Of a stretch of 64,000 nt of DNA, positions 1-64,000 are shown piece after piece. The notes beneath the pieces were generated by a model, which saw only the letters and a list, made by a program, of their open reading frames with translations, was not told the origin of the DNA and made no database searches. The position numbers and the translations under genes are program-made. Every line of letters begins with the position of its first letter. The first letter of the stretch is position 1. The DNA comes from Geothrix sp. SG200 (GTDB lineage: Bacteria > Acidobacteriota > Holophagae > Holophagales > Holophagaceae), in assembly GCF_022808935.1 (NCBI RefSeq), contig NZ_JAKZFR010000007.1:124001-188000 (forward strand). The letters run 5' to 3'.

Positions 1-1
1 C

Positions 2-745
2 ATCGAGTCCGAGCTGTTCGGCCACGTGAAGGGGGCCTTCAGCGGCGCCGCGGCCGCGCGGAAGGGGAGGTTCGAGCTGGCGGACGGCGGCACCCTCTTC
101 CTGGACGAGATCGGCGACCTGCCCCTGGACCTCCAGCCCAAGCTGCTGCGGGCCATCCAGGAGAAGGAGATCGACCCGCTGGGCGCCGAGAAGCCCCGGA
201 AGGTGGACGTGCGCCTGGTGGCCGCCACCCACACGGACCTGCGCAAGGCCGTGGCCGAAGGGCGGTTCCGCGAGGACCTCTTCTATCGCCTCAGCGTGTT
301 CCCCATTCACCTCCCGCCCCTGCGCGAGCGGCCCGGCGACATCGCCGCCCTGGCGGAGAGCTTCCTCGACAAGTTCGCCCGGGAGAACCGCCGCGCGGCC
401 ATCCACCTGCCGGCCCCGCTCCTGGAGCAGCTGCAGGCCTACCCGTGGCCCGGCAACGTGCGGGAGCTGAACAACGTCCTCGAGCGGGCCGCCATCCTCT
501 CGACGGGCCGGGAGCTGCGGCTGCCCCCCGGCGCCCTGGCCGCGCGCGGAGGCGCGGAGAGAGCTGGGCGCCCCCACACCTGGGAGGCCCAGGAGCGGGC
601 CTATCTGGAGCGGCTGCTCCACCACACCCGCGGCAAGATCGCCGGCGCCGACGGCGCGGCGGCGGTCGCCGGCCTGGCCCCCTCCACCCTGCTCTCGCGC
701 CTGGAGAAGCTGGGCCTCAGGCCCAAGGACTTCAAGGAATCGTGA
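2..745 (+). CDS. Sigma-54-dependent transcriptional activator, C-terminal part (cut by window edge)
   Basis: The reading frame is already open at base 2, so the N-terminal sensory or receiver domain lies outside the window. The visible part starts inside the AAA+ domain with the GAFSGA loop (the GAFTGA-type motif that contacts sigma-54). The Walker B region (LFLDEIGDL), the sensor segment and arginine-finger region ([17 protein letters not shown]) and the WPGNVREL motif follow. The last ~55 residues form a Fis-like helix-turn-helix ([12 protein letters not shown]). Proteins of this family use ATP hydrolysis to open promoters bound by RNA polymerase-sigma-54. The target genes cannot be told from this window. 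The family call is secure; the subtype (NtrC, Fhl or other) is unknown because the input domain is missing. Confidence 0.93.
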
Positions 746-775
746 TAGGTTAGGCATCCCCTTCCGGAGCGACGG

Positions 776-1474
776 ATGAGCGAGATCCCCGGCACGACTG
801 AAACCCTGCCCCCGGAGGCGCCGGCCCTCCGCCCCATCCCCTTCGAGGACCTCGAAGCCATCCCGGGCTTCTGGGCCCGGGTGGGCGCCATGTTCCGGCT
901 GGTCTTCAGCAACCCCATGGAGCTCTTCGACCGGGTTCCGACCACCGACGGCCTCGGCGCGCCCTGGCGCTTCCTCCTCCTGATGTCGGTCCCCGTCTTC
1001 CTCATCACAGCCCTGCTGTTCTTCCTCCTCGGCATGGGCATCATGGTCGCGGCCCTGGAAGAGGCCGGAAAACCCGAAGGCCGGGCCATCGCCGCCGCCA
1101 TGCCCCTCGTCTTCGGCGCCTTGCTGCTGCTCATGCCTCTCTTCACCTTCCTGGGCATGGTGGTCTTCGGGGCCTTGAGCCACGCCTTCCTCTGGATGTG
1201 GGGCGGCCTCAAGCCCGGTGTGGGCGTGGGCCAGAGCATCCGCGCCTACGGCTACGCCTCGGCCTTCATCCAGCTCGGCGCCTGGATTCCCACCCTCGGC
1301 TTCCTGATTCAGATCGCCGGCCTGGTCGTGATCGGAATGGGCCTGGCGAGGATGCACAAGACAGAGGCCTGGCGCGGGATCTGCGCCGTGCTGACGCCGC
1401 TCCTGCTCATCTGCTGCTGCGGCTTCATGCTCATCATGGCTGTCCCTGCGGTCCTCGCGGCGGTGGGGCGGTAG
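776..1474 (+). CDS. YIP1-family integral membrane protein
   Basis: A 232-residue protein starts at an ATG preceded by GGAG seven bases upstream. A soluble N-terminal stretch of about 60 residues contains the LVFSNPMELFDRV segment typical of bacterial YIP1-domain proteins. About four to five hydrophobic helices follow (near residues 60-90, 105-140, 158-185 and 200-228). The function of bacterial YIP1 proteins is not established; they are presumed inner-membrane proteins. A paralogue at 18922-19662 sits at the head of a MacA/permease operon, which hints at an envelope or export role. The 3' end overlaps the convergent hydratase gene by 41 bp. Confidence 0.8.
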   Translation: MSEIPGTTETLPPEAPALRPIPFEDLEAIPGFWARVGAMFRLVFSNPMELFDRVPTTDGLGAPWRFLLLMSVPVFLITALLFFLLGMGIMVAALEEAGKPEGRAIAAAMPLVFGALLLLMPLFTFLGMVVFGALSHAFLWMWGGLKPGVGVGQSIRAYGYASAFIQLGAWIPTLGFLIQIAGLVVIGMGLARMHKTEAWRGICAVLTPLLLICCCGFMLIMAVPAVLAAVGR

Positions 1475-2123
1475 CCTCAAGCCAGGCCCTCACGGCCGGG
1501 CCGACCGCATCGGCCTCCAGGACGCGATGGATCGCGCCGGCGGCCAGGGCCTCGGCCGCGCCCCAGGTCTCGAAATGCCGGAACAACCGGTCCGCACCCT
1601 CGCGGCCCAGGATCTCCGGCAGGCGGACGGTCCCGCCGAAGCCGGTCAGGATGCCATGCTTCGCCGCCGGGTGGGCCAGGCGGAGGCCGCCCTTGCCCGT
1701 GATGGGGTCCGCCGCCACTGCCCAGCGTTCCTGACCGTGCAGGGCCAGGTCGCAGCCGCCGCCCATGGCCACGCCCGAAATCAGCGTGAGGGTGCGCCAG
1801 CCGGGCCAGAGCAGGTGACTCATCACGCGCTGGCCCCGACGCGAGAAGGGCTCCGCCGACATGGGGTCCAGGGCCCCCACCTCGTGGAGGTCCGCACCGG
1901 CGGTGAAGTGGTGGCCCCGGCCCGTCATCCAGGCGGAGCCGCTGAGGGCCACCCGACGCACGCCGCCTCCCCGCAGCTCGATGAAGAGCCGGTCCAGGGC
2001 CACCAGCAGGTCGCTGTGGAGGCGGTTGAGGCCATCGCCGGAGCGCAGCCCGACCCAGGCCCAGTCCGCGCCGCGCAGCAGGTCCAGGGAGGTGCGCCCC
2101 TCGTGCCAGACGGTCGGAGTCAT
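1434..2123 (-). CDS. Enoyl-CoA hydratase/isomerase (crotonase) family protein
   Basis: The protein of about 229 residues starts at an ATG that overlaps the miaA stop codon (ATGA), implying translational coupling. The open frame extends further upstream, but that part lies inside miaA. Crotonase-fold features are visible: GRGHHFTAGADLHEV corresponds to the first oxyanion-hole region, and ISGVAMGGGCDLAL to the second, followed by the GGTVRLPEILG segment. Crotonases act on CoA thioesters by hydration, isomerisation or hydrolysis. The usual catalytic glutamates are not obvious here, so the substrate and reaction are open. Its 3' end overlaps the convergent YIP1 gene. Confidence 0.82.
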   Translation of the reverse strand: MTPTVWHEGRTSLDLLRGADWAWVGLRSGDGLNRLHSDLLVALDRLFIELRGGGVRRVALSGSAWMTGRGHHFTAGADLHEVGALDPMSAEPFSRRGQRVMSHLLWPGWRTLTLISGVAMGGGCDLALHGQERWAVAADPITGKGGLRLAHPAAKHGILTGFGGTVRLPEILGREGADRLFRHFETWGAAEALAAGAIHRVLEADAVGPAVRAWLEATAPPPRGPQGQP

Positions 2124-3001
2124 GCCAGCCCCAACCGGGTGAAGGCCGCCTCCAGGGGCTCGGCGTCGGGATCCCACGCGGGCGACCCGGGCAGCTGATT
2201 GCGGAACCAGGTGGCCTGCCGCTTGGCGTAGGCCTGGGTCTCCTGCACCACGGCGGCCTGGATGGCCGCGGGATCGCCCCCGGCCATCCAGGCCGCGTAG
2301 CCCAGGGGTCTCAGGGCCTCGAGGTCGCCCGCGCGGCCCGCGGCCACCAGGTCCGCCACCTCGCGCGGCCAGCCCGCGGCCACCTGGGCGGCCACTCGCG
2401 CGGCGACGCGCTCCCGCTGGCGCTCGCGGCCGGGCAAGACAACCAGCACCCGCCAGCCCGCGGGAACGCCCGTGTCCGGGCCGGACAGGAAGCTCGAGGG
2501 GGCTTGGCCGGAGGCGAGATGGAGGGCCAGGGCGCGCTGGACCCGGGCGCTGTCGTTGGGATGGAGGGCCGCGGCCCGGGCCGGGTCCACCGCCGCCAGG
2601 AAGCGGTGCAGCGCGGGCATGCCCAGGATCGCGCCCCAGCGCCGCACGCGGTCCACCAGGACGGCTGGCACGTCCGGCAGGTCACTGAGCTGGCCCCAGA
2701 TGCCCCGCAGGTACAGGCCCGACCCAGTGACCAGCACCGGCTCGCGGCAGGCCGAGAGCCTTTCCCGCACCCAGGCCCCGAAGGCCGTGGGGTTGGGGCG
2801 GGTCGAAAGAGGCAGCTCCCCGTAGCCCAGGTGGGGCACCCCGCCCCGCTCCGCTTCATCCGGCTGACCGCTGCCAATGGTGAGGCCGGCGATGGCCTGG
2901 TAGGGGTCCCCGTTCACCACGGTGCCGCCGACGCGCCGGGCCACGGCCACGGCCACGGCGGACTTGCCGGAGGCCGTGGGTCCGAGGATCGCGATGGGCA
3001 T
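2120..3001 (-). CDS. miaA: tRNA dimethylallyltransferase
   Basis: MiaA adds an isopentenyl group to A37 of tRNAs that read UNN codons. The 293-residue protein has the P-loop GPTASGKS at residues 7-14, the GSGLYLRGIW segment (usual GGTGLYLRAL), the LGYAAW segment and the C-terminal YAKRQATWFRNQ signature. Length is normal for the family. The substrate-binding loop is divergent: NGDPYQAIAGLTIGSGQP replaces the common D-S-x-Q-V-Y...IGTAKP pattern, and the PHHLID motif is reduced to VPHLGYG. The fold and C-terminal motif still make MiaA the best call. The gene is the first of a two-gene unit with the crotonase gene. Confidence 0.9.
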   Translation of the reverse strand: MPIAILGPTASGKSAVAVAVARRVGGTVVNGDPYQAIAGLTIGSGQPDEAERGGVPHLGYGELPLSTRPNPTAFGAWVRERLSACREPVLVTGSGLYLRGIWGQLSDLPDVPAVLVDRVRRWGAILGMPALHRFLAAVDPARAAALHPNDSARVQRALALHLASGQAPSSFLSGPDTGVPAGWRVLVVLPGRERQRERVAARVAAQVAAGWPREVADLVAAGRAGDLEALRPLGYAAWMAGGDPAAIQAAVVQETQAYAKRQATWFRNQLPGSPAWDPDAEPLEAAFTRLGLA

Positions 3002-3057
3002 GGCTTCAGTCTACTGAGTCGGGGAACCTCCGCCTCCATGCCCTCACCCCAATAGTC

Positions 3058-3453
3058 ATGCGCCACCTGGTCTGCCTCTGCCTCGCCTCCAGCCTCCTGG
3101 CTGGGGGGAAGCCTGCCTCCGAGGTGCCCGAGCCCGGAAAGAACCGGGCCTTCCTGTCGCGGATCACGGGCGACAGCGAGGGCGGGGCCCGGCCCTGGCA
3201 TACCTACAAGGCCCCCCCGGAATCGGCTTCCGCCGTGGTGGAAGTCATCGGCGAGCTCACCCGGGAGGAGCTCCGCCAGGTCGCCTTCCAGGAGTTCATC
3301 GTCTGGTTCCGGGAGGATCTCCGCCGCTTCCTGAAAGCCCACGGCGGCGTCCTGCCCGAACCCACCAGCCTGGCCTCCGCCACCCTTCCCCTGGACCGGT
3401 TCGGCGGCAACCCCGTGCCCCGGAACGTGCCCCTGGGACGCGTGGGCTTCTGA
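3058..3453 (+). CDS. Small secreted protein of unknown function
   Basis: The 131-residue product begins with a short hydrophobic stretch (LVCLCLASSLLAG) that looks like a signal peptide, perhaps with lipidation at one of the cysteines. The mature part has an amphipathic region around residues 60-105 (VVEVIGELTREELRQ, FIVWFREDLRRFL) and no recognised domain. It lies divergently from miaA with about 56 bp between the starts. I infer a real gene from the signal peptide and the helical pattern, but antisense frames are also open here. Function unknown. Confidence 0.6.
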   Translation: MRHLVCLCLASSLLAGGKPASEVPEPGKNRAFLSRITGDSEGGARPWHTYKAPPESASAVVEVIGELTREELRQVAFQEFIVWFREDLRRFLKAHGGVLPEPTSLASATLPLDRFGGNPVPRNVPLGRVGF

Positions 3454-3476
3454 TCGCCGCTCCCGTAGGAGAAGCG

Positions 3477-3565
3477 GAACGCGAAGGGCGCGAAGCCGCC
3501 TCCGGCGGAGCGAAGAACTTCCCCATTTTGAATCACCCTTCACGTCCTTAGCGCCCTTCGCGTTC
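3477..3565. repeat. GCGAA-type inverted repeat with internal hairpin (short copy)
   Basis: The 15-base arm at 3477-3491 (GAACGCGAAGGGCGC) is repeated in perfect inverted orientation at 3551-3565. Just inside the left arm is a triloop hairpin, CCGCC-TCC-GGCGG (3496-3508). The copy fills the gap between two convergent genes, where no ordinary terminator is visible. It is the short form of the larger elements at 49871, 55845 and 60136. Confidence 0.8.
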
Positions 3566-3585
3566 TTCATTTCTGTTCGGGCCGT

Positions 3586-3921
3586 CTACTCCATGAGCCT
3601 CGGCAGCAGCAAGGCGGCCTGGTCGCGGGCCAGGCGGGCGGCCTCCAGGGCGTTGCGGGCCGCATCTTCGGGGGACTGGCGGGGGGTGAGCAGGGCCTCG
3701 AGCTGGCCCCGGAGGCGGGCAGTCTCCCTTTCCGGGTCGGGAAGGTGGCGCTGGGCCGCCGTCTCGAAGACAGCCAGGAAGCACTGGATGGCATCGCAGG
3801 CTGCGGAGACGATGGCCCCGCTGTGCCGGCGGTCGATGTCCAGGGCCAGGGCCGCGGCCAGGAAGCGCAGGCCGTCCTCGAAGCGGTCCTGGGAGGGGTT
3901 CGAGGGCCCGGATCCGCTCAT
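3586..3921 (-). CDS. Small helical protein of unknown function coupled to the TANGO2-like gene
   Basis: The 111-residue protein starts at an ATG that overlaps the stop codon of the upstream NRDE/TANGO2-like gene by ATGA, so its translation is probably coupled. It is predicted to be mostly alpha-helical and cytoplasmic: residues 13-60 (FEDGLRFLAAALALDIDRRH...CFLAVFE) and 63-110 form long helices rich in alanine and leucine. No signal peptide or known motif is seen. The arrangement vaguely resembles small HEPN-like helical bundles, but the R-x4-6-H catalytic motif cannot be claimed. Function unknown. Confidence 0.65.
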   Translation of the reverse strand: MSGSGPSNPSQDRFEDGLRFLAAALALDIDRRHSGAIVSAACDAIQCFLAVFETAAQRHLPDPERETARLRGQLEALLTPRQSPEDAARNALEAARLARDQAALLLPRLME

Positions 3922-4703
3922 GGCCGACCGCCTGCGGGGGCCGCGGCCCAGTGGGTGTCCGTGCGCCCGGCAAGCTGACCCGCGGGATCGAAGCGCCATT
4001 CCGTAAAACGTGCCGCGCCATCCCTTCGCAGGGTGGCGAGCGTCGTGCAGCGGGTTCCGTAGGTCGGATCGACGATGAAGGCCGGGGACAGCTTGCGTTC
4101 GAGTTCCAGGCCCACGCCCGTGTCCGGCAGCTCGGCATCGGCGGCAGGCGTCGGATCCGCCAGCGCGGCCAGAAGGGGCGCCTCGTCGCCATGTCCGGAG
4201 GCCACCCAGGCCGCCATGGCCCGCCGGAGCTTCTCGGTCTTGGGCCACGGCGTGTCCAGGTCCGCGTTGGAGACCACATGCACCCCTGGCGGCACCTCGC
4301 GGGAGAGGAACCGCGGGTGGTTGTTCAGGTAGCGCAGGTTTGTCCCGTCCCAGAGCAGCAGGTTGAACCCTGCGAAGGCCATGGCCCGCTCGCGGAGTTC
4401 GTCGGAGAAAGCCCCGGCCGGCTGCCGGCCGCGCACGAAGGAGGCCACCAGGCCGCCCCGCGACGGCGCGCCGGGGTCCGGAGCGACCATGCGCCTCACG
4501 TTGGTGACGCAGGCCAGGCGACCGCGCTTCGAGAGGGCCAGCCAGCTGCCGCCCTGGGACAGGTCGCGGCCTCCGAACACCTCGGGGGCGTCGTCCCAGG
4601 GACCGGCCGGTGCCGTGGGACGCGCGTGGTACTCGTCGCGATTGGCGGCGATGACGAGCTCGAAATCGGGGTGGGCGCGGTAGGCGAGCGCGATGAGGCA
4701 CAT
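3918..4703 (-). CDS. NRDE-family protein (TANGO2 homologue)
   Basis: The 261-residue protein begins MCLIALAYRAHP and carries the family-defining NRDE motif in VIAANRDEYHARPTAP near residues 18-33. GGRDLSQGGSWLAL and VTNVRR follow, all typical of the TANGO2/NRDE family. These proteins have an Ntn-hydrolase-like fold with an N-terminal cysteine (Cys2 here). The animal homologue has been linked to haem and lipid handling, but the bacterial role is unsettled. Start and length are normal. It forms a coupled pair with the 111-residue gene downstream. Confidence 0.88.
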   Translation of the reverse strand: MCLIALAYRAHPDFELVIAANRDEYHARPTAPAGPWDDAPEVFGGRDLSQGGSWLALSKRGRLACVTNVRRMVAPDPGAPSRGGLVASFVRGRQPAGAFSDELRERAMAFAGFNLLLWDGTNLRYLNNHPRFLSREVPPGVHVVSNADLDTPWPKTEKLRRAMAAWVASGHGDEAPLLAALADPTPAADAELPDTGVGLELERKLSPAFIVDPTYGTRCTTLATLRRDGAARFTEWRFDPAGQLAGRTDTHWAAAPAGGRP

Positions 4704-4783
4704 GGCTCCCCATCATAGGCCCCATGCCCCCGGCTCAACCCTCGGGGGGAATTCCCCGTAGCCCTCCCGTCCGAGGTGACCCC

Positions 4784-5494
4784 ATGCGTCCTGGCCTGCC
4801 CCTGCCCCTGGCCCTGCTGCTCTGCGGCGCCCTGCTCCGGGCCGACGGTCTCTCGGACCTGAAAGCCGCGCTCAAGGGCCTGCCGGCCCCGGCGAAGGTC
4901 AAGGTGAAAGTCGAGGCGGAGAGCCTCGAACGGGAGTCCGGGAAGGACAGTACGGAATGCCGGACCACCGTGGTGGAGGATGGCTCTGAGGGGACGCGGA
5001 TCCTGGAGGACAGCCGCGCCGCAGCCACCCCGGCCAAGGCGAAGGGGGGCACCCGGGCCCCGGGAGCGGCAAAGAAGGGCTCCGGCGAGTTCCACGACGA
5101 GCTTCGGCCCGCCGAGGGCCTGCTGGAGCAGCTGGAGAAGGCGCGGCTGCTGGAGGAGAGGGCCGAGGCCTACGAGGGCCGGCCCGCCCGCCGGCTGCGG
5201 CTGGCCATGGACCTGGACCTGGACGCGGAGGCCCGCAGCCACCTGAAGAAGGCCGACTACGAAGCCACGGTCTGGATCGGGTCCGACGGCCTGCCCCTGG
5301 CCATGGATCACCACATCGAGGTCCGGGCGCGGGTGCTGCTCCTCGCCAGCGTCTGGACGAAGGTCGACATCCGGCGCCGCTTCCAGCGCGTCCAGAACCG
5401 GCTGCTGGTGCTCGAAGAGCATGCGGACGTCCAGGGCGCGGCCCTGGGAAAGTCCTTCAGCGCGAAGGAGACGACCCGCTGCACCGTGCTGTGA
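4784..5494 (+). CDS. Secreted protein of unknown function
   Basis: The product of 236 residues starts at an ATG with GAGG upstream. An in-frame ATG 60 bases earlier would put a proline-rich stretch before the signal peptide and is less likely. Residues 1-21 (MRPGLPLPLALLLCGALLRADG) are a clear signal peptide. The mature region is charged and contains a lysine/alanine-rich segment near residues 85-105. The C-terminal half reads like a beta-rich lipoprotein-type domain (YEATVWIGSDGLPLAMDHHIEVRARV), resembling proteins that measure or carry lipids, but no family is recognised. It converges with purF, with 6 bp between the ends. Confidence 0.7.
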   Translation: MRPGLPLPLALLLCGALLRADGLSDLKAALKGLPAPAKVKVKVEAESLERESGKDSTECRTTVVEDGSEGTRILEDSRAAATPAKAKGGTRAPGAAKKGSGEFHDELRPAEGLLEQLEKARLLEERAEAYEGRPARRLRLAMDLDLDAEARSHLKKADYEATVWIGSDGLPLAMDHHIEVRARVLLLASVWTKVDIRRRFQRVQNRLLVLEEHADVQGAALGKSFSAKETTRCTVL

Positions 5495-5500
5495 GCGGCG

Positions 5501-6871
5501 TTACGGCTTGGTTTCGGGCACCACAGGGTAGTCGCCGGTGAAGCAGGCGTAGCAGTACCCGCGGCCGTCGTCGCCCATGCAGGCTTCCAGGTCCTTCAGG
5601 TCCAGGTAGCCGAGGCTGTCGGCTTCCACGAAGCCCTCGATCTCCTTCAGCGACATGTACGATGCGATGAGGTGCTGCCGCTTGGGCGTGTCGATGCCGT
5701 AGAAGCAGGAGTGCGTCGTGGGCGGGCAGGCGATGCGCATGTGCACTTCCTTGGCGCCGGCCTCGCGGACCATCTGCACGATCTTCTTGCTGGTGGTGCC
5801 GCGCACGATGCTGTCGTCCACCAGCACCACCCGCTTGCCCGCCAGCAGGTGCCGCACGGGGTTCAGCTTCACCTTCACCCCGAAGCTGCGGATGGTCTGC
5901 TTGGGCTCGATGAAGGTGCGGCCCACGTAGTGGTTGCGGATGATGCCGAAGTCGAAGGGGATGCCGGACTGCTCGGAGTAGCCCAGGGCCGCGCTCACGC
6001 CGCTGTCGGGCACGGGCACGATGAGGTCTGCCTCCACGGGATGGCGCAGGGCCAGGAGCCGTCCCATCTCGCGGCGGGCCACCATGACGCTCTTGCCGTA
6101 CACCAGGGAATCGGGGCGGGCGAAGTAGATGTGCTCGAACACGCAGGGCTTCGGCTGGACCTTGGGCAGCGGGAAGACCGACCGGATGGGGGAGCCGTCC
6201 CGGGGCACCATCACCACCTCGCCGGGCGCCACGTCACGGATGTAGGCCGCGCCCACCAGGTCGAAGGCGCAGGTCTCCGAGCTGAACACGGTGGTGCCGT
6301 TCATGTGGCCCATGGCCAGGGGCCGGAACCCATGCGGATCCCGGGCCGCGATGAGGGTGTGGTCCGTGAGGATGAGCAGGGAGTACGCCCCTTCGGCCTG
6401 CCGCAAGGCCGAGACCACCGCGTCCTCCAGGGTGTCCGCCTGGGCCCGGTTGATGAGGGCCAGCAGCACCTCGGAATCCGAGGGGCTGGTGAAGGTGTGG
6501 CCGTCCGCGATCAGGGCTGCGCGCAGCGTCTCCGTGTTGGTCAGGTTCCCGTTGTGGCAGAGGGCCACCTGGCCGAAGCGGCCGTGGATGAGGAAGGGGT
6601 GGGCCGCGGAGGCCACGTTGCCGCCGGTGGTGGAATAGCGCGTGTGGCCGATGGCCGCGTCGCCCGGCAGGGCATCCAGCACCGCTTCGGAGAACACGTC
6701 CGCCACGTAGCCCAGGGCCTTGTGCAGGTGCAGCCCTTCGGCGTCGCCGGAGCAGATGCCGGCCGCCTCCTGCCCCCGGTGCTGCAGGGCGTAGAGGCCC
6801 AGATAGGTCTGCCGCGAAGCTTCCGTCTGGGGACAGATCCCGAATACCCCGCACTCGTCCCTGAACGGCAT
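5501..6871 (-). CDS. purF: Amidophosphoribosyltransferase
   Basis: PurF catalyses the first step of purine synthesis, making phosphoribosylamine from PRPP and glutamine. The 456-residue protein starts MPFRDECGVFGI. Cys7 would become the N-terminal nucleophile after removal of a six-residue propeptide. The glutaminase domain (HTRYSTTGG, HNGNLTN, SDSEVLL) is followed by the phosphoribosyltransferase domain with the PRPP loop VVLVDDSIVRGTTS. Cysteines in IACPPTTHSCFYGID and in GYCYACFTGDYP match the [4Fe-4S] type of PurF found in Bacillus. The gene appears monocistronic, with no other pur genes nearby. Confidence 0.97.
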   Translation of the reverse strand: MPFRDECGVFGICPQTEASRQTYLGLYALQHRGQEAAGICSGDAEGLHLHKALGYVADVFSEAVLDALPGDAAIGHTRYSTTGGNVASAAHPFLIHGRFGQVALCHNGNLTNTETLRAALIADGHTFTSPSDSEVLLALINRAQADTLEDAVVSALRQAEGAYSLLILTDHTLIAARDPHGFRPLAMGHMNGTTVFSSETCAFDLVGAAYIRDVAPGEVVMVPRDGSPIRSVFPLPKVQPKPCVFEHIYFARPDSLVYGKSVMVARREMGRLLALRHPVEADLIVPVPDSGVSAALGYSEQSGIPFDFGIIRNHYVGRTFIEPKQTIRSFGVKVKLNPVRHLLAGKRVVLVDDSIVRGTTSKKIVQMVREAGAKEVHMRIACPPTTHSCFYGIDTPKRQHLIASYMSLKEIEGFVEADSLGYLDLKDLEACMGDDGRGYCYACFTGDYPVVPETKP

Positions 6872-6966
6872 GACCCCTCCGAGCCTTCCAGATTAAACCC
6901 TGGGGGCCCGAACACCCAGATCGGATGCCGAAGACCACGACCCTCAGTGGGATGCGTCCACCCCCG

Positions 6967-7581
6967 TCAGCGGACCGTGCTGCCGTCCTCAGGCTCCTGG
7001 CGGGCCTCCTGGGCCCAGCTCCTCAGGGTGCTGAGCAGCACGGTCCCGGCCTCGGCGGGCGCCAGGGAACCAGCACCGTCCAGGCTCTCCAGGTGCAGCT
7101 CGATCCGGGCCAGGTCGCCCTGCTCGAAGTGGGCGCTGAGGTCGCAGAGGGCCAGCAGGCCCGGCGCCACCTCCACCAGGACCGTGGAGGCGTGCAGCTC
7201 CTTGGGCATCTCCAGGCTCCAGACCGGCACGCTCCGGGGACCGAAGCGCAGGGCGATGGGCTCCGCGTGGGTCTGCGGCGAAGGGCCTGCGAGATAAAGC
7301 AGGCGCTCGGCCCGGCCCAGCAGGAGCGCCTGGGAATAGGGCGTACCCTGGCCGCGGTCCGCCTCCAGCCGCCAGCCGCCCATGCGGGGCTTCTTCACGC
7401 GGTTGTGGCTGGTGGTGCCTTCCGTGGCCACGAGGCGGAACCGCGTCTCCAGCGGCGCGGCCTCGCCGCGCAGCCACATCTGCATGCGGTACCGGAGCCC
7501 TTCCTGTGCCGCCGCGGGAAGGGAGAGAGCCAGAAGGAGCGCCAATCGGATCAAGGAACCACCATCCTCACCTTCGAGCAT
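6967..7581 (-). CDS. Secreted protein of unknown function
   Basis: The open frame gives 204 residues. A hydrophobic stretch LIRLALLLALSLPAAA around residues 10-25 is a likely signal peptide ending in AAA-Q. A TTG at 7554 would make this the exact N-terminus, and I cannot decide between it and the ATG at 7581. The mature protein looks beta-rich (RYRMQMWLRGEAAPLETRFRL) with a segment about an outer or carrier surface (VWSLEMPKELHASTVLVEVAPG). No known family is recognised. It is divergent from the HAD gene, with very little space between the starts. Confidence 0.62.
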   Translation of the reverse strand: MLEGEDGGSLIRLALLLALSLPAAAQEGLRYRMQMWLRGEAAPLETRFRLVATEGTTSHNRVKKPRMGGWRLEADRGQGTPYSQALLLGRAERLLYLAGPSPQTHAEPIALRFGPRSVPVWSLEMPKELHASTVLVEVAPGLLALCDLSAHFEQGDLARIELHLESLDGAGSLAPAEAGTVLLSTLRSWAQEARQEPEDGSTVR

Positions 7582-7604
7582 GCCATCTCATGCGATCCTG
7601 GGCC

Positions 7605-8234
7605 ATGCCGCTCTGCTTCGACCTCGACGGAACCCTGGGCCACTTCAGTTCCGGGTTCGTGCTGCTGAGGGAGGCCCTGGGCGATCTCTGGGGCGCGCCG
7701 CCCAGCGCGGAGGACCTGGGCCGCTGCTCGGGCTCCACCGACTGGGAGATCGTGGACGAGCTCCACCGGATGCGCTTCGGCCGGGGGCTGGACGAACCCG
7801 GCTACGAGGCCTACCAGACCGCCTGCGTGGACCGCTTCCGGGCCGCTTTCGCGCCCGGCGGACGTGAGGCCGTGGCCTATGCCGGCATCCTCGACGCCCT
7901 GCACCGCCTGGCGGAGCGCCACGCCGTCTGGGTGGTCTCGGGGAATGCGCCGGAGCTGCTGGCTTTCAAGGCCGACGCCCTGGGCATCGACCCGGCCATC
8001 CCCCGCCTGGGCTCCCTGCCCCGCCATGACCGCGCAGACCTGCTGAAGCGCGCCCTTCGGCACTGCCCCGGCCCCCACCTCTACGTGGGAGACCGCCCCC
8101 ATGACCTGGCGGCCGCCGAGGCCGCGGGCCTGCCCTTCCTGGGCGTGGGGCCCGCCGTTCCAGGGGAGCACCCGAGCCTTTCCGTGGACGCGGGCATGGA
8201 CCAGGTCCTCGCCTCCGTGGCGGCCCTGATCTAG
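7605..8234 (+). CDS. HAD-superfamily phosphatase
   Basis: The protein of about 209 residues opens MPLCFDLDGTLGHF. The first HAD motif DxDGT has the nucleophile Asp6 and acid Asp8. Motif II is VVSGNAPEL, the conserved lysine lies in the region LLKRAL, and motif III/IV is VGDRPHDLAAAEAAG. The cap inserted after motif I is helical, as in phosphoglycolate phosphatase and similar small-molecule phosphatases. A start 15 bases upstream at 7590 is possible; neither has a clear ribosome binding site. The substrate is unknown. The 3' end overlaps the convergent Sel1 gene by 4 bp. Confidence 0.85.
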   Translation: MPLCFDLDGTLGHFSSGFVLLREALGDLWGAPPSAEDLGRCSGSTDWEIVDELHRMRFGRGLDEPGYEAYQTACVDRFRAAFAPGGREAVAYAGILDALHRLAERHAVWVVSGNAPELLAFKADALGIDPAIPRLGSLPRHDRADLLKRALRHCPGPHLYVGDRPHDLAAAEAAGLPFLGVGPAVPGEHPSLSVDAGMDQVLASVAALI

Positions 8235-9487
8235 GTCGCCCCGGAAAGGTCCTCTCGGGCGGCGGCTTCCGCCCACCGGGCCGCCTCCCGCGGGTCCCTC
8301 ACCACCCCGTGGCCGCCCAGGTAGGCCTGGGCCATGGCCCGCATCGCGTCCCGGTGCCCGGCCTCCGCCGCCCGGCGGAACCAGGACACGGCACCGGCCT
8401 CGTCCCTGGGCAGCTGGGACGTCCCGCTCCGGTAGCTCAGGCCCAGCCGGTAGCAGGCGTCGGCATCTCCCGCCTCGGCGGCCTCCCGAAGCCGGTCCCG
8501 GCCCCTCCTGGGACCCTCGCGCCGCAGCCGCCAGGCCTGCCAGGCCAGCATCAGGCCCGGAGGCAGGAGGACCAGCAGCGGCATGAAGAAGAGCCCCGCG
8601 GCCCCCGCCAGGAAGAACGTGACCGCCACTCCCAGGAGCAGCCCTGCAAGCAGGACCGCACCCACGCCCAGGACCCAGCGACCGGCCCAGTGGGCGACCA
8701 GGCGCCCCGCCAGGGCATCGGCGTGCCGCGCCACCCCCGCCCCGACCCTCACGAGGGGGTCCTCTGGCGCGGCGTCATGACGGAGGGGGCTCCGGCTCAG
8801 CGGCGCGTGGGGTCGGAGGCGCTCGGAGACCTGAGCCCAGCGGCGGGCCAGATCCGGATCCTGGAGGGCCCCGTCCCCCGAAGCGCAGGCCTGGGCCAGC
8901 CAAGCCGCGGCAGGGCCGAATCCCGCCGTGGCGGCCCGCTGGTACCAGAGCAGGGACCCGGCGGGGTCCCGGAGGCAGCCGCGGCCCGTGCGCAGCGACT
9001 CCGCGTACCAGAAGGCCGCCTCCGCATGACCCTTTCGCGCCGCACCGGCCAGGCGCTCCGTGCCGGCGATCTGGCCCCCGGCGCCGAAGCCGCCGTCCAG
9101 CCAGGCCAACCCCTCCTGGAAGAGCCCCTCGGACCCGCCCAGACGTGCGGCCTGATCCAGGCACCACCGGGCCTGGACGGACCGGTGGGCCTGCCGGGCC
9201 CAGTGGATCCACAGGGCCTCGGGACCCGGCGCAAGCCGGGCGACCCAGCGGCGGAGGAGGCGCTCCAGGCCCAGGAGGACCGAAGCCTCCGAGCCGGCGA
9301 GGGCCCCGATGAAGGCCAGAACGCCCATGGTCCAGAAGGTGAGAAGGAGCAGACCGGCCCAGCCAACCGCCACCCGGGCGAGGGGGGTCGGCAGCAGGAG
9401 CAGAGGTCCCAGGAGGATCAGGGCCAGGAGCGCCAGGGGGCGGCCCCAGACAGCCGGGCCCGCCACCGGCGCCTTCGGGGGGGCCAC
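8231..9487 (-). CDS. Membrane protein with Sel1-like repeats
   Basis: I place the start at a GTG one base after the stop of the upstream thioredoxin gene (TGA-C-GTG), giving about 418 residues. An earlier ATG at 9541 would overlap that gene by 53 bp. N-terminal hydrophobic segments (LALLALILLGPLLLL, WAGLLLLTFWTMGVLAFIGALAG) and a second pair near residues 270-315 are membrane helices. Sel1/TPR-type repeats occur on both sides: one group around residues 120-220 (GHAEAAFWYAESLRTGRG) and one at the C-terminus (DADACYRLGLSYRSG, HRDAMRAMAQAYLGG). Sel1 repeats mediate protein contacts. The role is unknown; the gene follows a thioredoxin in an apparent operon. Confidence 0.78.
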   Translation of the reverse strand: MAPPKAPVAGPAVWGRPLALLALILLGPLLLLPTPLARVAVGWAGLLLLTFWTMGVLAFIGALAGSEASVLLGLERLLRRWVARLAPGPEALWIHWARQAHRSVQARWCLDQAARLGGSEGLFQEGLAWLDGGFGAGGQIAGTERLAGAARKGHAEAAFWYAESLRTGRGCLRDPAGSLLWYQRAATAGFGPAAAWLAQACASGDGALQDPDLARRWAQVSERLRPHAPLSRSPLRHDAAPEDPLVRVGAGVARHADALAGRLVAHWAGRWVLGVGAVLLAGLLLGVAVTFFLAGAAGLFFMPLLVLLPPGLMLAWQAWRLRREGPRRGRDRLREAAEAGDADACYRLGLSYRSGTSQLPRDEAGAVSWFRRAAEAGHRDAMRAMAQAYLGGHGVVRDPREAARWAEAAAREDLSGAT

Positions 9488-9488
9488 G

Positions 9489-10034
9489 TCACCGCCCCTG
9501 GAGCGCCTCGTCCAGGGCCCGCTTGGCCATGCCTTCGCCATAGCCCGACCAGCGCTTCACCACCCGGCCCTCGCGGTCGATGATGAAGGTGGTGGGTATG
9601 CCGCGGACTTCGCCCAGGGGTTCCAGCCCCCCCCTTCCGTCGGGCACGAAGGCCTTGAGCCCCAGCTGGGGATTTTTTGAGAGGAAGGGCGTCACGTCGG
9701 CCCAGCCGTTCCGGTCCACCGAGATGGGCAGCACCACGTAGCGGTCGCCGCCGGCCTTCTGGAGCTCCGCCACTTCCGGCAGGGACTTGCGGCAGGGCGG
9801 GCACCAGGTGGCCCACACGTCCACCAGCACCACCTTGCCCTTGTACTCGGCCACGGTGTGGCGCATCCCCTCGGCGTCCAGGAAGGCCACCCGGCTCACA
9901 TCCGTGCCCGCAGAGGCGCCATCCCCGCGGAGGGTCCGGAAGCCCATCACCCCCGCCAGCAGCAGGCCGCCGCCCACCAGGGCCACCGCGGCGACCGTGC
10001 GCCAGCGCGATTCGGGGACGTAGGCATCGGACAT
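9489..10034 (-). CDS. TlpA/ResA-like membrane-anchored thioredoxin
   Basis: The 181-residue protein starts at an ATG with GGGAG upstream, 18 bases inside the longest frame. A single N-terminal membrane anchor (VAAVALVGGGLLLAGVMGF, residues ~14-33) is followed by a periplasmic thioredoxin domain with the redox motif WCPPC in VWATWCPPCRKSLPE. The cis-proline region is GIPTTFIIDREG. TlpA/ResA proteins reduce disulfides in the periplasm, often for cytochrome c maturation. No cytochrome gene is adjacent here, so the client is unknown. It leads a two-gene unit with the Sel1 protein. Confidence 0.9.
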   Translation of the reverse strand: MSDAYVPESRWRTVAAVALVGGGLLLAGVMGFRTLRGDGASAGTDVSRVAFLDAEGMRHTVAEYKGKVVLVDVWATWCPPCRKSLPEVAELQKAGGDRYVVLPISVDRNGWADVTPFLSKNPQLGLKAFVPDGRGGLEPLGEVRGIPTTFIIDREGRVVKRWSGYGEGMAKRALDEALQGR

Positions 10035-10095
10035 GGGAACTCCCGCCAGCAAGTCTTCAGGGTACTGTCCCGCTCCGGGACTTCATACTGGTTCG

Positions 10096-10938
10096 ATGCC
10101 GCTGATCTCCGCTTCCGACCTCCGCGACCGCTTCGCCTCGATCCGCCTGCTGGACGCCCGCCAGGATCCCGCCGACTACGCCTCCGGCCACCTGCCTGGA
10201 GCCTTCCACGCGGACCTGAACCGCCACCTCAGCACCGCCTGCGATCCAGGCCACGACCCCGCGCAGGGCGGGCGCCATCCCCTGCCGCCCCTGGCGCGCT
10301 TCGCCGCCCAGGTCGGCGCATGGGGCATCGGACCGGACACCGAGGTGGTGGCCTACGACGCCGCGGGCGGAAGCAACGCCGCGGCCCGGCTCTGGTGGAT
10401 GCTGCGGGCGCTGGGGCATGAGCGGGTCGCGGTCCTGGACGGAGGCCTGGCCGCGGCCCTGGAGGCTGGCTTGACACTGACTGTCGACATTCCTGCCGCG
10501 AGCACCCTTCCGCCCCATCCCGCCGACCGCTGGCGCCTTCCCCTCGCGGATGCGGAGGCTGTGGAAACCCTCCGGCACGATCCCTCCCGCAGGCTGATGG
10601 ACGCCCGCTCCCCCGAACGCTGGCGCGGCGAGAACGAGACCCTCGACCCCGTCCCCGGCCACATACCCGGTTCCGTGAACCTCTACTGGGCCGACAACCT
10701 GGGACCTGACGACCGCTTCAAGTCCCCGGAGGCCCTGCGGGTCCAGTACGAGGCGGCCCTGGGCGGCGTGTCGCCGGACCGCCTGGCCATCCACTGCGGC
10801 AGCGGCGTCACTGCCTGCCACAACCTGCTGGCCATGGAAGTGGCGGGTCTGCGCGGGGCCGCCCTCTACGTAGGGAGCTGGAGCGAGTGGTGCCGGTCTC
10901 CCCGGGAGAAAAGCGGATCCACGAAGAGCACGAAGTAA
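10096..10938 (+). CDS. sseA: 3-mercaptopyruvate/thiosulfate sulfurtransferase (two rhodanese domains)
   Basis: The 280-residue protein has two rhodanese domains. The N-terminal, inactive one covers about residues 6-125 (LLDARQDPADYASGHLPGA). The C-terminal one covers 145-270 (LMDARSPERWRG, HIPGSVN) and has the catalytic Cys234 in CGSGVTA, the loop typical of mercaptopyruvate sulfurtransferases. The start is the ATG just before PLISASDLRDRF; the upstream extension of the frame has no family match. The natural end of the family is near SEWCR. Here the frame continues through EKSGSTKSTK, encoded by an intergenic-type repeat. Confidence 0.92.
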   Translation: MPLISASDLRDRFASIRLLDARQDPADYASGHLPGAFHADLNRHLSTACDPGHDPAQGGRHPLPPLARFAAQVGAWGIGPDTEVVAYDAAGGSNAAARLWWMLRALGHERVAVLDGGLAAALEAGLTLTVDIPAASTLPPHPADRWRLPLADAEAVETLRHDPSRRLMDARSPERWRGENETLDPVPGHIPGSVNLYWADNLGPDDRFKSPEALRVQYEAALGGVSPDRLAIHCGSGVTACHNLLAMEVAGLRGAALYVGSWSEWCRSPREKSGSTKSTK

Positions 10939-11010
10939 AGAAGGCATGGCCGCGAAAAAAGGCCGACGCCGCCGCTCCACCCGACCCAATCTCCTTCGTG
11001 TTCTTGATTC
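10919..11010. repeat. ACGAA-type imperfect inverted repeat
   Basis: The 12-base arm at 10924-10935 (AAGAGCACGAAG) is matched in inverted orientation at 10994-11005 with 11 of 12 positions (CTTCGTGTTCTT). It resembles the GCGAA-word repeats elsewhere in the window in layout but uses ACGAA words. The left arm is inside the 3' end of sseA and supplies its last codons. The right arm ends about 35 bases before the MFS start. Confidence 0.55.
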
Positions 11011-11045
11011 ATGTCCTGGTGCCCTGCGTGGAGATCCTTAGATCC

Positions 11046-12236
11046 ATGAACCCTTGGAAAGGCCTCCGGGGCCTCCCCCGCGAAGTGTGGCTGGTCTGCG
11101 CCAGCACGCTGGTGAACCGGCTGGGCACCATGGCCCTGCCCTTCCTGGTGCTCTACCTCACGGAAGCCCGCCGGTGGACGCCGGAGCAGGCGGCCTTCGG
11201 CATGATGGTCTACGGCACCGGCGCGCTGACGGCGGGCCCCTTCGCGGGCCGGCTGGCGGACCGACTGGGCCACGTCCGGGTGCTGAAGGCCAGCCTCTGG
11301 ATCTCCGGCGCGCTGATGCTGGTGCTGCCCTTCGCCGGTCCCCGCCCCCTGCTCTTCGTGCTCATCTTTCTCTGGGCGGCCTTCACCCAGGCCTTCTGGC
11401 CCAGCGCCATGGCCCTGCTGGCGGACCTCGCCGCGCCGGAGCAGCGCAAGGCGGTCTACGCCCTGCACCGACTTTCCGTGAACCTGGGCATGGCCGTGGG
11501 CCCGGCCCTGGGCGGCGTCATCGCCCACCACAGCTACACCTGGGTGTTCTGGACCGACGGCCTCAGCACCCTGGCCGGCGCCGTGCTGCTGGGCCTGCTG
11601 TTCACCGCGACCCCGCGCCCCGCCGCTCCCCAGGGGCATGCGCCGGGCGCGAGCCCCTGGCGGGACCGCCGCCTGGCCTTCCTGCTGCTGCCCTTCATCC
11701 CCATGCTGATGGTGTTCTTCCAGATCGAGGGAACGCTGCCGCTCTGGGTGGTGCGCGACCTGGGCCTGGGCAGCCGCTTCTACGGCCTGCTGTTCACGGT
11801 GAACACCCTGCTCATCGTGGCCCTGGAGGTGGCCCTCAACCTGGCCATGGCCCGCTGGTCCCACGGGCGGCAGCTATTTCTGGGCTCGCTGTTCCTCGCC
11901 TTCGGCTTCGGCCTCACGGCCTGGGCCACGGGACACGCCACGCTGATCCTCACCACGATGATCTGGACCTTCGGCGAGATGACCCTCTTCCCCGCCATGA
12001 GCGACGCCGTGGCCACCCTGGCCCCGCCGGACCGCCGAGGCGAGTACATGGGCCTGCTCTCGCTCTGCTTCGCCATCGGGCTGGCCTTGGGCCCCTGGCT
12101 GGGCGTACTGGCCTATGCCAAGGCCGGGCCGCGGGCCCTGTGGATCGCCACCTTCGGCGTCTCCCTCGCCGCCGGCCTGATGCTGGCGAGGTTCCGGACG
12201 CCGGCGGCCCAGAAGGCGCCTGGACCGACCGGCTAG
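11046..12236 (+). CDS. Major facilitator superfamily transporter
   Basis: The 396-residue protein has about twelve predicted membrane helices. The loop between helices 2 and 3 reads GRLADRLGHVRVLK, the MFS signature (G-x3-D-x2-G). Helix 1 begins at VWLVCASTLVNRLGTMALPFLVLYL. A short cytoplasmic linker near residues 195-210 separates the two six-helix halves. Sequence style (MNPWKGLRGLPREVW..., drug-efflux-like N half) fits a multidrug or metabolite exporter, but the substrate cannot be read from sequence. I chose the ATG at 11046; the frame runs upstream only through the repeat. Confidence 0.9.
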   Translation: MNPWKGLRGLPREVWLVCASTLVNRLGTMALPFLVLYLTEARRWTPEQAAFGMMVYGTGALTAGPFAGRLADRLGHVRVLKASLWISGALMLVLPFAGPRPLLFVLIFLWAAFTQAFWPSAMALLADLAAPEQRKAVYALHRLSVNLGMAVGPALGGVIAHHSYTWVFWTDGLSTLAGAVLLGLLFTATPRPAAPQGHAPGASPWRDRRLAFLLLPFIPMLMVFFQIEGTLPLWVVRDLGLGSRFYGLLFTVNTLLIVALEVALNLAMARWSHGRQLFLGSLFLAFGFGLTAWATGHATLILTTMIWTFGEMTLFPAMSDAVATLAPPDRRGEYMGLLSLCFAIGLALGPWLGVLAYAKAGPRALWIATFGVSLAAGLMLARFRTPAAQKAPGPTG

Positions 12237-12278
12237 AATGGTCTCCAGCAGGAAGGCAGCGGAATTCGGGAGGCGCCC

Positions 12279-13502
12279 ATGGGGGTTCTCGAATTGCTCA
12301 AGGAAGCCCTGGCCGCCACGGCGCGGAACAAGCTCCGGGCCATCCTGACCATGCTCGGGATCATCATCGGCGTGGGCGCCGTCATCGCGATGATCGGCAT
12401 CGGCGAGGGTTCCAAGCGGGCCTCCGTCGCGATCATCCGGAACATGGGCTCCAACATGCTGACCATCTTCCCGGGAGCCCCCGGCACCCACACCCACCAT
12501 GGGCCGCAGGCCATGGGCAGCGGCGAGATCCTCAAGGAGGACGATGCCGCGCTGATCCAGGCGGAGCTGCAGGACTCCAGCGTGCGGGCCGCGACGCCCC
12601 AGGTCCAGACCACGCGTCCGGTGATCTACCAGAACGCCACCTTCATCACCCACGTCCAGGGGACCGGGCCCGAGTTCCAGACCATCCGTGCCTGGGAACT
12701 GGAGGCCGGACGCTTCTTCACCGAGGGCGAAGTGAGGGGCCAGGCCCTGGTCTGCGTCATCGGCCAGACCGTCAAGGCCACCCTCTTCCCGTACGGGGAT
12801 GATCCGCTGGGGCAGACCATCCGGGTCGGCACGCTTCCCTTCCAGGTCGTCGGCCTGCTGGAGCGCAAGGGCGCCGGCATGTGGGGCGACCAGGACGACC
12901 TCGTCGTGGCCCCCTACACGACGGTGATGCGCAAGGTCATGGGCCGGACCACCATCCAGCGGATCGTGGTCAGCGCGCACGAAGGCGAAACGGGCCTCGC
13001 CGAGGCGGAGATCACTGCCCTGCTCCGGCAACACTTGAAGGTGCCCCTCAGCCAGGTGACGCCCTTCAACATCCGGAAGCAGGACGAGATGGTCCAGGCC
13101 ATGGAGCGGCAGGCCAGCATCCTGACGGCCCTACTCGCGGTCGCCGCGAGCATCTCCCTGGTGGTCGGCGGCATCGGGATCTCGAACATCATGCTGGTGA
13201 GCGTGACCGAGCGGACCCGGGAGATCGGCATGCGCCGGGCCGTGGGCGCCACGAGACGGGCCATCCTCTGGCAGTTCCTCTCCGAGACCGTGGCCCTCGC
13301 GGGGCTGGGCGGAATCCTCGGCGTCGCGCTCGCCTTCGTGGCCATCGCCCTGCTGGCCCGCCTGCAGGTCCCGGCAGTCACCGAGGGATGGGCCATCCTG
13401 CTGGGGCTGGGGTTCAGCGGCGGGGTCGGCCTCGCGGCGGGCCTCCTGCCTGCGCTGAAAGCCGCCCGGCTGGACGTGATCGATGCGCTGCGCTATGAGT
13501 AG
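12279..13502 (+). CDS. MacB/FtsX-family ABC transporter permease
   Basis: The 407-residue protein starts at an ATG preceded by GGGAGG. It has the MacB-type permease architecture. The first helix is at residues ~20-42 (LRAILTMLGIIIGVGAVIAMIGIGEG), followed by a large periplasmic domain (~45-275). Three C-terminal helices lie in the FtsX domain, with SLVVGGIGISNIMLVSVTERTREIGMRRAVGA as its core. The protein ends in LDVIDALRYE, as usual. Related MacB proteins pass substrates across the outer membrane with MacA and TolC. No ATPase domain or ATPase gene is attached, so it must rely on one encoded elsewhere. Confidence 0.92.
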   Translation: MGVLELLKEALAATARNKLRAILTMLGIIIGVGAVIAMIGIGEGSKRASVAIIRNMGSNMLTIFPGAPGTHTHHGPQAMGSGEILKEDDAALIQAELQDSSVRAATPQVQTTRPVIYQNATFITHVQGTGPEFQTIRAWELEAGRFFTEGEVRGQALVCVIGQTVKATLFPYGDDPLGQTIRVGTLPFQVVGLLERKGAGMWGDQDDLVVAPYTTVMRKVMGRTTIQRIVVSAHEGETGLAEAEITALLRQHLKVPLSQVTPFNIRKQDEMVQAMERQASILTALLAVAASISLVVGGIGISNIMLVSVTERTREIGMRRAVGATRRAILWQFLSETVALAGLGGILGVALAFVAIALLARLQVPAVTEGWAILLGLGFSGGVGLAAGLLPALKAARLDVIDALRYE

Positions 13503-13505
13503 CTC

Positions 13506-15140
13506 CTAGAGGGCGTCCGTCGACTTCATCCGCTGCCGGAGGACGTACTTCTGGATCTTGCCCGTGGAGGTCTTGGGGATGGGGCCGAAGACCACCATGG
13601 GCGGCACCTTGAAGCGCGCCAGGTGGGCCCGGCAGTGGGCGATGATGTCCCCCTCCTTCGCCGTGGCGCCGTCCTTCAGCTCCACGAAGGCGCAGGGAAC
13701 TTCGCCCCACTTGGGGTCGGGCTTGGCCACGATGGCGGCCACCAGTACGTCGGGGTGGCGGTAGAGCACGTCCTCCACCTCCAGCGAGGAGATGTTCTCC
13801 CCGCCCGAGATGATGATGTCCTTGCTGCGGTCCTTGATCTTCACGTAGCCGTCGGGCTCCAGCACCGCCAGGTCCCCGGTGTGGAACCAGCCGCCGGCGA
13901 AAGCCTCCTCCGTGGCCGCGGGGTTCTTGAGGTAGCCCTTCATGACGATGTTGCCGCGGAACATGATCTCGCCCATGGTCTGGCCGTCGGCGGGCACCGG
14001 CGTCATCGTGGCCGGGTCCATCACCGTCATGGCCTCCTCCATCAGGTAGGGGATGCCCTGGCGCCCGTTCAGCCGGGCGCGCTCCGCAATGGGCAGGGAC
14101 TCCCAGGCCTCCTGCTTCGCGCAGACGGCGGCGGGGCCGTAGGTCTCGGTGAGGCCGTAGACGTGGGTGATGCTCACGCCCAGCTTCTCCATGCCCTCGA
14201 TGATGGCCGCCGGCGGCGCGGCTCCGGCGATGAGCGCCGACACCGGATGCCCCAGCCCTTCGGGGATGAGATGGGCGGAGTTGATCAGCATTCCGTGGAC
14301 CACCGGGGCCCCGCAGAAGTGGGTGACACCGTGGCGCTGGATCAGCTCGAAGATGGTCTTCGGATCCACCTGCCGCAGGCAGACGTTGACGCCGGAGAGG
14401 GCGGCCACGGTCCAGGGGAAGCACCAGCCGTTGCAGTGGAACATGGGCAGGGTCCACAGGTAGACCGAGTGGGGCGGCATGTTCCAGCTGAGGATGTTGG
14501 CCACGGCGTTGAGGTAGGCGCCCCGGTGGTGGTAGACCACGCCCTTGGGGTTCCCCGTGGTGCCCGAGGTGTAGTTGAGGGAGATGGCGTCCCACTCGTC
14601 CGCCGGCAGCTGCCACTCGAAGTCGGGATCGCCCTCCCGGATGAGCTGCTCGTACTCGAGGCGGCCCAGCAGGTCGCCCTTGGCCGCCGGATCATCCACG
14701 TCCACCACGAGGAGCTCCTGGCCCTCCAGCAGCTCCAGGGCGCGGCGGATGGTCGGGGCGAAGTCCCGGTCCGTCAGCAGCACCTTGGCAGCACCGTGCC
14801 TGAGCATGAAGGCGATGGATTCCGCGTCGAGGCGCGTGTTGAGCGTGTTGAGCACCGCCCCGGCCATGGGCACGCCGAAGTGGGCCTCGAACATGGCCGG
14901 CACGTTGGGGAGCATCGCGGCCACCGTATCGCCGGGCTTCACGCCGCGGCGGGCCAGGGCCGAGGCCAGGCGGCGGCAGCGGGCGTAGGTCTCGGACCAG
15001 GTGAGCGTCCGGTCCCCGTGGATCACGGCCAGCTTCCGCGGGAAGACCATGGCGGCGCGGGCCATGAAGGTGAGCGGGGACAGGGGGACGTGGTTGGCCG
15101 CGTTTTCGTCTAGTCCCGTGGCGAAGGGGCTCTGGCCCAT
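13506..15140 (-). CDS. AMP-dependent acyl-CoA synthetase
   Basis: The start at 15140 is supported by GGAGGA five bases upstream and gives 544 residues; the frame itself is open further upstream. The adenylate-forming signature is SLNYTSGTTGNPKGVVYHHRG. VYGLTETYGP, FHTGDLAVLEPDGYVKIKDRSKDII and the C-terminal lysine motif TSTGKIQKYVLR follow. The enzyme activates a carboxylic acid with ATP and loads it on CoA. The N-terminal text (NHVPLSPLTFMARAAMVFP) is typical of the medium/long-chain or acyl-CoA synthetases annotated near FadD/DMSP-type ligases. Chain length is not decided. It converges with the permease gene, with 3 bp between the ends. Confidence 0.92.
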   Translation of the reverse strand: MGQSPFATGLDENAANHVPLSPLTFMARAAMVFPRKLAVIHGDRTLTWSETYARCRRLASALARRGVKPGDTVAAMLPNVPAMFEAHFGVPMAGAVLNTLNTRLDAESIAFMLRHGAAKVLLTDRDFAPTIRRALELLEGQELLVVDVDDPAAKGDLLGRLEYEQLIREGDPDFEWQLPADEWDAISLNYTSGTTGNPKGVVYHHRGAYLNAVANILSWNMPPHSVYLWTLPMFHCNGWCFPWTVAALSGVNVCLRQVDPKTIFELIQRHGVTHFCGAPVVHGMLINSAHLIPEGLGHPVSALIAGAAPPAAIIEGMEKLGVSITHVYGLTETYGPAAVCAKQEAWESLPIAERARLNGRQGIPYLMEEAMTVMDPATMTPVPADGQTMGEIMFRGNIVMKGYLKNPAATEEAFAGGWFHTGDLAVLEPDGYVKIKDRSKDIIISGGENISSLEVEDVLYRHPDVLVAAIVAKPDPKWGEVPCAFVELKDGATAKEGDIIAHCRAHLARFKVPPMVVFGPIPKTSTGKIQKYVLRQRMKSTDAL

Positions 15141-15452
15141 GGCGTCCTCCGTGGTGCAGATGGGTGATGGGATGTGGAAAGGTCTGATCCAGCCTACCTC
15201 TGGGAAAGACGGCTTCACAACGCCATCCCTTGTCGCCCCTTGCTCCTCATCTGGGGACGCCCTCACTCACGCGGAAAGAGTCTCATCATCACTCGGCTTT
15301 CCTGACTGCCGACGATTGAACCTGCCCCAGAGTCCCTTGCCATTGGCGCCCGCCGACACGCCCCCCGCTCCCTCGGTTCTCATCTGCTGGGCAGGAGTCT
15401 CATCTTGCCTCGTGATGATATGCTCAAAGGCTCCCAACCCCAGTGAGGACAT
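15141..15452. other. Intergenic region between divergent genes; no clear feature
   Basis: This 312-base gap separates the divergently transcribed acyl-CoA synthetase and lipoprotein genes, so it must hold both promoters. The part near 15250-15420 is less GC-rich than the neighbours. I see no convincing -35/-10 pair, inverted repeat or coding frame. GAGG just before the GTG at 15453 serves the lipoprotein gene. Confidence 0.5.
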
Positions 15453-17414
15453 GTGATTCCAGTTCTGAGAACCTTCTGTGCCGTCCTGGCCATGACCGTC
15501 CTGATGGGTTGTGGTGGAGGAGGGGGATCTTCCCAGGCTCCGGGCCCCACAAGTGCTTCCATCACGGACATGGGAGATCGCCAGACCCTCTACCTCTCGT
15601 GGATCCGCCCAGCCCAGGGCGCGGACAGCTATCAGATCGAGCAGAGCGTGGGAGGCGGTTCCTTCACGGTCCTCAAGACCGTCTCCGGTGCCAATTCCGA
15701 TTCATTCATCTCGACCTCGTCCTATCCGGACGATGGCCAGATCAACTTCCGGGTCTGCGGCATCAGCGGTTCGGATCGCACCGCCTACTCCAATGTGGCC
15801 TCTTTCCGCATGTGGGTCCGTGCCCCCGGGAATGTCAACGCCTGGGCGGGACAGGATCAGGCGGCGGATGGGACCATCGCGAACAAGGTCGAGCTCACCT
15901 GGACCCGGAACGCCCTCACCTCCACTGGCGTGCGGATCGACCGGATCATCAGCGGCAGCGGGACCACGACTGTGGCCACCCTTGCCCCGGGATCCACCTC
16001 CTGGCGGGACCTGGCCCCCGTCGAAGCGAGCAGCACCAGCTACACAGTGACCAATCTCTGCGGCACCGCCGCCAGTGACCCCGCCTGGTCCAACAGCCTG
16101 ATCGTCCCGGTCATCCAACCCGTGATCGCCTCCGTGGTGCCCTCGGGCGGCACCCTCACCCTGACCTGGAGCAAGTCGGGCGCGCCTGCGGACCAGATGG
16201 CCGTCCTCTTCAAGACGGGGCTCGACAGCACCTACCTCGACAGCTACTCGACCCTCGCCACCTTGGCAGGGGACGCCACCACCTACACGGCTGCCGGTCT
16301 TCCCGCAGGCTACCTCTCCATCCGCGTGAAGGCCTTCAAGGATGGCCAGTCCGGCGTCTCCAAAGCCTGGAGCTACGCCCCTGCCCCGACCGTGCCTGGC
16401 ACCTCCTTCGGCATCACCAGCTGGTCCTTCCCCTCCGCCAACATCTTCGCCCTCTCATCCTCCGGGCGCTGCCTCGCCCAGGACACGATCGTGAGCCCGC
16501 CCCGCGTGTTCGAGGTGGAGAACGGCTCCTACGCGTCGAACTTCACGCCGCAAGGTGGCGATTCGATCGCATCGGCCGCGGCCTTCGATAGCAGCCAGGA
16601 ACCGCACTTCTTCCTCTGGCGCCCCTCCTCGAGTGTTTCGGGCCAGTGGGACCTCCTGCATCTCCGGCGACAGGGAACGGCCTGGTCCTCCGAACCTACG
16701 GGCCGGAGCACCACCACGCCCAGCACGGGTGTGGCCCTCATGGACGCCTCGAACAACCTCCACTTCATCTACCCCGCGGGTTCCACCTATCAGCACCTCA
16801 CGAACGCATCGGGCAGCTGGGCCTTCTCCGATACCGGCCTCGCGTCCGGAGGCAGTGCGCCCTGGGCGGCCTCCCTCGACGGCACCGGGCTGGTGCGCAT
16901 CTTCGCGGGCAGCACCACGGCTGGGACCACTGCGGGTCGCGTGGCGGCACGCAGCGCCGGAGGCAATTGGACCATCGAGACCGTGACGATCGCGTTCCAG
17001 TCGAATCGCACCTCCAGTGGGGACATGGTCGCCCTGCCCAATGGCCGCCTGGGCCTGGCGGCCCTGATCGCCAATGCGGCCTCGACCACCGAGTGCTGGT
17101 GGTTCGAGCGCGAGACGGACGGCACCTGGAGCGCCGGCCAGAAGCTGGGCACCTACGGGTCGATCTACTCGGGCGCTGCCTTCATGCTCGCGGCCTCGCC
17201 GGACGCTTCCCGGGCCGCGGTCTTCCTGAACGACTCGCTCTTCCTCCGCGATGCCGCCGGCACCTGGACCAGTGGGACCTTCTGCCCCATCGGCTACCAG
17301 ACTGGCCCCCTGACCCTCGCCTTCACCACCCAGAACAAGCTGAAGGTCCTCTGCAAGGGCGGATCCGCAGGCTACTACTTCCTCCAACCCTACCTCCTCT
17401 ACGAGGAGCAGTAG
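15453..17414 (+). CDS. Large surface lipoprotein with fibronectin type III-like domains
   Basis: The 653-residue protein starts at a GTG with GAGG upstream. Residues 1-21 are a lipoprotein signal ending in a lipobox (VLMGC, lipidated Cys20), followed by a GGGGGSSQ linker. Three beta-sandwich modules of FN3 type seem to lie at about residues 33-110 (LYLSWIRPAQGADSYQIEQS), 115-205 and 208-305. The rest (~310-653) looks like a beta-propeller or lectin-like domain with repeated serine/glycine-rich strands and W-rich segments. No enzyme motif is seen. Probably a surface-anchored binding protein. Confidence 0.75.
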   Translation: MIPVLRTFCAVLAMTVLMGCGGGGGSSQAPGPTSASITDMGDRQTLYLSWIRPAQGADSYQIEQSVGGGSFTVLKTVSGANSDSFISTSSYPDDGQINFRVCGISGSDRTAYSNVASFRMWVRAPGNVNAWAGQDQAADGTIANKVELTWTRNALTSTGVRIDRIISGSGTTTVATLAPGSTSWRDLAPVEASSTSYTVTNLCGTAASDPAWSNSLIVPVIQPVIASVVPSGGTLTLTWSKSGAPADQMAVLFKTGLDSTYLDSYSTLATLAGDATTYTAAGLPAGYLSIRVKAFKDGQSGVSKAWSYAPAPTVPGTSFGITSWSFPSANIFALSSSGRCLAQDTIVSPPRVFEVENGSYASNFTPQGGDSIASAAAFDSSQEPHFFLWRPSSSVSGQWDLLHLRRQGTAWSSEPTGRSTTTPSTGVALMDASNNLHFIYPAGSTYQHLTNASGSWAFSDTGLASGGSAPWAASLDGTGLVRIFAGSTTAGTTAGRVAARSAGGNWTIETVTIAFQSNRTSSGDMVALPNGRLGLAALIANAASTTECWWFERETDGTWSAGQKLGTYGSIYSGAAFMLAASPDASRAAVFLNDSLFLRDAAGTWTSGTFCPIGYQTGPLTLAFTTQNKLKVLCKGGSAGYYFLQPYLLYEEQ

Positions 17415-17449
17415 GCATCCGCCCCCTGTGAAGGGGCTGTCTCGCAAGA

Positions 17450-17476
17450 AGGGCCGGATCAGCTCGATCCGGCCCT
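17450..17476. terminator. Rho-independent terminator between convergent genes
   Basis: An 11-base stem AGGGCCGGATC (17450-17460) pairs with GATCCGGCCCT (17466-17476) around a 5-base loop. It is followed by CTTT on the plus strand and preceded by a run of A/G that reads as T/C on the minus strand. It probably serves both the lipoprotein gene and rocD. Confidence 0.8.
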
Positions 17477-17498
17477 CTTTGAATCCGCGTAAAAAGGC

Positions 17499-18707
17499 CT
17501 ACGCCAGCACGGCCTCGAGCTGGTCCACGGCCCAGTCGATCTGCTCCCTGGTGATGACGAGGGGCGGGGCCAGGCGGATGGTGTCCACGTGGGTGTCCTT
17601 GCAGAGCATGCCGCGGTCCTTGAGGGCGTAGCAGTACATGCGGGCGCCGCCGGCCTCGGGCTTGAGCTGCACGCCAGCCCAGAGGCCGATGACGCGGACC
17701 TCCTTGAGCTTGTCGGTCTTCATGGTCTTGAGGCGGGCCTCCAGGTGCCTGCCCAGCTCGGCGGTCTTCTCCACGAGCTTCTCGTCCACCAGGACATCCA
17801 GCGCGGCGCTGGCCACGGCGCAGGCCAGGGGGTTGCCGCCGTAGGTGCTGCCGTGGATGCCGGGGGTGAAGACGTCCATCACTTCGTCATTGGCCAGGAA
17901 GGCGCTGACAGGGTAGTAGCCGCCGCTGAGGGCCTTGCCGATGGTGACGCCGTCGGGGCGAATGCCCTCGTGCTCGAAGGCGAAGAGCTTGCCCGTGCGG
18001 CCCAAGCCGGACTGGATCTCATCCAGCACCAGGAGGAGGTTGTTCTGGTCCGCCACCTCGCGCAGGCCCTTGAGGAAGCCCTTGGGCGGAATGATGACGC
18101 CGCCCTCGCCCTGGATGGGCTCCATGAAGATGGCGCAGGTGTTCTTGTTGACGGCCTTCTTCACCGCCTCCAGATCGCCGTAGGGCACGATGACGAAGCC
18201 GGGCGTGAAGGGGCCGAAGCGGCTGGTGCTGTCGGGATCCGTGCTGAAGCCCACGATGGTGGTGGTGCGGCCGTGGAAGTTGCCGTCGGCCACGATGATC
18301 TCGGCCTTGCCGTACTCGATGCCCTTCTTGTCGTAGCCCCACTTGCGCATGGCCTTCAGCGCCGTCTCGACCGCCTCGGCGCCGCTGTTCATCATCAGGG
18401 CCTTCTGGAAGCCCGTCAGCTTGCAGAGCTTCTCGAGCAGCGGCGGGAACTGGTCGTTGCGGAAGGCGCGGCTGGTCAGCGCCAGGGTCTTCACCTGGGC
18501 GATCATGGCCTCGCCGATCTTCGGGTGGTTGTGGCCCTGGTTCACGGCGGAGTAGGCGGCCAGGAAGTCCATGTACTTCTTGCCGTCCACGTCGGTGAGG
18601 AAGACACCCTCGCCCTTGGTGCAGACCACGTCCAGCGGGTGGTAGTTGTGGGCGCCGAACTGGTTCTCCTGCTGGATCAGGGCTTCGGATTTGGTGAGGG
18701 TGGCCAT
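17499..18707 (-). CDS. rocD: Ornithine--oxo-acid aminotransferase (class III)
   Basis: The 402-residue PLP enzyme matches ornithine aminotransferases throughout: YHPLDVVCTKGEGVF at the N-terminus, SGAEAVETALK, EPIQGEGGVIIPP, LVLDEIQSGLGRTGK (Asp229 binds the PLP ring) and the PLP lysine Lys258 in GVTIGKALSGG. It converts ornithine and 2-oxoglutarate to glutamate semialdehyde and glutamate, linking arginine breakdown to proline and glutamate. It is transcribed alone, with a strong SD (GGAGG) before the ATG. Confidence 0.94.
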   Translation of the reverse strand: MATLTKSEALIQQENQFGAHNYHPLDVVCTKGEGVFLTDVDGKKYMDFLAAYSAVNQGHNHPKIGEAMIAQVKTLALTSRAFRNDQFPPLLEKLCKLTGFQKALMMNSGAEAVETALKAMRKWGYDKKGIEYGKAEIIVADGNFHGRTTTIVGFSTDPDSTSRFGPFTPGFVIVPYGDLEAVKKAVNKNTCAIFMEPIQGEGGVIIPPKGFLKGLREVADQNNLLLVLDEIQSGLGRTGKLFAFEHEGIRPDGVTIGKALSGGYYPVSAFLANDEVMDVFTPGIHGSTYGGNPLACAVASAALDVLVDEKLVEKTAELGRHLEARLKTMKTDKLKEVRVIGLWAGVQLKPEAGGARMYCYALKDRGMLCKDTHVDTIRLAPPLVITREQIDWAVDQLEAVLA

Positions 18708-18921
18708 GGGACCTCCGGATGGGAAACGGAAAAAAGGCTCGAATGGAAAGGAATCATTCTAATCCCCGCCCCCGGCCCCGCCAGGATTCCCGCAGCGCCT
18801 TGACGAAGTGTCATTCCTGAGATGGCCCGGCCCCACTTTCTGTCGATGCGGCCTGTAGCCATCGCAAGAAGAGGTGGGACAATGCGGTCTTCTATCCTGC
18901 CGCCATGCCCCGGAGACTCCC

Positions 18922-19662
18922 ATGACCGAGCAGCCCTCCTCCCTGTACGGCACCCAGCCCGAGCCGCCCCGGCCCGCGCCCCCGGGCCTGGTGGACCAGA
19001 TCGCCGGCGTGTTCACGGCCCCCGTGGAGCTCTTCCAGCGCCTCAACAAGGCCCCCAGCTGGGGCTGGGCCCTGGGCGCCATCATCGTCCTGAGCCTGGT
19101 GATCGCCGTGGTCTGGGGGCTGAAGGTGGACGTGGACGAGCTGATGCGACCCGCCCTCGAGCGCAATCCCAAGGTCCAGGCCGCCCAGATCGACACGATC
19201 ATCGACGTCTACAGGAAGTTCATCCTGCCTGCCGGCGCCGCGAGCGCGTTGTTCATCACGCCCGTGATGATGGCCGTGCTGGGCTTCTTCTACTGGCTGG
19301 TGGGCAAGGCCCTGCCCCAGGACCAGCCTCCCACCTACCGCCAGGCCCTCAGCGCCGCGGTGGTGCCCGGCCTGGTGAAGCTGCCCCTCATGCTCCTCAT
19401 CGCCGCGATCTGCCTCATGCGGCCCATCGGCGGGCTCCCACCCGATCGGATCGCCCCGACGTCCCTGGGCTACTTCCTGCGCCCGGAGAGCCTGCGCCTC
19501 CAGGCCGCCCTCTTCAATGTGGAGCTGTTCCGGCTGGCCGAAGCCGTCCTGGCCTTCCTGGCGCTCCGCTACCTGGTCCGCATGAAGACCGCCGGCGCCC
19601 TGATCTGCGTCCTGCTGCCCCTGTGCCTCGGCATCGGGCTGAGCATGATGAGGGCCCAGTAG
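18922..19662 (+). CDS. YIP1-family integral membrane protein
   Basis: The 246-residue protein starts at an ATG with GGAG upstream. After a proline-rich N-terminal tail comes the YIP1-type entry VDQIAGVFTAPVELFQRLNKAP. Helices follow near residues 49-70, 108-132, 150-175, 195-215 and 225-243. It is a paralogue of the protein at 776-1474. Its stop codon is directly followed by the ATG of the MacA-like gene, so the two are co-transcribed. I infer an accessory role in the envelope export system encoded downstream. Confidence 0.82.
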   Translation: MTEQPSSLYGTQPEPPRPAPPGLVDQIAGVFTAPVELFQRLNKAPSWGWALGAIIVLSLVIAVVWGLKVDVDELMRPALERNPKVQAAQIDTIIDVYRKFILPAGAASALFITPVMMAVLGFFYWLVGKALPQDQPPTYRQALSAAVVPGLVKLPLMLLIAAICLMRPIGGLPPDRIAPTSLGYFLRPESLRLQAALFNVELFRLAEAVLAFLALRYLVRMKTAGALICVLLPLCLGIGLSMMRAQ

Positions 19663-20909
19663 ATGGCCTCCAGGAACACCAAGCTCCTCCTCGGCGGCGG
19701 TGCCGCCCTCGTGATCCTGATCGTCCTGGGCCTCGCCTTCGGCGGCGCCCGGGACGAGGACAGCGCCTATTCCTGGGACGCCATCGGCCGCGGCGACATC
19801 CGCGAGACCATCAGTGCCAGCGGCGAGATCCGCGCCAAGACCCAGATCAACATCGGCACGTCCGTGGCCGGGGAGATCAAGGCCATCCACGTGAAGGACG
19901 GCCAGGACGTGAAGGCCGGCGACCTGCTCGTGACCATCGACCAGGAGCGCCTGCGGCAGGGGACGGTGCAGGCCCAAGCGGCCGCGGAGGCCGCACGGCA
20001 GGACGCCTCCCGCCTGGAGGCGGCCATGCGCCGGGCCGTGGACAGCTTCCCCCGCTACGAGGCCCTCCGCCAGCAGGGCCTCATGTCCGACGAGGACTTC
20101 CGCCAGCAGAAGCTCGCCAAGGAGAGCGCCGTGCTCTCCTACAACAGCGCCCGGGCCAATGTGGCCCAGAGCGAGGCGAACCTGAAGGGCATGCAGGACG
20201 GCCTGTCCAAGGCCACGCTGCGCGCCCCCATCACAGGCCGCGTCACGAGCCTCAAGGCGGAGAAGGGCGAGACGGCCATCCCCGGCATGAGCAACCTGCC
20301 CGGCGCCACCCTGATGATCATCTCCGACATGAGCGAGATGCAGGCGGAGATCAAGGTCAACGAAAGCGAGGTCGTCCGCACCAAGGTGGGCCAGACCGCC
20401 CAGGTGACGGTGGAATCGCTGCCCGGCAAGCTCTTCCAGGGCTCGGTCATCGAGGTGGCCACGGGCACCGAGAAGACGGGAACCGACGCCAACCTCTACA
20501 AGGTGAAGGTGGTGCTCCAGGGCCGTCGGGAGGACCTGGACAACCTGCGGCCCGGCATGAGCGCCCGCGCCGTCATCCTCACCCACGAGGTCAAGGGCGT
20601 CCTGCGCGTGCCCCTCCAGGCCGTGCTGGAGCGGGAAGGCAGCCTGGAGGAGGCCCAGAAGCAGGGCCTCCTGGCCCCGGCGTCGCGCAACATCGTGATG
20701 GTCTTCCGGAGCGGCAAGGCCGAGGAGCGCACCGTGCAGGTGGGCATCGCCAACACCCAGTTCTTCGAGCTGAAGGAGGGGCTGGCCGAGGGCGACAAGG
20801 TGCTCACAGGCCCCATCCGCAAGCTGAAGGAGCTGAAGGACAAGGCCTCCGTGAGCCTGCGGGTCAGGTCCGACAGCGAGCTGGCGAAGACCAAGGACAC
20901 GAAGAAATA

Positions 20910-20910
<1 letters not shown>
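19663..20910 (+). CDS. MacA/HlyD-family periplasmic adaptor
   Basis: The 415-residue protein has an N-terminal membrane anchor (KLLLGGGAALVILIVLGLAFGG). Membrane-fusion-protein domains follow in the usual order. The first barrel/lipoyl half is GEIKAIHVKDGQDVKAGDLLVTID. A helical hairpin spans about residues 95-180 (AAAEAARQDASRLEAAMRR, FRQQKLAKESAVLSY). The second lipoyl half is ATLRAPITGRVTSLKAEKGE, and beta-barrel and membrane-proximal domains close the chain. MacA proteins bridge an inner-membrane MacB and an outer-membrane TolC. Its stop overlaps the start of the permease gene by one base (TAATG). Confidence 0.93.
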
Positions 20911-22133
<1,223 letters not shown>

Positions 22134-22163
22134 GCTGGAAGTCCGTCTCGATCGGAGCTGAAT

Positions 22164-23522
22164 ATGTCGAAGGTTGTGCGCATTGCCAATGGGCAGGGTT
22201 TCTGGGGGGACAGCATCGACGCCCCGGTGCGGCTGGTGGAGGCGGGGGGGATCGACTACCTCACGCTCGACTACCTCGCGGAAGTGACCCTCTCCATCAT
22301 GCAGAAGCAGCGACGGAAGGACCCGCAGCTGGGCTACGCCACGGATTTCGTGGACCTCATGAAGCGGGTCCTGCCCCAGCTCAAGGCCAAGGGCATCCGC
22401 GTGGTGGCCAACGCCGGCGGCGTGAACCCCGAGGCCTGCCGCGCAGCGGTGCTGGAGGTGGCACGGAAGCTCGGCGTGAAGGGCGTGAAGATCGCCACAG
22501 TCACCGGCGACGACGTGCTGGCGCGGCTCCCTGAGTTCCGGGCCCAGGGGCTGAAGCTGGCCAACATGGACACGGGCGAGGGCCTCTTCGATGCCCCCCG
22601 GGAGATCCTCAGCGCCAACGTCTACCTCCAGACGCAAGCCATGGTGGAGGCCCTCGACACCGGCGCGGACATCGTCCTCACGGGCCGCTGCACGGACCCC
22701 GGTCTCACCCTGGCGCCGCTCATCCACGAATTCGGCTGGGCCGCGGATGATTGGAACCGGCTCGCCGCGGGCACCGTGGCCGGTCACATCCTCGAGTGCG
22801 GCGCCCAGAGCACGGGCGGGAACTTCACCCGCTGGTGGGAGGTGCCCGAGCTCTGGAACGTGGGCTACCCCATCGCCGAGGTCTCGGAGGACGGCACCTT
22901 CGTCATCACCAAGCACGCGGGAACCGGGGGCATGGTCACCGTGGACACCGTCAGCGAGCAGCTGGTCTACGAGATGGGCGATCCCCAGAACTACATCACG
23001 CCGGACGTGGTCGCCGATTTCACCAGCATCCGCCTGGAGCAGGCTGGCCCGGACCGGGTGCGCGTCTTCGGCGTGACCGGCAAGCCCCGCACGCCCTTCC
23101 TCAAGGTGAGCGGCGCCTACCTCAAGGGCTACAAGGCCTCGGGCCAGCTGACCCTGTGCGGCCCCCGCGCCCTGGAGAAGGCCCGGCTCTGCGCCGACAT
23201 CGTCTGGAAGCGCCTGGAGGCGGCGGGCTTCGTCTACGAGCACACGGACGCGGAGTTCCTGGGCGCCAGCACGGTCCACGCGGGCATCGCCCCCGCCCCG
23301 GAGAATCCTGCCGAGATCGTCCTGCGCTTGAGCGTGAAGGACCTGGATCGGAAAAAAGTGGAGCGCTTCGGCCGCGAGATCGCACCCCTGGTCACCGCCG
23401 GCCCCGCGGGCGTCACCGGCTTCGCCGGGGGCCGGCCCAAGGCCCAGGAGATCGTGGCCTACTGGCCGGCCCTGCTGCCCCGGGAGCTGGTCGAGTGGAA
23501 GGTGAGCGTCGAGGCGGTCTGA
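22164..23522 (+). CDS. AtuA-family protein (DUF1446)
   Basis: The 452-residue protein starts at an ATG with GGAG seven bases upstream, 30 bp after the permease. It shows the DUF1446 hallmarks: IANGQGFWGDSIDAP at the start, LDYLAEVTLSIM, RVVANAGGVNP, DIVLTGRCTDPGLTLAPLIHEFGW and GHILECGAQSTGGNF. AtuA is needed for growth on acyclic terpenes in Pseudomonas, but many bacteria carry distant homologues with unknown reactions. No AtuC/AtuF carboxylase genes lie here, so a terpene role is not supported by context. Confidence 0.88.
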   Translation: MSKVVRIANGQGFWGDSIDAPVRLVEAGGIDYLTLDYLAEVTLSIMQKQRRKDPQLGYATDFVDLMKRVLPQLKAKGIRVVANAGGVNPEACRAAVLEVARKLGVKGVKIATVTGDDVLARLPEFRAQGLKLANMDTGEGLFDAPREILSANVYLQTQAMVEALDTGADIVLTGRCTDPGLTLAPLIHEFGWAADDWNRLAAGTVAGHILECGAQSTGGNFTRWWEVPELWNVGYPIAEVSEDGTFVITKHAGTGGMVTVDTVSEQLVYEMGDPQNYITPDVVADFTSIRLEQAGPDRVRVFGVTGKPRTPFLKVSGAYLKGYKASGQLTLCGPRALEKARLCADIVWKRLEAAGFVYEHTDAEFLGASTVHAGIAPAPENPAEIVLRLSVKDLDRKKVERFGREIAPLVTAGPAGVTGFAGGRPKAQEIVAYWPALLPRELVEWKVSVEAV

Positions 23523-23622
23523 GGGCTCAACCGCGGGGTCTCTCCCGGGGTCCATTCTCCAGCCTTCTTGCAAGTCCGTGGTTCATCGCACATCTTTGTT
23601 CCCACAGGTTCACGGAGCCGCC

Positions 23623-24822
23623 ATGCGCCTACTCCCATCCTTCCTCCTCGGCTCTCTCGGCCTGGTTGCCCTCATGGGCTGCTCGGGATCCGACTCCAAT
23701 GGAGGCCCCACGTCCGGCTACCTGGTGAATGCCATCGCCGTGGCGGACATCGATGCCAATGGGCAGCCCGACATCCTCGGCCTGGTCTCCACAGACCTGG
23801 GCGGTGTGCCCACCCAGGGCTATGTGTCGACCCGCCTCCAGGGGCCCACCGGCACCTTTGTCCTCCCCACCCGCTTCGGCGTCGGCACCGAGCCGGCCAA
23901 CCTGGTGGTGACGGATGTGGACGGGGACGGCCGGCCCGATCTCGTGGTGGCCAACGCGACGGACCAGACCGTGAGCGTGCGGCTCGCCGATCCCGCCAGG
24001 CCCGGGTTCTTCCTGCCCGCCGTCCTGCTCGCCACGCCTGGCCGCACGCCTCTGGACGTGGCGGTGGGTGACCTGGACGGTGATGGCAGGATGGACATCG
24101 CGGTGGCGGCCAGCGGCGCCAACAACGTCATGGTCTTCCTGCAGGGGTCCACCTCGGGGACCTTCCTCGCCCCTGTCACCTTCCCCGTGGGCGGCGATCC
24201 CCAGGCGGTCACCGTGGCAGATCTGGATGGCGACGGCCGGCCGGACATCGCCATCGCCACGGCCGCGAACACCGTATCTGTCCTTTGCCAGATCCAGTTC
24301 TCCCCGACCTTCGTCGCCCAGAGCGCCGTTGACTACGCCACCGGCGTCCAGCCTGTGGCCATCAAGGCAGCGGACCTGGACGGCGATGGCAAGCTGGACC
24401 TGCTCACCGCCAACTGGGGCGCCGCCACCAATCCGGACACCCAGGGCCTGAGCGTCCTCCTGCAGGGAGCGACGGCCGGCACCTTCCAGGCGCCCGTCCA
24501 CTACGCCACCGGCTACCGCTCCGCCGCCCTGACCGTGGGCGACCTCAACGGGGACGGCAAGGTGGACGTGGTGGTGGCCAACGCCGGGCTGCCGGGCGAC
24601 CCCGGCAGTGTCTCCGTCTTCCTGCAGGATCCGGCGACCGCCGGCGCCCTGTTGACGCCCACGAACTACCGGGGCGCCTGGGGCCCCATGGGCGTGGCCC
24701 TCGGCGACATGGACGGGGACGGCCTCCCGGACCTGGTGCTGGCGGACGGCGACATCGTGGTGCGCTTCAACAACGCGGCCGCTCCCGGGACCTTCGGTCC
24801 CCCCCAGTTCTTCTACAACTGA
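23623..24822 (+). CDS. FG-GAP/VCBS-repeat lipoprotein
   Basis: The 399-residue protein starts at an ATG with GGAG upstream and has a lipoprotein signal ending in LVALMGC (lipidated Cys ~21). The mature part consists of about seven FG-GAP repeats, each with a calcium-binding DxDxDGxxD loop: DIDANGQPD, DVDGDGRPD, DLDGDGRMD, DLDGDGRPD, DLDGDGKLD, DLNGDGKVD and DMDGDGLPD. This predicts a seven-bladed integrin-like beta-propeller on the cell surface, probably stabilised by Ca2+. The ligand is unknown. Confidence 0.88.
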   Translation: MRLLPSFLLGSLGLVALMGCSGSDSNGGPTSGYLVNAIAVADIDANGQPDILGLVSTDLGGVPTQGYVSTRLQGPTGTFVLPTRFGVGTEPANLVVTDVDGDGRPDLVVANATDQTVSVRLADPARPGFFLPAVLLATPGRTPLDVAVGDLDGDGRMDIAVAASGANNVMVFLQGSTSGTFLAPVTFPVGGDPQAVTVADLDGDGRPDIAIATAANTVSVLCQIQFSPTFVAQSAVDYATGVQPVAIKAADLDGDGKLDLLTANWGAATNPDTQGLSVLLQGATAGTFQAPVHYATGYRSAALTVGDLNGDGKVDVVVANAGLPGDPGSVSVFLQDPATAGALLTPTNYRGAWGPMGVALGDMDGDGLPDLVLADGDIVVRFNNAAAPGTFGPPQFFYN

Positions 24823-24829
24823 CACGAAA

Positions 24830-24855
24830 AGGCCCCGGAAACCGGGGCCTCATTT
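24830..24855 (+). terminator. Rho-independent terminator of the FG-GAP gene
   Basis: The 8-9 base stem GGCCCCGG (24831-24838) pairs with CCGGGGCC (24842-24849) around an AAA loop and is followed by TCATTTTGT. It starts only a few bases after the stop codon. The A-run on its left also permits termination from the opposite strand. Confidence 0.9.
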
Positions 24856-24877
24856 TGTCGTATAAGGAAAGCACAGG

Positions 24878-24945
24878 CCCGGGGGTGTGCGCGCCAGCGC
24901 GACCTCAGATCCTCGCAACGCTCGCGTTGCGAGGAGAACCCCCGG
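24878..24945. repeat. Nested inverted-repeat structure
   Basis: An outer stem CCGGGGGT (24879-24886) pairs with ACCCCCGG (24938-24945). Inside it a perfect 12-base palindromic stem TCCTCGCAACGC (24910-24921) pairs with GCGTTGCGAGGA (24924-24935), with only TC between the arms. A small GCGC-GCCA-GCGC hairpin lies at about 24890-24900. It sits between the terminator at 24830 and the 3' end of the convergent hsp20 gene. Its style matches the hairpin-rich repeats elsewhere in the window, but the GCGAA ends are missing. Confidence 0.6.
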
Positions 24946-24951
24946 ACAGCA

Positions 24952-25413
24952 TCACCCCAGGTGGACACTGATCTTGCGGGGCCGCACCTCGGGACGCTTC
25001 GGCACCATGAGGGTGAGCACGCCGTTGCGGAGTTCGGCCACCACCTTCTCGCCCTCCACGTCCTCCGGGAGGGTGAACGTGCGGCTGAAGCGGCCGTGGC
25101 TGCGTTCGGCGAGATGGATGCGCTCCCCTTCCTTCACGGCCTCCTCATCACGCTTGCCGGCGACGGTGAGGCGGGTGCCTTCGAGGCTGATCTCCAGGTC
25201 CGCCTCGAGGATGCCGGGCAGGTCTGCCTTGAACTGGTAGGCATCCGGGGTTTCCTTCACGTCGAAGCTCGGCATGAAAGCGGCTGCCGGGGCGCCGAGG
25301 TCGTAGTCCCGGAGCGGGTCCCAGCGCATGAAGTCCCGCATGAAGCGGAAGGGTTCCAGAGAGGCGGCCGTAGCCGGCAGCGCCTGGGGGTTGCGGGTGC
25401 GAAGGATGGTCAT
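24952..25413 (-). CDS. Hsp20/alpha-crystallin small heat-shock protein
   Basis: The 153-residue protein has the alpha-crystallin domain at about residues 48-145. It reads FDVKETPDAYQFKADLPGI, then DLEISLEGTRLTVAGKR, then SFGRFSRTFTLP-like strands (GRFSRTFTLPEDV), and the closing ELRNGVLTLMVPK with the A/G-x-L motif near GVLTL. These ATP-independent chaperones form oligomers that hold unfolding proteins. The start has a strong SD (AGGAGG). It is divergent from a DegP-type protease gene, so two protein-quality genes share one regulatory region. Confidence 0.95.
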   Translation of the reverse strand: MTILRTRNPQALPATAASLEPFRFMRDFMRWDPLRDYDLGAPAAAFMPSFDVKETPDAYQFKADLPGILEADLEISLEGTRLTVAGKRDEEAVKEGERIHLAERSHGRFSRTFTLPEDVEGEKVVAELRNGVLTLMVPKRPEVRPRKISVHLG

Positions 25414-25487
25414 GAGTTCCTCCTATGAACGTGGATCCGCCGGCCCATGTGCCTGAGATGCAGGCCATGATGGCGTTACCGAATAAA

Positions 25488-25515
25488 ATCTTAGTGCTTA
25501 TTAATCATGTGTCAA
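25488..25515 (-). promoter_or_regulatory. Candidate sigma-70-like promoter for hsp20
   Basis: On the minus strand TTGACA (25515-25510) is followed after 16 bases by TAAGAT (25493-25488), within an AT-rich patch that stands out in this GC-rich window. It lies about 75 bases upstream of the hsp20 start. I see no sigma-32-type -10 or CIRCE element. Inference from hexamers only. Confidence 0.5.
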
Positions 25516-25556
25516 GCGCCTGACCTGAAAAATCATAAACCCTTGATTACAAAGGG

Positions 25557-25584
25557 TTGACCCACACCCGGAAGCAGGTAGATT
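25557..25584 (+). promoter_or_regulatory. Candidate sigma-70-like promoter for the DegP-type gene
   Basis: TTGACC (25557-25562) and TAGATT (25579-25584) are separated by 16 bases and lie about 20 bases before the protease start codon. They are back to back with the hsp20 promoter candidate. This is a prediction from hexamer match and position. Confidence 0.45.
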
Positions 25585-25605
25585 GAGTTCCGCCCTGGAG
25601 GTCCC

Positions 25606-26697
25606 ATGCGCCGGAACGCCCTCATCCTCGGCTTGCTGTCCGCGGGCCTGCTCGCCGGTTGGTGCGGGCACGCCCTCACGCCCAGCCTCTCCAAGCCCCG
25701 GCCCGTGGAGGCGCGGGGGGCCCTCTACGAGTGGGAGAAGATCCAGGTCCAGCGGTTCAAGGAGGCGGCGCCCAGCGTCGTCTACATCACCACCACCGAG
25801 GAGCGGGCCCGGGACTTCTTCGGGCTCGATGTGGTGGAGGTTCCCGCGGGATCCGGCACGGGCTTCATCTGGGATGCCGAAGGGCATGTGGTGACGAACT
25901 TCCATGTGATCCAGGGCGCGGCCCGGGCCTTCATCACGCTGGCGGACGGCAGCCGCCACGAAGCCGCCTACGTGGGAGGCGCCCCGGACAAGGATCTGGC
26001 CGTGCTTCTCATGACGAAGACCCCGCCGAAGCTGCGGCCCATTCCCCTGGGCACCAGCGCCGACCTCCAGGTGGGCCAGGCCGTGCTCGCCATCGGCAAC
26101 CCCTTCGGCCTGGACCAGACGCTGACCACCGGCGTGGTGTCGGCCCTGGGCCGGGAGATCCAGAGCGTCACCCAGCGCCGCATCTCCGGCGTCATCCAGA
26201 CCGACGCCGCCATCAACCCAGGCAACAGCGGCGGGCCGCTGCTGGACAGCGCCGGCCGCCTCGTGGGCGTGAACACGGCCATCCAGAGCCCCAGCGGCGC
26301 CAGCGCCGGCATCGGCTTCGCGGTACCCGTGGACACCGTGAACCGCGTCGTCCCGCAGCTCATCGCCCGCGGAAAGCTGGAGCGGGCGGACCTGGGCTTC
26401 GAGCCCGTGGCGCCCCGCCTCGTGGAACGCGCCTTCGGCCCCCAGAAGGGGGTGATGGTGGGGAAGGTCTACCGCGGCGGCCCAGCCGCCCGGGCGGGCC
26501 TCCAGGGCGTGGGCGCCGAGGGCCGCCGCGTCTTCCCTGGCGACCTCATCCAGGCGGTGAACGGCAAGGCCGTCGAGGACTGGGATTCCCTGCTGGACGC
26601 CGTCGAGGCCCTGCCCCTGGGCGGCTCCGCCCAGCTGGACATCCAGCGCGAAGGCCGGCGGATGCGCGTGCCCATCCGACTGGAGGCGGCGCGGTAG
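25606..26697 (+). CDS. DegP/HtrA-family serine protease (S1C) with one PDZ domain
   Basis: The 363-residue protein has a signal anchor (ALILGLLSAGLLAGWCGHAL). The trypsin-like domain carries the triad His100 (VVTNFHVIQG), Asp130 (DKDLAVLL) and Ser208 (NPGNSGGPLL). A single PDZ domain occupies about residues 255-355 (GVMVGKVYRGGPAARAGLQ, GDLIQAVNGKAVEDWDSL). HtrA proteases degrade damaged envelope proteins. One PDZ domain and an apparently uncleaved anchor make it closer to DegS/HtrA1-type proteins than to two-PDZ DegP. It is preceded by GGAGG and shares its upstream region with hsp20. Confidence 0.94.
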   Translation: MRRNALILGLLSAGLLAGWCGHALTPSLSKPRPVEARGALYEWEKIQVQRFKEAAPSVVYITTTEERARDFFGLDVVEVPAGSGTGFIWDAEGHVVTNFHVIQGAARAFITLADGSRHEAAYVGGAPDKDLAVLLMTKTPPKLRPIPLGTSADLQVGQAVLAIGNPFGLDQTLTTGVVSALGREIQSVTQRRISGVIQTDAAINPGNSGGPLLDSAGRLVGVNTAIQSPSGASAGIGFAVPVDTVNRVVPQLIARGKLERADLGFEPVAPRLVERAFGPQKGVMVGKVYRGGPAARAGLQGVGAEGRRVFPGDLIQAVNGKAVEDWDSLLDAVEALPLGGSAQLDIQREGRRMRVPIRLEAAR

Positions 26698-26706
26698 CTG
26701 GCGTCT

Positions 26707-27141
26707 TCAGCGGCCGTTCTCAAGCGCCTCGGCGATCCGCTTGGTGTGCATCACCGAGCTGCGGATGAGGGCCAATGGCTCCTCGGGATCCCGATCGTCC
26801 ACACAGCCCGCTCGGGCCGTCCAATCGAGCTCGAAGGCCAGCTCCACCTCGCCCCCCGGCGAGACCTGGAGCTCGTTCACCACCGTCCCCTCGTAGACCG
26901 GGTGGTCCAGCAAGGTGAAGGTGACGGTCCGCCTGCGGGAATCCGCGGTGATGCGCTCCCGGAAGGCCACGCCTCCGGGCAGCACCAGCTGCCGCACCAC
27001 CCCCGAGACGCCCCGCTCCAGGATCTCGGCGTCCAGCGCATCCTCGATGTAGCGCTGGGGATGTTCCATCTTGTCCAGGAGGACCGCCCACACGGTCTCG
27101 GGCGAGGCGTCGACGCGGCTGGTGACCCGGTACCTGGGCAT
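26707..27141 (-). CDS. SRPBCC-fold protein, AtaL-like (DUF1857)
   Basis: The 144-residue protein begins RYRVTSRVDASPETVWAVLLDKMEHPQRYI, the entry of an AtaL-like START/SRPBCC domain, and continues with RQLVLPGGVAFRERIT and FELDWTARAGC. Such domains hold a hydrophobic ligand in a deep pocket. No enzymatic residue is recognised. It is the last gene of a minus-strand series (TPR protein, mqnD, this gene) and converges with the protease gene, 9 bp apart. Confidence 0.75.
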   Translation of the reverse strand: MPRYRVTSRVDASPETVWAVLLDKMEHPQRYIEDALDAEILERGVSGVVRQLVLPGGVAFRERITADSRRRTVTFTLLDHPVYEGTVVNELQVSPGGEVELAFELDWTARAGCVDDRDPEEPLALIRSSVMHTKRIAEALENGR

Positions 27142-27205
27142 GGCATCCCCGGAAGGGACCCCAGGCTACGCCCGCCGGTCTTCCCGTGCCAGGGCCTGCC
27201 GGATC

Positions 27206-28015
27206 TTAGCCCTGGATCCACACGGGCTCGAGACCCAGCAGCTTCTCCACGGCCTCGCGGCCTCGGGGGCCGGGATCGACAGTGAAGTCGTTCACCCAGG
27301 CGTTCACGTAGCGGCCGATCATCTCGCGGTCCATGCCGCGGCCAAAGGACTGGCTGTAGTCCACACTCTCCCAGTGGCGCGCACGGGCCATCTCCACGCT
27401 CCTGCGCATGAGCAGGGCGAAGCGCTGCTTCACCTCCGCAGGCAAGTCGCGCCGGATGGCGTTGCCGCCCATGGGCAGGGGCAGTTCGTAGGCGTGCTTC
27501 CACCAGGCGCCCAGATCCACCACCAGGCGCAGGCCGGCGTCGTGGTACATCAGCTGGCTCTCGTGGATGAGCAGGCCGGCCTGGAAGCGGCCCTCGGCCA
27601 CGGCGGGCAGAATCTGGTCGAAGGGCACCAGCTCGACCTTGGGCTCGAAGCCCAGGGATTTGCACCAGATCCGCATGGCCAGGTAGGCGCTGGTGCGCCG
27701 GCCGGGAATGGCGATGGTGAGCCCCTTCAGCCCTGCGGGATCCATGGGCTTCCCGCTCACCACCAGGGGGCCCGTGCCCTCCTGGATGCTGGAGCCGGCC
27801 GTGAGCAGGTCGTAGCGGCCCATCAGCTCCGGGTAGGCGCCGAAGCTGATGGCCGTGACGTCGTAGCGGCCCTCCGTCGCCTCGGCATTGAGCGTCTCGA
27901 TGTCCTTGCGGACGAAGGTGATCTCGAAGTCTTCCGGATCCAGCCACCCCAGGGCCAGGGGAGCCATCATGTAGGCGTCGTCGGAATCCGGGCTGTGGGC
28001 GATGGTGAACTTCAT
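27206..28015 (-). CDS. mqnD: MqnD-type 1,4-dihydroxy-6-naphthoate synthase (menaquinone, futalosine route)
   Basis: The 269-residue protein has the periplasmic-binding-protein-like fold of the MqnA/MqnD family. It opens FTIAHSPDSDDAYMMAPLALG and has DVTAISFGAYPEL, IAIPGRRTSAYLAMRIW and the LLIHESQL segment holding the histidine used by MqnD. MqnD converts cyclic dehypoxanthine futalosine to dihydroxynaphthoate. No other mqn gene is in the window, and MqnA or an unassigned paralogue remain possible. It follows the TPR gene by 38 bp on the same strand. Confidence 0.75.
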   Translation of the reverse strand: MKFTIAHSPDSDDAYMMAPLALGWLDPEDFEITFVRKDIETLNAEATEGRYDVTAISFGAYPELMGRYDLLTAGSSIQEGTGPLVVSGKPMDPAGLKGLTIAIPGRRTSAYLAMRIWCKSLGFEPKVELVPFDQILPAVAEGRFQAGLLIHESQLMYHDAGLRLVVDLGAWWKHAYELPLPMGGNAIRRDLPAEVKQRFALLMRRSVEMARARHWESVDYSQSFGRGMDREMIGRYVNAWVNDFTVDPGPRGREAVEKLLGLEPVWIQG

Positions 28016-28053
28016 GGCGTCTCCGGCATCCAGTTCACCATACATCGGCCCCC

Positions 28054-28575
28054 TCAGCCGATCGTCTCCGGATCCTTCGGCGCCAACTTGCCCTTCACCC
28101 GCTCCACGGCCTTGGCGGCCAGGGTGTAGCGGGGGTTCTCCTCCAGGGCCTTCCGGTAGTGCTCCAGGGCCTTGTCCAGCTGACCCTTGGCCTCGTACAC
28201 CCGTCCCAGGTTGAAGTGGGGGAAGCAGTAGCTCTCGTAGCGCTTGGCTTTCAGGGCCATGCGCAGCCAGGGGATGGCCTCGTCGGGCTCCCCCTGCTCC
28301 ACGTAGTAGGCGCCGATGTCGTTGTAGGGGTTCCCGAACTCGGGATCCAGGTCGATGGCCCGGTGGCAGTCCTCGATGGCCGAGGCGTAGTCCTTCTCGA
28401 AGGACCGCGTCCAGCCCCGGAAGGTGTAGGCCTCGGCCGTGGGGCAGATCTCGATGGACTTCGTGTAGAGGGCGAGGGCCTTCTGGATCTCCCCCTTCAT
28501 CTGGAGCTGGTAGGCCTTGCCCACCCACTCCATGGCCTCCTGCCGCTTGTCCTGGCGTTCCTGCTCGTCGCTCAT
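28054..28575 (-). CDS. Tetratricopeptide-repeat protein
   Basis: The 173-residue soluble protein contains about four TPR units. Examples are AMEWVGKAYQLQMKGEIQKALALYTKSIEICP, AYTFRGWTRSFEKDYASAIEDCHRAIDLDP, the unit with YNDIGAYYVEQGEPDEAI, and HFNLGRVYEAKGQLDKALEHYRKAL. TPR proteins act as scaffolds. No signal peptide is seen, so it is likely cytoplasmic. Probably co-transcribed with mqnD; the client is unknown. Confidence 0.85.
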   Translation of the reverse strand: MSDEQERQDKRQEAMEWVGKAYQLQMKGEIQKALALYTKSIEICPTAEAYTFRGWTRSFEKDYASAIEDCHRAIDLDPEFGNPYNDIGAYYVEQGEPDEAIPWLRMALKAKRYESYCFPHFNLGRVYEAKGQLDKALEHYRKALEENPRYTLAAKAVERVKGKLAPKDPETIG

Positions 28576-28638
28576 GGGCCGCCCTCGCGGGCATCAGGAT
28601 AAAACCTTCAGCCCCCTGGGGCCAGCTATCCTGGATTC

Positions 28639-30492
28639 ATGGCCAACGACCTGCCCGGTTCCTATTGCCAGAACTGCCTGACCTGGAACCCCGGGGATCG
28701 GGAGACTTGCGTGAAGTGCGGCACCCGCCTGCTCATCCTTGCCGGGGACCAGACCTGGGAGGACGAGCCCGAGGAGACGGAGGGCGGCGAGGACCTGGAG
28801 GAGCACCTCCTGGAGCGCATCACGGGGCTGGAGGAGACCCTCCGCCGGGTGGAGACCTACCTGGAGACCGTCTCCGACCAGCTGGGCAAGCTGGAGCGCA
28901 GCGAGGTGATGCTGCGCAACGGCCTCATGGCCCTGGTGCAGGAGATGGAGCAGAAGCGCCAGCTGGACGCCCACGCCTTCTCGGAGCGGTGGGAGAGCCT
29001 CGTCGAGGAGAACCTGCACCTCATCAGCGCCCGGGAGCTGTTCACCCGCTACCGGGCCCGCATCCTGCCCATCGCCCGGCCCAAGTCCATGTCCCAGCTC
29101 AAGCGCGCCCTGCTGGAGACCACGGCCCTGCTGGAGGCGGCGGACCTCCCCGGCGCCGCCCAGCGCCTGGGGCAGGCCCTGCCCCTGGATCCCAAGAACT
29201 ACGAGCTGATCTTCACGGCCGCCTCCCTCCACGAGGCCGCCCAGAACTTCGAGGAGGCCGAAAGCCTCGCCCGCAAGGTCGTGGGCCTGAGCCCCCGCCA
29301 CTTCGAGGCCTGGATGCTGCTGGCCAAGCTGCTCCAGGAACTGCCCGAGCACGCGGACCAGGCCATCGAGGCCCTGCACCAGGCCTCGGACCTGCGGCCC
29401 GAGGATGCCGAGCCCCGCATGCTGCTGGCCGAGCTGCTGCTGGATGAGGAGGATCTCCAGGGCGCCCTGGAGGCGGCCCAGGAGGCCGTGGCCCGCCGCA
29501 AGGACGGCGAGACCCTGCTGCTGCTGGGCCAGGTCCATCTGGCCCGGGGCGAGAGCGGCATGGCCGTCCCCGCCCTCAAGGAGGCCAGCTCCTACCTGCC
29601 CGGCGACCTCCACGTGCGCGAGTCCCTGGCCGAGGCCTACCTCCTCCAGGGCGACCGGTCCAAGGCCTTCGCCATCCTCCAGGAGCTGCTCACGCAGAAC
29701 CCCGGCGATCCCCACCTCCTCCTCATGGTGGACGCCGAGGACCACCTCCAGCTGCGCGAGGCCCGGGACGGCAAGGCCGGCACCCAGGTGCTGCTGGACG
29801 AGGCCGAGACTTTGCTGGACGAGAACCAGCTGGAATCCGCGGCCATGCTCCTCAAGCGCGCCCGGCGGAAGGGGAAGAGCCAGCGCTCCGAGTGGCTGGA
29901 CCTGCGCCTCTCCTTCCTCCAGGACCCGGAGAAGACCCTGCGCTCCGCCCTGGCCTTCGCCTGCTCGGACCGCCACCCGCGCCTCTGCTTCCTGGCCCTG
30001 CGCCTGGCCCTGGAGCACCTCATGGCCCAGAAGCGCGAGGCCGAGATCGCCCGGACCCTGGACGCCTTCCTCACCCGCCACCCCAAGAGCACCGGCGCCT
30101 GGGAGGCCGCCCTCATGCGGCAGGCCTACCGCCTGATGAACGGCCAGGCCACGGAGCAGGACCTGATCGAGGTCCACCGCCTCCACGCCCATCCCCTGCC
30201 GGGCATGGAGCCCCGGGCCCGCACCCTGCTGGGCCAGTACCTCCTGGCCCTCAAGCGGCACCAGGAGGTGCTGGAGCTGATCGATCCCCTCATCGAGAAG
30301 GAACCCACCCTCATCAACCACTTCCAGCTCGGCGCCGCCCTGGCGGGCCTGGGCGAGCGGGAGGAGGCCCGGGTCCTGCTCAAGGCCGGACTGGACGCCG
30401 AGCCCGGCGATCTCAATGACACCCAGGCCAAGGGTGTGAAGAATCAGATCCGCGGACTGTTGAAGGAACTGAACGGGGCCGGCGAAGCCTGA
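28639..30492 (+). CDS. Zinc-ribbon protein with coiled coil and TPR array
   Basis: The 617-residue protein starts with a zinc ribbon of two CxxC pairs (Cys10, Cys13, Cys24, Cys27). An acidic linker and a coiled coil follow at about residues 50-115 (LLERITGLEETLRRVETYLETV). A long TPR array extends from about residue 150 to the end (AEPRMLLAELLLDEEDLQGALEAAQEAV, LHVRESLAEAYLLQGDRSKAFAIL). There is no signal peptide or membrane segment. A large scaffold is likely, with the ribbon perhaps binding nucleic acid or protein; the function is unknown. It is divergent from the small TPR gene. Confidence 0.82.
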   Translation: MANDLPGSYCQNCLTWNPGDRETCVKCGTRLLILAGDQTWEDEPEETEGGEDLEEHLLERITGLEETLRRVETYLETVSDQLGKLERSEVMLRNGLMALVQEMEQKRQLDAHAFSERWESLVEENLHLISARELFTRYRARILPIARPKSMSQLKRALLETTALLEAADLPGAAQRLGQALPLDPKNYELIFTAASLHEAAQNFEEAESLARKVVGLSPRHFEAWMLLAKLLQELPEHADQAIEALHQASDLRPEDAEPRMLLAELLLDEEDLQGALEAAQEAVARRKDGETLLLLGQVHLARGESGMAVPALKEASSYLPGDLHVRESLAEAYLLQGDRSKAFAILQELLTQNPGDPHLLLMVDAEDHLQLREARDGKAGTQVLLDEAETLLDENQLESAAMLLKRARRKGKSQRSEWLDLRLSFLQDPEKTLRSALAFACSDRHPRLCFLALRLALEHLMAQKREAEIARTLDAFLTRHPKSTGAWEAALMRQAYRLMNGQATEQDLIEVHRLHAHPLPGMEPRARTLLGQYLLALKRHQEVLELIDPLIEKEPTLINHFQLGAALAGLGEREEARVLLKAGLDAEPGDLNDTQAKGVKNQIRGLLKELNGAGEA

Positions 30493-30523
30493 GCAGGCGT
30501 GACCAACCGCACCCGGTATTAAG

Positions 30524-30551
30524 TTGACAATTTTAGTCGAGATTCCAGAAT
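30524..30551 (+). promoter_or_regulatory. Candidate suf promoter overlapped by a TTGAC-type palindromic site
   Basis: TTGACA (30524-30529) and CAGAAT (30546-30551) are 16 bases apart and form a weak sigma-70-like promoter about 22 bases before sufB. The -35 box lies inside an imperfect palindrome, TTGACAATTTTAGTCGA (30524-30540). Rrf2-family Fe-S regulators (IscR/SufR type) often bind sites of similar shape at suf promoters. No Rrf2 gene is in the window, so the regulator is an inference. Confidence 0.45.
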
Positions 30552-30572
30552 GGGATGTCTCGGGAGTGGTGT

Positions 30573-32012
<1,440 letters not shown>

Positions 32013-32020
32013 AAAGATGG

Positions 32021-32094
32021 AACCGCGAATGGCGCGAATGTACGCGAATCAAAAGCCAGCTTTCCATTCGCGTACATTCGCGCCATTCGCGGTT
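32021..32094. repeat. Near-perfect palindromic repeat inside the suf operon
   Basis: A 29-base arm at 32021-32049 is repeated in perfect inverted orientation at 32066-32094, with a 16-base loop. The left arm consists of the words AACCGCGAAT, GGCGCGAATG and TACGCGAAT. It takes up most of the 106-base gap between sufB and sufC. In mRNA it would form a very stable hairpin. It is the cleanest simple copy of the window's GCGAA repeat family. Confidence 0.95.
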
Positions 32095-32118
32095 GCTCTT
32101 TTGTTATTGGAGTACTGA

Positions 32119-32879
<761 letters not shown>

Positions 32880-32883
<4 letters not shown>

Positions 32884-34160
32884 CCACGATGGCGGTGGGT
32901 TCCAGCCTGCTGACCGATCTGCTCAGCGCGCCTCGGCCCGCCGAGTGGGCTTCGCTGCGCGAGGCGGCCGAGCTGCGGCTGGCCGGACGCCAGCTGCCCG
33001 CGACCCGGGACGAGGACTGGAAATACACAGACCTGAAAGCCCTGGCCGCCGGCGCCTTCGGGGCCGCCCCCAAGGCCGCCGTGGACATCTCAGGGCACCT
33101 GCTTCCCGAGATGGTGGGCACGCGCCAGGTCTTCGTGAATGGGCACCACGCCCCCCACGCGAGCTGCGCCTCCGCCGTGCCGGCCGGGGTGCGCTACTTC
33201 CCCATGTCCCATGCGAGCGAGGCCTGCCACGCACTGGGCAGCGTCGGCAACGGTGCGGCGAAGGGCCTCTTCGAGGACCTGAACACTGCCCGCTTCGAGG
33301 ATGGCGCGGTCATCCTTGTGCCCAAGAACCTCAAGGTGGCCCTGCCTCTTCACCTTCTCTTCGTGACGAAGGCCGAATCTCCTGTGGCCGTGTTCCCCCG
33401 CCTCCTGGTGGTGTTGGAGCGGGGCGCCGAGCTGGAGCTGGTGGAGGAACACCACGGCGAAGGCCCCTACCTCAGCTGCCCCGTGGTCGAGGTGCATGTG
33501 GCCGAAGGGGCCGTCCTGCGCCATGAGCGCGTGCAGCGCGAGAGCCCCGAGGCCTTCCACCTCGCCACCCTCAGGGCCGAGGTCGGCAAGGGCGGCCAGT
33601 ACCATTCCCGCACCCTCAGCTTCGGTGCCCGCCTCTCCCGGCAGGAGCCCCGCGTGCGGCTGGCCGAGGGTGCCGAGGCCACCCTCGACGGCCTGGCCCT
33701 CCTGGACGGAACCCAGATAGCCGACACCCACAGCTTCCTGCATCACGCCGAGCCTGGCGCCATCAGCCGCCAGCTGCACAAGTGCATCGTGGACGGGCGG
33801 GCCCGCGCCATCTTCAACGGCCAGGTCCTCGTGGCCAAGGGCGCCCAGGGCACGGACGCCCAGCAGCAGAGCCGCAACCTGCTGCTCTCCGAGGCCGCCC
33901 GGGTGGACACCAAGCCCCAGCTGGAGATCTACGCCGACGACGTCAAGTGCAGCCACGGCGCCGCCGTGGGCCAGCTCGATCCCGAGGAGCTGTTCTACCT
34001 CCAGAGCCGCGGCATGAACGCCGACGACGCCCGCAACCTCCTCACCTACGGCTTCGCGGCGGACGTGCTCACCCACGTCCCCGTGGCCAGCCTGCGCCGG
34101 AGCCTCCGCCAGCTCGTCATGGCCCGCACCCAGGCCGGCTCGCTGGGAGACTTGGCATGA
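32880..34160 (+). CDS. sufD: Fe-S cluster assembly protein SufD
   Basis: The 426-residue SufD is the partner of SufB. The N-terminal helical domain has DEDWKYTDLKALA. The beta-helix core follows (LPLHLLFVTKAE, LVVLERGAELELVEEHHG). The C-terminal part has GRARAIFNGQVLVAKGAQGTD, NLLLSEAARVDTKPQLEIYADDVKCSHGA-type text (CSHGAAVGQLD) and FYLQSRGMNADDARNLL. It overlaps sufC and sufS by 4 bp each, which implies coupled translation. Confidence 0.95.
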
Positions 34161-35404
34161 CCTCCCCCTCGAACATCGGCCTCCAGCCCCTCGACGTCCA
34201 GGCCATCCGCCAGGACTTCCCCCTGCTTTCCCGGGTCTTCCACGGCAAGCCCGTGGTCTACCTGGACAGCGCCGTGAGCGGCCAGATGCCCGCGCATGTC
34301 ATCGAGCGCATGGCGAAGTACGAGCGCGAAGAGCACACCAACGTCCACCGGGGCGTCAGCACCCTCAGCCAGGAGGCCACCGACTTCTACGAGGCCGCCC
34401 GCGAGAAGGTGCGGAAGTTCCTCGGCGCCGCCTCCGCGCGCGAGATCGTCTGGACCCGCGGCACGACGGAGGCCATCAACCTCGTGGCCCAGACCTTCGG
34501 CCGCATGACGGTGAAGGAGGGCGACGAGATCCTCCTCTCCGCCATGGAGCACCATGCCGACATCGTGCCCTGGCAGATGCTGGCCCAGGAGAAGGGCGCC
34601 ACGATCAAGGTCATCCCCATGAACGACGCTGGGGAGCTGATCCTGGAGTCCCTCGACGAGCTGATCACCGATCGCACGAAGCTCCTGGGCGTGGTGCATG
34701 TCAGCAACGTCCTCGGCACCATCAACCCGGTGAAGGAGATCATCGCCCGGGCCCACGCCAAGGGCGTGCCCGTGCTGGTGGACGGGGCCCAGGCCGTGCC
34801 GCACCTCAAGGTGGACGTGCAGGACCTGGACGCGGATTTCTACGTCTTCAGCGGCCACAAGCTCTCCGGCCCCACAGGCATCGGCGTCCTCTACGGCAAG
34901 CTGGCCCTCCTGGAGGCCATGCCCCCCTGGCATGGCGGCGGCAGCATGATCCGCTCCGTGAGCTGGGAGAAGACCACCTACCTCCCCGCGCCGGGCAAGT
35001 TCGAGGCGGGCACGCCGCCCATCGCCGCCGCCATCGGCCTCGGCGCCGCCATCGACTACGTGACGGCCCTCGGGCTGGACCGCATTGCCGCCCACGAGCA
35101 CGAGCTGCTGGCCTACGCCACCGAGAAGCTCGCCGCCATCCCCGGCCTCCGCATCCTCGGCACCGCCAGGGACAAGGCCAGCGTCCTCTCCTTCGTGGTG
35201 GACGGCATCCACCCCCACGACATGGGCAGCCTGCTGGACGGCGAGGGCGTCGTGGTCCGGGCTGGCCACCACTGCGCCCAGCCCGTCATGACCCGCTTCC
35301 ACGTCCCCGCCACCACCCGCGCCTCCTTCGCCTACTTCAACACCCGCGAGGAAGTGGACATCCTGGTGTCGGCCGTCCTCAAGGCCATCGAGCTGTTCAA
35401 ATGA
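34157..35404 (+). CDS. sufS: Cysteine desulfurase SufS
   Basis: The 415-residue class V PLP enzyme takes sulfur from cysteine and passes it to SufU. The PLP lysine is Lys235 in FSGHKLSGPTGIGVLYG, and the catalytic cysteine is Cys373 in VRAGHHCAQPVM. FPLLSRVFHGKPVVYLDSA near the start and TTEAINLVAQTFG are typical. The usual SAATSQKP is changed to SAVSGQMP. The start overlaps the sufD stop (ATGA). An upstream open frame extends far into sufD and is not used. Confidence 0.96.
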   Translation: MTSPSNIGLQPLDVQAIRQDFPLLSRVFHGKPVVYLDSAVSGQMPAHVIERMAKYEREEHTNVHRGVSTLSQEATDFYEAAREKVRKFLGAASAREIVWTRGTTEAINLVAQTFGRMTVKEGDEILLSAMEHHADIVPWQMLAQEKGATIKVIPMNDAGELILESLDELITDRTKLLGVVHVSNVLGTINPVKEIIARAHAKGVPVLVDGAQAVPHLKVDVQDLDADFYVFSGHKLSGPTGIGVLYGKLALLEAMPPWHGGGSMIRSVSWEKTTYLPAPGKFEAGTPPIAAAIGLGAAIDYVTALGLDRIAAHEHELLAYATEKLAAIPGLRILGTARDKASVLSFVVDGIHPHDMGSLLDGEGVVVRAGHHCAQPVMTRFHVPATTRASFAYFNTREEVDILVSAVLKAIELFK

Positions 35405-35850
35405 CCGACCCGCGCGAGCTGTACCAGCAGGTGATCCTGGAGCACAACAAGAAGCCCCGGAACTTCGGGAAGCTGGCGCCCTGCACGCACCACGCGGAGG
35501 GGCACAACCCCCTCTGCGGCGACCAGCTGGACTTGACGCTGGTGGTCGAGGACGGCGTGGTGCGGGACGTGAAGTTCGAGGGCAGCGGCTGCGCCATCGA
35601 TGTCGCCAGCGCCAGCCTCATGACCGGCGCCATCAAGGGCCGGCCCGTGGCCGAGGCCGAGGCCATGATCGACCAGTTCCGCGGCATGGTGCGCGGCGAG
35701 CTGGACCCCGCCACCCAGACGCCCCTGCTGGGCAAGCTCACCCTCTTCCAGGGCGTGAAGGACATCCCCAGCCGCGTGAAGTGCGCCATCCTCCCCTGGG
35801 CCACCCTCCACGCCGCCCTAAAGGGCGAGGAAGAAGCCTCAACTGAATAG
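35401..35850 (+). CDS. sufU: SufU sulfur-transfer protein
   Basis: The 149-residue protein has the zinc/sulfur-acceptor residues Cys39 and Asp41 (NPLCGD), Cys64 (GSGCAI) and Cys128 (RVKCAILPW). It also has the insertion between the second and third cysteines that separates SufU from IscU. In Bacillus, SufU accepts persulfide from SufS. It overlaps sufS by 4 bp. The stop is followed directly by another palindromic repeat. Confidence 0.94.
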   Translation: MTDPRELYQQVILEHNKKPRNFGKLAPCTHHAEGHNPLCGDQLDLTLVVEDGVVRDVKFEGSGCAIDVASASLMTGAIKGRPVAEAEAMIDQFRGMVRGELDPATQTPLLGKLTLFQGVKDIPSRVKCAILPWATLHAALKGEEEASTE

Positions 35851-35851
35851 G

Positions 35852-35959
35852 AACCGCGAATGGCGCGAATGTTCGCTCATGAAAGCCGAATCACTGTAGG
35901 GGCCATCGCTGGAGGCCCATGTTCTTCTCCATTCGTGCCCATTCGCGTCATTCGCGGTT
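35852..35959. repeat. GCGAA-type inverted repeat between sufU and nfu
   Basis: The outer 11 bases AACCGCGAATG (35852-35862) are repeated in inverted orientation at 35949-35959. The inner parts of the arms match only partly. A GGGCC/GGCCC hairpin lies inside (35900-35904 with 35914-35918). It begins one base after the sufU stop and ends 12 bases before the nfu start. Confidence 0.85.
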
Positions 35960-35971
35960 AAGGGTTTTCAG

Positions 35972-36532
35972 ATGCCGAAAATCGCCGAGATCGAATACAC
36001 CCCCAACCCCAACGCCGTGAAGTTCGTGCTGAAGGAGCCTGTGGCCCTGGGCTTCCCCAAGTCCTTCCCCAACGCGGAGACCGCCGAGCAGGACGAGCTG
36101 GCCAAGGGCCTCTTCGCCGTGGGGAACGTCACCTCGGTGTTCATGCAGGACAAGTTCCTCACCGTCACCAAGACCGACGACAAGGGCTGGCCTGAGATGC
36201 TGCCCCTGCTGGCCGCGCCCATCCGCGCCGCGGCTGGCGCGGGCGGCGGGCAGGCCCCACCGCCGGGCGGGCCGAGGGTCTTCAGCAAGGTGGATGACGA
36301 GAACGACCCCATGCTCAAGGACATCCGCATGGTGCTGGAGAGCGCCATCCTGCCCGCCCTCGCGGCGGACGGCGGCGGCCTGGAGCTCATCGGGCGGCAT
36401 GAGAAGCAGGTGATGATCCGGTACATGGGCGCCTGTGGTTCCTGCCCCGCCAGCCTCACCGGCACCCTCGTCGCCATCGAGGGCATGCTCCAGAAGGAAG
36501 TGGATCCGGAGATCGTGGTCATCTCCGTCTGA
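35972..36532 (+). CDS. Nfu-type Fe-S carrier protein
   Basis: The 186-residue protein has an N-terminal Nfu domain (residues ~1-85; IEYTPNPNAVKFVLKEP, FAVGNVTSVFMQDKFLTVTK). A Pro/Gly-rich linker leads to a C-terminal NifU domain with the cluster-binding CGSC pair (Cys155, Cys158; YMGACGSCPAS). Nfu proteins receive clusters from the SUF complex and hand them to target enzymes. The position at the end of the suf operon fits this. The N-terminal type is the one found in mitochondrial NFU1 and several bacterial homologues. Confidence 0.93.
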   Translation: MPKIAEIEYTPNPNAVKFVLKEPVALGFPKSFPNAETAEQDELAKGLFAVGNVTSVFMQDKFLTVTKTDDKGWPEMLPLLAAPIRAAAGAGGGQAPPPGGPRVFSKVDDENDPMLKDIRMVLESAILPALAADGGGLELIGRHEKQVMIRYMGACGSCPASLTGTLVAIEGMLQKEVDPEIVVISV

Positions 36533-36724
36533 GGCCTTCCACGGGAAAAACAGACGCCAACCGCGGTGAAACAGCCTTTTGAGATCTCCTCCCTGGCCGG
36601 ACCCTTCGGATATTTCATGGTTTCCGCGGGTTTTCTGGGCTAATCTAGGCGTTCTGCCGGACTTCGCGTGCCGGGATTCCAGCGCACCGCCAGAGAGCGG
36701 GCGCAACCAAACGAGGTGGACTTC

Positions 36725-38479
36725 ATGTCCAAGCTAGAAGCAATCATCAAGGGCCAGGCCCGCAAGCAGGTGGGCCGCATCAGCGTGCTCGACGCGGCGT
36801 TCGAAGAGGACAGCCCAGAGAACCAGGAGTTCCTGGCCGCGCTGCAGGGTGAGACCCGAGGCCTCCGCGAGGAGGAGGTCGTCCGTGGCGTCGTCGTGGA
36901 GATCCGCGGCAAGGACGTCATCGTCGACATCGGCTACAAGGGGTCGGGCACCGTCAACCTTGACGAGTTCAACAATCCCGACGGCACCCAGGGCGTCCAG
37001 GTGGGTGACGTGGTTGAAGTGCTGCTCGAGATGCTCGAGGACGCCCACGGCAACGTGCGCCTCAGCCGCGAGCGCGCCGAGAAGATGAAGATCTGGGACG
37101 AGGTCGAGAAGGCCTTCCGTTCCAACATGACCGTGCACGGCACCGTGCTCGAGAAGGTCAAGGGCGGCCTGGCCGTGGACATCGGCATCCGCGCCTTCCT
37201 GCCCGGCAGCCAGGTGGACATGAAGCCCGTCCGCAACCTGGATCCCTACCTCGGCAAGTCCTTCGACATGAAGGTCATCAAGGTCAACCGCCGCCGGGGC
37301 AACATCGTCCTGTCCCGCAAGCTGTTCCTCGAAACCATCAACGCGAGCCTGAAGGAAGAGACCCTGGCGGGCCTCGAGGAAGGCAAGCTGGTCGAGGGCA
37401 CCATCAAGAACATCACCGAGTACGGCGCCTTCGTCGACCTCGGTGGCGTGGACGGCCTGCTGCACATCACCGACATGTCCTGGGGCCGGCTCAACCACCC
37501 CAGCGAGATGTTCCAGGTGGGCGACAAGGTCGAAGTGGCCGTGCTCAAGTACGACAAGGACACCGAGCGCGTCAGCCTCGGCTACAAGCAGAAGTTCCCG
37601 GATCCCTGGCTCTCCGTCGAGGAGCGCTATCCCATCCAGGCCACGGTCAAGGGCAAGGTTGTCTCCATCACCGACTACGGCGCATTCGTGGAGCTGGAGC
37701 CCGGCATCGAGGGCCTGGTGCACGTCTCCGAGATGAGCTGGACCAAGAAGGTCAAGTCCGCGAAGGGCATGGTCAACCTGGGCGACCAGGTCGAGGCCCT
37801 GATCCTGCAGGTGGATTCCGAGAACCGCCGCATCAGCCTCGGCATGAAGCAGATCACCCCGAACCCCTGGATGGCCATCGCCGAGAAGTACCAGCCCGGC
37901 ATGATCGTCACGGGCACCGTGCGCAACATCACGGAGTTCGGCGCCTTCGTGGAACTGGAAGAGGGCATCGACGGCCTCATCCACGTCTCCGACTTCAGCT
38001 GGACCAAGAAGATCAAGCACCCCGGCGAGATCGTGAAGAAGGGCGACAGCGTCACCGCCAAGGTCCTCAACCTGGACCCCCTGGCCCAGCGCATGAGCCT
38101 CGGCGTGAAGCAGATGGAGCCCAACGTCTGGGAGATCTTCTTCGAAGGCCACCACGTGGGTGACGTCCTCACCGGCAAGATCGCCCGCCTGACCGACTTC
38201 GGCGCCTTCGTCGACCTCGGCGACGGCATCGAGGGCCTGGTCCACGTCTCCGAGCTCTCCCGCAAGCGGGTGGAGGACATCCAGAAGGAGTTCGCCGCCG
38301 GCCAGGATCTCACCATGAAGATCGTGAAGCTCGATCCCACCGAGCGCCGCATCGGCCTCTCCGTCAAGCAGCTGGAGCAGGACCAGGAGCGGGGCGACAT
38401 GGAAGCCGCCAAGGCCCGCCAGCCCGAGTTCAAAAAGGCGACGCTGGCCGACGCCTTCAACAAGGCCGAGCGCGAGTAG
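36725..38479 (+). CDS. rpsA: Ribosomal protein S1
   Basis: The 584-residue protein starts at an ATG with GAGGTGG upstream. It has six S1 (OB-fold) domains. The first two are divergent (VIVDIGYKGSGTVNLDEF; GGLAVDIGIRAFLPGSQVD). The last four are canonical (EYGAFVDLGGVDGLLHI, DYGAFVELEPGIEGLVHV, EFGAFVELEEGIDGLIHV, DFGAFVDLGDGIEGLVHV). S1 binds mRNA on the 30S subunit and is needed for start of translation on structured or weak leaders. The C-terminal tail ends ATLADAFNKAERE, and a second copy of this tail lies 133 bases downstream of the stop. Confidence 0.97.
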   Translation: MSKLEAIIKGQARKQVGRISVLDAAFEEDSPENQEFLAALQGETRGLREEEVVRGVVVEIRGKDVIVDIGYKGSGTVNLDEFNNPDGTQGVQVGDVVEVLLEMLEDAHGNVRLSRERAEKMKIWDEVEKAFRSNMTVHGTVLEKVKGGLAVDIGIRAFLPGSQVDMKPVRNLDPYLGKSFDMKVIKVNRRRGNIVLSRKLFLETINASLKEETLAGLEEGKLVEGTIKNITEYGAFVDLGGVDGLLHITDMSWGRLNHPSEMFQVGDKVEVAVLKYDKDTERVSLGYKQKFPDPWLSVEERYPIQATVKGKVVSITDYGAFVELEPGIEGLVHVSEMSWTKKVKSAKGMVNLGDQVEALILQVDSENRRISLGMKQITPNPWMAIAEKYQPGMIVTGTVRNITEFGAFVELEEGIDGLIHVSDFSWTKKIKHPGEIVKKGDSVTAKVLNLDPLAQRMSLGVKQMEPNVWEIFFEGHHVGDVLTGKIARLTDFGAFVDLGDGIEGLVHVSELSRKRVEDIQKEFAAGQDLTMKIVKLDPTERRIGLSVKQLEQDQERGDMEAAKARQPEFKKATLADAFNKAERE

Positions 38480-38497
38480 TTCTTCTTCCGACCTGCA

Positions 38498-38525
38498 GAC
38501 GAGGCCCCCGCAAGGGGGCTTCGTC
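38498..38525 (+). terminator. rpsA terminator-like hairpin (copy 1)
   Basis: GACGAGGCCCCC pairs with GGGGGCTTCGTC around a GCAA tetraloop. The stem lacks a long T-run. It lies 19 bases after the rpsA stop. A nearly identical hairpin lies at 38626-38665. Confidence 0.8.
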
Positions 38526-38558
38526 GTTGTCAGAGAGGTCTGAGCATCCCGCAGAGAT

Positions 38559-38612
38559 GCGAAGAAGAAGGCCACCCTGGCTGACGCCTTCAACAAGGCC
38601 GAGCGCGAGTAG
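38559..38612 (+). pseudogene. Second copy of the rpsA 3' end (remnant)
   Basis: The segment encodes A-K-K-K then ATLADAFNKAERE and a TAG stop, identical in protein to the last 13 codons of rpsA. Only synonymous changes appear in the last 15 codons, near GCG/GCC, ACG/ACC and GCC/GCT. The frame is closed by a TGA at 38541-38543 and has no usable start, so it is not a gene. The remnant is followed by a second terminator hairpin. It may be left from an old tandem duplication of rpsA or from recombination with another S1 gene. Confidence 0.85.
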
Positions 38613-38625
38613 CGTTCCTTCAACT

Positions 38626-38665
38626 CACCACGACGAGGCCCCCGCAAGGGGGCTTCGTCGTGGTG
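38626..38665 (+). terminator. rpsA-type terminator hairpin (copy 2)
   Basis: CACCACGACGAGGCCCCC (38626-38643) pairs with GGGGGCTTCGTCGTGGTG (38648-38665) around GCAA, with one G/U-type pair. The core is identical to copy 1 and the stem is longer. It lies 40 bases before the sbcD start. Confidence 0.8.
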
Positions 38666-38704
38666 GGATGCGATACTCGGAACCACGCCTTCCTCCGGAC
38701 CCCC

Positions 38705-39826
38705 ATGCGCTTCCTCCACACCTCCGACTGGCACCTCGGCAAGACCCTCTGCAATGCGAACCTCCTGGAGGACCAGGCCCACGCCCTGGACCAGGTGGCG
38801 GCCATCGCCAAGGAGACTCGCGCCGAGGCCCTGGTGGTGGCCGGGGATCTCTACGACCGCGCCGTGCCGCCCAAGGAGGCCGTGGCCCTGCTGGATGATG
38901 CCCTCCATCGCCTCGTGCGGGGCCTGGGCGTGCCCGTGCTCCTCATCGCGGGCAACCACGACAGCCCCGAGCGCCTGGGCTTCGCCTCCGGCTTCCTTCG
39001 GGCCCAGGGCCTCCACGTGGCCGGGGCCCTGGGGCTGACGGAGCCCGTCCTCATCGGCAACGCCGCCTTCCACCTCCTGCCCTACGCGGATCCCGTCATG
39101 GCCCGCCACGCCTTCCAGGACGAGGGCATCCGCACGCACCAGGACGCCCTGGCGGCCCAGCTGGCCCAGGCCCGGGCGGCCCACCCCGAAGGCCACCGCT
39201 TCGTGGCCGTGGCCCACGCCTTCGTGGCCGGGGGCGAGAGCTCAGATTCGGAACTGGGCCTGGCCGTGGGCGGCACGGGCGAGGTGGACGCCACGCTCTT
39301 CCGGGACTGCGACTACACGGCCCTCGGGCACCTCCACCGGCCCCAGGCAGCCGGATTCCCCCACGTACGCTACGCCGGCAGCCTGCTCAAGTACAGCGCC
39401 TCCGAGGCCTCCCACGGCAAGGCGCTGACCCTGGTGGAGCTGCCGGAGCGCGGCCCCGCCCACACGGAGTCCCTGCCCCTCACGCCCCGCCGCGACCTGC
39501 GGCGCCTGCGCGGGCGCTTCGACGACCTCCTGCGCGGGACCCAGGGGAACCCCGACGACTACCTGTTCCTGGACCTGCTGGACGAGGGCCCGGTGCTGGA
39601 TGCCATGGCCCGCCTGAGGCAGGTCTACCCGAACATCCTCGGCATCCAGCCCGCCCCGCCGGCGGCGGCGCCCCAGGAGGCCGCGCGCGCCGCGGACCGC
39701 GACCTGGATCCCGCGGCCCTCTTCGAGGCCTTCTTCCAGGACACCGCCGGCCGCCCCATGGACGGCGAGGAGCGGGCCCTCTTCCAGGACGTGGCCGGAC
39801 AGCTGCTGGCCGGAGAGGCCGAATGA
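38705..39826 (+). CDS. sbcD: SbcD nuclease subunit
   Basis: The 373-residue Mn-dependent phosphoesterase begins MRFLHTSDWHLGKTL (first metal-binding DWHLG motif). VVAGDLYDRAVPP, IAGNHDSPERLGF and the later YTALGHLHRPQ follow, all phosphoesterase motifs of the Mre11/SbcD family. With SbcC it cleaves hairpins and double-strand ends. The ATG chosen follows the family start; the upstream extension is not conserved. It overlaps sbcC by 4 bp. SbcCD is of interest here because the window is full of long palindromes, which this enzyme cuts. Confidence 0.95.
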   Translation: MRFLHTSDWHLGKTLCNANLLEDQAHALDQVAAIAKETRAEALVVAGDLYDRAVPPKEAVALLDDALHRLVRGLGVPVLLIAGNHDSPERLGFASGFLRAQGLHVAGALGLTEPVLIGNAAFHLLPYADPVMARHAFQDEGIRTHQDALAAQLAQARAAHPEGHRFVAVAHAFVAGGESSDSELGLAVGGTGEVDATLFRDCDYTALGHLHRPQAAGFPHVRYAGSLLKYSASEASHGKALTLVELPERGPAHTESLPLTPRRDLRRLRGRFDDLLRGTQGNPDDYLFLDLLDEGPVLDAMARLRQVYPNILGIQPAPPAAAPQEAARAADRDLDPAALFEAFFQDTAGRPMDGEERALFQDVAGQLLAGEAE

Positions 39827-42615
39827 AGCCCCTGCGCCTCAGCCTGGAAGCCTTCGGCCCCTACGCGGGAAGGCAGGACCTCGACTTCGCGGACCTGGGG
39901 GACCAGTCCTTCTTCCTCATCCACGGCCCCACGGGCGCCGGCAAGACCAGCATCCTGGACGGCATCAGCTACGCCCTCTACGGCCAGACCAGCGGCGGCC
40001 TGCGGGAGACCCGCGACCTGCGCAGCCACTTCGCCGCCGCGGACACGCCCACCCGCGTGACCTTCGACTTCGCCCTGGGCGCGAAGACCTACCGGGTGGA
40101 GCGCACGCCAGAACAGCAAGTTCCCAAGGTGCGCAGCGGCGGTACGAAGAAGCAGCCCTACGCGGCGCATCTGTGGGAGCTGGCGGGGGGCGCCGAGGTG
40201 CCCCTGGCCACGGAGAAGCCCACGGTGGTGGACGCGGCGGTGGCGGATCTGCTGGGCTTCCGGGCCAGCCAGTTCCGGCAGGTGGTCCTGTTGCCCCAGG
40301 GCCGCTTCCAGGAGTTCATGCTGGCGGGCTCCGCCGACCGCCAGGCCATCCTCCAGACCCTCTTCCAGACCGGCCGCTACGCCGCCCTCGCCGAGGCCCT
40401 GGGAGAGCGCGAGAAGGCCCTGCGCGAGGCCCTCCTCGCGGCCCAGGCCGAGGAACGCCAGCTCCTCGCCCAGGCCGGCGTGGCCGCCGCCCGGGAGCTG
40501 CCGGACCGCCTCGAGGCCACGGCCCAGCTGGTGGAGGCGCGGGTCCGCGAACAGGCCGAAGCCCGCCGGACCTTCGACCGGGCGGAGAGAGTCCTGGGCG
40601 AGGGGAAGCATCTGGAGGAGGCTCTCGCGCGGGTCCAGCTACTGGAACGGGAGGAGGTCCGCCTGGCGGAGGCCAGCGAGGCGCGGGCCCGGGCCCTGGC
40701 AAAAGCCGAAGCCGCCCTGGCCCACGAAGAGGCCCGGGAACCCCTCCGCGAGGAGCTGCGCCGCGCCATCGCCCGCCTGGAGGAGCTGGAGCCCAAGTTG
40801 GTCGACCTCGAGCAGGCCCGGAAGGAGGCCGAAGGCGCAACCCAGGAGGCCCGGCGCCTCCAGATCTCGGCCGACGAGGACATCCGGCGCCGCGACGCCG
40901 CCGGGCTGGAGGCCACGCACCAGAGAGCTCTCCTACAGGAGCTGCGGACCGAGGCCTCCCAACTGGAAGGCCGTGATGGCCTGCTCCGTCTGGCCCGCCA
41001 GAGGCGGACACAGCGCGAGCAATTCGATCAGGCGAAGCAGCTGGTCGAGCGCGCCTCGGCCGTCCATGATGCCGCCCATGCCGGGTTGAAGGCCGCCGAG
41101 CAATCAGTCCAGGCAGCCCGCACCTGGCTCCGGGATCTCCAGGAACGGCACCTCGCCGCCCAGGCGGCCCATCTGGCCCAGAACCTGAGCCCCGGCGAGC
41201 CGTGCCCCGTCTGCGGCAGCGAGGCACATCCCCATCCCGCGGCGCCTTCCTCAGACCAGCCGGACGAGCAGGCCCTCCAGCGGGCCCGGGCCCAGCAGGA
41301 CGAGGCCGAGGCGGCCCTGGGCCAGGCCCAGAAGTCCGCTGCCTCGCGCTTCGCGGATCTGGAAACGGCCCGTGCCCGCCGCGAGGATCTCGCCCATCAC
41401 CTGGGCGAGGACGCGCATGCGGATCCCGCCGCCCTGGAAGCCGAGGAGGCGCGCTACCTGGAGGCCCTGCAACGCAGCCGCCAGGCCGAGGCCAGCCTGT
41501 CCCGGATCGAGCGGAGCCTGGCTGAAGCTGAGGCGGTCCAGCAGCAGGCGGAGGCCAATCTTGCCGCCACCACCCGTCGGCAATCGGAGATCGCGCTCCT
41601 GGAGGCCGGGGCCCAGGCCCGGATGAAGGTCCACGTGGCGGCCCTGCCCGAGGAGCTGCGCGCCCCCGGGGCGCTCGCCGCCCAGCAGAGGGAGGCGGAA
41701 GGGGAGCTCGCCCGGTCCGAGGCCGGACTGAAGGCGGCCCGCGAGGCCCGAAATGCGGGCCAGGCTGCGGCCATCGAAGCCGAGGCCGCGCTCCGGTCGC
41801 ACCGGGCCCGCCTGGAGGCCAGCCGAGCCGAGGGACGGAGGGTCGAGGCTGAGTTCGCTGCGGCCCTGGAAGCGGCTGGCGGCGAGCCTCCATCCGAGGT
41901 ATCACCCGTCCCGGACCTGCCTGCCCTCCAGGCGGCGCGGGATGGCGCCCAGGCGCGGTTCGCCCGGGCCGGCGAGGCCCTGGGCCACGCCCAGTCCGAG
42001 CGGGCCGCCCTCCAGCGCCTGGAGGCGTCCCTGGCGGAGCTGGGGGCCCGGCAGGGCGTGGAGGAGCGCCGCCACCGGGCGGCGGCAAGCCTGGCCCGGG
42101 TGGCCCGGGGCGAGGACGGCGCCCGGGTCTCCTTCGAGCGCTACGTCCAGGGCACCCTCCTGGACGAGGTACTGGTCTCCGCCTCGGAACGCCTCCGCCG
42201 CATGAGCAAGCAACGCTACGCCCTGCGGCGGGCCACCACCGGCGGCGACCTGCGCCGGGCCGGGGGCCTGGAGCTGGAGATCACGGACGCCCACACCGGT
42301 CGCGCCCGGGCCGTGAGCTCGCTCTCGGGGGGCGAGGGCTTCCAGGCCAGCCTGGCCCTGGCCCTGGGCCTCTCGGACGTGGTGCAGCGCCATGCCGGCG
42401 GCATCCGGCTGGACACGGTGTTCATCGACGAGGGCTTCGGCAGCCTCGATGCCGAGGCCCTGGACCTGGCCCTCCGCACCCTGGAGGAGCTGAACCAGGG
42501 CGGCCGGCTGGTGGGCCTCATCAGCCACCTGGACGACGTGAAGGCGCGCATCTCCGCCCGCCTGGAAGTGACGCCCGGTCCTGGCGGCAGCCACGCCCGG
42601 TTCCGGGTCGATTGA
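39823..42615 (+). CDS. sbcC: SbcC SMC-like ATPase subunit
   Basis: The 930-residue protein has Walker A GPTGAGKTSILDGISYALYG near residue 38. Two long coiled coils (~200-450 and 470-700) surround the zinc hook CPVC (461-464). The C-terminal ATPase half has the signature SSLSGGEGFQASLALALGL and Walker B TVFIDEGFGSLD. The protein is the partner of SbcD. Its length is a little below the 1,048 residues of E. coli SbcC, because the coiled coils are shorter. The start overlaps the sbcD stop (ATGA). Confidence 0.95.
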   Translation: MKPLRLSLEAFGPYAGRQDLDFADLGDQSFFLIHGPTGAGKTSILDGISYALYGQTSGGLRETRDLRSHFAAADTPTRVTFDFALGAKTYRVERTPEQQVPKVRSGGTKKQPYAAHLWELAGGAEVPLATEKPTVVDAAVADLLGFRASQFRQVVLLPQGRFQEFMLAGSADRQAILQTLFQTGRYAALAEALGEREKALREALLAAQAEERQLLAQAGVAAARELPDRLEATAQLVEARVREQAEARRTFDRAERVLGEGKHLEEALARVQLLEREEVRLAEASEARARALAKAEAALAHEEAREPLREELRRAIARLEELEPKLVDLEQARKEAEGATQEARRLQISADEDIRRRDAAGLEATHQRALLQELRTEASQLEGRDGLLRLARQRRTQREQFDQAKQLVERASAVHDAAHAGLKAAEQSVQAARTWLRDLQERHLAAQAAHLAQNLSPGEPCPVCGSEAHPHPAAPSSDQPDEQALQRARAQQDEAEAALGQAQKSAASRFADLETARARREDLAHHLGEDAHADPAALEAEEARYLEALQRSRQAEASLSRIERSLAEAEAVQQQAEANLAATTRRQSEIALLEAGAQARMKVHVAALPEELRAPGALAAQQREAEGELARSEAGLKAAREARNAGQAAAIEAEAALRSHRARLEASRAEGRRVEAEFAAALEAAGGEPPSEVSPVPDLPALQAARDGAQARFARAGEALGHAQSERAALQRLEASLAELGARQGVEERRHRAAASLARVARGEDGARVSFERYVQGTLLDEVLVSASERLRRMSKQRYALRRATTGGDLRRAGGLELEITDAHTGRARAVSSLSGGEGFQASLALALGLSDVVQRHAGGIRLDTVFIDEGFGSLDAEALDLALRTLEELNQGGRLVGLISHLDDVKARISARLEVTPGPGGSHARFRVD

Positions 42616-42667
42616 GGGATTACCTCGCAAGAAGTGGTATGCTCCTGGACATCCTCCCGGAGTTTCC

Positions 42668-45031
<2,364 letters not shown>

Positions 45032-45053
45032 GACCCATCCCGGAGCAGCATCC

Positions 45054-45090
45054 AGCCCAGAACCCCGGCCCTCAGCCAGGGTTCTGGGCT
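45054..45090 (+). terminator. Terminator hairpin after the S9 peptidase gene
   Basis: AGCCCAGAACCC (45054-45065) pairs perfectly with GGGTTCTGGGCT (45079-45090) around a 13-base loop. It is followed by TTCCGGCTTTCTGGCTTTCC, which has three short T-runs. The site lies between convergent genes. Confidence 0.75.
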
Positions 45091-45157
45091 TTCCGGCTTT
45101 CTGGCTTTCCGGTAGAGGCCGGACGGTGGGTGCGTCCTTCTCCACCTATCCCGGGGT

Positions 45158-46102
45158 TCACCCCTTGGATGGTTCTGCGTTTTCCGCGGAGGCAGGGCTG
45201 CCCTTGGGTGCCTTAGACTTCTCAGCCCAGATCCCCGTGACGATGGGCATACCGTCCATCGGATGCTTGCCCGGATCCCAGCTGCGGGTGATCTTCAGCG
45301 TGAACGGATTCGCCTTGCTGGACATCCAGCCCGGGTCGTCGACGATGACGTGTACGTTCTGGGTCTCCCGGGTGGGATTGGTGAAGGTCACTTCCGGATT
45401 GCCGGTTGGAATGAGGTTCTGGAGCATCCCCTGGTCCAGACCACCCCACTTGTTGACCATGATCAGGCGGAACCACCCTTCATTGGGATGGCGAAGCCTG
45501 ATGTGGATCTTTTCACCGGCTGGCACCCGGAACCCGTACGCGGTCCACCCGGCCGGAAATTTGCAGAGGCCGCTGAGCTCGTTGATGGCTCCTTCCACCG
45601 GGTGAATCGCAATGAATCCGCGCCGGGCCATGGCCTGGATTTCCGCCATGAGATCCCGTTTCCGCCACAATTCCTGCGTGGGTTGGACTTGGCAGCGCGG
45701 AAGGGCCCTCGGCTCGACGATGATTTTCGCGGCCGGATCCAGCTCCCCTTTCCCGGGCGCAACCTGGGATTGGGGTTTGACTGGATCATCCTGCTGCTTC
45801 ACAAGCCTCCGCCCTTCTCCTGGAGCGGGTCGCTCGGAAGGCGACGGTGCCATTGCCCGCTCCATGGAACGTGCTGGAGTGGGATGCGGTCGATCCACGT
45901 GAGGCTGCCTCGCCGGAGCTGCTGGCTGGACCCGTGACGGGATTTGCTCCCTGAGAGCAGGAGGCACCGGCCGCTCTGGGCGGCTCAGGTCTTGGGCCGA
46001 GACCCACCCCAAGCCAAGGGCAGGGCCAAGGGCCGAAAGCCCCAATGCAAGGCCCCCCACCCGCGACAGGAGGAATGAAGGTAGGAGTTTTTGGGCCGTC
46101 AC
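45158..46102 (-). CDS. Secreted protein of unknown function with proline-rich N-terminus
   Basis: I place the start at a GTG with GGAGG seven bases upstream, giving 314 residues. The open frame extends 25 codons further to an ATG at 46177, but that part lacks an SD and precedes the signal peptide. A signal-like segment (LLSRVGGLALGLSALGPALGLGWVSAQD) is followed by a proline-rich linker (~45-130). A compact C-terminal domain (~160-300) contains FRVPAGEKIHIRLRHPNEGWFRL and VDDPGWMSSKANPFTLKI. It looks like a single beta-sandwich domain. Divergent from the LuxR-type regulator, which may control it. Confidence 0.7.
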   Translation of the reverse strand: MTAQKLLPSFLLSRVGGLALGLSALGPALGLGWVSAQDLSRPERPVPPALREQIPSRVQPAAPARQPHVDRPHPTPARSMERAMAPSPSERPAPGEGRRLVKQQDDPVKPQSQVAPGKGELDPAAKIIVEPRALPRCQVQPTQELWRKRDLMAEIQAMARRGFIAIHPVEGAINELSGLCKFPAGWTAYGFRVPAGEKIHIRLRHPNEGWFRLIMVNKWGGLDQGMLQNLIPTGNPEVTFTNPTRETQNVHVIVDDPGWMSSKANPFTLKITRSWDPGKHPMDGMPIVTGIWAEKSKAPKGSPASAENAEPSKG

Positions 46103-46270
46103 GGAGAGCCTCCACTGGGATGGGAAGGAAGGTGGTGCCCCCGAAAGGTGGAGCTGTTCGCACCCGATTCCATCCACCGAAAGTCCTGATTCCGGAAATC
46201 CGGACTTAAGTCGGTCCGTGGGCCATCACGCCCAAGCGGAAGCCACGCCCAGGTGAGCTATCCTGACCTT

Positions 46271-47287
46271 ATGTTTCCGAGCATGATCTTGACCTTCTTG
46301 CTGGCCCTGGCCACCGGGTTCACCTCCATGGCCTTCCTGTCCCAGCGGTCCCACCGTCACTACTCCCCCGTGACGGAGGAACTCATCCCGTCCCTGCTGT
46401 TCTACAACCTGTGGATTCTCCTGCGGATGTTCTACCGGTTCATGGAGGCGAGCGTGCTCGGGGGGCTTACACCCGCCGCCGGCCGGCTGGCCATCCTCGG
46501 ACTCAGCAGCCTCTCCATGATCCTGGCCATCCACCTGGGTTTGTCCTACCTGGCCTTCACGCTCGGCGTCACCCGGCCTAACCAGCCCCAGACCGCCCGG
46601 CGCCGGCCCTGGAAGGCCGCCGCGTGGCTGTCGGCGGGCATGGTCGCGCTCAATCTGATCCTGTATGCCCTGCACCAGGAGGCCCTGATCGGGCTGCTCA
46701 TCCGCACGCTCGTTTCGCTGACCTTTCTGGGCATGGCGCTAGTCAGCCTGTGGTTTTTCTTCGGCACCCATCCGATCCAGCCGGGGACTTCCTGGCGGCA
46801 CCTCCGCTTTCTCGGAGCGGCCTACTCCCTGGTCTTCGTGACGCTGACCCTGTTCATCGGATGGTACCGTTTCTCCGCCACGATCCATCCGCACCTCTAC
46901 GTCACCATCACCGTCAGCCTCGGGATGATGTACAACCTGGTGACCGTGCTCTGGATCCACCTCTTCGACAGGACCCTCCAAGCCCAGGCACCGCCCGGTG
47001 CCCCCCTCCTGCCGGCCAGGTTCACGGGAGTTCCCCTCGTCGAGGCCTACGGGATCTCCAAGCGAGAGGAAGAGGTCATCCAGCTGGTGTGTCAGGGCCT
47101 CACCAACCAGGAGATCGCAGATGCGCTCTTCATTTCCCTGAAAACAGTGAAAGACCACAACTACCGGATCTTCCAGAAGACGGGAGTCCGTAATCGGGTG
47201 GAACTCGTTCAGCTGGTTCAGAAACTGACACTGGAAGAAGAACGGGGCGTAGCCTCCAGAACCCCTTCCCCGGCACCAGCCCTGTGA
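46271..47287 (+). CDS. Membrane-integrated LuxR-type transcriptional regulator
   Basis: The protein of about 338 residues has seven predicted membrane helices in its first ~240 residues (for example MILTFLLALATGFTSMAFL, LAILGLSSLSMILAIHLGLSY, LYVTITVSLGMMYNLVTVLW). A C-terminal LuxR helix-turn-helix follows: ISKREEEVIQLVCQGLTNQEIADALFIS, then LKTVKDHNYRIFQKTGVRNRVEL. The start could also be the GTG at 46253. A 7TM sensor joined directly to a LuxR HTH would bind DNA at the membrane. It is divergent from the secreted protein gene. Confidence 0.85.
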   Translation: MFPSMILTFLLALATGFTSMAFLSQRSHRHYSPVTEELIPSLLFYNLWILLRMFYRFMEASVLGGLTPAAGRLAILGLSSLSMILAIHLGLSYLAFTLGVTRPNQPQTARRRPWKAAAWLSAGMVALNLILYALHQEALIGLLIRTLVSLTFLGMALVSLWFFFGTHPIQPGTSWRHLRFLGAAYSLVFVTLTLFIGWYRFSATIHPHLYVTITVSLGMMYNLVTVLWIHLFDRTLQAQAPPGAPLLPARFTGVPLVEAYGISKREEEVIQLVCQGLTNQEIADALFISLKTVKDHNYRIFQKTGVRNRVELVQLVQKLTLEEERGVASRTPSPAPAL

Positions 47288-47311
47288 CCGGAGAAGTGCG
47301 GCGCTTGGCTC

Positions 47312-48988
47312 CTATTCGGATGCCACGCCGCTGTCGGGCCAGCGCTTGGTGTCGGCGGCGCCTTCGGGCTGGCCATGCCGCACGAGGATCACCTGGGCGC
47401 AGCCCTGCTTCGGCACCTCCTTGAGCGTGTGGCCCATGGCCTTCAGTGCCTCGCGGGTGGCGGCGGGGAGGTCGGCCTCCACCTGGATGCGGTCCGGCAG
47501 CCACTGGTGGTGGAAGCGCGGGGCGTCCACGGCGGCGCGGGCGCCCATGCCGAAGTCCACCACGTTGAGCACGGTGTTCAGCACCGTGGCGGGGATGGTG
47601 CGGCCGCCGGGGCTGCCGCTCACCATGACCACGGAACCGTCCTTCACCAGGATCACGGGACACATGCTGGAGAGCGGTCGCCGGCCGGGCCGGGCCAGGT
47701 TCGGTGCGGTGCCGATGCGGCCCGTGGCGTCCGTCAGGCCGGGCACGGCGTTGAAGTCGCCCAGCTCGTTGTTCAGCAGGAAGCCCGCGCCGGGCACGAT
47801 GCGCTTCAGGCCGTAGCTCTCCTCCAGGGTGTAGGTGAGGCTCACGGCGTTGCCCGCGCGGTCGAGGACGGACAGGTGGGTGGTGTGCGGGCGGTCCGGC
47901 TCCCAGGAGAACCGCGCCGGATCCGAGACCGACGCGCGATCTGGCCGGATGGTGGCCCGCAGCTCGGCGGCGTAGGCCTTCGAGAGCAGGCGCGCCATCG
48001 GGATGTCCCCAGCGGAGGCCGGATCGCCCAGGAACTGCGCCCGGTCGGCGAAGGCCCGCCGCAGGGCTTCCGCCCCCAGGTGGACTGCCGCGGGGGATCC
48101 GGAACCGGCGGCCTTCAAATCGAAGCCCTCAAGGATGTTCAAGGACTCGATCAGCACCTGGCCGCCGGAGCTGGGGGGCGGCGCGGCCAGCAGCTCGACG
48201 CCCCGGTAGGTGCCGCGCAGCGGCTCTCGCAGGATGGGCCGGTAGGCGCGCAGGTCCGCGGCCGTGATCGGGCCTCCGTTCGCCCTCATGTCGCGGACGA
48301 TCAGGGCCGCGGTCCGGCCGCGGTAGAAGTCGGTCCAGTCCTTGGCCAGCCTTTGCAGGGTGCGGGCCAGGTCCCGCTGCACCAGGCGGTCACCCGCGCG
48401 AAGCGGCTTCCCCTCGCGGCTGAACTGGGCCAGGGTCGGCGCATGGCGGGCGAAGGCGGGCAGCTGCTCTGCGAGACTGGCGGCCTGGTTCTCCGACAGC
48501 GCGAAGCCCTCGCGGGCGAGCCGGACGGCGGGCGCCACCAGGCGGGCCCAGGGCAGCCGCCCTTCCCGCCTCCAGGCCTCGCGCAGTCCCGCCACCGTGC
48601 CCGGCACGCCGACGCTGGCCAGGCTGCCGTGATGCTTCGCCTCGTCGTAGGCGCCGTCCGCCTTGAGCCACATGCGGGGGTGGGCGGAGGCCGGCGCCGA
48701 CTCGCGGAAATCGATGAACGAGGCCTGACCCCGGGTAGGCCTCGACAGCAGGAAGCCGCCCCCGCCCAGGTTGCCGGCGGCGGGATGGACGACGGCCAGG
48801 GCGAAGGCCGTGGCCACGGCCGCATCCACGGCGCTGCCCCCCTCGCGCAGCACCTGGGCGCCGGCCTCGGAGGCCAGGCGCTCCTGACTCACCACCACGC
48901 CGCCGGGGGGCTGGGCCCCCAATGGCAGGGCGAGGGACGGCCCGAGGGTCAGGGCGAGGACGAGGGCCAGAAACGGGCGAAAGGGCAC
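47312..48988 (-). CDS. ggt: Gamma-glutamyltransferase
   Basis: The protein of about 558 residues starts at a GTG with GGAG six bases upstream; an ATG at 49024 is the alternative start. After a signal peptide (LALVLALTLGPSLALPLGA) come the GGT landmarks: GGSAVDAAVATAFALAVVHP, GGGGFLL, the autocleavage site with the new N-terminal threonine in HTTHLSVLDRAG, and the PRFHHQWLPD segment. The enzyme transfers the gamma-glutamyl group of glutathione and similar peptides and works in the periplasm. Its start lies about 45 bases from the divergent hemolysin III gene. Confidence 0.93.
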   Translation of the reverse strand: MPFRPFLALVLALTLGPSLALPLGAQPPGGVVVSQERLASEAGAQVLREGGSAVDAAVATAFALAVVHPAAGNLGGGGFLLSRPTRGQASFIDFRESAPASAHPRMWLKADGAYDEAKHHGSLASVGVPGTVAGLREAWRREGRLPWARLVAPAVRLAREGFALSENQAASLAEQLPAFARHAPTLAQFSREGKPLRAGDRLVQRDLARTLQRLAKDWTDFYRGRTAALIVRDMRANGGPITAADLRAYRPILREPLRGTYRGVELLAAPPPSSGGQVLIESLNILEGFDLKAAGSGSPAAVHLGAEALRRAFADRAQFLGDPASAGDIPMARLLSKAYAAELRATIRPDRASVSDPARFSWEPDRPHTTHLSVLDRAGNAVSLTYTLEESYGLKRIVPGAGFLLNNELGDFNAVPGLTDATGRIGTAPNLARPGRRPLSSMCPVILVKDGSVVMVSGSPGGRTIPATVLNTVLNVVDFGMGARAAVDAPRFHHQWLPDRIQVEADLPAATREALKAMGHTLKEVPKQGCAQVILVRHGQPEGAADTKRWPDSGVASE

Positions 48989-49033
48989 GGGTGCTCCGAG
49001 CGGGGAATGCCTCGAGTCTGTCATCCTTGAGGC

Positions 49034-49798
49034 ATGTCCCGAAGCGCCGTCATTCCCGGCTCGACGCCGCAGACCTCCAGCGAGGAGCTGGCCAACAGCC
49101 TCACCCACGGGCTGGGCGCGGCCCTGGCCATCGCGGGCCTCGTGCTCATGGTGGTGGAGGCGGCCCTCCACGGCACGGCGCGGGACGTGGTGGGCGCGGC
49201 CATCTTCGGCTCGACCCTCATCCTGCTCTACCTCATGAGCACCCTCTACCACGCCTTCCGCGGCCCCCGCGTGAAGCTGGTGTTCAAGGTCTTCGACCAC
49301 TCGGCCATCTTCCTGCTCATCGCCGGCACCTACACGCCCTTCTGCCTCTCGGCCCTGGGCCGCGTCAGCCCGGGCTGGGGTTGGACCGTCTTCGGTCTGG
49401 TGTGGGCCCTCGCCGTGGCGGGCATCACCTTCAAGGGCGTCTTCTACGGCCGCATCGCCAAGGTGGCCCTGCGCCCCGCCCCCGTGGACCACCTGCACGC
49501 GCTGCCGGACACCTCCGTGGATCCTGCCTTCGTCAGGCGCATGGGCTGGATCTCCACGGGCATCTACCTGCTCATGGGCTGGATCATCGTCATCGCCGCG
49601 GCGCCCCTGGGCCGCTCGCTGTCCTCCCACGGCCTCTACTGGCTCTTCGGCGGCGGGGTCTTCTACAGCGTGGGCGCCGTCATCTACAGCCTGAAGAAGC
49701 TGCCCTTCCACCACGCGCTCTGGCACCTATTCGTGGTGGCGGGAAGCGCCTGCCACGTGTTCGCGGTGCTCTTCCACGTCATCCCCGCAGCGGGCTGA
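49034..49798 (+). CDS. Hemolysin III/PAQR-family membrane protein
   Basis: The 254-residue protein has seven membrane helices and the HlyIII/adiponectin-receptor-type metal-site residues. These lie in LMSTLYHAFRG (Ser/His region), VFKVFDHSAIFLLIAGTYTPF (Asp/His) and the C-terminal FHHALWHLFVVAGSACHVFAVLFH (two His). PAQR proteins are zinc-dependent hydrolases or membrane-fluidity factors; the bacterial role is unclear. Start and length are normal. Confidence 0.92.
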   Translation: MSRSAVIPGSTPQTSSEELANSLTHGLGAALAIAGLVLMVVEAALHGTARDVVGAAIFGSTLILLYLMSTLYHAFRGPRVKLVFKVFDHSAIFLLIAGTYTPFCLSALGRVSPGWGWTVFGLVWALAVAGITFKGVFYGRIAKVALRPAPVDHLHALPDTSVDPAFVRRMGWISTGIYLLMGWIIVIAAAPLGRSLSSHGLYWLFGGGVFYSVGAVIYSLKKLPFHHALWHLFVVAGSACHVFAVLFHVIPAAG

Positions 49799-49870
49799 TC
49801 CATGCCACGAGGCCAGCAGTAAGGCCATAAAAACTTCCTGATGACCAGGAAGAGTAGGCCTGAAAGATCG

Positions 49871-50076
49871 AACCGCGAATGACGCGAATCGCCCTGCGGG
49901 CGCGCGAATGGCGAATGACCATGCCCCCGCCTCCACGCGCGGGGCGGGCCTGACAGCCTTCAAGAGCTGGCAAGCCCGCCCCGCGTGTGGCCAGCCGCGC
50001 CTTGCGCGACTGGGGGCCGGAGGCCCAGGCGGTCGATCCTAAACGCGTTTCGCGCTAATTCGCGTCATTCGCGGTT
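49871..50076. repeat. Large structured GCGAA-type repeat (206 bp)
   Basis: The 19-base ends AACCGCGAATGACGCGAAT (49871-49889) and their perfect inverted copy (50058-50076) enclose a series of hairpins. H1 is CGCCC-TGC-GGGCG (49890-49902). A mid stem pairs CCGCCT (near 49929) with AGGCGG (near 50026). A long stem pairs a 20-base arm starting at 49933 (CCACGCGCGGGGCGGGC...) with an arm ending at 49990. GCGC-CTT-GCGC (49997-50007) and GGGCC-GGA-GGCCC (50014-50026) follow. The element occupies the convergent gap between the hemolysin III and methyltransferase genes. Confidence 0.9.
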
Positions 50077-50138
50077 GCATGTTTTTCTGGTTGAGCCAGG
50101 CCGATCACCAGGAAGGCTTTAACTTGATGTCGCCTTGA

Positions 50139-50903
50139 TCAGCGCCGCTCCGCCACCAGCACCAGATCCGATGAGGCCGGGCTCCACGGTTCGCCGGTCA
50201 TGGTGCCGAGGGCCTCGCGCACCTCGAAGCCCGCGCCGGCGAGCAGGGCCTCCACCTCCGCCCGGCGCCAGGCGCGCAGCTGGACTTCCTCGGCGGACAC
50301 CACCTCCACGGGCGGCTGGGCGCCGGGGCGCCAGCGCAGGCGCACGGGCGTGAAGGTCAGGCGGCCGCCGGGCCGGGCGGTCATCAGGCGCAGGAAGACC
50401 GTCTCCGCCCCGTCCTCTCCGGGCAGGACCACTGCGGGCAGGGCGCGCTCGCCGCGATCCAGGATGCGGTCGTAGTTCAGGGTCTGGAGCAGGAAGCGCC
50501 CGCCCGGCAGCAGCCGCGACGCCAGTCCCTCGAAGCAGCGGCGCAGGTCCGCCTCCTCCGTGAGGTGGGGCAGGGTGTTGCCCACGCAGAGGGCCCCGCC
50601 CTGCCCCGCTTCCACCAGACCCGCCAGATCCGTGAGGCTGCCCTGGACGTAGCGGCCCTGCGGATCGGCCTCGCGGGCCGCCGCGAGCTGGGCGGGCGAA
50701 GCGTCCACGCCGGTGGGCTCGAAGCCCAGCGAGGCCAGCAGGCGGGCATGCTCGCCCGTGCCGCAGCCCAGGTCCAGCACCCGCGGCGAAGGCGCCCCAG
50801 CCAGCACGCGCTGGAGGAGGGGCGCCTCGCGCTTCAGGCGCTGGGGCCAATCGATGAGGCTCCGGTAGGCGATGCGACCGTAGCGGTCGGGCTTGGGCTC
50901 CAC
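50139..50903 (-). CDS. SAM-dependent methyltransferase (class I)
   Basis: The 254-residue protein has the class I fold. Motif I is VLDLGCGTGEHARLLA (residues ~42-57), the acidic motif II is PTGVDASPAQL and motif III lies near GALCVGNTLPHL. The end is rich in beta strands. The N-terminal IAYRSLIDWPQRLKREAPLL suits a small-molecule methyltransferase. Substrate unknown. It ends at the edge of the repeat-filled gap and overlaps no neighbour. Confidence 0.87.
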   Translation of the reverse strand: MEPKPDRYGRIAYRSLIDWPQRLKREAPLLQRVLAGAPSPRVLDLGCGTGEHARLLASLGFEPTGVDASPAQLAAAREADPQGRYVQGSLTDLAGLVEAGQGGALCVGNTLPHLTEEADLRRCFEGLASRLLPGGRFLLQTLNYDRILDRGERALPAVVLPGEDGAETVFLRLMTARPGGRLTFTPVRLRWRPGAQPPVEVVSAEEVQLRAWRRAEVEALLAGAGFEVREALGTMTGEPWSPASSDLVLVAERR

Positions 50904-50907
50904 GGCG

Positions 50908-51471
50908 TCAGATCTTCGGCCAGAGCCAGCCGAAGACCCCGGCGCTCAGCAGGCCGTAGATGAGGCCGTCCAGGACGTCCTTGAGCACGCTGCCCCAGGG
51001 CTTGCCCATCCAGATGCCCATCTGCACGCTGCCGCCCACGTAGGTCAAGAAGGACACGGTGCCCACGATGCGGAACACCTTGAGGTAGTGGGCACCGGCG
51101 CCCAGCGTGTGGCCGGCCACGTAAGCCGCCATGAAGGCCACGGCCGCGGCGTAGAGGAACCACAGGGCCAGGCCCTTGCCCATGTTGGGCTCGCCATTGG
51201 GGCTCACCACCAGGAAGGCCACGGGCCCCTCCTCGTACTTCTTGCGCACCTCGGGCGTGTTCCGCTCCTTCATGTCGACGCAGTGGGGGAGGACATACTG
51301 GCCGGGGGTCGGGGAGCCCTTGCGGATGGCGGCACGGATCTCCTCCTCGTTGGAGAGGGCGCGGTAGTCCGAGTTGTGCCACTTCAGGACCATGTGGATG
51401 AGGCTGCTGGCCACGAAGACGATCACGGCCGACAGGATGATGGGCAGCCAGAGCTGGGTGAGCGGGACCAT
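50908..51471 (-). CDS. Conserved membrane protein of unknown function
   Basis: The 187-residue protein starts at an ATG with AAGGAG upstream. A first helix (LPIILSAVIVFVASSLIHMVL) is followed by a charged segment with CVDMKERNTPEVRKKYEEGP (residues ~50-75). Three further helices lie at about 92-112, 123-142 and 157-178. I do not assign a family. Its stop lies 4 bp before the start of the methyltransferase gene, so the two are likely co-transcribed. Confidence 0.75.
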   Translation of the reverse strand: MVPLTQLWLPIILSAVIVFVASSLIHMVLKWHNSDYRALSNEEEIRAAIRKGSPTPGQYVLPHCVDMKERNTPEVRKKYEEGPVAFLVVSPNGEPNMGKGLALWFLYAAAVAFMAAYVAGHTLGAGAHYLKVFRIVGTVSFLTYVGGSVQMGIWMGKPWGSVLKDVLDGLIYGLLSAGVFGWLWPKI

Positions 51472-51527
51472 GGAGTGGCTCCTTGAGGGTTGGGTGCCAG
51501 TAGGGTGGAATGTGTGGCCCCGGCCCG

Positions 51528-52052
51528 TCAAGCGCGGCGCGGTTTCCTCGGCCCGGGCGCGGAGTGGCGGCCCGTGGCGGCGTCCACCGCGTCGATCCAG
51601 CCGGCGCGGGCCCCGGGGAAGGCGTCGGCGTAGGGCACGTAGGGCTTCAGATCCAGCACCGGCGTGCCGTCCAGCAGGTCCACGCCCCGCAGGCGCAGGG
51701 TGCGGCCCTCCACGGCCACCAGCTCCACGCAGGAGAGGCCGATGGGGTTGGGCCGGTGGGGCGAGCGGGTGGCCAGCACGCCGCGCTTGGCCCGGGGGCC
51801 CCGGGGCGGCTGCACCAGCGGCGCCCAGCCCTCGCTGAGGTGGAACGCGAAGATCAGCCACACGCGCTCGAAGCCCTCCAGGTCCCGCAGCACCGTCTCC
51901 GGCAGCGAGGGGTCCAGCTCCAGCGTGGCCTCGGCGGGCGCGCCCGTCGCCGTGCCCTCGACCACCGTGGGCTGGTGGGGCGCGTCGATGCGCGTGGCGT
52001 AGGGTGAGCGCAGGATTCCGATGGGGCGGAAGGTGAAGGCGGGGGCGTCCAT
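51528..52052 (-). CDS. TrmO/TsaA-family tRNA methyltransferase
   Basis: The 174-residue protein has the TrmO (formerly YaeB/TsaA) features: PIGILRSPYATRIDAPHQP at the start, GFERVWLIFAFHLS, RGVLATRSPHRPNPIGLSCVEL and LLDGTPVLDLKPYVPYAD. TrmO uses SAM to methylate N6-threonylcarbamoyladenosine at position 37 of tRNA. The start chosen matches the family N-terminus; the frame itself runs further upstream over the divergent hydrolase gene. Confidence 0.9.
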   Translation of the reverse strand: MDAPAFTFRPIGILRSPYATRIDAPHQPTVVEGTATGAPAEATLELDPSLPETVLRDLEGFERVWLIFAFHLSEGWAPLVQPPRGPRAKRGVLATRSPHRPNPIGLSCVELVAVEGRTLRLRGVDLLDGTPVLDLKPYVPYADAFPGARAGWIDAVDAATGRHSAPGPRKPRRA

Positions 52053-52091
52053 GCTGGAAGGGTAGCGCCGCCGGCCGCTACCCTGGAGCCG

Positions 52092-52859
52092 ATGCGACAC
52101 CTCACCCTCGACGGTCGGCGGATCGAGTACCGCGACATCCCCGCCGCCCGGCCGGGCCGGCCGGACCTGGTGCTGCTGCACGAAGGCCTCGGCTGCGCGG
52201 CCCTGTGGCGGGACTTCCCCGGGAAGCTGGCCGAGGCCACGGGATGCCGGGTGGTGGCGGGCTCCCGGGCGGGCTACGGCAGCTCCGACCCCTACCTGGA
52301 GCCGCGCACGCCCCGCTACCTGCATCGCGAGGCGGAGGAGGCCCTGCCCGCCTTCCTCGCGGCCCTGGGCATCGAACGCCCGGTGCTCGTCGGCCACAGC
52401 GACGGCGGCAGCATCGCGCTGCTCTTCGCCAGCGCCTTCCCTGAGGCGCCTCTGGGCGTGGCCGTCCTGGCCCCCCACGAATTCGTCGAGGAGGAGACCC
52501 TGGCGGGCCTGCGGAGAGCCCGAAAGGCCTGGACCGCCACGCACTGGCCCCGGAAGCTGTCCCGCCACCACGCGGACGCGGCCCGGGTGTTCCACGAGTG
52601 GAACGACACCTGGCTGTCGGCGGCCTTCCGCGACTGGAACATCGAGGCCTGCCTGCGCGACATCCGCTGTCCAGTCCTGGCCATCCAGGGCGAGGACGAC
52701 GCCTACGCCACCCTGCGGCAGATCGACGTCATCGCCGAGCAGGTGCCGGGGACGCGGCTGCTCAAGCTGCCCCGGTGCGGGCATGCCCCCCACCAGGATC
52801 AGGAGGCGCAGGTGCTCGCGGCGCTGGCGGACTTTGTCGGCGGGCTGCCCCGGCGCTGA
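52092..52859 (+). CDS. Alpha/beta-fold hydrolase
   Basis: The 255-residue protein has the nucleophile elbow VGHSDGGSIALL (Ser near residue 100), a strand with LLHEGLGCAALW (oxyanion region), the acid in IQGEDDAY and the histidine in PRCGHAPHQDQ. It resembles carboxylesterases and haloalkane-dehalogenase-like enzymes; the substrate cannot be read. It is divergent from the TrmO gene and converges with the kinase gene. Confidence 0.9.
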   Translation: MRHLTLDGRRIEYRDIPAARPGRPDLVLLHEGLGCAALWRDFPGKLAEATGCRVVAGSRAGYGSSDPYLEPRTPRYLHREAEEALPAFLAALGIERPVLVGHSDGGSIALLFASAFPEAPLGVAVLAPHEFVEEETLAGLRRARKAWTATHWPRKLSRHHADAARVFHEWNDTWLSAAFRDWNIEACLRDIRCPVLAIQGEDDAYATLRQIDVIAEQVPGTRLLKLPRCGHAPHQDQEAQVLAALADFVGGLPRR

Positions 52860-52866
52860 GCGCGGG

Positions 52867-55002
52867 TCACAGCCGGGACGTGGCGCCCCCGTGGGCGGCC
52901 AGCGCCTTCAGGATCTCCACCACCTCGGCGGCGGACTGGGGCCGGTCCTCCGGGCGCTTCGCCATGAGCCGGGCCACCAGGAGACCCAGGTCGGGGGGGA
53001 GGTCCGGGACGGCCTCGCCCAGGGAGGGTGGCGGCGCGTCCAGGTGCAGGGCCAGCAGGTCCTCGATGCGGGGGGAGTCGAAGGGCGCGCTGCCGGCGCA
53101 CAGTTCGAAGAGCATGACCCCCAGCGCGTACAGGTCGGTCCGGGCGTCCACGACCCCGCCGCGGATCTGCTCGGGGGACATGTACCGCGGCGATCCGATG
53201 AGATTCCCCGAATCCCCGGGGGCCTGGGTGGTGGCCGGCGCGGCGAGGCCGAAGTCCATGATCTTGGCGTCGCCCCGGGTGTCGAACAGCACGTTCGCCG
53301 GCTTGATGTCCCGGTGGACCACGCCCACGAGGTGGGCCGCCTCCAGCCCCTCGGCGACCTGGCGGGTGATCCGCAGGGCCAGCGGCAGGGGGAGCCGCCC
53401 CCGTCCTTCCAGCAGTTCCCGGAGGGTGGTGCCCCGCAGGTATTCCATCGTCACGAAGGGGATGCCCTCGCTCTCGCCGAAGTCGTGGATGCGGAGCACG
53501 TAGCGGTGGGTGATCCGCCGGGCCAGGCGGATCTCCTGCTTGAGCCGGTCGAGGAAGGCCGGGATCGAGGCCAGGGCCGGCCGGACCACCTTCAGGGCCA
53601 CCTCCTCGTCGAGCTGCAGGTCGCGCACCTGGAGGACCACGCCCATCCCGCCCCGGCCCAGCAGCCGTTCCACCCGGTAGCGGCCGGCGAAGGTCTCCCC
53701 GATCCGGAGGGGGCCGGGCAGCGGCTCATCCGCCGGCATGGTCGCGGGCGGCGCCAGGCGCAGGGTCGCCTCGTCATCGCGGACCGGCGGGGAAGACGCG
53801 GACGGCCGCCGGGCCGCGGCCAGCAGGGCCAGGAGCTCATCCTTGGCCTTCAGCTCCGCCACCATCGACTTGAAGGTCCGGGTCAGCACGCCCACCTCGT
53901 CGGGGCTGGGCATCAGGGCCAGGGGGCCGGGATGCTCCCCGGCCGCCAGGGCCTCCGTGGCCGTGGCGAGCTCCTTCAGCGGGGCCGTCACCTTCCGGGC
54001 CGAGCGCAGGCTGAGGCCCAGGGTCACGAGGAGCCCCACGGCCCCGGCGGCGAGGATGGCCCGCTGGAGGTTGCGGAACGGCGCCAGGAGGGGATCCACG
54101 GGCATCAGCAGGACATCTGCCATCTCCAGGTTGAGCGCGTTCACGCCCCGGATGGGGGAGACCAGCCCCAGGTAGTTCAGCCCGCCCACGCGGAAGGGCA
54201 GCACGCCGGAGCCCTGGCCATCCAGGACCCGGGCCCGCACCGCCAGGAGGGACGGCTCCCGCGCCAGGAGGCGGTCGAGCTCGCCGGAGCCCGGGAGGGT
54301 GGCGCCCAGGGTCTGGAAGCGGCTGAGCAGGGCCAGGTGGGGCGCGGGATCGCCCCGCTGGGGTCCGGCCACGGCCATGCGACGCAGGTCCAGGGCGATC
54401 CGGTCGTCCACCCGCACGCCCACGAGCATGGCCCCGAGCGCGCGGCCCCCGGGGGATCGCAGCGATCGGGCCACCGCGTGGTAGACCCCGGGACGGTTCC
54501 CCCAGTCCACGCGCAGGAAGCCCCGGTAGGAGGGGCCGGGATGGCCGGCCGTTTCGGCCTCCTCGGGGGCCAGGGCCATCTGCAGGATCCCCGCCTCGGG
54601 GAAATCCGTGCGCCCCCCGGGGCCGGTGGTGGACAGCAGGGTGCCGTCCGGCTTCACCACCAGGGCGAGGTCGGCCCCGAGCCGCGGGAGGTTGTCCGCC
54701 AGGGTGTCCGCCAGGCTCGCGGAGGCGCCCGATTCCAGCGCCTGCTCCACGAGGGCGAGGTTGCCCGAATATTCGGTGAAGACCTCCAGGCCCGCGTCCA
54801 GAGAGCGTCCCTGCTGCTCGAAGGCACGCTCCACGACGTACCGCCCGGCGGAGAGGCTCGCGGCCGCCGTGGCCCGGGCGCCGCGCTCCGCCTCGCTGTA
54901 GGCCACCCAGAGGATGAGCGCGATGAGGGCGGCGATGGCCGCCGCCTGCCGGAGGAAGAAGGTCCACGCCAGCGTTCGGTACCAGCTCATGGGCTGCGGC
55001 AT
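52867..55002 (-). CDS. Membrane sensor serine/threonine protein kinase
   Basis: The 711-residue protein has two membrane helices (about residues 13-34 and 315-333) with a large extracytoplasmic domain between them that resembles a double-Cache sensor. A HAMP-type linker follows (335-390; RSARKVTAPLKELATATEAL). A protein kinase domain (441-~700) has the ATP loop LGRGGMGVV, the lysine in EVALKVVRP, the catalytic HRDIKPANV and DFGLAAPATT. HAMP domains usually feed histidine kinases or chemoreceptors; here one is linked to a Hanks-type kinase. It is divergent from the cupredoxin gene. Confidence 0.92.
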   Translation of the reverse strand: MPQPMSWYRTLAWTFFLRQAAAIAALIALILWVAYSEAERGARATAAASLSAGRYVVERAFEQQGRSLDAGLEVFTEYSGNLALVEQALESGASASLADTLADNLPRLGADLALVVKPDGTLLSTTGPGGRTDFPEAGILQMALAPEEAETAGHPGPSYRGFLRVDWGNRPGVYHAVARSLRSPGGRALGAMLVGVRVDDRIALDLRRMAVAGPQRGDPAPHLALLSRFQTLGATLPGSGELDRLLAREPSLLAVRARVLDGQGSGVLPFRVGGLNYLGLVSPIRGVNALNLEMADVLLMPVDPLLAPFRNLQRAILAAGAVGLLVTLGLSLRSARKVTAPLKELATATEALAAGEHPGPLALMPSPDEVGVLTRTFKSMVAELKAKDELLALLAAARRPSASSPPVRDDEATLRLAPPATMPADEPLPGPLRIGETFAGRYRVERLLGRGGMGVVLQVRDLQLDEEVALKVVRPALASIPAFLDRLKQEIRLARRITHRYVLRIHDFGESEGIPFVTMEYLRGTTLRELLEGRGRLPLPLALRITRQVAEGLEAAHLVGVVHRDIKPANVLFDTRGDAKIMDFGLAAPATTQAPGDSGNLIGSPRYMSPEQIRGGVVDARTDLYALGVMLFELCAGSAPFDSPRIEDLLALHLDAPPPSLGEAVPDLPPDLGLLVARLMAKRPEDRPQSAAEVVEILKALAAHGGATSRL

Positions 55003-55056
55003 CGGCCTTCCTTGGTCGGTGGCTATACTGGCTCGAATCTACCCCGGATGCCCAGC

Positions 55057-55779
55057 ATGATTCGAGTCCCCGTGAACGGCCAGCCGACCCTGGCCCTGGC
55101 TCCGGCCCTGGCCCTGGCTCCGGCCCTGGCGCTGGCCCTGGCGCTGGCCGTTCCCCTGCAGGCGGGCGGACTGGAGGGCCCCGTGCGGCTGCACGAGAAG
55201 GGCGGCCGCATCCGCGCCTCCCTGAAGGACTGCGTGGCCATCCTGGAGCCCGTCGAAGCGCCGGTGCCGCCGCCCGGGCCCTCGAGGCCCGTGGCCATCC
55301 GCACCCTGGGCAAGCAGTTCCAGCCGCGGGTCTCCCTGGCCACGCCCGGCACCGAGGTGACCTTCCCCAACCTCGACCACATCCTCCACAACGTGTTCAG
55401 CGTCACCCAGGGCAACCGCTTCGACACGGGCCAGTACCGGCCCGGGGACGCGCCGAAGGTGACAGTGGCCCGGCCAGGCCTCGTGAAGCTCTACTGCAAC
55501 GTCCACCACCAGATGAACGCCTTCCTCTGGGTGGTGACGACGCCCTTCGCCCAGGTGCTGGACGGCCGCGCCGGGGTGGCCTTCGACCGGGTTCCCCCGG
55601 GCACCTACCGGCTGCGCCTCTGGCATCCGGAATCCGGCGAGAAGGCCTGGACCGTGCGGATCGGCGCCGAGGTCACCCATGGCAGCTGGGACCTGGACCT
55701 GTCCCTGCCCGCCCTGGAGCCCCACAAGAACAAGTTCGGGCAGGATTATCCGCCGCTGGCGGACGACCGGGCCTACTGA
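55057..55779 (+). CDS. Secreted cupredoxin-like protein
   Basis: The protein of about 240 residues starts at an ATG (another, 9 bases upstream, is possible). It has a signal peptide made of alanine/leucine repeats. Residues near 90-155 look like a type I copper domain, with a histidine in LDHILHNVFSV and the cluster C-N-V-H-H-Q-M in KLYCNVHHQMNAFLWV. The C-terminal part (DGRAGVAFDRVPPGTYRLRLWHPE) is a beta-sandwich of carboxypeptidase-regulatory type. It could carry electrons or bind copper in the periplasm. No redox partner is nearby. Confidence 0.82.
   Translation: MIRVPVNGQPTLALAPALALAPALALALALAVPLQAGGLEGPVRLHEKGGRIRASLKDCVAILEPVEAPVPPPGPSRPVAIRTLGKQFQPRVSLATPGTEVTFPNLDHILHNVFSVTQGNRFDTGQYRPGDAPKVTVARPGLVKLYCNVHHQMNAFLWVVTTPFAQVLDGRAGVAFDRVPPGTYRLRLWHPESGEKAWTVRIGAEVTHGSWDLDLSLPALEPHKNKFGQDYPPLADDRAY
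55090..55143. repeat. 18-bp tandem repeat in a signal peptide
   Basis: Three 18-base units lie in frame. Two identical units (55090-55107 and 55108-55125) encode LALAPA each, and a changed third unit encodes LALALA. They form most of the hydrophobic core of the cupredoxin signal peptide, so slippage would change its length by six residues at a time. Confidence 0.75.
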
Positions 55780-55844
55780 TCATGCGGTTTTGCGTTCGAA
55801 GGAAAAGATCACCTGATGAACGGCGGACTTCAGCCGCAAAAGAA

Positions 55845-56080
55845 GAACGCGAATGGCGCGAAAACGCCCTCCGGGCGTGCGAAGGGCGCAAAGGGGCCCC
55901 GACCCATCCCGGACATCCTTTTGCAGGCGGCGGCCCTGACGGCCCTGGAAACCGCCCGGGCCGCCGCCTGCAAAACAGGTCGCGCTTGCGCGACCGGGGG
56001 CCGGAGGCCCGGATGTCCTGAGCTGAAGCGCTGGGAGCTGCCTTCGCGTCCTTGAGTTTTTGCTTCGCGGCCTTCGCGTC
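55845..56080. repeat. Large structured GCGAA-type repeat (236 bp)
   Basis: The ends are imperfect inverted copies: GAACGCGAATGGCGCGAA (55845-55862) and a degenerate right arm (56063-56080). H1 is ACGCCC-TCC-GGGCGT (55864-55878). The mid stem pairs GGACATCC (55911-55918) with GGATGTCC (56011-56018). The long stem is TTTTGCAGGCGGCGGCCC (55919-55936) with a perfect inverted copy (55958-55975). GTCGCGC-TT-GCGCGAC (55979-55994) and GGGCC-GGA-GGCCC (55998-56010) follow. It fills the convergent gap between the cupredoxin and beta-barrel genes. Confidence 0.9.
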
Positions 56081-56119
56081 GGCTTTTAAGCTTCCTGTCG
56101 AACTGAACGCACCTTGGCA

Positions 56120-57178
56120 TCAGAACCGCTTCTGCACCACCAGCATCGTCCGGGTGACGGACTCATCCGCACCGTCCGTCCGCTGCCGGAGCACCACCAG
56201 CGAGGCGATCCAGCGGCGGGGCAGCGGCAGGGACAGGTCGGCGCGGGGTCCCCGCACCCGCCGGTAGTACCACCACTCGTCGCCGTTCACGGGATAGAGG
56301 GTGCCCGTGGAGGACAGCCGCTGCCAGGTGAGGGTGAGCTGGGGCCAGTAGGCCCGCTCGCGGCTGCCCAGGGCGACCTGGGCCTCCTCCGACGTCTCGC
56401 CGGTCTCGCGGTTCCGGATGCCGGACCATCCGGCTTCCACGGGCAGGATCGCGTGCCAGGTGCCCGAGGCCCCGGCCGCCTCCACCACCAGCCGCTGGCG
56501 GGCCGCGGGATCATGGCCCGGCAGCCGGCGGAGCCGCTCGTCGCCGGGATCCCAGGCCAGGTCCCAGCGCCCGGCGTGGGCCGTCCAGGACCAGGGCCCG
56601 GTGTCGATCCGGAGGACCAGCTGTCCGGCGGCGAGGTCCACGCGTCCGCCCAGGACGTCCCGGACCCGACCTGCCGCCACGCGGAGACCCGCCTCCTCGA
56701 GCATGCCCCCGGCGCCGCGCAGCCCGACCCGTCCGCCGACGCCCAGGAAGCGGAGGTCCGGATCCCACAGCGCCTGCGGGGCCAGGAGGCCGCTGCCCTG
56801 GAGCCCCAGGCTCAGGGAGCCGAAGGCCCGCTCGGAGACCCACGACGCGATCCCCCGCGCCACGTCCGCCTGGGTTCCGTTAGAAGGCTGCTGATCCCAG
56901 CGGGCCGCGTTCAAGCGGTTGCCATCAGATCCCACGGCGGATCGCGTGCCGGCCTCGAGGCGCAGCGGGCCGGACTCCCAGGCCCAGCGGAGGCGTAGCT
57001 GCCCGTCCAGACGGCGGAAGGCCTCCCCCGGAGCCCCCGGGGCCGAGAGCCGGTCCCCCCGGAGCGTCAGTTCCCAGGCGGGCGCCCAGGGGTTGGCAGC
57101 CTCCGGGGCGAAGGGCGCGGCCTCCTGGCCGGCCAGGGCCACGGCCACCAGGGGGAGGGTCCAGCGGAGAAGCGTCAT
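56120..57178 (-). CDS. Putative outer-membrane beta-barrel protein
   Basis: The 352-residue protein has a signal peptide (LLRWTLPLVAVALAGQEAA). The rest has many alternating strands of about 10-12 residues (LRLRWAWESGPLRLEAGTR, LSLGLQGSGLL, QLVLRIDTGPWSWTAHAGRW, AYWPQLTLTWQRL). It ends in a hydrophobic strand closing with phenylalanine (TRTMLVVQKRF), the usual signal for barrel insertion. No named family is recognised; a porin-like or DUF-type barrel is likely. Confidence 0.7.
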   Translation of the reverse strand: MTLLRWTLPLVAVALAGQEAAPFAPEAANPWAPAWELTLRGDRLSAPGAPGEAFRRLDGQLRLRWAWESGPLRLEAGTRSAVGSDGNRLNAARWDQQPSNGTQADVARGIASWVSERAFGSLSLGLQGSGLLAPQALWDPDLRFLGVGGRVGLRGAGGMLEEAGLRVAAGRVRDVLGGRVDLAAGQLVLRIDTGPWSWTAHAGRWDLAWDPGDERLRRLPGHDPAARQRLVVEAAGASGTWHAILPVEAGWSGIRNRETGETSEEAQVALGSRERAYWPQLTLTWQRLSSTGTLYPVNGDEWWYYRRVRGPRADLSLPLPRRWIASLVVLRQRTDGADESVTRTMLVVQKRF

Positions 57179-57399
57179 CGGCCTCCAGGGGGAGTTCCCG
57201 GCGATGGTAGCCCACCACCGTCACCTCAGGCATCTCTTCCCTGATGTCTTCACCTGTTGTCCTCCCTGTTGTCTGCCCCGCGGAACCGGAGGGTCTCTCA
57301 TCTCCGGACCGGATCTGGAGGGAATCTCCCCACATCCCACGCTGGACCCATTCCACCCTGGGCCCCGGCTCAGGGACCCGCCCGCCAACGGAGGCACCC
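57179..57399. other. Intergenic leader region
   Basis: This stretch lies between the divergent beta-barrel and small-lipoprotein genes. It contains pyrimidine-rich runs near 57230-57300 and a GGAGG just before the ATG at 57400. I see no confident promoter or operator. Confidence 0.4.
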
Positions 57400-57546
57400 A
57401 TGCTCATGCACCCGGCGCACAGGCAGCCGGCCGACCCCACGCGGCGTCCCCTCTCGACCGGCCTCCTCGGCGCGGTCCTGCTTGGCATGGCGCCCTGCGT
57501 CGGGTGCGGCAGCGCGGGCGGCGGCCCATGCGGCTACCGACCTTGA
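57400..57546 (+). CDS. Small cysteine-rich lipoprotein-like protein
   Basis: The 48-residue frame starts at an ATG preceded by GGAGG at a good distance. Residues 18-33 (STGLLGAVLLGMAPC) are hydrophobic, followed by VGCGSAGGGPCGYRP, which fits a lipoprotein signal with lipidation at one of the cysteines. The stop lies 45 bases before the regulator start, so the two may share an mRNA. The gene is short and GC-rich, so chance is not excluded. Confidence 0.5.
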   Translation: MLMHPAHRQPADPTRRPLSTGLLGAVLLGMAPCVGCGSAGGGPCGYRP

Positions 57547-57590
57547 CGGGGGTACCTCCGAACCGGATGCTGGTCGTGACAGGGAGCCGG

Positions 57591-59063
57591 ATGGGCAGCT
57601 GGGACCTCGCCATCGCGCTGGACCGATCCAATGCCGAGCCTCTGTACCTCCAGCTGGTGAAGGCCATTGAGGAGGGCATCCGCCACGGGCGCTTCAAGCC
57701 CGGGGATGCCCTCCCGGGAACCCGGGCCATGGCCGATCTCCTCGGCGTGAACCGGAACACCACGCTGGCCGCCTACCGCGAGCTCGAGGCCGAGGGCTGG
57801 ATCGAGGCCTCCCCCGATCGCGGCACCTTCATCGCCCGGAACCAGCCTGTGGTCCTCGACGCCCCCGCGGGCATCGCCGCCCAGGACTCGGCCTCCTGGA
57901 AGCGGACCACGCCCCGGGAGGGCCCCTTCTTCCAGCCCGGCATGCCCGCGCCCGAGTCCTTCCAGCTCCTGCCGGACACCACGGACCTGCGGCTCACGCC
58001 CACGGAGGCCATCCACCGGGCCTACGGCCGCGTGCTGCGGCTGCATCCGGAGCGCCTGCTCCAGCCGGGCTGGGATCCGCGCGGCCTGCTGGACCTGCGG
58101 AACTCGCTCTGCAAGATGCTGCGCGACCTGCGCGGCCTCTCGGTGGAGGCGGGGAACCTCCTGCTCACCCGCGGCCTGATGAGCACCCTCAACCTGGTGT
58201 CGCGGGTGCTCTTCGGGCCCGGGGACGCGGTGGCCGTGGAGAACCCCGGGCAGTTCCGCGTGGCCGAGGCCTTCCGGGCCGCCGGCGCCCGGCTCTTCGC
58301 CGTCCCCGTGGACGCCCACGGCCTGGACGTGGAGGCCCTCGAGCACCTCCTGCGCCGGGAGCCCATCCGCCTCCTCTACCTCACCACGGCGCCCCAGCAG
58401 CCCACCCAGGTGAGCCTGGATCCGGCCCGGCGCCAGCGGCTGCTCCAGCTCTCGGAGGCCCACGGCTTCCGCATCCTGGAAGGCGACCCGGCCCTGGGCT
58501 TCCACCGGGAGCGCAATCCGCGCCTGCCCCTGGCCAGCGAGGATCCCAAGGGCCGCGTGCTCTACTTCAGCAGCTTCGAGCAGATCCTCGCGCCGGGCAT
58601 GCAGGTGGGCTTCCTGGCGGGCGAGGCCGGCCTCATCAAGACGCTGGCCCAGCAGCGCCAGCTGGTGGACTGGCCCGGCAATCTCGTGCAGGAGGCCACC
58701 ATCGAGGAGACCCTGCGGGACGGCGAGATCGTGCGGCACCTGCGGCGCGTGCGGAAGCTCACGGACGAGCGGCGGGAGACCATGGTGGACCGCCTGCTGC
58801 TCCACCTCCACCCCGCCATCTCCGTGAAGAACCCGCGGGAGGGCCTCTCGCTGTGGGTCCGCGTGGCCGAGGGCGTGCCCCTCGAGGCCTGGACCGAGCG
58901 CTGCCTCGCCCACGGCGTGGTGGTCTACCCGGGGAGCCTGTACGACCTCCACCACCAGCCCGTGCCCTACCTGAGCCTGGGCTTCGCCGCCCACGACCTG
59001 GACGAGCAGAACGAGGCCTGCCGCCGCATGGCCCTGGCCCTGGCCGAGGTCAGAGGCAGCTGA
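57591..59063 (+). CDS. MocR-type GntR regulator with degenerate aminotransferase domain
   Basis: I use the ATG with GGGAG upstream, giving 490 residues; ATGs at 57567 and 57528 are alternatives. The N-terminal GntR winged helix reads GRFKPGDALPGTRAMADLLGVNRNTTLAAYRELEAEGW. The rest is a class I aminotransferase-like domain. In active MocR proteins the PLP lysine lies in a Y-x-G-S-F-S-K motif. Here the matching text is YFSSFEQIL, with Gln331 in place of lysine. The DDYDSEFR-type motif is also changed (EGDPALGFHRE). The domain may therefore bind a ligand without PLP Schiff-base chemistry. It is followed 16 bp later by rsmH. Confidence 0.9.
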   Translation: MGSWDLAIALDRSNAEPLYLQLVKAIEEGIRHGRFKPGDALPGTRAMADLLGVNRNTTLAAYRELEAEGWIEASPDRGTFIARNQPVVLDAPAGIAAQDSASWKRTTPREGPFFQPGMPAPESFQLLPDTTDLRLTPTEAIHRAYGRVLRLHPERLLQPGWDPRGLLDLRNSLCKMLRDLRGLSVEAGNLLLTRGLMSTLNLVSRVLFGPGDAVAVENPGQFRVAEAFRAAGARLFAVPVDAHGLDVEALEHLLRREPIRLLYLTTAPQQPTQVSLDPARRQRLLQLSEAHGFRILEGDPALGFHRERNPRLPLASEDPKGRVLYFSSFEQILAPGMQVGFLAGEAGLIKTLAQQRQLVDWPGNLVQEATIEETLRDGEIVRHLRRVRKLTDERRETMVDRLLLHLHPAISVKNPREGLSLWVRVAEGVPLEAWTERCLAHGVVVYPGSLYDLHHQPVPYLSLGFAAHDLDEQNEACRRMALALAEVRGS

Positions 59064-59079
59064 CGGCTACCATGGCTGC

Positions 59080-60105
59080 ATGAACGACCAGGATCAGCGA
59101 CCCCCGCGCCGCCCCCGCTACAAGGGCACCCACCCCCGGCGCTTCGAGGAGAAGTACAAGGAGCTGGCCCCGGAGCGCTATGCCGAGGAGCAGGCCAAGG
59201 TAGCGGCCCGGGGGCACACGCCCGCCGGCACCCACCGGTCGATCATGGTGGACGAGATTCTCGAGGCGCTGGCGCCCAAGCCGGGTGAGGTCGCCCTGGA
59301 CGCCACCCTGGGCTACGGCGGCCATGCTCGGGAGCTCCTGACGCGGCTCCAGCCCGGCGGGCGCCTCGTGGGACTGGACGTGGATCCCCTCGAGCTGCCC
59401 CGCACCGAGGCGCGGCTGCGGGCCCTGGGCTTCGACGATACCGCGCTGATCGTGCGCCGCACCAACTTCGCCAGCCTCGCCAAGGTGGCGGCGGAGCTCG
59501 GTCCCTTCGACCTGGCGCTGGCGGACCTGGGCGTGTCCTCCATGCAGATCGACAACCCGGCCCGCGGGTTCACCTGGAAGGCGGAGGGGCCCCTGGACCT
59601 GCGCCTCAACCCCCAGAAGGGCCGTCCCGCCTCGGACCTGCTGTCCGCGCTCGATGCGGCCGCCCTGGCGGAGCTGCTGGCGGAGAACGCCGACGAGCCC
59701 CATGCAGACGCCCTCGCGCAGGCCATCGCAGGCCTCCGGATCGGCACCACGCGGGAGCTGGCGGGCCACGTGCGCGCCGCCCTGCCCGCGCTGGACGACG
59801 ACGAGCTCAAGAAGGTCCTCCAGCGCACCTTCCAGGCCCTGCGCATCGCCGTGAACGACGAGTTCGGCGTCCTGGACCGCTTCCTGGCCCAGCTGCCCGG
59901 CGCCTTGAAACCCGGCGGCCGCGTGGCCATCCTCACCTTCCACTCCGGCGAGGACCGCCGCGTGAAGAAGGCCTTTCAGCAGGGCCTGCGGGAGGGCCTC
60001 TACGCGGAAGTCGCGCCCGAGCCCCGCCGCGCGTCACCGGAGGAGCGCCGTGCCAATCCGCGTTCCACCAGCGCCAAGCTCCGCTGGGCCGTGCGGGCGT
60101 CCTGA
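59080..60105 (+). CDS. rsmH: 16S rRNA (cytosine-1402-N4)-methyltransferase RsmH
   Basis: The 341-residue protein has the RsmH features: ALDATLGYGGHARELL (SAM motif I), ADLGVSSMQIDNPARGF, GPLDLRLNP, RTFQALRIAVNDE, ILTFHSGEDRRVKKAF and the C-terminal NPRSTSAKLRWAVR. It methylates C1402 in the ribosomal P site. An extra basic N-terminal segment of about 50 residues precedes the usual start near THRSIMVDEIL. In most bacteria rsmH opens the dcw cell-division cluster; here no mra, fts or mur gene follows. Confidence 0.94.
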   Translation: MNDQDQRPPRRPRYKGTHPRRFEEKYKELAPERYAEEQAKVAARGHTPAGTHRSIMVDEILEALAPKPGEVALDATLGYGGHARELLTRLQPGGRLVGLDVDPLELPRTEARLRALGFDDTALIVRRTNFASLAKVAAELGPFDLALADLGVSSMQIDNPARGFTWKAEGPLDLRLNPQKGRPASDLLSALDAAALAELLAENADEPHADALAQAIAGLRIGTTRELAGHVRAALPALDDDELKKVLQRTFQALRIAVNDEFGVLDRFLAQLPGALKPGGRVAILTFHSGEDRRVKKAFQQGLREGLYAEVAPEPRRASPEERRANPRSTSAKLRWAVRAS

Positions 60106-60135
60106 GGGCCCACACCCAGCCAATCCGGAAAAGAA

Positions 60136-60377
60136 GAACGCGAATGACGCGAAAATGCCCTGCGGGCGCGCGAATGGCGCGAATGGGACTCGTCCCGCCC
60201 CGGACATCCCTTCACGGGCGGCGGCCATGGCGGCCCATGGAAGCCGCCCGGAGCCGCCGCCCGTGAAGCAGGCCGCGCTTTGCGCGCCCTGGGGCCGCAG
60301 GCCCGGATGTCCTGCAACCGACACGCATGTGTTCGCCTTCGCATCCTTCAGCGCTTTTCTTCGCGCCCTTCGCGTTC
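60136..60377. repeat. Large structured GCGAA-type repeat (242 bp)
   Basis: The ends GAACGCGAATGACGCGAA (60136-60153) and 60360-60377 are inverted copies matching at 16 of 18 positions. H1 is GCCC-TGC-GGGC (60157-60167). The mid stem pairs GGACATCC (60202-60209) with GGATGTCC (60305-60312). The long stem pairs TTCACGGGCGGCGGC (60211-60225) with its perfect inverse (60253-60267). GCGC-TTT-GCGC and GGGCC-GCA-GGCCC (60292-60304) follow. It lies between the convergent rsmH and M28 peptidase genes. Confidence 0.9.
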
Positions 60378-60418
60378 GTCTTTTCGATCTGGGGAGTCAC
60401 CGATCGCGAGGCGAGTGC

Positions 60419-61945
60419 TCACTCCGAGCCCGCCAGGCGGCCCAGCTCCAGCGCGAAGCGCACCTGCTGCATCAGGCCCGCCAGGTTCCAGGCGGGGTCG
60501 TAGCGGTCCGAGGGGCGGTGGTAGTGGTTCAGGAAATCCGAGGCCTTCGCCTGGGCCGCGGCCTTGTCGCCCAGGTAGTCCCAGCCGCCGTCCAGCGAGA
60601 AGCCCGGCGACAGGGCGGGCACGCCGGCCTTCATGAAGGGGTAGTGGTCGGAGCGGAAGCAGAGCCCCGCCGGATCGGCCTTCGGCGGGGTGATCACGAG
60701 GCCCGTGGCGGCGGCCGCCCGGGCGCAGAGGGCGCGGGTGGCCGGGTCGTCCGACCCCAGCAGGCCGATGTCGCGGGTGGGCCCCACCACGTTCAGGCTC
60801 TCGAGGTTGATGACGAGCCGGGTCTTCGCCAGGGGCCGCAGGGGCGAGGCCACGTAGGCGGAGGAACCCAGCAGGCCCTGCTCCTCCGCGCAGGGGAAGA
60901 GGAACAGCACGCTGCGCGCGAGCGGCCGGGCCGCCAGCGCCTGGGCCAGGGCCAGGACCGCCGCGCAGCCCGTGGCGTTGTCCACGGCCCCGGGGTAGAT
61001 GGCCCCATCCGGCCGCTTGCCGAAGTGGTCCCAGTGGGCCGCGTAGATCACGCACTCGTCGCGGAGGGCAGGGTCCGTGCCCGGAAGGATCCCCGCCACG
61101 TTCCACTGCTCCAGGGTGCGCACGGCGGAGTGCAGCGCTCCCCTGGCGCGGAGGGGCAGCGGGACGGGGCGGAAGCCAGGCGCGTCGGCGCCCGCGGCCA
61201 GGGCAAGGAAATCCTGGCCCGCCGCCGCGAAGAGGCGGACCGCGAAGGCCTCGGTGATCCAGCCCTGCATCGCGCCGGCCTGCCCGGAGCACTCCCGCTG
61301 GAACCGCTCGCCGCCCCAGCTGTTCCGGACCACGGTCCAGCCGTAGCCGGCGGAGGTGTCCGTGTGCACCAGCAGCGCGCCCGCGGCGCCGCGGCGGCGG
61401 GCCTCCTCGAACTTGTAGGTCCAGCGCCCCTGCTCGTTCTCCGGCTGGCAGCAGAGGGGCATCGGCACGCCTCCCCGGCGGTCGCCAACGAGCATGACCA
61501 GGACCTTGCCGCGCACATCCAGCCCCTTGTAGTCGTCCCGGCCGGAGGCGCCGATGCCATGCCCCACGAAGACCAGGGGCGCGTCCACGGACAGGGTGGC
61601 CTCGGCGCCGGCGGCGCCCATCACCAGGTCCGTCCCGAGCAGGGGCGTCGTCACCCCTTTCGGCCCCTCGAAGGCGAGGCCGCTGGCGGCCTCCTCCAGT
61701 CGCACCCCCGAAAGGCGCACGCTCTGGCGGAAGCTGGACCCGTTCGCGGGCTGGAGGCCCATCGCCTGGAGCTGGGTCTCCAGGTAGCGCACGGCCAGCT
61801 CCCCGCCGCGCTGGCCGGTGCCCCGGCCCTCCAGCACGTCGTCCGCCAGGAAGGACAGGTGGGCGCGCAGGGCGCCCTCGTCCACCGGAGGTCGCTGGGC
61901 CAGCAGGCCCGAGCAGGCGAGGGCGAGGCAGAGGACGGTTCGCAT
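60419..61945 (-). CDS. Secreted M28-family metallopeptidase
   Basis: The 508-residue protein starts at an ATG with GGAG upstream; the frame stays open far upstream but that part overlaps the divergent gene. A signal peptide (RTVLCLALACSGLLAQ) is followed by a PA-type inserted domain (~130-290; VFVGHGIGASGRDDYKGLDVRGK). The M28 zinc site has the histidine in YAAHWDHFG, the bridging aspartate in GAVDNATG, the Glu pair in CAEEQGLLGS and the last histidine in RSDHYPFMKAG. Such enzymes are aminopeptidases. Divergent from a second peptidase-like gene. Confidence 0.92.
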   Translation of the reverse strand: MRTVLCLALACSGLLAQRPPVDEGALRAHLSFLADDVLEGRGTGQRGGELAVRYLETQLQAMGLQPANGSSFRQSVRLSGVRLEEAASGLAFEGPKGVTTPLLGTDLVMGAAGAEATLSVDAPLVFVGHGIGASGRDDYKGLDVRGKVLVMLVGDRRGGVPMPLCCQPENEQGRWTYKFEEARRRGAAGALLVHTDTSAGYGWTVVRNSWGGERFQRECSGQAGAMQGWITEAFAVRLFAAAGQDFLALAAGADAPGFRPVPLPLRARGALHSAVRTLEQWNVAGILPGTDPALRDECVIYAAHWDHFGKRPDGAIYPGAVDNATGCAAVLALAQALAARPLARSVLFLFPCAEEQGLLGSSAYVASPLRPLAKTRLVINLESLNVVGPTRDIGLLGSDDPATRALCARAAAATGLVITPPKADPAGLCFRSDHYPFMKAGVPALSPGFSLDGGWDYLGDKAAAQAKASDFLNHYHRPSDRYDPAWNLAGLMQQVRFALELGRLAGSE

Positions 61946-62086
61946 GGTGGGCTCCGGGACCACCTTAGAGTGTCTAACGGATCCCCAACAGGTCGGTGTT
62001 GTCCAAGGCAACTGTCCATCCGCCCTCAACCTTCCGGCCCCCTCCTGCGTAAGCTGCCTGGACCCCTCAGGAACCCGGAGAGACGT

Positions 62087-64000
62087 ATGCGCCTGTTGCC
62101 CCTCCTCGCCACCGCCCTCGTCGCGGCAGCTTCCGTCAGCGCCTCGGCGCAGATCGACGCCCGCCTGATGCGCTACCCCGACGTGTCGGCGACGCAGATC
62201 GTCTTCACCTACGCCAACGACCTGTGGATCGTCCCCAAGGCCGGCGGCACGGCCCAGCGGCTGTCCACCCCCAAGGGCGAGGAGTCCTTCGCCCGCTTCT
62301 CGCCGGACGGCCGGGAGGTGGCCTTCAGCGGCAACTACGACGGGAACCTGGATGTCTACACCCTGCCCGTCACCGGCGGCGTGCCCACCCGGATCACCCA
62401 CCACCCCATGCCCGACCGCATGGTGGACTGGACGCCGGACGGGAAGTCCATCCTCTTCGCCTCGGGCATGGAATCGGGCAAGGATCGCTTCAACAAGCTC
62501 TTCACGGTGGCCAAGGGGGGCGGCCTGCCGAAGGCCCTGCCCCTGCCCTACGCCGAGTTCGGCGCCCTGTCCCCCGACGGCAAGGTGCTGGCCTACCAGC
62601 CCATCAGCACCGACTTCCGCACCTGGAAGCGCTACCGCGGCGGCATGGCCTCGGAGATCTGGTTCTACGACCTGGAGAAGAAGACCGCCAGCCGCCTGCC
62701 CAGCGAGGGGGGCTCCAACGACTCCCAGCCCATGTGGCACGGCGGGAAGCTCTACTTCCTCTCCGATCGCGATAGCGCGAAGCGCGCGAACGTCTGGTCC
62801 TATGACCTCGCCACGAAGGCCTTCAAGCAGATCACCTTCTTCAAGGATTACGACGCCCACTTCCCGGCCATCGGCCCCTCGGACATCGTGCTCGAGGCCG
62901 GCGGCCGGCTCCACCGCATCGAGCTGCCCTCCGAGAAGGTGGTCGAGGTGAAAGTGGACGTGGTGACGGACCAGGCCACCTTGAGGCCGCGGGAGGAGAA
63001 CGCCAGCCGCCTCCTGAAGAACCCCACCCTCTCGCCCCAGGGCAAGCGCGTGCTCTTCGAGGCCCGGGGCGAGGTCTTCTCCGTGCCCGCCGAGAAGGGC
63101 TACGTGATGGACCTCACCCGCACGCCCGGCGCGGCGGAGCGCTACCCCGCCCTGTCCCCGGACGGCAAGCAGGTGGCCTATTTCAGCGACCGGTCGGGGG
63201 AGTACGAGCTGTACCTGCGGCCCTCGGACGGCTCCGGCCAGGAGCGCCAGGTCACGCACCTGGGCCCCGGTTTCCGCTACCGCATCTCCTGGTCGCCGGA
63301 TGGGAAGCAGGTGGTCTTCGCCGACCAGGCCATGCGCATCAACCTCTGCGACCTGGGCACCGGCAAGGTCCAGGCGGTGGACAAGGGCCTCTTCCTGTTT
63401 GATGGCCCCCTGGAGGCCTTCCGCGCCAGCTGGTCCCCGGACAGTCGCTGGGTCGCCTTCCCCCTCGACGCCCCCAACCGCAACAGCGTGATCGCGATCT
63501 ACGACACGAAGACCGGGCAGCGGCACCAGGTGACGGCGCCCTTCTACAACGCCGGCGACCCCGCCTTCGACCCCGAGGGCAAGTATCTCTTCCTCAGCAC
63601 CGGCCAGCAGTTCGCGCCCACCTACAGCGACCTGGATGGCACCTGGGTCTATGCCGCCACCACCCGCCTGGCGGCCCTGCCCCTGCGCAAGGACGTGCCC
63701 TCGCCCCTGGCCCCCCGCAACGACGCGGACGCGACCAAGGATGAGAAGGCGAAAGACGAGAAGAAGGAAGCCGGCAACGGGGGCGCCAAGAAGGACGCCG
63801 ACAAGCCCGAGGCCCCCAAGGCCGTTGAGATCGACTTCGACGGCCTGGAGTCCCGCATGGTGCTGCTGCCCCCCGTGGCCGGCTACTACACGGACCTGGC
63901 CGCCACCAAGGGCAAGCTGGTCTACCGCCGCGCAGCCCAGCTCAACCCCATGGCCGAGACCTTCACGGGCACGCTCTACACCTACGACCTGGAGGAGCGC
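62087..64000 (+). CDS. Tricorn-like protease (TolB-type propeller part; cut by window end)
   Basis: The first 638 codons are present. A signal peptide (LLPLLATALVAAASVSASAQ) follows an ATG with GGAGAG upstream. Repeated WD40/TolB-type motifs follow (FARFSPDGREVAFSGN, WTPDGKSILFAS, LSPDGKQVAYFSDRSGEYELYL, SWSPDGKQVVFAD), as in tricorn proteases. A lysine/aspartate/alanine-rich linker spans about residues 540-590. The catalytic S41 part would lie beyond the window. Together with the divergent M28 gene it suggests periplasmic peptide degradation. Confidence 0.85.
   Translation, partial: MRLLPLLATALVAAASVSASAQIDARLMRYPDVSATQIVFTYANDLWIVPKAGGTAQRLSTPKGEESFARFSPDGREVAFSGNYDGNLDVYTLPVTGGVPTRITHHPMPDRMVDWTPDGKSILFASGMESGKDRFNKLFTVAKGGGLPKALPLPYAEFGALSPDGKVLAYQPISTDFRTWKRYRGGMASEIWFYDLEKKTASRLPSEGGSNDSQPMWHGGKLYFLSDRDSAKRANVWSYDLATKAFKQITFFKDYDAHFPAIGPSDIVLEAGGRLHRIELPSEKVVEVKVDVVTDQATLRPREENASRLLKNPTLSPQGKRVLFEARGEVFSVPAEKGYVMDLTRTPGAAERYPALSPDGKQVAYFSDRSGEYELYLRPSDGSGQERQVTHLGPGFRYRISWSPDGKQVVFADQAMRINLCDLGTGKVQAVDKGLFLFDGPLEAFRASWSPDSRWVAFPLDAPNRNSVIAIYDTKTGQRHQVTAPFYNAGDPAFDPEGKYLFLSTGQQFAPTYSDLDGTWVYAATTRLAALPLRKDVPSPLAPRNDADATKDEKAKDEKKEAGNGGAKKDADKPEAPKAVEIDFDGLESRMVLLPPVAGYYTDLAATKGKLVYRRAAQLNPMAETFTGTLYTYDLEER

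Follow-up and report, generated by a model that had tools for sequence, protein, structure and literature searches.

MocR proteins are the classic example of enzymes that have become PLP-dependent sensors, and a member of this group without the Schiff-base lysine raises the question of what such a protein can still do. The PLP lysine has been reported to be conserved across all MocR clusters (PMC6677901), and in PLP-bound MocR proteins the effector is described as being read by aldimine exchange (PMC8739950); these and the other reports cited below are drawn on from excerpts. The window analyzed here, a stretch of 64,000 nucleotides from Geothrix sp. SG200, encodes a regulator of this kind (Table 1). 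A first-pass annotation of its sequence had proposed that the lysine is replaced by Gln331, and that the protein might sense a different ligand or work as a pure scaffold. In the open-access (PMC) literature, as far as the excerpts reach, we found no description of a natural MocR protein without this lysine, and an earlier mention is possible.

By architecture and descent, the regulator is a MocR protein. Its N-terminus covers the whole PF00392 profile (positions 1-64, 64/64), giving the GntR winged helix-turn-helix (HTH), and the best full-length named model is that of NCBIfam PdxR (NF052282), which matches residues 17-480 with an E-value of 1.1e-82. The regulator misses the equivalog cut-off of that model (278.5 vs 320 bits) and the cut-off of the NCBIfam GabR model NF052285 (127.2 vs 600 bits). 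No Pfam aminotransferase model reached E 0.1 against it; the C-terminal aminotransferase-like domain was recognized from the NCBIfam full-length matches, from phmmer matches to PLP aminotransferases, and from the fold of an AlphaFold monomer model (pLDDT 79.8, pTM 0.70), the alignment for which included nine viral-contig MocR relatives and three relatives from Clostridia MAGs. An earlier model (pLDDT 56.6), built on a shallow alignment of 27 sequences that were mostly 82-99% identical, was set aside. The C-domain of the model matches that of GabR with Z 41.5 (rmsd 2.2 over 358 residues) and PdxR with Z 41.1 (rmsd 2.1 over 357), and archaeal aminotransferases match it slightly better than either (Z 44). 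Because the model matches GabR, PdxR and the archaeal enzymes, the aminotransferase fold appears to be kept. The closest named genomes are those of Geothrix fuzhouensis, G. terrae and G. paludis (98-99% identity). MocR regulators, full-length or partial, were also found on contigs that IMG/VR classes as viral (L157-L165); a viral-contig scan with query A2 gave no match.

Table 1. Features of the regulator locus (coordinates within the window).
Feature	Position	Strand	Basis or remark
MocR-architecture regulator without PLP lysine, 490 aa	57591..59063	+	open ORF
Winged HTH (GntR), residues 18-81	57642..57833	+	Pfam PF00392, 3.6e-15
Fold-type-I aminotransferase-like domain, residues 126-490	57966..59060	+	structural match in AlphaFold model, Z 41-44
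Gly298, in place of PLP ring-nitrogen Asp (Asp279 of GabR)	58482..58484	+	27/27 orthologues
Glu330, clade-specific invariant (Ser311 of GabR, by offset)	58578..58580	+	27/27 orthologues
Gln331 codon, Schiff-base position (Lys312 of GabR)	58581..58583	+	Gln in 26/27, Pro in 1/27 orthologues
Gln338, in place of phosphate-binding Arg (Arg319 of GabR, by offset)	58602..58604	+	27/27 orthologues
Predicted operator, direct repeat ACCGGAGGG..ACCGGATCTGG, 23-bp period	57285..57318	+	spacer alignment and pattern scans
Second CCGGAT half-site pair, 24-bp spacing, at regulator start codon	57561..57595	+	also in near relatives L092 and L093
TIGR03118 lipoprotein gene remnant	57400..57546	+	many relatives have it intact between barrel gene and regulator
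Divergent outer-membrane-barrel-like gene, 352 aa	56120..57178	-	label by eye; linked at 23/23 named loci
Cupredoxin-like secreted protein gene, 243 aa from this start	55048..55779	+	label by eye; linked at 23/23 named loci
HAMP and Ser/Thr kinase gene, 711 aa	52867..55002	-	linked at 22/23 named loci; contig ends in the other
rsmH, 16 bp downstream of regulator	59080..60105	+	PF01795, 6.6e-67

The replacement of the Schiff-base lysine by Gln331 was confirmed, as phmmer alignments to PLP aminotransferases are ungapped across the motif ('VIYLGTFSKILAPGFRIG' vs 'VLYFSSFEQILAPGMQVG', with Lys opposite Gln331). The orthologue clade comprises 27 sequences from three genera (25 from genus genomes and two, L117 and L118, from sister genera); a lysine aligned at this position was looked for and found in 0/27, and the loss is shared by 27/27 with the sequence otherwise conserved, the kind of support for which the annotation had hoped. 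The one orthologue with Pro at position 331 is L118. The further claim that the loop holds no other lysine also stands for the strand and loop Y325-G340: the nearest lysines, K320 (His in the orthologue consensus) and K350 (19 residues beyond Gln331 and invariant in the clade), do not occupy the Schiff-base position. Two other motifs had been described as changed, and they are, TPxHQxPxG reading TAPQQPTQ and EDDYDSEF, of the DDYDSEFR-like motif, having become EGDPALGF.

Where the annotation fell short was in the extent of the loss, as the residues indicate that more than the lysine is gone. The contacts corresponding to GabR Asp279, Tyr281, Arg319, the phosphate-loop Ser/Gln and Arg430 are also replaced in the window regulator. 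The equivalents of Arg319, Ser311, Ser309 and the phosphate loop were placed by motif offset, and we take the Arg and Ser/Gln at these aligned positions to be phosphate-site residues. The phosphate-loop GSQ is changed to GLM in 26/27 orthologues and to GPM in the remaining one, the Arg430 equivalent is Ser or Cys across all 27, and the stacking Tyr is gone or variable in this Q-type clade. GabR numbering for Lys312, Asp279, Tyr281, Phe250, Tyr205 and Arg430 follows PMC6677901. On this residue pattern, covalent PLP sensing through an internal or external aldimine can be ruled out, and the regulator is, judged by the sequence features tested, not a PLP-dependent MocR protein.

The gene has nevertheless been maintained by purifying selection. 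In pairwise comparisons of the 25 genus orthologues (all 300 pairs), dN/dS had a median of 0.132 for the HTH, 0.215 for the linker and 0.135 for the aminotransferase part; with values of about 0.13 in both domains, the regulator is not decaying, and the lysine loss, being common to 27 sequences under such low dN/dS, is not due to chance or sequencing error. Identity among the 27 Lys-less orthologues ranges from 66 to 100%, and 211/490 positions are invariant. The ring side of the pocket has, however, been relaxed. The six positions that face the ring or effector by comparison with GabR (221, 270, 273, 298, 300 and 462) have a mean entropy of 1.13 bits in the Q clade, against mean column entropies of 0.45 for the whole domain and 0.18 for a set of seven positions on the phosphate side; of six-position sets drawn at random, 99.3% were less variable. 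For the canonical Lys-bearing clade, with 16 rows, these six positions average 0.09 vs 0.65 for the domain, a comparison that rests on our own choice of pocket positions and on clades of different depth (mean identity 0.81 in the Q clade and 0.74 in the canonical one), although the difference is a large one. The phosphate-cup side, in contrast, is fixed in a new state in the clade (E330, Q331, Q338 and M197). We read this pattern as that of a PLP/effector cleft that may have been abandoned, with the phosphate cup filled by new structure; alternatively, the variable ring side may reflect a ligand that is not the same in every species. As this side is unusually variable, a scaffold, or a signal sensed elsewhere, is favored over a new shared ligand, which in the same cleft would predict the opposite, that is, low ring-side entropy. 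Of the two fates that the first-pass annotation had left unranked, the entropy therefore leans to the scaffold, or to the sensing elsewhere that it did not name.

The lysine loss seems to be a branch-wide event in Holophagaceae, a moderately supported conclusion that had not been foreseen. Our pocket table holds 130 homologues, 34 from outside the family and 96 from inside. Among the 34, which are the best matches to the regulator from Acidobacteriota genomes and not a survey of all MocR proteins, Lys is present in 34/34, Asp279 in 33 (Glu in one) and Arg319 in 34/34. Inside the family, the Schiff-base residue is K in 49, Q in 26, R in 18, P in two and H in one. For 69 of these proteins, a maximum-likelihood tree was built with the 13 pocket columns removed. 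In it, the 30 rows without the lysine (R 17, Q 10, P 2, H 1) all fall to the same side of a branch that has support of 81/84 and is present in 81% of 200 bootstrap trees, and the Q clade was supported at 100/100. The tree is unrooted, and one lysine loss is the simplest count that it moderately supports; an earlier quick tree (67 rows, other pocket columns kept) needed two changes. Further Lys-less paralogues of the family, with Arg, His or Pro, are L055, L059, L062, L064-L068, L072, L073, L119, L122, L125-L127 and L129-L131. In the R-type proteins L068, L125-L127, L129 and L130, Asp279 and Tyr281 are kept and position 319 is Arg or Lys. A large Geothrix group (L027-L029, L044-L054 and L123) has kept the lysine with Asp279 changed to Asn, Leu, Val or Ala and the Tyr to Gln; its members L028 and L050 have lost both Asp279 and Tyr281.

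Around the regulator, the divergent barrel-like gene reached the cut-off of no Pfam or NCBIfam family, and the cupredoxin-like gene had no Pfam match at cut-off. The TIGR03118 remnant consists of only both ends of a gene that is intact in relatives, for example L091:4808-5950, and no other TIGR03118 copy was found in the same genome (G000) at E 1e-60. As a co-regulated partner, rsmH was considered and set aside; it is linked in the five nearest named relatives only, so the linkage is probably not functional. Next after rsmH comes an M28-like peptidase gene on the minus strand (label by eye), and not the cell-division genes.

When the intergenic region that separates the divergent barrel gene from the regulator (or from a TIGR03118 gene preceding it) was aligned, a candidate operator emerged, a 34-bp site with the consensus CCGGAkG-n16-CCGGATCTGG. 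At 24/27 clade loci, it is conserved in the promoter region of the regulator with no more than two mismatches and an unvarying 23-bp period; these loci include those of the two sister genera, in which it separates the regulator from a divergent lipoprotein gene. The loci L006, L015 and L023 have no operator at the regulator, and their genomes have one at a Rieske gene. Exact matches to CCGGAKG-N16-CCGGATCTGG were found in 28/41 genus genomes, and the reversed control pattern had 0 exact matches in the same 41. The regulator (E <= 1e-150) is present in 27/41, and the exact operator co-occurs with it in 27/27 genomes vs 1/14 without it (Fisher 7.9e-10, with kinship ignored); the exact operator of the regulator-free genome G015 lies at G015:C16:38653-38685 (L198). 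In 16 further genomes scanned at up to one mismatch, the sister-genus genomes G160 and G192 had one and three exact sites, the family genomes without a close orthologue G143, G215, G316 and G324 had none, and one-mismatch sites appeared without a close orthologue once each in G072 and G293 and twice in G308; the reversed control scored in 4/16. A site upstream of other MocR paralogues was also tried, and the 3/64 loci that had one at up to two mismatches were read as chance. Neither a sigma-70-like promoter nor a terminator was found within 57150-57620. Two-box direct repeats are reported to be a large class of MocR motifs, with the TGG/TGT group the usual one and with box distances of whole helix turns (PMC5320631); the predicted site agrees with the rule of direct or inverted repeats spaced by whole helix turns, and we infer that the window regulator is its binder.

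A recognizable operator with a predicted regulon had likewise not been foreseen. The operator lies upstream of a Rieske-domain TAT-type lipoprotein gene (PF00355, 1e-9; TAT and lipobox labels by eye), which has a DUF5777 barrel gene (1e-20) directly after it and a divergent gene for a DUF2231 membrane protein (2.1e-12). This Rieske gene is present in 25/27 genomes with the regulator vs 1/14 without, and an upstream operator at up to two mismatches was found for 23/25, the L212 and L214 genes being near or cut by a contig end; of the weaker Rieske homologues L227-L230, 0/4 had one. In g18, a sister genus, the divergent gene that faces the regulator across the operator is the Rieske gene itself. 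The operator also precedes a lipoprotein gene with three CHRD domains (1.6e-85), which was found in 10 genomes, only those with the regulator, with the operator upstream in 10/10. For the TIGR03118 gene (15 genomes, only those with the regulator; operator upstream in 15/15), the sites are those of the regulator locus, so the counts are not independent. In relatives, a small c-type cytochrome gene lies just 3' of the regulator (PF13442, 1.2e-8), with sites of one to four mismatches. In G036, a CHRD lipoprotein gene (L237, G036:C37:12730-13956) occupies the TIGR03118 place just before the regulator, so that two unrelated lipoproteins have been swapped behind the same operator, and at L194 (G003:C90) the operator also stands before another lipoprotein-like gene (c. 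419 aa). A genome-wide scan of G000 at three mismatches gave 159 matches vs 103 for the reversed control and was therefore too noisy, and only sites with 0-1 mismatch were used; further one-mismatch sites are C7:21691 and C9:60155, the latter within the CHRD gene.

Considering these results together, we have proposed a plausible model, held with moderate confidence, in which the window regulator is a working, dimeric, direct-repeat-binding relative of MocR that no longer uses PLP and whose aminotransferase domain serves mainly as a dimerization body. It probably works without vitamin B6, because the pocket is lost yet the DNA target and a small set of surface genes appear to be kept. The regulator would be fixed in an apo-like, direct-repeat-binding form, and the winged HTHs of a head-to-tail dimer would bind CCGGAkG-n16-CCGGATCTGG before its own locus, reading two boxes 23 bp apart, with the spacing between the two HTHs set by the aminotransferase domain. 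The same dimer would bind before a small number of genes whose products are lipoproteins, secreted or of the outer membrane (Rieske, TIGR03118 and CHRD), and, in relatives, a c-type cytochrome gene. That EnuR K302H, unable to bind PLP, represses constitutively (PMC8739950) speaks for such a model. Any signal would enter by another route, through the protein level, a site elsewhere or a partner. The dimer geometry, the sign of regulation and the absence of a small-molecule effector are what we infer from this pattern. Several observations count against the model: the site in G015 without a regulator, the absence of a site at the regulator in L006, L015 and L023, and the finding that MpaR K314A lost its activating function, from which lysine loss can simply inactivate a MocR protein (PMC10790758, in excerpt). 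The 36 clade-specific invariant positions, some of them round the phosphate cup, could moreover form a different ligand site.

This last point leads to the alternative that the pocket has been repurposed, with a different, non-covalent effector held by E330, Q331, Q338, M197, S198 and T199 and coupled to DNA binding as in GabR. The invariance of E330, Q338, G298 and M197 in 27/27 sequences over three genera, with these residues rare in Lys-bearing homologues, and the 36 clade-specific positions would fit such a site, but few positions of the domain vary as much as those on the ring/effector side, even though operator and targets stay the same, and position 331 is Pro in L118; we consider this unlikely, if still a serious contender. 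Non-covalent binding of PLP or a related B6 vitamer is very improbable for the Q clade, in which the ring-nitrogen Asp, the phosphate Arg, the phosphate-loop Ser/Gln and the stacking Tyr are gone or variable, even though the fold is intact in the model; it is conceivable for the R-type sister branches, since Asp279, Tyr281 and Arg319 are kept there. The loss of all known cofactor contacts would fit a decaying pseudogene of a GabR-like regulator, an explanation to which the dN/dS of about 0.13 in both domains, the frames open in 25/25 genus genomes and the conserved operator leave almost no probability.

The remaining alternatives concern the operator and the signal. The operator may belong to another transcription factor with the regulator merely one of its targets, as co-occurrence cannot tell a regulator from a co-inherited target, the link between the two comes from comparative genomics, and G015 carries a site and no regulator. 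Against this, the site tracks the regulator over three genera while the neighbors vary, the gene listings for the Rieske cluster and the CHRD cluster include no recognizable regulator except a GGDEF-like protein (by eye), and such direct repeats fit the MocR literature as excerpted (PMC5320631); this explanation appears rather unlikely. It is also conceivable, but distinctly improbable, that PLP has been replaced as the input by a dithiol/redox change at C438 and C477 or by the neighboring membrane Ser/Thr kinase. Both residues are Cys in 27/27, C477 being Val or Leu in all 20 other aligned Lys-less homologues, some of the predicted targets are redox proteins (Rieske, cytochrome c), and the HAMP-kinase gene is linked at 22/23 named loci. 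However, two invariant Cys are unremarkable because 211/490 positions are invariant in the clade, and in the sister genera the kinase gene does not adjoin the regulator and only weak kinase matches are found there. C438, C477 and the linked HAMP-kinase gene are thus leads for a new signal input, and no more than leads.

A clade that lacks the lysine naturally and under selection, and whose operator and regulon can be read, separates the cofactor chemistry of the domain from its dimer architecture, and makes it testable whether PLP is needed for MocR allostery at all. The sister branches (Lys kept and Asp279 lost; Lys changed to Arg with the rest kept; all lost) look like differing extents to which one cofactor site has been dismantled. 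Tentatively, and more as a conjecture than as an expectation, a whole lineage of MocR regulators in Holophagaceae may have abandoned PLP, with one ancestral Lys loss leading to the Q, R, P and H types; in the Q type, the cofactor site would have been wiped out and the fold would have become a DNA-spacing dimer body, possibly with a redox or kinase signal and with a regulon of envelope lipoproteins.

Among known systems, GabR of Bacillus subtilis (MocR/GabR subfamily of GntR) has the same combination of winged HTH and fold-type-I aminotransferase domain, and it is reported to bind direct repeats (PMC5320631), the arrangement also predicted for the operator of the window regulator. Unlike GabR, the window regulator has no equivalents of Lys312, Asp279, Tyr281 and Arg430, and its predicted targets are surface lipoproteins, whereas that of GabR is gabT. 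PdxR (NF052282; B. clausii structures 7pq9 and 7zla) is similarly close in fold, the values given above for PdxR referring to 7pq9, and the preference of apo-PdxR for direct repeats (PMC5320631, in excerpt) can be likened to the direct-repeat operator proposed here; in contrast to PdxR, the window regulator has no PLP lysine and no PLP-synthesis gene among its predicted targets. In the same genome, about 15 kb away, the canonical Lys-bearing paralogue L037 (G000:C8:198083-199525; 43% identity) differs from it in having intact PLP pocket motifs (GSQ, DDYD, SK, APGLR and LRLGF). The Lys-less Holophagaceae paralogues L055, L064, L119, L122, L125-L127 and L129-L131 share its branch of the tree, but many of the R type keep Asp279 and Arg319 and could hold a non-covalent PLP-like ligand. 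The engineered variants EnuR K302H, in which PLP binding is impossible and which is a constitutive repressor (PMC8739950), and MpaR K314A, which lost reporter activation (PMC10790758), are likewise MocR proteins without the PLP lysine, the one locked and the other disabled according to the excerpts of these reports. Both are single changes made by design, whereas the loss in the window regulator is natural and old, and nearly all PLP contacts have gone with the lysine.
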